This document shows, in pieces, positions 1 through 23,982 of a DNA stretch of 23,982 bases. The translations under genes and the position numbers were made by a program. The notes beneath the pieces are model-generated. The model searched no databases and was not told the DNA's origin. It saw nothing but the letters and a program-made list of their open reading frames with translations. Source of the DNA: a virus. The first letter of the stretch is position 1; the number at the start of each line of letters is the position of its first letter. Where the stretch lies: positions 1-23,982 of IMG/VR virus record IMGVR_UViG_3300027816_000400. The stretch is one strand, 5' to 3'.

Positions 1-2
1 CC

Positions 3-77
3 TCCTATACTCGCGGGCCACACACTCGTTACTGGTCGCAGTCCAGGCAGGCCACGATTATTCAACAAGCTGTGTGA
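3..77 (+). CDS. 3' end of an upstream tail gene (partial)
   Basis: Frame 3 is open from the window edge to a TGA at 75-77 and would encode 24 residues ending in RQATIIQQAV, which looks like an ordinary folded protein end. Frame 2 is also open, to a TGA at 83-85, so the choice of frame is uncertain. The position directly ahead of the tail hub gene suggests a tail completion or minor tail protein, but nothing in the fragment identifies it. Confidence 0.35.
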   Translation, partial: SYTRGPHTRYWSQSRQATIIQQAV

Positions 78-89
78 TAGAGTGACATT

Positions 90-3000
90 ATGCAGACAGT
101 TTCACCGACACTATATCAGATCCTTCGTGCATCAGATCGAGACTTGGCCCCGGTCGACCTCTTCGAGTTTTATCCGCCATCAGTAACCGATCTGATTCCC
201 GCTAATGCTGAGCGTCGCTTTGCGTCAACTGGATTGGTCTGGTACGGCTGGGAGTATGAGCAGCAGGCCATCAGCCGGAGCGACATTAGTCGATACATGG
301 GCGAGAAATTTAACTCGGTCAATATCACTCTAAGCAACGTCGACAGGACTGTCAGCGATTGGCTGAACATGATCACGCTCGAGGGTTATCGAGTATTGGT
401 GCGCACGGTCAGCCGCAGATATTCGACTGATTCGGTGGTGCTGTTTGTTGGACGATGTGAGAAGCCGGGTGACGTCGATAACGCGGCTATCACGATCACG
501 GCCAAGCAGGATCTGGGCACGATTGAAAATGAGATCCCGTTCAGCAAGTTTGACCTTAAGTGTCCACTCAAGTTCAAAGGCGCGGAATGCTTGGCCGGAC
601 AGACGTTGGCTCAGAAGGGCCAGACATACAATCAGGCGGCAACGTGTAACAAGAGCTTTTCGCAGTGCGTCGAGTACGGCAACGAGCAGGCGTTTCAAGG
701 CTTTCGTTATCGCGCAGTCATTGGTTCGTTTCGCGTCAATTCACGATCAACGGGCATTGGGGCAGTCTTTGGATCACGTCGAGCAACCAAGCAGTGGACA
801 TCAACGGATAATGTCCCGATCGGTCAAAGCGTACCCTTAGGACTTGGGCGCACTCAGATTGATTTGACCCCAGTGCTCTATGCCGATACGGGTGAATATT
901 TGTACGGGCATTTTGTGGCCGGTGAAGGGCCGATCACGCAATTTGCCGACGTCCGCAATACCACGGCAGGCTGGGCCACGACGTTCCAAACCAAGTATGA
1001 GCATCTGGGCGAATATGGTTACAACGTCGATCAGGCGACAGATAGCCAGTTATTGGGCACAGAGTATTATTCCCATCGCGCTTATGTCGAGGCAACGATT
1101 GAAGGCAATAATCCTGACACGGGCGATCCCGCGCCCACGCTGGCAGGTCTGGTGTTGTGGAATAAAATCCCAACGATAGGCGCAGCTGGGTTTGATGCAG
1201 TCGACTGGTCAGACAATCCCGTGGAGCATGTGCGCTATCTGCTCACAGAAGATCGCGCCCTGAATTACGAGGAGTCATGGATTGATGACATGACCAGCTT
1301 CGAGACCGCAGAGCACTGCAACGAGCCATTGCGCGACGATTCAGGGTGTGAGGAATTTTGGTACGATCAAACGCAAGGTACAGCAGGCACAGACTGGAAG
1401 CGATATCGATCAACGGGCGTGCTTGATTCAGCGTATTACAAGTACGTGCTGAACCCCATTGATGCCAATCGACCACAAAAACTTGGCGCAGATTACAACG
1501 AGTACAATCCAGCAGATCCGCCGCAAAGCATTATTCCCACGACCTTCTACCGCAAACGGTACACCTCAAACTGGCACCTGAAAGAGCCAATCAAAGTATC
1601 GGACTTTCTTTTCAAGCATCTGCTGCCATCCTTCCGAGGATACCTGGTAACGGGCGCAGATGGTCGGTTGCAGATCAAGTCTGAGCGTCCCGCGATCTCA
1701 TCATATCTGCGCAATGCTACCAGTCCAGGCGCGTCAACGATCGCGGTCGAGGACGTGACGGCGTGGCAAAAGCTGCAGCTGAATCAGCTTTACGTGCTTG
1801 TGGGTGCTGGTCAGGATACCAGCGAGACGCACAGCGTGGAAGCTATCGCGTTTTCGTCGGCGGGCAATGCTCTCACGCTGACCGCGACGCAGGGCGCGAC
1901 AGCGTACTCACCGACGTTCGTCGAAGGGTCGGCATCCACGCAAGCCTGGAATTACCTGACGATTGACAGCGCAGAGAATGGGACGGCAATCATTGTCACG
2001 GTGGATGGCGTGACGATCACGGCGGGCGGATATGATGCCACTGGCAACCCCTCGAGCAACGGCGCGGCAGCAGGAGAGTTGACGGCAAGGATCAATGCCA
2101 ACGCCACGCTCAATCGATACATTGAGGCGATCTGGTCGAAGAGCAATCCCACCATCGTCATGCTGCGCTCCAAGCTGGGCGTGCTGACCCTTGGTCAGGC
2201 TCTCACGTACTCGCACGGGACGACAGAGCAGGCTGTGCACGTGCACGGGGTGTTTGCGGATCAGGCATTCGGCGTTCTTGCACAAAGCAACATCATCAAG
2301 GACTCGTTTAAATGGCCGCTGGGAAGCCGCCAGTCCAGCTACAATCAATTTTCCATCACCTACACGGACTCGACCCAAGACTTCCAGCAGACCGAGCTAC
2401 GCGAAAACGATTACGATCACCAGGATCGCGTCAACAAGGTCAACAAGCTGGAGATCAGCGGGGCTTGTGTCGACAACTATCACCAGGCCGATCGGCTGGT
2501 GCAGGCGGCGCGGTACAAATACCGTGATGGTGATTTCTTTTGCAGCTTCCAGGCCACCGGTGATGCTCTTCTCCTTGAAGAGGGCGATATCATTTGCGTT
2601 CAACACGACAACATGGTCGGCAAGCGGAATCAGCTGTTCCGGATCGAAGAGCTGAAAGTCAGCCAAGACCACCGCGTCAATATCGTTGCTCGACTGTACG
2701 CGGAGCAGCAGTTTCCCAGCGCGGCGACCGTGCGCACGGTGGGACTCAATACGGGCACAGTGTGGATTGCTGGCACTCCACCGGCTGTGACAGGGGCTAC
2801 AATCACGGCCACCACGATCGACAGCGGACGAATCAATTTCAACTTTGGTGATTTTGTGGGCGGCCAGACGGCAAGGATTGAGATCAAGCGGCCCGGTGAT
2901 GCTGACTGGTTGCCAGTCATCGACGTTGTGCCCGATGGCCTCGGTCGAGGTGCGGCAGAGATCCCAGCCCTTCGACTGAACACCCAGATCCGGATCACGC

Positions 3001-3203
3001 CGATCAGCTCGACGGGCATCGAGGGCACGCCGACAACTATCACTGTTACCAGTCCTTTGTATCAGTGGCCCGCGTCATATCCGGCGGCAAATGGTTACGT
3101 GTTGTCCTCGACCACCGGCGGTGTGTTGTCGTGGGTGGCTCAGTCTGGCGGAGGCGCATCTAATACCGCTGATGGGCGCAAGTATGCATGGTTTATCTCG
3201 TGA
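90..3203 (+). CDS. Tail tip hub protein: gpL-like Fe-S domain fused to gpJ-like central tip
   Basis: A 1037-residue protein of the distal tail tip, the part that contacts the cell and lets DNA out. Residues about 1-220 resemble the lambda gpL/DUF2163-BR0599 group: four cysteines at 158, 167, 186 and 193 (spacing C-x8-C ... C-x6-C) followed by a GFRYRAVIG-type segment, the spacing of the cysteines that hold the iron-sulfur cluster in lambda gpL. The central part has hub-like segments seen in gpJ-type proteins, such as NPVEHVRYLLTEDRALNYE near 390, and ends in a long beta-rich region (LLLEEGDIICVQHDN). A fibronectin-III-like domain follows at about 905-1000. The C-terminus, with GYVLSSTTGGVLSWVAQSGG, looks like a fibre-attachment linker. 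The ATG at 90 has only a weak ribosome site. The tail fibre gene starts 6 bases after its stop. Assignment of the tail role is firm; the Fe-S claim is inferred from cysteine spacing. Confidence 0.85.
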   Translation: MQTVSPTLYQILRASDRDLAPVDLFEFYPPSVTDLIPANAERRFASTGLVWYGWEYEQQAISRSDISRYMGEKFNSVNITLSNVDRTVSDWLNMITLEGYRVLVRTVSRRYSTDSVVLFVGRCEKPGDVDNAAITITAKQDLGTIENEIPFSKFDLKCPLKFKGAECLAGQTLAQKGQTYNQAATCNKSFSQCVEYGNEQAFQGFRYRAVIGSFRVNSRSTGIGAVFGSRRATKQWTSTDNVPIGQSVPLGLGRTQIDLTPVLYADTGEYLYGHFVAGEGPITQFADVRNTTAGWATTFQTKYEHLGEYGYNVDQATDSQLLGTEYYSHRAYVEATIEGNNPDTGDPAPTLAGLVLWNKIPTIGAAGFDAVDWSDNPVEHVRYLLTEDRALNYEESWIDDMTSFETAEHCNEPLRDDSGCEEFWYDQTQGTAGTDWKRYRSTGVLDSAYYKYVLNPIDANRPQKLGADYNEYNPADPPQSIIPTTFYRKRYTSNWHLKEPIKVSDFLFKHLLPSFRGYLVTGADGRLQIKSERPAISSYLRNATSPGASTIAVEDVTAWQKLQLNQLYVLVGAGQDTSETHSVEAIAFSSAGNALTLTATQGATAYSPTFVEGSASTQAWNYLTIDSAENGTAIIVTVDGVTITAGGYDATGNPSSNGAAAGELTARINANATLNRYIEAIWSKSNPTIVMLRSKLGVLTLGQALTYSHGTTEQAVHVHGVFADQAFGVLAQSNIIKDSFKWPLGSRQSSYNQFSITYTDSTQDFQQTELRENDYDHQDRVNKVNKLEISGACVDNYHQADRLVQAARYKYRDGDFFCSFQATGDALLLEEGDIICVQHDNMVGKRNQLFRIEELKVSQDHRVNIVARLYAEQQFPSAATVRTVGLNTGTVWIAGTPPAVTGATITATTIDSGRINFNFGDFVGGQTARIEIKRPGDADWLPVIDVVPDGLGRGAAEIPALRLNTQIRITPISSTGIEGTPTTITVTSPLYQWPASYPAANGYVLSSTTGGVLSWVAQSGGGASNTADGRKYAWFIS

Positions 3204-3209
3204 GGCATT

Positions 3210-5291
3210 ATGTTAATTGTTCTTGATTCGACAACCCGTAAACTGCAAGCCAAGATGGCTATGGCAGCAATGTCCACCAATTGTTCTGTGACCGTTGCTT
3301 ATGCAGACACGACGGCAACAACATTTGTTGAAGGAATTTACCCGTCAACGCTAAACGGTACGACTATTGTCGATATCTTGCCTGCTCCCGCTGCGAGTAC
3401 TCGCCGAGTTATCAAGTCAATTATTCTGTTCAACGACGATACAGACACTCACACCGTCACGTTGTATCTGGATGATAATGGCACGGATTATCCCATTACT
3501 AAGGTGACCTTAGGGCCAGGGGCAAGCTGGGCCAGTGACGATCAGACGGGTGTTAACGTGGGCGGTGCTATTACAGACGGCCCTAAGGGCGACATCAATG
3601 TCAGCGGTGGCGGATCAACCTGGACAATTGCTGATGATGCGGTGACGCTGGGCAAGATGGCTCCGCTGGCAACAGATCGCTTGATCGGCCGAGACACAGC
3701 GGGAACGGATAACCCAGAAGCAATTTCCGTGACTGGTGGAATTGAATTTACCGGCAGCCAGTCAATTCAGGTGAGTGCGTTTTCTGGCGACGTCAGCAAG
3801 CCAGCTGGCAGCACTACAACCACCATCACTGCAGGCGCAGTGTCTACCAGCAAACTCGGCGGTGATATCACGACGCAAGGCAAAGCGTTACTTGACGACG
3901 TCACAGCAGCAGATCAGCGAACCACGCTTGGCCTGGGCACAATCGCCACGCAAGCTGCCAACAATGTCAGCATCAGCGGTGGATCTATTACGGGCATCAC
4001 AGATCTTGCCGTGGCAGATGGTGGTACGGGCTCATCTACGCTGGCCGCTAACAATGTCTTGCTGGGCAACGGTACTAGCGCATTGCAAACGGTTGCTCCC
4101 GGCACGTCAGGCAATGTTCTGACCAGTAACGGGACAACTTGGACATCCGCTGCCTCAACTGGTGGCGGAGGTGGGTCTAACTCTATTGCTGACGGACGGC
4201 TCACCTTAACCTCAGGCAGTCCCGTAACAACCGCAGACGTAACAGCGGCCACAACGCTGTATTACACGCCATGCGCGGGTAACTCCATCTCGTTATTTGA
4301 TGGTACGTCTACCTGGACGGTGCGCACGTTTTCAGAATTAAGCTTATCGTTGTCGGGATATACCGCTAATACTAATTATGACATTTACGCATTCTGGAAT
4401 GGCTCTGCCGTAACGCTGGAATCACAAACGTGGGGCACTGATACGGAATATAATATTACGGGGGTGTCACTGGCGGCGTCTGCGGTTGTGACCTATACGG
4501 TTACCGATAGTGCCAATAAATTTGCGGTTGGTGACGTTGTGTGTGTCCAAGGTATTACGGGCAATGTGGGCGATGTGGTACACGGTGCGTGGGTAGTAAC
4601 GGCGGTTGGAGGAACAGGAAATAATCGAACGGTCACGCTGGGTTATCTTGATTCTTCAGGAAAAACTTACACCTCTGGTGGGACGATTCGCAAGCTGGAC
4701 AATACTCGCACTGCTCCAGTGTATCAAAATGGAGTGCTGGTGAAATCTGGCGCAACAACGCGCCGTTATCTAGGCACGATCATGACAACAGGAACAGCCG
4801 GTCAAACTGAGGACAGTATCGCTCGACGTTTGGTCTGGAATTATGCCAACCGCAGAGAAAGAAAGCTGGCGCATAGCGAGGCGGCCGAAAGGTGGACTGT
4901 AGCGCGAAACGGAGATTATATTTGGGTGCCCGCAAATAGTAAGGCTGTCAATCGAGTGCAGTTTACTTGTGGTATTGCGGAAGACATGGTGCGGGTCGAT
5001 GTATGCGGTTGTTTTAGCGGCGGAACAAATTCGTTTGTTTTGGCATCCATTTCTGTAGATGATGTTGATTACAATAGCGTCTGGGATCAATACAAAGGTA
5101 AAATGTATTTATCATTCAATTCCTCAGGAAACTTCTTGCCAATGTATGCTTCCTACGAAGACGTGTTTACCGGATACCATTTTTTGACGTGGGTTGAATA
5201 TGCGAACGTGGCAAATTTAACATCTTTTGGACGTTCTGAAAGCGAGTACAAACTGCGCCAAATTGGAATGGGAGGATACATTCTTGGCTAA
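3210..5291 (+). CDS. Tail fibre / receptor-binding protein
   Basis: A 693-residue fibre. The N-terminus (about 1-110) is a beta-rich cap that probably docks on the tail tip. A GPKGDINVSGGG stretch follows, then low-complexity Gly/Thr/Ser-rich fibre repeats at about 140-330 of the widespread type (TLGLGTIATQAANN, LAVADGGTGSSTLAANN, NVLLGNGTSALQ). After a GGGGG hinge near 325, a domain with YYTPCAGNSISLFDG and a C-terminal head with several cysteines (DVCGCF) would contact the receptor. The start at 3210 is preceded by GAGG. The second half is visibly richer in A/T than the neighbouring tail and head genes, which fits a module exchanged between phages. The exact receptor cannot be read from sequence. 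Confidence 0.85.
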   Translation: MLIVLDSTTRKLQAKMAMAAMSTNCSVTVAYADTTATTFVEGIYPSTLNGTTIVDILPAPAASTRRVIKSIILFNDDTDTHTVTLYLDDNGTDYPITKVTLGPGASWASDDQTGVNVGGAITDGPKGDINVSGGGSTWTIADDAVTLGKMAPLATDRLIGRDTAGTDNPEAISVTGGIEFTGSQSIQVSAFSGDVSKPAGSTTTTITAGAVSTSKLGGDITTQGKALLDDVTAADQRTTLGLGTIATQAANNVSISGGSITGITDLAVADGGTGSSTLAANNVLLGNGTSALQTVAPGTSGNVLTSNGTTWTSAASTGGGGGSNSIADGRLTLTSGSPVTTADVTAATTLYYTPCAGNSISLFDGTSTWTVRTFSELSLSLSGYTANTNYDIYAFWNGSAVTLESQTWGTDTEYNITGVSLAASAVVTYTVTDSANKFAVGDVVCVQGITGNVGDVVHGAWVVTAVGGTGNNRTVTLGYLDSSGKTYTSGGTIRKLDNTRTAPVYQNGVLVKSGATTRRYLGTIMTTGTAGQTEDSIARRLVWNYANRRERKLAHSEAAERWTVARNGDYIWVPANSKAVNRVQFTCGIAEDMVRVDVCGCFSGGTNSFVLASISVDDVDYNSVWDQYKGKMYLSFNSSGNFLPMYASYEDVFTGYHFLTWVEYANVANLTSFGRSESEYKLRQIGMGGYILG

Positions 5292-5541
5292 AACGTACAA
5301 CGTGCCCAAACTGGTTCGAGAATTAACCGCAGCTGGAATAGTCTTTACCAGCCTAGACAGCAGCGGCATCGTTCGTGGCCCATCTGAGACCGGCTTTATT
5401 CATGAGCGTCCGGACGTGGCAGCAATTTTGGCAGCTCACGACCCTACACCAGACCCACCGCCGCCTACCACTGAGGAGCGTCTAGAGGCCGCCGAGCTGA
5501 TGATTGACTTGCTACTGGATACGCAACAGGAGACCCCGTAA
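5284..5541 (+). CDS. Small tail-fibre-associated protein, TTG start
   Basis: An 85-residue protein beginning (M)AKTYNVPKLVRELTAAGI and ending in a proline-rich hinge (DPTPDPPPPTTEERLEAAELMIDLLL) with a C-terminal helix. The TTG start at 5284 is preferred over an upstream ATG at 5227 because GGAGG lies at 5271-5275, eight bases ahead, whereas the ATG sits deep inside the fibre gene with no such site. It overlaps the fibre stop by eight bases, so the two are probably translationally coupled. Context suggests a fibre-assembly chaperone or fibre accessory protein; no family was recognised. Confidence 0.7.
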   Translation: MAKTYNVPKLVRELTAAGIVFTSLDSSGIVRGPSETGFIHERPDVAAILAAHDPTPDPPPPTTEERLEAAELMIDLLLDTQQETP

Positions 5542-5772
5542 ATGGCTGATGTCGCAATAACCCCGCAGTATCGACTTGTCTTGAATCGCTGGCAGGCTGG
5601 CACGATAACCATTCGGCAGGTAGAACTATTCGTGAAGACTGGTTGGTTGACGCGAGATCAAGCTGACCTGATTTACACCTATCCGCGAAAAGACACCGAG
5701 CTGGTGCGCAACGATCCGTTCACACCAGAGATCCAAGACGCAATAGAGGAGGAGGTGCAGCGTGGCACATGA
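5542..5772 (+). CDS. Small XkdX-like tail-associated protein
   Basis: A 76-residue protein starting one base after the previous stop. Its core, RLVLNRWQAGTITIRQVEL followed by FVKTGWLTRDQADLI, has the layout of the short XkdX-type proteins that often follow tail fibre genes: a helix, a turn, and a 'GW(I/L)T..QA..I' segment. The resemblance is by eye and weak. The C-terminus is acidic and helical. It overlaps the next gene by eleven bases. Function is unknown. Confidence 0.6.
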   Translation: MADVAITPQYRLVLNRWQAGTITIRQVELFVKTGWLTRDQADLIYTYPRKDTELVRNDPFTPEIQDAIEEEVQRGT

Positions 5773-6202
5773 TCAGACTCTCGAAGGCGACAAGCGCACG
5801 ATTGCATTATCGCCGCTGACCAAGATTGGCGTGCATATCTGGAAGCTTGTGGCGGGTGATACGTTCGAGCTTCACCGCATCTACACGGGCCTGACATCAG
5901 GCGCGACGATCAGCAAAGCCTACTGGACGGTCAAGGCGGTGGCTACTGATACAGACGCCGCGGCCAAGTATCAGATCTCGATCACAAGCACGTCGACAAG
6001 TTCCGGCCAGATCATCGATGGCACGACGAACGGCGGATCGATTGAGCTGGCGTTCATCGCATCGGCCACCCAGACCCTCACGCTGACACCTGGTCAGGAT
6101 TATGTCTATGATGTCCAGGTGATTGACTCGAACGGTAGCATCTACACCCTCGAGCTGGGAACGATCTGCCCGCAACAGGGTGTGACAGCGGCGACTACGT
6201 GA
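5762..6202 (+). CDS. Beta-sandwich baseplate/tail accessory protein, GTG start
   Basis: A 146-residue protein beginning at a GTG at 5762, supported by GGAGGAGGTG at 5748-5757. The sequence is almost entirely alternating beta strand with Thr/Ser-rich turns and ends in LTLTPGQDYVYDVQV and IYTLELGTI. This pattern resembles Ig-like N-terminal domains of phage upper-baseplate or fibre-associated proteins (BppU type), although it could be any small beta-sandwich. It closes the rightward tail operon and converges with the minus-strand operon, overlapping the last minus-strand gene by eight bases. Confidence 0.65.
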   Translation: MAHDQTLEGDKRTIALSPLTKIGVHIWKLVAGDTFELHRIYTGLTSGATISKAYWTVKAVATDTDAAAKYQISITSTSTSSGQIIDGTTNGGSIELAFIASATQTLTLTPGQDYVYDVQVIDSNGSIYTLELGTICPQQGVTAATT

Positions 6203-6434
6203 CGCCACGCTCGGCCAGCCATTGGCGCAGCTCTGCACGGCGCTTGCGCTTGGCCCGTAGTTCACGGCTGACGGGCTTGGCCGCATACCGTTTGCGCTGA
6301 GCTTGTCGATGGGCTTCCGCACAGATCACACAGCGCACAGTCTCTGCTGCTGGCGCGATCTGACAGTCAATACAAATGGCCGCTGCAATTAGTCTGTCTC
6401 GCAGCGGCCTTCCAGTAGCGCGAACCTTTCTCAT
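6195..6434 (-). CDS. Small basic zinc-ribbon-like protein
   Basis: A 79-residue, very basic protein with two CxxC pairs (CIDC at about 22-25 and CVIC at about 35-38) spaced like a zinc ribbon, followed by a long Arg/Lys/Ala-rich helix (RAKRKRRAELRQW). The start at 6434 follows GAGGA. It is the last gene of the leftward operon and overlaps the rightward tail operon tail to tail. Nucleic-acid binding is likely from charge and the zinc ribbon, but no family is recognised. Confidence 0.6.
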   Translation of the reverse strand: MRKVRATGRPLRDRLIAAAICIDCQIAPAAETVRCVICAEAHRQAQRKRYAAKPVSRELRAKRKRRAELRQWLAERGVT

Positions 6435-6477
6435 CTATCCTCACTATCTCTCAGCCGCACGGGCTGCATTACTCACC

Positions 6478-6564
6478 TCAACACGACGTCGAATCGCCAA
6501 AAGCCCACCACGCGACGCCGATCAGCACAGCGGCGACAAGTACGAGTTCATTCAGATTTTCCAT
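6478..6564 (-). CDS. 28-residue single-TM peptide
   Basis: A tiny gene encoding MENLNELVLVAAVLIGVAWW plus AFGDSTSC. One hydrophobic helix covers about residues 7-22. The ATG at 6564 is chosen because GGGGAGGT lies immediately upstream, much better than the longer in-frame start at 6669. It overlaps the 3' end of the three-TM gene by 13 bases, so it is probably coupled to it. It could be a holin-like or antiholin peptide, or a small regulator of the membrane protein upstream. Confidence 0.55.
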   Translation of the reverse strand: MENLNELVLVAAVLIGVAWWAFGDSTSC

Positions 6565-6815
6565 GTTACCTCCCCAACCATTAACGATGCCCCGCCCAGC
6601 ACCATGACGAGCGCTGAGAGTAGCAGTGACCACGAGTAGCGATATTGGAGCAGCAGGTACAGTCCCCATATCGCAGCGACTCCGCCCAGCAAAGGAGCTA
6701 TTGGGTGGGCTCGTTGCGTGATGGCAAAATATGCTACCACTACGGCCAGCCCTACCACTGGTATCGTCGCGCTTTCCTGCGCTTGAATCCGTTCTTGTCG
6801 TTCCTCATCAGTCAT
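6552..6815 (-). CDS. Three-TM small membrane protein (holin-like)
   Basis: An 87-residue protein with a charged N-terminus (MTDEERQERIQAQ) and three predicted membrane helices at about 18-35, 42-60 and 66-83. The ATG at 6815 overlaps the upstream TAA as TAATG and follows GGGAGGTAG, so an earlier in-frame start at 6842 is less likely. Size and topology fit class I holins, but the endolysin is 11 kb away on the other strand, so this role is only a possibility. It may instead be a superinfection or host-membrane modifying protein made early with Bet. Confidence 0.65.
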   Translation of the reverse strand: MTDEERQERIQAQESATIPVVGLAVVVAYFAITQRAHPIAPLLGGVAAIWGLYLLLQYRYSWSLLLSALVMVLGGASLMVGEVTWKI

Positions 6816-7414
6816 TATTCTACCTCCCGATAAGGGTGCCAAGGATTACAATCTGCGTTGCTGCGCGATTCGACCACGCGCCGCAACCAGTAGACCATCG
6901 TCGACCTGTGGAGCGTGTTGCCCGTCCACAAATATTCCCGCACTGCCTGGTGCAGGGTAAGGGCGGGTATCGTCGAGCGGTCGAGGTGCGGCAGGTAGTC
7001 AGCCAGCGTGACCCGCTGAGCGTCAGCCAGCTTGTTGGGAGACAGGTAGATCGAATACTGAATAGCCGCACTGATCGCTTCCGCCTGGCGGTCCAGATTG
7101 CCGGAAGGCCATTCACTGCGGATATACTCGATTGCGGGAACTGGCGAGGGCCAACCATATCGACGGGCGTGGACGATCACGGGCCGCTGTGCGGGATCAC
7201 TGGTCTGCAGTGACTCCGGGTGATAGAGGCAGATCGTCGCCGACTGGATAGGGATCGGCTCCGGCGCGGGGATCTGCGCATTACCGACGATCGCGGCGAT
7301 AGCCACGAGGCCGCCGACCAGCAGAGTGATGAGCAAACCATTGCGCCGATTCCGGCCGACGCTGGCGCATCGAGCGCAGTTGCAGACAAGCTTGGGGCGA
7401 TGCGTGTAGTTCAT
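6815..7414 (-). CDS. Membrane-anchored protein with N-terminal CxC..C cluster
   Basis: A 199-residue protein. Residues 10-18 hold a CNCARCAS cysteine cluster, followed by RNRRNG and one membrane helix at about 27-45 (LLITLLVGGLVAIAAIVG). The remaining 150 residues would be outside the cytoplasm if positive-inside topology holds. This part is helical, with WPSGNLDRQAEAISAAIQYS and a TLHQAVREYLW segment. The ATG at 7414 follows GGAGGT at 7419-7424. It is the first gene after Bet in the leftward operon and is coupled to the next membrane gene by TAATG. No family was recognised. Confidence 0.7.
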   Translation of the reverse strand: MNYTHRPKLVCNCARCASVGRNRRNGLLITLLVGGLVAIAAIVGNAQIPAPEPIPIQSATICLYHPESLQTSDPAQRPVIVHARRYGWPSPVPAIEYIRSEWPSGNLDRQAEAISAAIQYSIYLSPNKLADAQRVTLADYLPHLDRSTIPALTLHQAVREYLWTGNTLHRSTMVYWLRRVVESRSNADCNPWHPYREVE

Positions 7415-7425
7415 TGTGACCTCCT

Positions 7426-7448
7426 GCAGGGGAGCGGTCCTCCCCTGC
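7426..7448 (-). other. Nine-bp GC-rich hairpin before a ribosome site
   Basis: GCAGGGGAG (7426-7434), a five-base loop, then CTCCCCTGC (7440-7448). On the minus-strand transcript it ends one base before the GGAGGT of the membrane-anchored gene. It lacks a U-tract, so it is more likely an RNA processing or translation-control structure than a terminator. A 12-bp direct repeat, TGATGTGATTAG, lies beside it at 7455-7466 and 7480-7491; the second copy covers the bet stop codon. Confidence 0.5.
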
Positions 7449-7487
7449 TCTATGTGATGTGATTAGTCTTCCAGCGTAATGATGTGA

Positions 7488-8495
7488 TTAGAACTGTGGT
7501 CCGTCAGTGTCGAAGTCGTCAACGGCATACCCTGACGCGTCAACCTGATAATCGTCAGCAGGCACTTTTTTTGACGCTTTGACGGCATCTTTTTGATACT
7601 CGTCCAGTCGCTTGCCAAGTCGAGCAATCAGCATATCGGCCTGATCGCTGGTCAGGGTGTTCAGGCTTTCGGCGGAGAGATTCGGCAATGAAGTCTTGGC
7701 CAGCTTGTTGATGGCCTGCAAGAATTGAGCTGAGGTAACCTTGTACTCCTCCAGCTCCTCGCCGATGATCCGGAGTGCCTCTGACTGGTCACTGTCGATC
7801 AGCGCCAGTGATGCGGCGCCGGAATGGTGACACCATTCCGGCGCACAAAGCTGGGCAGGCGCGGCGGGCAGAACTGGCGTCGCTGTTGTGATGTCGATCA
7901 CATTGGACGCCTGCGCCATTTCCTCACTGGTGTAGATCCCGCTCATTTCTGAGGGAAATGCTTTGCGCAAAGCAAGAGCCTCGGCGCATTTGGCAAGCTG
8001 ATTTGCGGGCATTTTTGCCCACATTGGATTGGGGCGCGGCTGGCCGGTGGCCTTGTCCTGGTACGTCTGGCAGTACTCCGAATACAACGCGACCGCCCAG
8101 AATGGTTCACGGCAGCCAGTCCGATAGACGCCAATCTTTGCGGCGCGTGGTGGCTCATTTGCCAGCCAGACATCGACCCATTGGCCATCTGCTCCGCACC
8201 AGAATGGGCCTGACTGGCCCTCATATCGTCCGGTTCGCTCGGCCATCAGGCGATAGCCATCAATGCCGGTCTGGATCTCGCAGACCTCGCGGCCCGTCTT
8301 CCTGTCCCACCGCTTCACCAGATGGATCTGGCGCGACAGGATATCCAGCCCTTTGCGCTTGGCGACCTCGACGAAGAGACGAAACTCGTCCTCCGTTGCA
8401 CCTTTGGCAAACGTATTGCGGATCAGATCCAGCTGATCATCTGCGCTCATCGCCCGGAGCTGGCCTGGCGTGGTCGTGGTCATTTCTGTGGACAT
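7488..8495 (-). CDS. bet: Phage recombination protein Bet (single-strand annealing protein)
   Basis: A 335-residue protein of the lambda Beta/RecT-like Bet family, which anneals complementary single strands in phage recombination. Family blocks are plain: [68 protein letters not shown], and [19 protein letters not shown]. The family core ends near residue 200; the rest is a variable tail with a helical region and an acidic end ([13 protein letters not shown]). The tail ending in D-x-D-GPQF is loosely reminiscent of an SSB tip. The ATG overlaps the previous stop as TAATG and follows GAGGAGGTAG. No partner exonuclease gene was found next to it. Confidence 0.95.
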
Positions 8496-8773
8496 TAGGC
8501 TACCTCCTCAGTCAGCAGCCGGGACGGTATGATGACCGCCCAGGCATTGCGGCGAGATCCATCGCCGCCGATCAACCAGACATCGCGTACTGCCGCAGAA
8601 AAAAACGTGCGCTCGTGACATTCGTACAGACCATCGCCGTGATCTGCGACGATCGTCAGTCCAGCCGCCGCGATCTCGTCGCTCACCAGCGCGTTCTCCT
8701 GCTTGGTGAGCGCAAAGCCTTTGCCGTCGTTGTTCAACTCCGTGTAGAGCTGATGTGCGTATTTGCTATCCAT
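8495..8773 (-). CDS. Hypothetical 92-aa protein upstream of bet
   Basis: A 92-residue protein starting at the ATG at 8773, preceded by GGAGG. An earlier in-frame start at 8929 would overlap the upstream gene and the promoter at 8811-8838, so it is rejected. The sequence looks like a small alpha/beta domain ([31 protein letters not shown]) with no motif recognised. It is coupled to bet by TAATG, so it is probably co-made with the recombinase. Confidence 0.65.
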
Positions 8774-8810
8774 TGTTGTTGCCTCCGTGAATTGTGATCT
8801 GACGGGGAGT

Positions 8811-8838
8811 ACTCTATCAGATCCTAAGTATTTGTCAA
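8811..8838 (-). promoter_or_regulatory. Internal minus-strand promoter for the bet genes
   Basis: On the minus strand TTGACA (8833-8838) is followed after 16 bases by TAGAGT (8811-8816), placing transcription start about 30 bases before the 92-aa gene. The -10 matches four of six consensus bases. The flanking TTGACAAA is the same as in the main leftward promoter. Confidence 0.55.
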
Positions 8839-8846
8839 CTGGAAAA

Positions 8847-9116
8847 TTAGCGACTGCGCCAATAATGCGCATCACGCAGCCTGTCGTCTGCCCGCTGCTC
8901 TGCTTGCAATCGATCGTGGCAAGGGCCACAGATCGCTTCGTACCACTGGCCGACAGGTTGCTGGAGGACGGTCAACTCCCCGCACTCCTGGCACTCCTGA
9001 TTGCAATGGATGCAGTGATCACGATGCGGGAAGTGGGCTATCCGGGCGCAGGACGGGCAGACCGGATAGTCCGTCAGGTTGTCGTCGCCACAGCGCGGGC
9101 ACTCAGCATCGCTCAT
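8847..9116 (-). CDS. Cysteine-rich multi-zinc-ribbon protein
   Basis: An 89-residue protein with five CxxC pairs: CPRC, CPSC, CIHC, CQEC and CGPC, enough for two zinc sites. It is otherwise hydrophilic with an Arg-rich C-terminus. The ATG at 9116 overlaps the upstream TGA as TGATG; a GTG one codon earlier is possible. It sits in a run of three consecutive small zinc-binding proteins upstream of Bet. A nucleic-acid or replication-factor binding role is inferred from that context only. Confidence 0.65.
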   Translation of the reverse strand: MSDAECPRCGDDNLTDYPVCPSCARIAHFPHRDHCIHCNQECQECGELTVLQQPVGQWYEAICGPCHDRLQAEQRADDRLRDAHYWRSR

Positions 9117-9307
9117 CACAGGCCCACCTCGCCATCAATCGTGTCAACAATAGCCGTCTGGCTGTTCGCTACAGAATGATGGATATCATCCTGGCAATGC
9201 CAGCAGATTGCAGTGTCGTCAAAGTGATAGTTGTTACACTGCAGGCAACGAACCGCGCCGATGGCCGCGATGTATTCCGCTTCGTCTTCGATAGTCATGG
9301 TGGTCAT
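9116..9307 (-). CDS. 63-aa zinc-ribbon protein
   Basis: A 63-residue protein with CLQC at 21-24 and CWHC at 35-38, a four-cysteine zinc ribbon in an acidic, otherwise unremarkable sequence. The ATG at 9307 follows AAGGAG, which directly abuts the stop of the preceding 44-aa gene; a longer start at 9460 would overlap that gene and is rejected. It is coupled by TGATG to the next Cys-rich gene. Confidence 0.6.
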   Translation of the reverse strand: MTTMTIEDEAEYIAAIGAVRCLQCNNYHFDDTAICWHCQDDIHHSVANSQTAIVDTIDGEVGL

Positions 9308-9317
9308 AGTTCTCTCC

Positions 9318-9452
9318 TTAAAATGGAATCTCGTCATCGCTGGCATCGTTGCACTCGCCGCAGGGGTGCGTGTAACTGTCCACTGAGCCATCAGCGGCGA
9401 CATACTCGCCCAAGGTGATGTATCCGTTCTCACAGCGTGGGTCATCGCACAT
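9318..9452 (-). CDS. 44-aa Cys-rich protein with SSB-like C-terminal tip
   Basis: A very short gene, first in the leftward operon. It encodes MCDDPRCENGYITLGEYV, then a middle part, then CGECNDASDDEIPF. The four cysteines (2, 7, 31, 34) suggest one zinc site. The end, acidic residues followed by DDEIPF, matches the tip that bacterial and phage SSB proteins use to dock DNA repair and replication enzymes. The ATG at 9452 has an ACGGAG ribosome site eight bases ahead. Start and stop fit exactly between the promoter and the next ribosome site. The function is inferred: it may mimic or supplement the SSB tip and recruit host proteins for Bet-dependent recombination. Confidence 0.65.
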   Translation of the reverse strand: MCDDPRCENGYITLGEYVAADGSVDSYTHPCGECNDASDDEIPF

Positions 9453-9500
9453 TGTTGCATCTCCGTTCACCGGCGGCTCCATTGCCGCTTCGATGGTGTG

Positions 9501-9529
9501 ACTATATCCCCACTAAGCTTGTTTGTCAA
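9501..9529 (-). promoter_or_regulatory. Main leftward promoter
   Basis: Minus-strand TTGACA (9524-9529), a 17-base spacer, then TATAGT (9501-9506): five of six matches at -10 and six of six at -35. Start of transcription would be near 9494, about 40 bases before the 44-aa gene. Confidence 0.8.
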
Positions 9530-9571
9530 TAAGAAAATATCGAGAGAGATGAATTATTTTTCGATTGACAA
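9523..9571. promoter_or_regulatory. Inverted repeat spanning both divergent -35 boxes (operator candidate)
   Basis: TTGTCAAT (9523-9530) and ATTGACAA (9564-9571) are a perfect inverted repeat separated by 33 bases of A/T-rich DNA. Each arm contains the -35 box of one of two divergent promoters. Part of the symmetry follows simply from having two TTGACA boxes, but the two extra matched bases on each arm and the adjacent HTH gene make this a possible operator pair. Confidence 0.4.
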
Positions 9572-9594
9572 TCGGGGGAGTAGGGGCGTATTGT
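9565..9594 (+). promoter_or_regulatory. Rightward promoter of the HTH gene
   Basis: TTGACA (9565-9570), an 18-base spacer, and TATTGT (9589-9594). The predicted start of transcription is 9601-9602, exactly the ATG of the HTH gene, so the message would be leaderless. The -10 has four of six matches. Confidence 0.55.
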
Positions 9595-9601
9595 CTGGCC
9601 C

Positions 9602-9847
9602 ATGGACGAGACGTATATTACAGTCACGGAGGCGGCGCACATCACCGGATATCAGCGGCAGACGGTTCTGCACTGGATTCGGCGGGGATTCCTTCGCGCC
9701 GATCGAGTCGGGCGGTCCTGGATGATCGCTCGGGCCGATCTGCTGGCGTATGAGCCGGAGCGGTCAGCTTTTGGAGCGGCCCAAGCATTGCCGCAATACC
9801 TGCGCGACAAGTACCCAGATCAGGTTGTGCAGTCCAACGATATTTGA
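9602..9847 (+). CDS. Excisionase/MerR-type HTH DNA-binding protein
   Basis: An 81-residue protein whose first 55 residues form a winged helix-turn-helix of the excisionase (HTH_17) type: YITVTEAAHITGYQRQTVLH, then WIRRGFLRADRVGRSWMIAR and ADLLAYEP. The C-terminus is short and helical. There is no ribosome site before the ATG, and the best promoter would start transcription at the ATG itself. It is the only regulator in the divergent region, so it probably controls one or both promoters at 9501-9594. An excisionase role is unlikely without an integrase in view. Confidence 0.8.
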   Translation: MDETYITVTEAAHITGYQRQTVLHWIRRGFLRADRVGRSWMIARADLLAYEPERSAFGAAQALPQYLRDKYPDQVVQSNDI

Positions 9848-10226
9848 CACTTTTGCCCGTATGGTCTTTCTTCGGCGATGCGTGAAGCGTGATTGACGTA
9901 GCAGGGAGCGCATCAATGCAGAGGGGGGCTCTGCACAACTCCAGCGATCCTGGGACGGGCAAACGAGACACCGACGGCGACGGGCTGCCCGCCTCGTCTA
10001 GCCAGCCTAACGGCGGCGCATCGTCGGAATCCTCGGTCGAGTGAGCGGCCGAGAGGGGGAGGGTAATACCTACACCTCCCCCGCTTACCAAGATCTGTGG
10101 GCAGCCGTCGGAGCAGCGGTTCTGGGGTGCAGCTGGTGGCTTTTGCTACACGGGGGCTGCACCTCGCCCACGCCAGTTCCCTGACAAGCGTCAGGGCGTT
10201 ACATGGGAAATAAAGGTGTGTCTACC
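9848..10226 (+). other. Hairpin-rich region without a clear gene
   Basis: About 380 bases after the HTH gene with several perfect inverted repeats: TGCAGAG/CTCTGCA (9917-9935), CTCGG/CCGAG (10032-10053), GGGGGAGG/CCTCCCCC (10055-10082), GGTGCAGC/GCTGCACC (10126-10163) and CCCTGAC/GTCAGGG (10179-10196). It ends in the terminator at 10227. The density suggests a structured transcript: either a long untranslated end of the HTH message or an independent non-coding RNA. No known RNA family was recognised, and no good promoter was found inside. Confidence 0.45.
9916..10044 (+). CDS. Possible 42-aa disordered small protein
   Basis: An ATG with GGGAG eight bases ahead opens a frame encoding MQRGALHNSSDPGTGKRDTD and a Gly/Ser-rich, probably disordered remainder. 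The same frame continues past the TGA at 10042-10044 for another 70 codons, to 10257. It overlaps the hairpin-rich region, so the frame may be a by-product of RNA structure or a decayed gene. Low confidence. Confidence 0.25.
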   Translation: MQRGALHNSSDPGTGKRDTDGDGLPASSSQPNGGASSESSVE

Positions 10227-10255
10227 GGGAGGCTCTGCAGCCTCCCACTTTTTTT
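10227..10255 (+). terminator. Factor-independent terminator
   Basis: GGGAGGCT, loop CTGC, AGCCTCCC, then AC and seven T. A strong rightward terminator that would end transcripts from the HTH gene. The T-run abuts GAGGT, the ribosome site of the next small gene. Confidence 0.85.
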
Positions 10256-10265
10256 GAGGTGTGCA

Positions 10266-10409
10266 ATGGTGTTTGTGCTGTGGATACTGCTGGAAATCAA
10301 CCGGATCTCTGCGCGGCCTGTCCTGGCTGAGATTGATGGGCGGCCAACGCGGATCGAGCTGGAGCAGTCTGACGAACGACCGACGCGATATATTCGGCCT
10401 CGTCGATAG
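10266..10409 (+). CDS. Possible 47-aa protein with hydrophobic N-terminus
   Basis: Encodes MVFVLWILLEINRISARPVL, then AEIDGRPTRIELEQSDE and an Arg-rich end. GAGGT at 10256-10260 is five bases before the ATG. The first ten residues are hydrophobic but too short for a clear membrane helix. It lies between a terminator and the next promoter, so its expression would require read-through. A real but conditional gene is plausible; no family was recognised. Confidence 0.4.
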   Translation: MVFVLWILLEINRISARPVLAEIDGRPTRIELEQSDERPTRYIRPRR

Positions 10410-10416
10410 TTTCCCG

Positions 10417-10444
10417 TTGACAAATAGCAAGAGATAGCGATAAT
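10417..10444 (+). promoter_or_regulatory. Strong rightward promoter before the structured RNA
   Basis: TTGACA (10417-10422), a 16-base spacer, then GATAAT (10439-10444): a near-consensus sigma70 site. Predicted start is near 10451, the first base of the first RNA hairpin. Confidence 0.7.
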
Positions 10445-10450
10445 AGAATC

Positions 10451-10602
10451 TGGCCGCTGGGGTGACGCCCAGCATCGGAGGCCAAATGGGAAGGGACGAC
10501 AATTCGAATCTGAAAGCCTTTTGCGAAGGCGGGTCAGGTCGATGGCCGTCAACCATCTACCCTTTCCAACCTGCCCGTTCTTCGCAAAGGGCTTTTTGTT
10601 TT
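10451..10602 (+). ncRNA. Structured leader or small RNA with terminal long hairpin
   Basis: About 150 nt transcribed from the promoter at 10417-10444. Stem 1: TGGCC (10451-10455) with GGCCA (10480-10484), enclosing GCTGGG/CCCAGC (10456-10473). Stem 2: two 27-base arms at 10513-10539 and 10569-10595 share 16 consecutive pairs (one G-U) and then CGGG and CAGGT pairs around small bulges; the loop holds GATGG/CCATC. The right arm runs into TTTTTGTTTT (10592-10601), so it has the form of a factor-independent terminator. The ribosome site GGAG (10603-10606) of the next gene follows at once. It could be a free-standing small RNA, an attenuator for the replication operon, or an RNA antiterminator of the HK022 put type. 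No known family was recognised. Confidence 0.6.
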
Positions 10603-10611
10603 GGAGATGAC

Positions 10612-10965
10612 ATGCAAGCAAGAGATTTACAACCATTGATGATCGCCAGTCCAATTGTGCCGCTGGTTGGAGAAGACCTGAATCTAGGATATTTAATTAG
10701 TCAGCTGATCTGGGCTATCAGGGAATCGACACAAGAGCTCGTAAACGACAATAACAAGTGGCGCACTTTTGATATTCAGGATTTTGCCAAGAATATTGGA
10801 ATGTCTGAGGAATGGATTATCTCACAGGCCGTTTCGATCATCTATTCCAACTCTGATTATTTGCGCGATCAGACATTTTTCCGATATGACTCGACGATGG
10901 GCATAATAGGCCTAAATCTTCAGCTATTGACAGATGCGATCAACGAAATGCGGGAGGGTGTATGA
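10612..10965 (+). CDS. Hypothetical protein at the head of the replication operon
   Basis: A 117-residue acidic, helical protein (NLGYLISQLIWAIRESTQEL, DIQDFAKNIGMSEEWIISQA). The segment DFAKNIGMSEEWIISQAVSI could be a helix-turn-helix. The ATG at 10612 follows GGAG by five bases; the longer frame starting at 10462 lies across the structured RNA and is rejected. It overlaps the initiator start as ATGA, so the two are coupled. No family was recognised; a replication or regulatory role is inferred from position. Confidence 0.7.
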   Translation: MQARDLQPLMIASPIVPLVGEDLNLGYLISQLIWAIRESTQELVNDNNKWRTFDIQDFAKNIGMSEEWIISQAVSIIYSNSDYLRDQTFFRYDSTMGIIGLNLQLLTDAINEMREGV

Positions 10966-11849
10966 GCCGCTTAATAAAAGCGACGGATCAGCGAGAGTCA
11001 CCAATTGTCTACTTTGATATTGAGTTGGACGATATTGGCCTGACTGTGTACGAGTATCGCGCCTATGGCCGGATTGCTCGACGGGCATCAGGCGGCAAGC
11101 GATCTTGCACTGAGTCGCTTGATTCGATGGCTTTGGGTTGTCAGATGTCGCGTCGAAGTCTGATCAATGCAATTAAGGGCTTGATCGATCGGCGGATGAT
11201 CGCGCGTGAATCAAAACTTGGTGATACCTCAACTTATTACCTGACCGACAAGTCGAGCTGGATACCTGGTGCATCAGGTGCCCACCTTACCCAAGCACCA
11301 CGTGCCCAGGGGGTGGTGCACCACGTGCCCACCCCTGGTGCGTCACGTGCCCAGGGGGTGGTGCACCACGTGCCCACAAAGAATACAAATAAGAATACAC
11401 AGAAGAAAACAAGAGAAGAGAGTGGGGTGATCTCGCCAGCGGCGAGCATAGCCAGACCGCACACACCACAGATTGAGGATGCTGTCTCTATTGCTCTTGA
11501 ATACTTTCCTCAGATGGGGATCTGGCAACAGGAGCTGATTGCAAATGCAGATATCAATCATCTGGCGCTTTGGCGGCAAACCATGCAGATATGGAGCGAT
11601 CACAAGTGGAGCAAGGGCAACATCCACGGAATGATTGACAAGTACCACCATCTCGAAAATCAGGAAATCAAGCACAAGGAGTACCGCAACAATGGACAGA
11701 ATCGACCAGTACGCGAAAGCCACAATGAGCGAGCAATCAGAGAGACCGTCGAATACATCGAGCGTCTCACCGGAACGACAGTCCGCGATAGCGACGCTCA
11801 TTCAACAGACACGCTCTTTAAGCTCCCTGCCGCTTTCGGTGGGGAATGA
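10962..11849 (+). CDS. Replication initiator-like protein (lambda O-type organisation)
   Basis: A 295-residue protein. The N-terminal 100 residues are a winged-helix/HTH_36-like domain of the type seen in phage replication organisers: LTVYEYRAYGRIARRASGGK, then SLDSMALGCQMSRRSLINAI and KGLIDRRMIARE. The middle (about 105-150) is a repeat-bearing linker with RAQGVVHHVPT twice, encoded by the iterons, followed by KNTNKNTQKKTREES. The C-terminal part (about 165-270) is helical with IWSDHKWSKGNIHGMIDKYH. As in lambda O, the origin appears to lie inside the gene and a P-like gene follows, overlapping it by 158 bases. The ribosome site GGGAGG precedes the ATG. Confidence 0.75.
   Translation: MSRLIKATDQRESPIVYFDIELDDIGLTVYEYRAYGRIARRASGGKRSCTESLDSMALGCQMSRRSLINAIKGLIDRRMIARESKLGDTSTYYLTDKSSWIPGASGAHLTQAPRAQGVVHHVPTPGASRAQGVVHHVPTKNTNKNTQKKTREESGVISPAASIARPHTPQIEDAVSIALEYFPQMGIWQQELIANADINHLALWRQTMQIWSDHKWSKGNIHGMIDKYHHLENQEIKHKEYRNNGQNRPVRESHNERAIRETVEYIERLTGTTVRDSDAHSTDTLFKLPAAFGGE
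11265..11420. other. Predicted replication origin: five iterons and A-rich tract
   Basis: The 9-mer ACGTGCCCA occurs at 11300, 11323, 11345 and 11368, with AGGTGCCCA at 11276; spacings are 24, 23, 22 and 23 bases, about two helical turns. Two perfect 34-bp direct repeats (11299-11332, 11344-11377) each contain the palindrome GTGGTGCACCAC. An A-rich, purine-rich stretch follows at 11377-11420, suitable for strand opening. The order of iterons then easily melted DNA inside the initiator gene matches lambda ori. Confidence 0.7.
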
Positions 11850-12297
11850 GCTGGCTTTTGCCGTGCAAACGTGGACGGTGGCTCTCGAGGACATTCCGGA
11901 TCATATGTTAGGGCCAGCCTGGAAACGGGCTACCAAGGAGCACGACTGGAGCAAGCCATTTCCCGCCCATGCACTGATGCCAGCGTACAAGGCACTCCTC
12001 CTTGAGGATCGCGAAAAGCGGCAGACTCTCGGCGGTCGGCGTCGAGACGACACTACCCGCTGCCGGTATTGCGACGACACCGGCTACGTGCCGATTGCGA
12101 CCTACTGCCCGACGGGGAACGAGTGGTATTACTCAGTGTATGGCTGCCAGTGTGCGGCCACGCCAATCAGCCAGCGACAGGCCGTCCAGGTGCGCGATTG
12201 CTGGGAGCGTGACGATCGGGGCCGATGGGTGCCGGGATCGGCGCAGGAGTCACCCCGCTGCCGATGCGGATTCTGCCGCAACAAGGGGGGCGCATGA
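11692..12297 (+). CDS. Helicase loader-like (lambda P position) protein with zinc finger
   Basis: A 201-residue protein. The ATG at 11692 follows AAGGAG at 11677-11682 and lies 158 bases inside the initiator gene in another frame. The central part, FAVQTWTVALEDIPDHMLG then PAWKRATKEHDWSKPFPAHA and LMPAYKALL, has the W...FP.H...Y layout of small phage loader proteins. The C-terminal half has many cysteines: CRYCDDTG, CQC and CRCGFC, fitting one or two zinc sites. Position right after the initiator supports a helicase loader; this is inferred, not proven. Confidence 0.6.
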   Translation: MDRIDQYAKATMSEQSERPSNTSSVSPERQSAIATLIQQTRSLSSLPLSVGNELAFAVQTWTVALEDIPDHMLGPAWKRATKEHDWSKPFPAHALMPAYKALLLEDREKRQTLGGRRRDDTTRCRYCDDTGYVPIATYCPTGNEWYYSVYGCQCAATPISQRQAVQVRDCWERDDRGRWVPGSAQESPRCRCGFCRNKGGA

Positions 12298-12596
12298 GAC
12301 TCAGGCGCATCATCGATATCAATTTGCTCACCAATCGGAGCCAGCAGAGCATCCAAGTGGACCTGTATACGGGCCACCGGACAACGATCATCAGAACCGT
12401 GAAGGATGTGACGGCCAAGGCCGGGGTGACAACCGGCACGATCACCATCGAACACCAGGACTACACGGTCAGGCAGGTAGGCAAGTCCAACGAGTGGTAC
12501 TTCTGCGACGCCAACGGGCAGCGCATCAGGCAAGAGTTTGACAAGCAAAACAATGACGAAAAAGCATACCGCGAGAAGCGGGAAAGGGGGGAGTGA
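12294..12596 (+). CDS. Hypothetical 100-aa protein
   Basis: A basic protein starting at an ATG overlapping the previous stop (ATGA) and preceded by AAGGGGGG. The N-terminal half is beta-rich (IDINLLTNRSQQSIQVDLYT), followed by ITIEHQDYTVRQVGKSNEWY and a charged helical tail (KQNNDEKAYREKRERGE). A small SH3-like or beta-barrel fold is possible. No family was recognised. Confidence 0.65.
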   Translation: MRLRRIIDINLLTNRSQQSIQVDLYTGHRTTIIRTVKDVTAKAGVTTGTITIEHQDYTVRQVGKSNEWYFCDANGQRIRQEFDKQNNDEKAYREKRERGE

Positions 12597-12865
12597 TGGC
12601 AAGCAAGCTGACAATCAAAGAAGAACACGGTGGCGAGAATATGCCGCTGTATTATGCGGTGTATGACCAAGAAGGGCGTCAGGTGTCGATGCACTATGCG
12701 CGGGAGGATGCCGAGGTAATGGCCGCGTCGCGGATGATGATGGAGGCATTGGAAAAGTATTTCACTTATGTAGTTTACCAGATTACTAAATACAACGAAA
12801 ACGAATATGAGTTGGGATTGGCGGAGCGAATGAAAGCCGCAATCGCAGCGGCGGAGGGGGAGTGA
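12596..12865 (+). CDS. Hypothetical 89-aa protein
   Basis: An acidic protein coupled to its neighbour by TGATG, with GGGGGGAG just before the start. It has an early MPLYYAVYDQEGRQVSMHYA segment followed by helices (RMMMEALEKYFTYVVYQITK and LAERMKAAIAAAEGE). An internal ATG at the MPLYYAV position is an alternative start. No family was recognised. Confidence 0.6.
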   Translation: MASKLTIKEEHGGENMPLYYAVYDQEGRQVSMHYAREDAEVMAASRMMMEALEKYFTYVVYQITKYNENEYELGLAERMKAAIAAAEGE

Positions 12866-12878
12866 TGGCAGTCATCGC

Positions 12879-12903
12879 AGCTGTCAAGGATTGCTTGACA
12901 GCT
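12879..12903. promoter_or_regulatory. Perfect 10-bp inverted repeat before the nuclease gene
   Basis: AGCTGTCAAG (12879-12888), loop GATTG, CTTGACAGCT (12894-12903). A second, imperfect hairpin GCCGAGG-ATT-CCTTGGC follows at about 12909-12925. It could be an operator or an RNA hairpin controlling the nuclease gene at 12946. Confidence 0.5.
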
Positions 12904-12945
12904 CAAGTGCCGAGGATTCCTTGGCTATTCAACAGGAGAACAACA

Positions 12946-13254
12946 ATGCCAAAATACAACGCAAGAGTGGATCGCAACCAAGCGGAAATCGTCGAAGCTT
13001 TCCGCCGCTATGGGGCCAGCGTGGCGCATACTCACACACTGGGCCACGGTTTCCCGGATTTGGTGGTGGGCTATCGTGGCCAAAACTGGCTGGTTGAGGT
13101 CAAGGATTGGATGAAGCCGCCTAGCCAACGCAAGCTGACGCCAGCAGAGCAGGAGTTCCGCGATGCTTGGCGCGGCTCATATTACGTGGTCGAGACCGTG
13201 GGTGACGTGGCCGCGCTTATCGAAGCGCATTGCAAGCTCGAGGAGGCAGCATGA
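12946..13254 (+). CDS. VRR-NUC family nuclease
   Basis: A 102-residue PD-(D/E)XK nuclease of the small phage VRR-NUC type. Family features are MPKYNARVDRNQAEIVEAFR at the start, GHGFPDLVVGYRGQNWLVEV with catalytic D38, E51 and K53 (EVK), then KPPSQRKLTPAEQEFRDAWR. The ATG at 12946 follows AGGAG (12934-12938) and matches the usual family start; the frame is open upstream to 12865, which would add 27 residues of unlike sequence. Related proteins resolve branched DNA or cut phage recombination intermediates. Confidence 0.9.
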   Translation: MPKYNARVDRNQAEIVEAFRRYGASVAHTHTLGHGFPDLVVGYRGQNWLVEVKDWMKPPSQRKLTPAEQEFRDAWRGSYYVVETVGDVAALIEAHCKLEEAA

Positions 13255-13562
13255 AATCAACAAAGGAACTGTTAAGCCAAGCACGTATAGAGCACATGGA
13301 ATGTGAAGACAAATGGTATTCATGCCCAGAAGCAGCAGGGGGTTGTTGGAACGATACTCTAGAGCTGCGTTGTAACTGCGGCTCAGACAACACAAATGAA
13401 TGCTTGGAGCTAATTGGCGATCAGATTGATATAGTGACGGCATTTTTGCAAAACTTATTAACCGATGTGACACCGCGTATGGCAGACGATGTGGCCGATC
13501 GGTATGATCGTCGAATTAACGAGCTAATCAGAATGCTGACTGATAATGAGGAGGCCGCATGA
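13251..13562 (+). CDS. Hypothetical Cys-rich 103-aa protein
   Basis: Starts at an ATG overlapping the nuclease stop (ATGA) after GGAGG. The middle contains CEDKWYSCPEAAGGC and LRCNCGSDNTNEC, seven cysteines that could form a zinc site, followed by helices (LIGDQIDIVTAFLQNLLTDV, ELIRMLTDNEE). No family was recognised. It is the coupled neighbour of the DHFR gene. Confidence 0.65.
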   Translation: MKSTKELLSQARIEHMECEDKWYSCPEAAGGCWNDTLELRCNCGSDNTNECLELIGDQIDIVTAFLQNLLTDVTPRMADDVADRYDRRINELIRMLTDNEEAA

Positions 13563-14416
13563 TTATCTCCATTATTGCAGCTCTCGACGAGCGCGGCACA
13601 ATCGGCCAGGACAATCGCATACCGTGGCGGCAGGCGGCAGACCTGAAGCGGTTTCGGCATCTCACCAGCGGCCATTATGTGGTCATGGGGCGACGTACCT
13701 ATGAGAGCCTGCCGCAGCCGCGAGTGCTTCCGGAGCGGAAAATGATTGTCCTCTCCACGACCGATGAGTTTGCTCGCACTCTGCCAAATCACGTGATTCA
13801 CCAGCGGTCAATCTTCTCCGCGATGGAGTATGCCGAGAAGGCCGGGGAGACGGAGCTTTTCTTGATCGGCGGCTGGGAGGTGTACATGATGGGCCTGCTG
13901 TTTGCGGATCGGATGTATCTAACCAGAGTCCGCGCCAGCACCAAGGGAAAAGTCACCAAATTCCCCGAAATTGCGCGGAGAGAGTGGGAGCTGCGCCAAT
14001 CGGCTGGACCATATCCGGCCGACGCGCACAACCAGCACTCATATACGTTCGAGCTGCACGAACGGCTTACTGAGGACGTATTGACGGCGCGGCGACGCGA
14101 AAAGCGGCTACGGCAATACGAAGCGCATCGGATCAGGACCATGACTGATGTGGTTTGCGAGGGCTGCGGGGTGCAATTCCGGCGGGCACTGGCCGACGTC
14201 AACTCGAGCATCAAAAATGGCCGGCAGATTTTTTGCTCTAACAGCTGCGCGGCCAAAACTCGCAATGCCTTAATTAGTCAACTGACAACTATTTCTTGCA
14301 CGTGTGAGAAATGCGGAGTACAGTTCACTCGGCCAGCCAGCTTGAGCAAAAATAAACACCACTATTGCTCAAAAGCATGCTATCGAGCTGATTTGAAGCG
14401 GGTCAGAAATCTCTAG
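13559..14416 (+). CDS. Dihydrofolate reductase with C-terminal zinc-finger extension
   Basis: A 285-residue protein. Residues 1-170 are DHFR, which reduces dihydrofolate with NADPH for thymidylate synthesis: MIISIIAALDERGTIGQDN, IPWRQAADLKRF with the active-site Asp at 28, VVMGRRTYESL, and LFLIGGWEVYM are all present. A linker (about 171-195) leads to two cysteine clusters of treble-clef type, CEGCGVQF...FCSNSC and CEKCGVQF...YCSKAC. Ordinary DHFR is about 160 residues, so the extension is unusual. The frame is continuous and both fingers look intact. ATGA coupling to the upstream gene. The finger type is often found on phage nucleases and DNA-binding proteins. Confidence 0.9.
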   Translation: MIISIIAALDERGTIGQDNRIPWRQAADLKRFRHLTSGHYVVMGRRTYESLPQPRVLPERKMIVLSTTDEFARTLPNHVIHQRSIFSAMEYAEKAGETELFLIGGWEVYMMGLLFADRMYLTRVRASTKGKVTKFPEIARREWELRQSAGPYPADAHNQHSYTFELHERLTEDVLTARRREKRLRQYEAHRIRTMTDVVCEGCGVQFRRALADVNSSIKNGRQIFCSNSCAAKTRNALISQLTTISCTCEKCGVQFTRPASLSKNKHHYCSKACYRADLKRVRNL

Positions 14417-14425
14417 GAGGAACAA

Positions 14426-14836
14426 ATGGTCACAGCACAAGATTTTGTCGCAGCAGTCGAAAACTTTGGGGTCACTCGCCTTTTTTATGAAGCGTTGATC
14501 AGGGAGGGCAACATTCTCGCGGAGGACGTGGCCACGTACGAGCCCAACACACCAGCTCACCGCGCTGCCATGGATCGCTATGAGCGCATCCAGAGTGCGG
14601 CGGCATCGGCCCAGACTGCCTTGGGCCGGTACGAGTTGGAGCTGCTTCAGTTTATGCAAGGCGAATACGAGGAGCTGGAGGAGTACGTCGACGTAATCGA
14701 GAACACACTGTCGCGGCTCAGGATCGCAGGCGGCACGGAAGCGGCAAAAGCAATTGCCGACCAGCTGGAGAGCCGCTACCACGAGGAGTTGAGTGATATT
14801 GCGTCACGCTTAACCCAGGAGGACCAAGGATGGTAA
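14426..14836 (+). CDS. Hypothetical helical protein
   Basis: A 136-residue, acidic, largely helical protein. AGGAGG five bases ahead of the ATG is a good ribosome site. Long helices include ALGRYELELLQFMQGEYEEL and AKAIADQLESRYHEELSDIA, suggesting a coiled-coil or helical bundle. It overlaps the start of the dCTP deaminase gene by seven bases. No family was recognised. Confidence 0.7.
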   Translation: MVTAQDFVAAVENFGVTRLFYEALIREGNILAEDVATYEPNTPAHRAAMDRYERIQSAAASAQTALGRYELELLQFMQGEYEELEEYVDVIENTLSRLRIAGGTEAAKAIADQLESRYHEELSDIASRLTQEDQGW

Positions 14837-15420
14837 GAGGTGATAGATGGTGGCGGCATTACGGGCCGCATATTGTGACGAACTTTCAACCGGGACAGGT
14901 ACGGGAGGAGCAGACCTGTCCGGTTGAGGCGGGGCGCGTGATCAGCTACGGCACCAGCTCCGCAGGGTATGACCTGCGGCTGTCAGATGAGGGGATGAAA
15001 GTGTTTGCTTGGGGCGAGCAAGAAGTCGATCCCAAACAATTTGATTGCAAGCTGCTTCTTGATTACAAGATCAAAAAATTTGCCGGTGGTGATTATTACT
15101 TGATGTCTCCGCACGCCTACGCACTTGGCGCGACCCTCGAGACGATCACCATCCCACGCGATCATCTGGGGCTGGTGGTGGGCAAATCGACCTATGCGCG
15201 GTGTGGCCTGATCGTCAACACGACGCCCCTCGAGCCAGGATGGACGGGCCAGCTTGTGCTTGAGCTGCACAACGCCACGCCACTCCCGCTCCGGGTCTAC
15301 GCTCGTGAGGGGATCGCTCAGCTGCTGATGCTGCCCATTGATATGACGCCTGAGGTCACGTATGCGGATCGCAATGGCAAGTACCAAGGACAAACGGGCA
15401 TCACGACGGCGAGGGTATGA
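14830..15420 (+). CDS. dcd: dCTP deaminase
   Basis: A 196-residue enzyme that converts dCTP to dUTP, feeding thymidylate synthesis together with the nearby DHFR. Family blocks are clear: ISYGTSSAGYDLRLS, VVGKSTYARCGLIVNTTPLE (with the conserved Ser and Arg), PGWTGQLVLELHNATPLPLR (with the catalytic Glu), and AREGIAQLLML. Length is normal. The ATG at 14830 has AGGAGG upstream. No thymidylate synthase was found in this window. Confidence 0.93.
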   Translation: MVRGDRWWRHYGPHIVTNFQPGQVREEQTCPVEAGRVISYGTSSAGYDLRLSDEGMKVFAWGEQEVDPKQFDCKLLLDYKIKKFAGGDYYLMSPHAYALGATLETITIPRDHLGLVVGKSTYARCGLIVNTTPLEPGWTGQLVLELHNATPLPLRVYAREGIAQLLMLPIDMTPEVTYADRNGKYQGQTGITTARV

Positions 15421-15731
15421 TGCGAAAGCAGCTATATGACAACTTTGCGCAGCGCGTCGAGTTGGACCGTCAATCAGGCTGCTGGAATTGGACGGGACGG
15501 CGCGACGAAAAGGGCTATGGTCGCATTTCGCACAATGGCGGCTGGGTCAATGCCCATCGCTGGGCCTACGAGTTTTTTGTGGCTCCAATTCCACCTGGCT
15601 ATCATGTGGATCATTTGTGCCACAACACCAGCTGTCAAAATCCGCTCCATTTGGATGCTGTGACCCCGGCTGAAAATCGACGGCGACAAACAGAGCGCAA
15701 CAGACAGCAGCGCAAAATGAGTAAAGTTTAA
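15417..15731 (+). CDS. HNH endonuclease
   Basis: A 104-residue HNH nuclease of the free-standing phage type: GCWNWTGRRDEKGYGRI, AHRWAYEFFVAPIP, then the HNH core GYHVDHLCHNTSC with NPLHLDAVTPAEN. The ATG overlaps the dcd stop (ATGA); a second ATG follows immediately. The C-terminus is a basic tail. It probably cuts DNA site-specifically and may be a selfish insertion between phage genes. Confidence 0.93.
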   Translation: MMRKQLYDNFAQRVELDRQSGCWNWTGRRDEKGYGRISHNGGWVNAHRWAYEFFVAPIPPGYHVDHLCHNTSCQNPLHLDAVTPAENRRRQTERNRQQRKMSKV

Positions 15732-15752
15732 TCTTTAAGTACAGGAAGAACA

Positions 15753-15995
15753 ATGGAAGAGAAATGCATCACTGATCAAATGGTAAACGTAGCTAAAACG
15801 CGCGTGCTTTCAAGATATCCCCGCGCGATTACTGAATACATGTATACACAATCGGGATGTGAGGTGTGGCAGATATGGAATTGTCCGCGGTTGCCTATAT
15901 GGGCATATGATGATCCAAACACACCTGCCCGCATATTGTTAGGCTTAGGGCGAAGTGAGAGCAACGCATGGATAAATGCTGATATGCAATGCTAA
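15753..15995 (+). CDS. Hypothetical 80-aa protein
   Basis: Starts at 15753 after AGGAAG. Sequence such as VAKTRVLSRYPRAITEYMYT and CEVWQIWNCPRLPIWAYDD looks like a small folded domain. The gene is richer in A/T than its neighbours, suggesting separate origin. No family was recognised. Confidence 0.55.
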   Translation: MEEKCITDQMVNVAKTRVLSRYPRAITEYMYTQSGCEVWQIWNCPRLPIWAYDDPNTPARILLGLGRSESNAWINADMQC

Positions 15996-16023
15996 AAAAA
16001 GTTGACAACAACACGGAGGAATT

Positions 16024-16689
16024 ATGAACGAAAAACGGAGTGCTTTTGACTGGATCATGTTTTTGGCCATCCACCTGATCCTGATTGGCGGAATCAGCTA
16101 CGCGGGATTTCAGATTTACGGATCACGGCTGGGTGTCTGGGTAGCAGCGTCGGCAGCGGTGGCCGGACTGACATCAGCTTATCTCTACGCCAAGATTGTC
16201 CCCGGCGAGACGATTATGAAAGTCCTGCTTGGCTTAAGCGTCGCAGCAAACGCGGCGTATATGGTGCATAACGGCGCAAAAGCTATCGGGATCAGCGCAT
16301 TCAACGATCAGCAGATCCGCAAGTATGAGCTGGGAATGGCAGCGGCAGCAGGGGCCACGACTCGCAGGATTGCCAGTAGCCTCGGGGCATCGGTGAAAGA
16401 CGCCACGGCCCTCGAAAAAACCTTCTCCGATGGCGTGTCGACTGTGGCAGCTCTGCTGGCTTTTGTGGAGATGTCGCTTGCCATCATCTTCTTTGCGGTG
16501 GCATCGAAACGCGTAGGGGACGCCACACGTGGCAATCAGCCGCCACAAGCATCAATGCCATTGCCACAGACCCCGCAACCGATGGCACCACCGCTCCCCA
16601 CGCGTGGCAATCTGGGTTTCTCGACTGCCGTCCAGAATGGCAATTACGCGCCAGCGCCACAGACTCGAGATGATGTCCCAAAAGCCTGA
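16024..16689 (+). CDS. Four-TM membrane protein with frameshift signal at its end
   Basis: A 221-residue protein with membrane helices at about 11-31, 36-56, 65-82 and 139-161, and a Pro-rich tail (170-220). The 56-residue gap before the last helix is helical and Ala-rich. The ribosome site GGAGGAATT precedes the ATG. At codons 219-220 (CCA AAA) a heptamer C CCA AAA lies six bases before a strong hairpin, and the TGA stop is in between, so a fraction of ribosomes should shift -1 and add a 151-residue C-terminal extension. Two CCACNNGTGG sites lie in its 3' part. No family was recognised. Location just before a DNA-binding protein suggests membrane attachment of a complex, which is an inference. 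Confidence 0.75.
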   Translation: MNEKRSAFDWIMFLAIHLILIGGISYAGFQIYGSRLGVWVAASAAVAGLTSAYLYAKIVPGETIMKVLLGLSVAANAAYMVHNGAKAIGISAFNDQQIRKYELGMAAAAGATTRRIASSLGASVKDATALEKTFSDGVSTVAALLAFVEMSLAIIFFAVASKRVGDATRGNQPPQASMPLPQTPQPMAPPLPTRGNLGFSTAVQNGNYAPAPQTRDDVPKA

Positions 16690-16708
16690 CCCCGGAGCCG
16701 ATCCGGGG
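16677..16708 (+). promoter_or_regulatory. Programmed -1 frameshift signal
   Basis: Slippery heptamer C CCA AAA (16677-16683) in the correct X XXY YYZ phase, a six-base spacer containing the TGA stop, then a perfect 7-bp stem CCCCGGA (16690-16696) with TCCGGGG (16702-16708) around loop GCCGA. The -1 frame is open for 152 codons beyond it, including the stop. Confidence 0.7.
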
Positions 16709-17138
16709 AACCGCACAGGCTCTCCACGCTTCGCCACGGGTGGCAATAGTCACGTCACCCGCGGCGATTACACACGTGGACACGGAGCCCGACCTCGAGG
16801 TGGAATGGCCCGACGAGATCCCAGACATCTCCACGGGTGGCAAGCCGCAGATAGCACCAGCATCAGAGCCGCCACCCGTGGCAGATGAGCCGCAAGGCGT
16901 ACAATTGCCACCTGTGGGAATCGCGCTAAGTGTTGATCACGTTAAAGTTAGCGAAAACACGTACGCATTCCGGCTGCGCTGGTCAAATCCTGTGGGAGTG
17001 AGTCCTAAGCGACCAGCGATCTATTTCCAGTGGGTACACAAGACCGTATTTGATATGATCACGGAGGACAAGCAAAGTTATGGCAGATTCAAGCAACAAA
17101 TTATCAGCGAATTCTCTCAGCAGCAGGAAACCGTTTGA
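16683..17138 (+). CDS. C-terminal extension reached by -1 frameshift from the four-TM gene
   Basis: The frame is open from the slippery site (codon 16683) to the TAA-type stop at 17138 and adds 151 residues, giving a 371-residue fusion. It has no convincing start of its own: the first in-frame start-like codon is a GTG at 16740 without a ribosome site. The first part is a Pro/acidic linker (DTEPDLEVEWPDEIPDIS, APASEPPPVADEPQ), the end a folded-looking segment: GIALSVDHVKVSENTYAFRL, then RPAIYFQWVHKTVFDMITED and FKQQIISEFSQ. If the frameshift is not used, the gene from 16740 would be an orphan 132-aa protein. Four of the eight palindromes lie in it. Confidence 0.6.
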   Translation, partial: SLTPEPIRGTAQALHASPRVAIVTSPAAITHVDTEPDLEVEWPDEIPDISTGGKPQIAPASEPPPVADEPQGVQLPPVGIALSVDHVKVSENTYAFRLRWSNPVGVSPKRPAIYFQWVHKTVFDMITEDKQSYGRFKQQIISEFSQQQETV

Positions 17139-17313
17139 ACCGATCAGCCACGTGTGGGAAGTCCCCGCTGCGCTCTACGAATGCCGTCAGCTTGCCATAG
17201 ACGGCAAGAACCTGGCACTGGTGGCACTTCTCGAGTCGATTATCCGCGTGGCAGGGGTCGACGCCCACACGTGGAGCAACCTGCCACAGATGGCAATTGC
17301 CACAGGAGAGTAA
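17080..17313 (+). CDS. Hypothetical 77-aa protein
   Basis: Overlaps the previous frame by 59 bases. GGAGG is 12 bases upstream of the ATG, which is long but usable. The sequence MADSSNKLSANSLSSRKPFE is Ser-rich; the rest is a small helical domain (VWEVPAALYECRQLAIDGKN, LALVALLESIIRVAG). The stop TAA sits one base before the start region of the ParB-like gene. No family was recognised; two palindromes lie in it. Confidence 0.55.
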   Translation: MADSSNKLSANSLSSRKPFEPISHVWEVPAALYECRQLAIDGKNLALVALLESIIRVAGVDAHTWSNLPQMAIATGE

Positions 17314-17314
17314 T

Positions 17315-18130
17315 ATGGCAGACGAGCAATCGTTGATTGTGGGTGGATATGGGCGGCTCAACGAGCTGCCCGTCTTCACGTCGAGCGCGTGGGAAGATCA
17401 CGTCCAAGCGTGGCTGGATGCAGAGACGGCTGCCACAGAGCAGAGATGGCGACAGGCGGCCATATGTGCAAGCGTGGTGACTCACTACGGCGAGAAGAGC
17501 GTCGAGCAATTCGCGCAGTCTGTGGGCGTGCATCCTCGGCGGGTGTATGAGTATCGGGCGGTCTATACCCTGGCGCAGGAATTCGGCGTTCGTCCGCCAA
17601 ACTTGCAGTTCTCTCATTATGTCGTGGCGTCCTCAGCCGATCAGCCCCTCGAGGTCCTCGAGGCCGCGGCTGAAAATAGCCTCTCCGTTCGCGACGTGAA
17701 ACGATTGATCGCCGACAAGCAGACCCCGCCCGTCACCACTTCCCTACCCGCAATTGCCGACAATCCCGCCGTGATCGAAGCTTGGCACAGATACCAAGAA
17801 GCAGGGCGAGAGCTGATCCGCGTGGCGGCCGTCACCGCTCCGGCGATCCTCTACGCTCTCGAGGAGATCCAATACGCTCTGGAGATCCCCGAGCAGACCG
17901 TGGCCGACCGGATTGTCTACGCCATCGAGACGCAGGGACTCACGGAGCTGGATACGATCGCGCAGGCACTCGGGCAGGATCGCGAGCGGGTCAGGGTCTG
18001 GTTGGCGCGAATGGTCGAGGCCGGCACGCTTAGCGTCAGGCGGCAGGAGCTGGACGAGCGCGTCCCAGGTGCTCGAGGGCCAGCTCGAGTCTATTACAGC
18101 GTGACAAGCGGAGGTGGCCATGATGTTTGA
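17315..18130 (+). CDS. ParB/HTH-like DNA-binding protein with C-terminal winged helix
   Basis: A 271-residue protein. Residues about 35-135 have the layout of the HTH region of ParB/KorB-type proteins: WRQAAICASVVTHYGEKSVE, QFAQSVGVHPRRVYEYRAV, PPNLQFSHYVVASSADQPLE, then AENSLSVRDVKRLIADK. The C-terminus (about 195-270) resembles a winged helix: TQGLTELDTIAQALGQDRER, VRVWLARMVEAGTLSVRR, and ARVYYSVTSG. The ATG at 17315 follows AGGAGAG. No ParA ATPase and no CTPase motif (GxxRxxA) were seen, so a classical partition role is not supported. It is the natural candidate to bind the CCACNNGTGG cluster just upstream. Confidence 0.7.
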   Translation: MADEQSLIVGGYGRLNELPVFTSSAWEDHVQAWLDAETAATEQRWRQAAICASVVTHYGEKSVEQFAQSVGVHPRRVYEYRAVYTLAQEFGVRPPNLQFSHYVVASSADQPLEVLEAAAENSLSVRDVKRLIADKQTPPVTTSLPAIADNPAVIEAWHRYQEAGRELIRVAAVTAPAILYALEEIQYALEIPEQTVADRIVYAIETQGLTELDTIAQALGQDRERVRVWLARMVEAGTLSVRRQELDERVPGARGPARVYYSVTSGGGHDV

Positions 18131-18704
18131 TAAACCCTTATTGACTGAGCAGCAGGTGCGGGATGTGTTTGGCTTGCACTCGACCAGGCAGCGAGGACGG
18201 GTCAGAGCATTCACGCCACAGCTGAATCTGCATTGCCCCCAGTATGGCATCAACACCCCGGTCCGACTGGCGGCATTCTTGGCGCAGATTGGCCACGAGT
18301 CGGGATCACTGGCTCATCTGAAAGAGATCTGGGGACCGACCGATCAGCAGCGACGATATGAGCCGCCGAGTAACCTGGCGGCGAGACTGGGCAACAACAC
18401 GCCAGGGGATGGATTCCGCTTTCGTGGCCGTGGCCTGATTCAAATTACTGGCAGATCCAACTATGAGCAGGTGGGCGCGGGGCTGGGCGTCGACCTGATC
18501 CGCCAGCCGGAGCTACTCGAGCAACCAGATTATGCCGTCGCCTCTGCTTGCTGGTGGTGGCAATCGCGAGGGCTGAATCAAATAGCGGACGCAAACTCAC
18601 TGGCTGCCTTTGAGCGAATCACGCGAATCATCAACGGTGGGATGAATGGACAGCCTGACCGAGTACGAAGATGGGAGCTCGCCAAAAAAATAATTGTGCC
18701 GTGA
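18120..18704 (+). CDS. Endolysin, GH19 chitinase/lysozyme family
   Basis: A 194-residue cell-wall hydrolase. GH19 features: LAAFLAQIGHESGSLAHLKE with the catalytic Glu at about 60, RYEPPSNLAARLGNNTPGDG, FRFRGRGLIQITGRSNY, and CWWWQSRGLNQIAD. It lacks a signal peptide, so it should need a holin. The start is the ATG pair at 18120 after GGAGGTG; a GTG two codons earlier (18114) is possible. It overlaps the ParB-like stop by eleven bases. Confidence 0.93.
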   Translation: MMFDKPLLTEQQVRDVFGLHSTRQRGRVRAFTPQLNLHCPQYGINTPVRLAAFLAQIGHESGSLAHLKEIWGPTDQQRRYEPPSNLAARLGNNTPGDGFRFRGRGLIQITGRSNYEQVGAGLGVDLIRQPELLEQPDYAVASACWWWQSRGLNQIADANSLAAFERITRIINGGMNGQPDRVRRWELAKKIIVP

Positions 18705-18716
18705 TAGTATGACTCC

Positions 18717-18779
18717 GGTGCAAAGTTGGAATTGTTGTTGTTTCCTGTCGGTGGTGGCCTTTGCGCCACCACTTTTTTT
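18717..18779 (+). terminator. Terminator with overlapping antiterminator (attenuator)
   Basis: Terminator: GTGGTGGC (18751-18758), loop CTTTGC, GCCACCAC (18765-18772), then seven T to 18779. Antiterminator: GGTGCAAAG (18717-18725) can pair with CTTTGCGCC (18759-18767), nine pairs with one G-U, using the terminator loop and the start of its 3' arm. The two folds exclude each other. GGAGGG for the next gene follows at 18783. Confidence 0.7.
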
Positions 18780-18795
18780 ATCTGGAGGGTTGTAG

Positions 18796-18996
18796 ATGAA
18801 TACTGTGGTATGGGTAAAAGGTCTGATTGCGGCAGTGATCGGCGGCGTCGCCAACTCGGTTACGCTGATGATCGCTGATCCGCTGAATTTCAATCTGGGT
18901 GAGGGTATTAACAAGCTGCTCACCGTGGCGGCAACGTCGGCCATTATTGCGGCTGCGGCGTATTTGGCGAAGTCGCCTATTCCGGAGGTCAAATAA
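18796..18996 (+). CDS. Two-TM protein, candidate holin
   Basis: A 66-residue protein with two membrane helices at about 6-27 and 42-59, joined by a short loop (DPLNFNLGEGINK). GGAGGG lies about eight bases before the ATG. Size, two-helix topology and position right after the endolysin fit a class II holin, although similar small membrane proteins of unknown role are common in phages. Its expression would pass through the attenuator at 18717-18779. Confidence 0.65.
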   Translation: MNTVVWVKGLIAAVIGGVANSVTLMIADPLNFNLGEGINKLLTVAATSAIIAAAAYLAKSPIPEVK

Positions 18997-18997
18997 C

Positions 18998-19474
18998 GTG
19001 CGAAACATCATTCTTGGACTGGTCGTCCTCATCGGTCTGAGTGGGACAGCCTGCAACGACAAAGGCAAGCAGTTTGCGGCGACTACTGATCGCGTTGCCG
19101 GGTACGTCGGGACGGGCCTGATTCTGGTCGATCAGTATACCTCGACTGGCCAGATGTCGGCCGAAACCGGCGTGGCTATCGTGACGGTCCTGCGCCAGGT
19201 CAACACGCTCAACGGCCAGCTGGTGACGGAGGCCAAGACCTACGTCCAGCCAGACGGGACGCTTGCCCTGACCGGTGACGGGCAGCAGAAGCTGCTGGCG
19301 ATCCTGGCCAGCTCAACCAGCATCGTCAACACGCTCACCAACGATCCGCGAGTGCTGGCCTTGCCGGATACCCAGAAGACGCAGATCAACGCACTGGTGG
19401 TCAACCTCGGCGCAACAATCGCCACTCTTGGCGAGCTGGTTAAAACCGTAAAGCTGGTGAAGGGGGGTAAATGA
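18998..19474 (+). CDS. Putative lipoprotein next to the lysis genes
   Basis: A 158-residue protein starting at a GTG at 18998 after GGAGGTC. The N-terminus (MRNIILGLVVLIGLSGTAC) is a typical lipoprotein signal, with a Cys at 19; the GTAC box is not ideal. The rest is helical and Gln/Thr-rich (FAATTDRVAGYVGTGLILVD, QKLLAILASSTSIVNTLT, LGATIATLGELVKTVKL). It could be an outer-membrane spanin partner or a superinfection-exclusion lipoprotein; neither is proven. Confidence 0.6.
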   Translation: MRNIILGLVVLIGLSGTACNDKGKQFAATTDRVAGYVGTGLILVDQYTSTGQMSAETGVAIVTVLRQVNTLNGQLVTEAKTYVQPDGTLALTGDGQQKLLAILASSTSIVNTLTNDPRVLALPDTQKTQINALVVNLGATIATLGELVKTVKLVKGGK

Positions 19475-19653
19475 ACAACCTGATCGATACGCTAAACACT
19501 CTCCCGGCTGTCATCCTGCTTATCATCAACGAGCTGCTGAAAGAGTCGGCGCGAACGGGCAAGACTCCGGAGCAGCTGCTCGAGGAGGCTGGTCTCCAGA
19601 TCGCGGCCAATGAGCAGAAGGCCGCCGACCTGCTGGCCAAGCTCAAAGCGTAG
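19471..19653 (+). CDS. Hypothetical 60-aa helical protein
   Basis: Overlaps the lipoprotein stop as ATGA, after AAGGGGGG. The sequence is a hydrophobic helix (LNTLPAVILLIINELLKESA) followed by a charged helix (TPEQLLEEAGLQIAANEQKA ADLLAKL). It may be peripheral to the membrane. No family was recognised. Confidence 0.6.
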   Translation: MNNLIDTLNTLPAVILLIINELLKESARTGKTPEQLLEEAGLQIAANEQKAADLLAKLKA

Positions 19654-19664
19654 CTCTCAACAAA

Positions 19665-19734
19665 TCCCCGGCATAGGGGCTGGCTCCCGCTGGGCGTATA
19701 GCCTCACGCCGGGGAACTGCGGAACCGCCAGCCC
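19665..19734 (+). other. H-type pseudoknot candidate or cos/pac-like repeats
   Basis: Two perfect 8-bp inverted repeats are interleaved: TCCCCGGC (19665-19672) with GCCGGGGA (19708-19715), and GGGCTGGC (19677-19684) with GCCAGCCC (19727-19734). As RNA this is an H-type pseudoknot ahead of the 81-aa gene, which has no clear ribosome site. As DNA the symmetric elements upstream of terminase could instead be part of a packaging site. Confidence 0.5.
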
Positions 19735-19755
19735 ACCAACTACACAGGCAATAAA

Positions 19756-20001
19756 ATGATCCCCGAGAAAGTGACCCCGATGGATAAAGAGTATGTGGAC
19801 GTTACGGTAAGCAGTATTATTGCGCTGATTGCGGGGTGGCTGGTCAAGTCCTTTAACTCTGCCAGCCGAAAAGAGGTCGAGGAAATACGTCAGGAGATGC
19901 GGCACCTGGTGACCACACGGGCCTTCGACAAAGAGCTGGAGGGCATCGAGGCCAGGCTTGACCGCATTGAAAACAAGATCGACGAGATTATGAAGCGGTA
20001 A
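19756..20001 (+). CDS. Hypothetical 81-aa protein with TM helix and coiled coil
   Basis: Residues about 13-32 form a membrane helix (VTVSSIIALIAGWLVKSF) and the rest is a coiled coil (RKEVEEIRQEMRHLV, KELEGIEARLDRIENKIDEI). The start at 19756 or at the ATG at 19780 (MDKEYVDV) is unclear, since neither has a good ribosome site. The layout (N-terminal anchor, coiled coil) resembles small spanin-like or hemolysin XhlA-like proteins found near lysis genes. It lies just before terminase. Confidence 0.6.
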   Translation: MIPEKVTPMDKEYVDVTVSSIIALIAGWLVKSFNSASRKEVEEIRQEMRHLVTTRAFDKELEGIEARLDRIENKIDEIMKR

Positions 20002-20012
20002 CAAGGGTAACA

Positions 20013-20408
20013 ATGAAAAAGAAGGCTGCAACAACTAAGACGAAAACGCCGCGTTCCCCCGTGGCTCCGTCACCCAAGCGCATAGATGACAATCAGCTGC
20101 GCAAAATGCTGACAGACTCCAACGGCAACATCAGCCATGTTGCGCGATTGCTAGGCGTGTCACGCAAAGCCATTCACGCGCATATTAACGCCAATCCAGA
20201 ACTACAGCAGATCCTCGACGACGCCAGGCAGACGATGCTGGACGAGGCCGAGAATGCATTGCTTGCCGCTGTCAGGAACCAGCAGGGCTGGGCCGTTTGC
20301 TTCACGTTGAAGACCATCGGCCAGGAGCGCGGATATCTTGAACGCGCCGATCAGAGCCATTCAGGAAGTGTGGAGGTAGTCATCCGCCGTGAAGACCGCC
20401 GCAAGTAA
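20013..20408 (+). CDS. terS: Terminase small subunit
   Basis: A 131-residue protein with a basic N-terminal tail (MKKKAATTKTKTPRSP), then a helix-turn-helix (NISHVARLLGVSRKAIHAHI) and a helical region with AENALLAAVRNQQGWAVCFT and LKTIGQERGYLERA. This layout is standard for small terminases that recognise the packaging site. It overlaps the large subunit start by 20 bases. The ribosome site is AAGGG. Confidence 0.85.
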   Translation: MKKKAATTKTKTPRSPVAPSPKRIDDNQLRKMLTDSNGNISHVARLLGVSRKAIHAHINANPELQQILDDARQTMLDEAENALLAAVRNQQGWAVCFTLKTIGQERGYLERADQSHSGSVEVVIRREDRRK

Positions 20409-21606
20409 GACTATTGAGGTGATACTTCCCTCTCTGCATCCTGCGCAACAGCAGATCATCGACGAGGCGCGACGGTTCAACGTCTTGGCTTGTGGGCGTA
20501 GGTTTGGCAAGACGATGCTGGGCATTGACCTGATAATCGACAAGGTGCTTGATGGTTATCCGGTTAGCTGGTTCAGTCCCACCTATAAAATGCTTGCTGA
20601 AGTCTGGAAAGAGATCGTGCAGACAACAAAGCCGTTACAAACGCGCGTGGCAAGGCAAGAGCATCGTGTCGAGCTGATCACCGGTGGTGTGATTGATTGC
20701 TGGTCGCTTGATGCGGCTGACAGTGTGCGTGGTCGCAAATATGCGCGGGTAATTGTCGACGAGGCCGCGATGGTGCCCAATCTCTATGATTCTTGGCAAG
20801 CTGCGATTCGCCCCACGATGACCGATTATGTGGGCAGTGACGCGTTCATGCTCTCAACTCCAAAAGGCGTGGACTTTTTCTTTGATTGCTTCAGCCGTGG
20901 CGTTGACGATCAGCAATCCGACTGGAAGGCATGGCAAAAACCAACCAGCGAAAATCCATACATAGATCCGGCAGAAATTGAAGCAGCAAGACGTGAGTTA
21001 CCAGATCAAATCTTCCGGCAAGAGTATCTGGCGGAGTTCTTGCAAAACTCCGGCGCGGTATTCAGGAACATCGATGCTTGCCTTCGTGCGGATAGCGGCC
21101 AACATCAGGGCCATCGACTCTTCGCCGGTGTCGACTGGGGCCAGAAGCATGACTTCACTGTGATCTCAGTGATCTGTGCAACGTGTCGGCAGGAGGTCGA
21201 GCTGGACCGGTTCAACAAGATCGAGTGGGCTTTCCAGAGAGCGAGACTTCGGGCCATCGTTGAGCGGTGGGGCGTCCAGAGCGTGATGGTGGAAACCAAC
21301 AGCATCGGATCGCCTAACCTTGAGGCACTCCAGCGGGAAGGGATGAACGTCCGAGGCTTCGAGACGACGGGCAGCACCAAGCCACCGTTGATCCAATCGC
21401 TTGCACTGGCCCTCGAGCGGGAGGAGTGCCGCTTCCTACCAGACCCCGTGGGGCGCGTCGAGCTGCTGTCATACGAGTCGCGCATTAATAGCACGACGGG
21501 ACGCGTGAGCTACTCGGCTCCGGATGGTGGCCATGATGACACTGTGATTGCTCGAGCGATCGCGTGGGAGTGCGTGCAGAGGGGCAACTTGGGGACGGCG
21601 TATTAA
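20389..21606 (+). CDS. terL: Terminase large subunit
   Basis: A 405-residue motor-nuclease that packages phage DNA. Walker A (ACGRRFGKT, 34-42), Walker B (VIVDEA, 121-126), and nuclease residues AGVDWG (D249), VMVETNS and HDDTVIA near the C-terminus are all present. The GTG at 20389 is the likely start, with GGAGGT about 12 bases upstream. Length is at the short end of the family but both domains look intact. Confidence 0.95.
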   Translation: MKTAASKTIEVILPSLHPAQQQIIDEARRFNVLACGRRFGKTMLGIDLIIDKVLDGYPVSWFSPTYKMLAEVWKEIVQTTKPLQTRVARQEHRVELITGGVIDCWSLDAADSVRGRKYARVIVDEAAMVPNLYDSWQAAIRPTMTDYVGSDAFMLSTPKGVDFFFDCFSRGVDDQQSDWKAWQKPTSENPYIDPAEIEAARRELPDQIFRQEYLAEFLQNSGAVFRNIDACLRADSGQHQGHRLFAGVDWGQKHDFTVISVICATCRQEVELDRFNKIEWAFQRARLRAIVERWGVQSVMVETNSIGSPNLEALQREGMNVRGFETTGSTKPPLIQSLALALEREECRFLPDPVGRVELLSYESRINSTTGRVSYSAPDGGHDDTVIARAIAWECVQRGNLGTAY

Positions 21607-21653
21607 GCGCATCACAAAAGTTTTTTCTGTGATCTGTGTAAGGGTAAATTTGT

Positions 21654-23982
21654 ATGGGCATACTAGACAGAATTAAAGCCGCATCCACCGCCTTTCGTTA
21701 CCCGTCAAATCTGACGCATCGGGGCGGCTCGTTCTTGTCGATGGCTCCCCGTACCTTCCCATACGAGAACACTGACCCCATCGCAAACTCGGCGGTCATC
21801 AACACGCTGGCCTGGATACAGCGCAATTTCATTCAAGCGGAGTTTGAGGTATATCGCGAGGGGGCCGAGGGCGACGAAACGATTGACGGCCATCCCCTCG
21901 AGCGGCTGCTCGAGAATCCCAACGTGGGATATGACACGCAGTCGTTATGGGCTGGTACCCTTCTCAGCTACCACCTTGACGGCAACGCATATTGGATCAA
22001 GGAGCGTAACGCGCGAGGCTTTGGCGTCCCCACCTCGATCTGGTACGAACCGCACTGGTCAATCAAGCCGCATTGGCCCGACAACGGCAGCGCGTTCATC
22101 GACTATTACGAGCGGCGCATCAATGGCACCATCGAGCGCATACCGGTCGAGAATGTCGTCCACTTCAGGAATGGCTTGAATCCGGCCAACCCTCGATACG
22201 GTCTAGCCCCGCTCAAAGCCGCTCTGCTGCAAGTTTTCACTGACACTGAGGTGTCACTCTGGGTGGCTGCTCTCTGCCGCAATATGGCCATTCCTGGCGT
22301 TGTGGTGAGTCCTACCGAGTCGATCGGGATGACCTTTGAGAAGGCCGAGCAGATCAAGCAAACTTGGAAAAGGAAGTTCGGTGGAGACAACAGGGGCGAG
22401 CCGCTTATCTTGGACTTCCAAGCCAGCATCCAGCCGATGGGTTATGACCCCAAGCAGATGGACTTTGCCAGCATCACTAATCTTGCCGAATCGCGCATAT
22501 CCGGAGCACTGGGTATCCCCGCCATCGTGGCGGGGCTGTCAGCTGGGCTGGATTCGTCGACATATAACAACTTGGCCAACCTGAAGAAGTCGGCCTTTGA
22601 GGAGTGTCTGATCCCCACGTGGGAGACCTTCCAGCGCACCATTACACGGCAATTACTGATCGACTTTGAGCGCAGCATTGAAGGCATAGAGTGCGAGTTC
22701 GATACTTCAGAGATTCGCGCACTTCAGGAGAATCAGGGCGAGAAGGAAGCGCGAGCCATTGCCGCATTCACCAGCGGAGTGACGACCCTCAACGAATGCC
22801 GCGAGCAGTTTGGCTATGATCCCGTTGACGCTGGTGACTATTACGTGATGCCAGCCAATCTTAAACCGATCACGCCGGATATGGCTCTGACGACGCCAGA
22901 GCCGCCAGTTTCACCGCAAGGCACGCTACCGCCTAAACCGGTGAGTGAGGATGCCGGGGGCAACCCTGCAAAGGCCATGCATCCTCACATCTCATTGAAG
23001 GGCGTCGACTGGAACGGCCTGACTCTGCGACGCCAGCCAACCGAGCTTGAAGCGCGAATGCTCAAGCAGCTTGACGACGCATACCAGCAGGGCAAGGTTT
23101 CAATGGAGGGCGCACTACTGGCCCTGCGTGGCAAGTACCTGGATGAGATTGTTGACACGCTCGACAGTCTCGACCCCGCAGAGTATTACGCGGCGACGGT
23201 ATCCCCGTCTGACCGTGACAGGACTTTAGTCTTCGGACTCCTCTCCGCTCTGTTCCTCCGTGGAGCGTCTCTGATAATTGAGGAGATCCGGAATCAGGGC
23301 GTGACTGATATTGGTGACCAGTCAGCACGCCCTGATCAGAGTATCTTTCGGACGATGGCGGGGGCGATTGTCTCGAGGATAGCCAACGATGTCCAGGCTC
23401 GAGGCACGGGCGCGGCGATCTCTGCTGCTCTGCTCAATCAGCCTGTCGCCTCGACCGTACGTGAGACGATGACCACCGGCTCAACGGCATATATCACGCG
23501 ATCCGCGAGTGAGGCCACCAACTGGGCACTATCGCAAGGCCGTGACGCGGAGATTGAAGAGAAGGCCGATAGCATCGAGTATCTGGTTTACTCGGCCGTA
23601 CTAGACAACAACACCTGCCAACCGTGCGGTGACGCTGACGGCATTGGCGGTCAGCTGGACGAGATCCCAGCCGTCCCCAACCCGGATTGCGCGGGCGGGG
23701 CGCAATGTCGATGCGTACACATCCCCGTAGTTGCGACCGAGTTCAAGGCATTGTATCGCGGTGTAGAGATCGATCTGAAGCCAACCGCAGGCATGAAGGC
23801 CGAGGCTGAGCGTGGCCTTGCCTGGCGCAAGGAGTTCAACCGTGGCGGCACTGCGGTGGGCGTGGCCAGAGCGCGGGACATCAGCAACGGCAAGGAGCTT
23901 TCTCCACGAACCGTGCGGCGCATGTATAGCTTCTTCTCGCGCCACGAGGTCGACAAGCAGGGGCAAGGGTTCAATTCCGGTG
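21654..23982 (+). CDS. Portal protein fused to a MuF-type minor head domain (partial)
   Basis: Starts at an ATG after AAGGG and runs off the window after 776 codons. Residues 1-430 are an HK97-type portal: INTLAWIQRNFIQAEFEVYR, DGNAYWIKERNARGFGVP, RISGALGIPAIVAGLSAGLD, and NECREQFGYDPVD. A Pro-rich linker (about 405-440) leads to a minor head-type domain with a C-rich end (TCQPCGDADG near 653, CAGGAQCRC near 678), the usual signature of MuF-like minor head proteins. It then continues into LAWRKEFNRGGTAVGVARAR, ELSPRTVRRMYSFFSRHEVD and KQGQGFNSG, a block I associate with phage head-maturation or capsid-linked proteins. Three normally separate head functions appear in one chain. The ATCACA/TGTGAT hairpin upstream at about 21610-21632 may be regulatory. 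Confidence 0.85.
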   Translation, partial: MGILDRIKAASTAFRYPSNLTHRGGSFLSMAPRTFPYENTDPIANSAVINTLAWIQRNFIQAEFEVYREGAEGDETIDGHPLERLLENPNVGYDTQSLWAGTLLSYHLDGNAYWIKERNARGFGVPTSIWYEPHWSIKPHWPDNGSAFIDYYERRINGTIERIPVENVVHFRNGLNPANPRYGLAPLKAALLQVFTDTEVSLWVAALCRNMAIPGVVVSPTESIGMTFEKAEQIKQTWKRKFGGDNRGEPLILDFQASIQPMGYDPKQMDFASITNLAESRISGALGIPAIVAGLSAGLDSSTYNNLANLKKSAFEECLIPTWETFQRTITRQLLIDFERSIEGIECEFDTSEIRALQENQGEKEARAIAAFTSGVTTLNECREQFGYDPVDAGDYYVMPANLKPITPDMALTTPEPPVSPQGTLPPKPVSEDAGGNPAKAMHPHISLKGVDWNGLTLRRQPTELEARMLKQLDDAYQQGKVSMEGALLALRGKYLDEIVDTLDSLDPAEYYAATVSPSDRDRTLVFGLLSALFLRGASLIIEEIRNQGVTDIGDQSARPDQSIFRTMAGAIVSRIANDVQARGTGAAISAALLNQPVASTVRETMTTGSTAYITRSASEATNWALSQGRDAEIEEKADSIEYLVYSAVLDNNTCQPCGDADGIGGQLDEIPAVPNPDCAGGAQCRCVHIPVVATEFKALYRGVEIDLKPTAGMKAEAERGLAWRKEFNRGGTAVGVARARDISNGKELSPRTVRRMYSFFSRHEVDKQGQGFNSG

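Follow-up and report, generated by a model that had tools for sequence, protein, structure and literature searches.

A structured leader RNA of ~150 nt stands ahead of the replication genes in a 23,982-base virus record (hereafter the window, meaning the whole stretch analyzed, which is probably a fragment), and we consider, with a probability of about 0.6, that it is a conditional intrinsic terminator (attenuator) of the phage replication operon. The RNA forms a discrete, previously unlisted family that is absent from Rfam, and covariation among its copies demonstrates an RNA structure. In a group of uncultured phages, it occupies the point where DNA replication is decided upon. All coordinates refer to the plus strand of the window unless stated otherwise.

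Homologous copies of the leader RNA

Using loci of neighboring proteins, a pattern search and a covariance model (R1), we collected 15 distinct homologous copies from 14 related environmental phages in viral contigs. They share one layout, score 108–157 bits and all belong to one group of related phages. Relatives of the replication protein and of RecT in viral contigs served as loci for blastn, which located the RNA in the close relatives at ~69–81% identity. The nine contigs reached through neighboring proteins carry no pattern bias; the pattern itself fixed part of the upper stem of the long hairpin P3 (see below).

The sequence-only reading of this DNA had recognized no known family, in agreement with Rfam 15, where no match in the window reached the gathering score and the best sub-threshold one was a microRNA model (19.4 bits for a cut-off of 90). 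GenBank phages and PLSDB contained no homologue, only chance matches of ~23–32 nt, and a literature search found no description of this RNA. R1 was also negative against 199 genomes of one phylum, a result of little weight, as that phylum may not be the host's. We discarded as chance the hits L104, L106 and L107 and 18 pattern matches in bacterial genome contigs, all without P1, terminator and U-tract, while the minus-strand matches of R1 were the palindromic stem read backwards. A coding role was likewise rejected, the frame of the first gene being open across the RNA only in the window and a few relatives.

Promoter and 5′ stem

The near-consensus promoter proposed from the sequence is TTGACA-16-GATAAT at 10417–10444, with 11 of 12 consensus matches. 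TTGACA is perfect in most copies, and the remaining ones rely on a strong or extended −10 box. Because this box ends 6 nt ahead of the first stem, P1, transcription should start at ~10451, on the base of a two-part stem as had been suggested. The distance is 5–7 nt in 15/15 copies, which, together with the covariation, upholds the idea of a structured RNA with its own promoter.

P1 (10451–10484) is built of an outer (10451–10455/10480–10484) and an inner (10456–10460/10469–10473) 5-bp stem. In A3, a hand-built helix alignment of 47 pairs and 15 copies, 8 of its 10 pairs are compensatory and 97.1% of the cells are paired. Its loop reads GGUGACGC in the window and includes GUGACG (10462–10467), which is invariant and present in every copy.

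Terminator hairpin and pseudoknot

The long hairpin P3 spans 10515–10593. Its 5′ arm (10515–10538) forms 23 pairs with the 3′ arm (10570–10593), an apical hairpin (10541–10557) provides a 5-bp tip in which 5/5 pairs are compensatory, and the stretch that directly follows is the U-tract TTTTTGTTTT, so that the second hairpin of about 25 pairs with a T-tract described from the sequence was indeed recovered. The 3′ arm and the U-tract make up an intrinsic terminator (10570–10602), recognized by its sequence and its pairing in A3 and intact in 15/15 copies; both predicted ends of the RNA, at the start of P1 and at the terminator, are thereby closed in stems. The P3 stem is paired in 100% of the cells, with 4 of 23 pairs changed on both sides, the others nearly invariant and two universal G-U pairs kept. 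A simple terminator scan of the window, which accepts only loops of 3–8 nt, did not list this hairpin.

A further helix connects the 5′ domain with the long hairpin. S1 (10487–10495, UGGGAAGGG) pairs with S2 (10560–10568, CCCUUUCCA), which lies inside P3, forming a pseudoknot that would also serve as the closing helix before the terminator folds; an unconserved linker of 11–20 nt (10496–10514 in the window) follows S1. The S1:S2 helix measures 7–12 bp and forms in 15/15 copies with at least five unrelated sequence versions, S1 being, among others, UGGGAAGGG, GAUAAGCGC, GGUAAACG, GGGAAACUGG or GAAAGGGA, each with its own matching partner. One phage type (G006, G011, G012 and L105) carries two copies of the RNA ~2.5 kb apart whose S1:S2 sequences differ. 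Seven of the nine columns are compensatory in A3, where the helix alone has a covariation score of 0.681 vs 0.233 in a hand-chosen register; on A2, an alignment built without knowledge of S1:S2, the score is 0.533 vs 0.205 for shuffled and at most 0.17 for slid sequences. The sequence-only reading had overlooked this helix, as well as the complementarity of the two loops and the conservation in 14 other copies.

The apical loop of P3, CGUCA (10547–10551), could pair with UGACG in the loop of P1, its complement, making a candidate kissing interaction. [C/U]GUCA occurs in 15/15 copies, and five loop-loop pairs are possible in all of them. Because both loops hardly vary, this contact is a suggestion and not a covariation result, and the invariance could equally stem from a protein. 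The architecture, for which covariation support is strong, is unusual in that the 5′ domain of the RNA forms a pseudoknot, and perhaps a kissing contact as well, with the upper part of its terminator hairpin.

Folding energy and covariation both point to a maintained structure. The segment 10451–10606 folds at −69.6 kcal/mol vs −52.6 ± 4.3 for shuffled sequences (z −3.9). For A3 as a whole, 98.6% of the cells are paired vs 82.2% in shuffled alignments, 24 pairs are changed on both sides vs 16.0, and the covariation score is 0.473 vs 0.152 shuffled and 0.06–0.11 with slid partners; the shuffles overstate significance because the sequences are related, while the slid control and the variety of S1:S2 versions are less open to this objection. 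Both stems drawn in the sequence-only reading thus covary among the relatives.

These data bear on the simplest explanation, an ordinary operon-boundary terminator combined with a structured, mRNA-stabilizing 5′ leader whose folding has no regulatory role. The largely invariant terminator stem would fit it, but the concerted changes in 7/9 S1:S2 columns and 5/5 apical pairs are needless for a plain terminator, and promoter and terminator lie within the same 190 nt, which makes this explanation improbable.

A predicted alternative fold of the terminator base

For nascent RNAs cut just before the 3′ arm, the predicted fold of 15/15 copies has a closed S1:S2 helix that encloses the apical hairpin. 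The same predictions contained, in 13/15 copies, a hairpin (GCCUUNNGNGAAGGC) with the 5′ base of the terminator inside it. In the window, this local hairpin (GCCUUUUGCGAAGGC, 10516–10530, stem GCCUU/AAGGC) overlaps the terminator base, and the two would be mutually exclusive. As its stem is nearly invariant, covariation speaks neither for nor against it. Once the terminator is complete, these nucleotides are instead paired to the 3′ arm, some of them as G-U (A3 columns 42, 51 and 52), and these G-U pairs, kept in all or most copies, are exactly the positions that are Watson-Crick paired in the local hairpin. Such conservation would be expected if the 5′ arm served both folds.

Position in front of the replication genes

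The ribosome-binding site GGAG (10603–10606) for the ATG at 10612 comes straight after the T-tract, as had been noted, and directly follows the U-tract in 13/15 copies. The start codon usually lies 10–16 nt past the RNA (59 nt in two copies). No promoter-like site was found inside the RNA or between the terminator and the ribosome-binding site. Since the latter abuts the U-tract and no such site intervenes, transcription apparently has to pass the terminator to reach the replication genes. An intrinsic terminator lies between the promoter and the first gene in 15/15 copies, and its place between the sole visible promoter and the ribosome-binding site, within a conserved fold that may take two forms, would correspond to the anatomy of an attenuator.

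The sequence-only reading had left the choice between an attenuator and a small RNA. The latter would be an independent, abundant and stable phage RNA of ~150 nt with a target in trans, either of the host or of a phage, and the operon would live on leaky read-through. Both predicted ends lie in stems, the promoter is strong, the terminator is intact in 15/15 copies, and the prophage RNA IsrK offers a precedent for a dual small RNA/mRNA role (PMC4825925). Against this, the abutting ribosome-binding site leaves no room for another promoter, and the only conserved single-stranded seeds are the two loops, which are complementary to each other. The attenuator is therefore favored, and we regard the independent small RNA as possible but rather unlikely.

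In the window, the first gene of the replication operon (10612–10965) encodes 117 aa of unassigned family, with no Pfam or PHROG match and no relative in viral contigs by a pattern-based scan; only in G002 does a homologue (37.6%) stand immediately downstream of the RNA. It is followed by a replication initiation (O-like) protein (10962–11849; PHROG 270/678, E 1e-7 to 2e-6). Across the copies, the first genes belong to at least five unrelated families: the 117-aa protein, O-like replication proteins, a helicase with a methyltransferase behind it, an MT-A70 methyltransferase and a 123-aa protein of unknown function. RNA version and first gene combine freely, the RNA type following neither the upstream nor the downstream genes. 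The window and G001 share ~90% identity as far as the −35 box, diverge across the RNA and first gene(s) and match once more from ~11700, indicating that the RNA is exchanged together with the first genes, as a single cassette. Kept before unrelated first genes, the RNA looks like a portable control element. At a second site of G008, before replication genes (L108 2830–3040), only the 3′ tail of the RNA is present, behind a different hairpin of 13–14 bp.

A model for conditional termination

We propose that transcription starts at the base of P1, which would fold as the RNA emerges. S2 is released from the polymerase ahead of the 3′ arm, and S1:S2 should therefore be the first to form, as soon as S2 has exited, while the small hairpin would hide the 5′ base of the terminator in a read-through conformation. 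The emerging 3′ arm could then displace the small hairpin, close the 23-bp stem and cause termination at the U-tract, releasing an RNA of ~150 nt. The balance, and thereby the expression of the replication genes, would depend on what strengthens or disrupts the S1:S2 and kissing-loop fold, probably a factor recognizing the invariant nucleotides, that is, the GUGACG and YGUCA loops and the GGCGGG-U-CAGG stem. S1:S2 and the terminator share no nucleotides and therefore need not exclude each other; by a crude length estimate, only 4/15 copies have a linker that could not accommodate the two at full length. S1:S2 may thus either delay or help the terminator. The full-length energy favors the terminator, so that read-through may simply be leakage. 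This attenuation model bears on how phages may gate replication without a dedicated antitermination protein, and the small size of the RNA makes it directly amenable to in vitro transcription.

The S1:S2 versions might also represent specificity types of an RNA immunity, in which the short terminated RNA from a resident phage would base-pair in trans with the leader being made by an incoming phage of the same type, forcing termination. Pairing in trans would then block the incoming S1:S2 helix, termination would precede the replication genes, and recombination would exchange types in the manner of immunity cassettes, as is seen between the window and G001. We hold this to be very unlikely.

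Comparison with known systems

As far as the account in PMC4825925 goes, phage P4 holds back its replication genes by premature termination in a leader with complementary stretches, a likeness to the attenuator proposed here, and the P4 CI RNA is a processed antisense RNA that pairs with seqA and seqC. Unlike in P4, the two complementary strands here belong to a single leader that also carries an intrinsic terminator, and there is no Rfam match. A P4-type antisense immunity RNA, which has separate complementary targets on either side of a processed RNA, was rejected: S1 and S2 pair with each other, and no other exact match to either strand, as a trans partner would provide, exists in the window.

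The HK022 put RNA binds the zinc-binding domain of the RNA polymerase β′ subunit. Put is a promoter-proximal RNA that acts on termination (PMC9378689), and like the leader studied here it is a structured cis RNA that immediately follows an early phage promoter, precedes early genes and is tied to termination control. A put-like element here would bind its own polymerase and make it resistant to this and later terminators. The comparison with put-type antiterminators called for by the sequence-only reading favors this only for placement, the RNA being promoter-proximal at the head of an early/replication operon, as with HK022 putL (PMC9378689), and P1 beginning at the predicted +1. Size and fold disagree, since put has ~70 nt and two stem-loops without a terminator, while the leader has ~150 nt, a pseudoknot and a built-in terminator. 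Nor did R1 give a convincing hit in HK022 (the best scored 7.9 bits, E 2.2), and the window has no second copy, hence none at its leftward promoter. We consider a put-like action quite doubtful.

In the HMP-PP (thiS) riboswitch, a pseudoknotted aptamer is embedded in a terminator (PMC6478431). Like the leader, it has an unusually conserved terminator hairpin with a pseudoknot, and its alternative fold, which opens the stem base, resembles the one predicted here (PMC6478431). It differs in being much smaller, of other sequence and linked to metabolic genes, while the leader fronts phage replication genes. The IsrK transcripts of prophage Gifsy-1 partly read through their terminator into the downstream mRNA, giving a short terminated RNA and a read-through mRNA from one phage promoter (PMC4825925), similar to what is proposed here; IsrK, however, acts in trans on translation, and no structure in common with the leader is apparent. 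By analogy, the leader would work most like the P4, put and HMP-PP systems and appears to be a member of none, because no sequence match was found and the size and fold of put differ.

Type III toxin-antitoxin RNAs consist of pseudoknot repeats in tandem, with a toxin gene downstream. This type was rejected for the leader, which forms a single unit per site, with first genes for replication, a helicase, a methyltransferase or an unknown product, and no Pfam or PADLOC match to a toxin among the first genes scanned.

Neighboring features

Just upstream, ~400 largely noncoding bases (9848–10265) contain several hairpins and a terminator-like site at 10227–10246; they are 76–90% identical in G001, G005 and G009, have no Rfam match and constitute a second RNA candidate. 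A 47-aa ORF (10266–10409) with an arginine-rich tail (RPTRYIRPRR) ends just before the promoter, is conserved in G001, G005, G006 and G009 and is a candidate RNA-binding partner.

An extra copy of the promoter and P1 is found in G007 (L009 1714–1857, minus strand), followed by a tRNA-like gene (Rfam tRNA, 37 bits) and then the full RNA; a similar stretch precedes the RNA in G008 and G015. L052 carries a second copy of the RNA without a promoter (2808–2959, minus strand), which at P1 runs into the reading frame of a methyltransferase; this junction may result from recombination or misassembly. Further downstream in the window, 13559–14416 encodes a dihydrofolate reductase followed in frame by an HNH-endonuclease-like C-terminal part.
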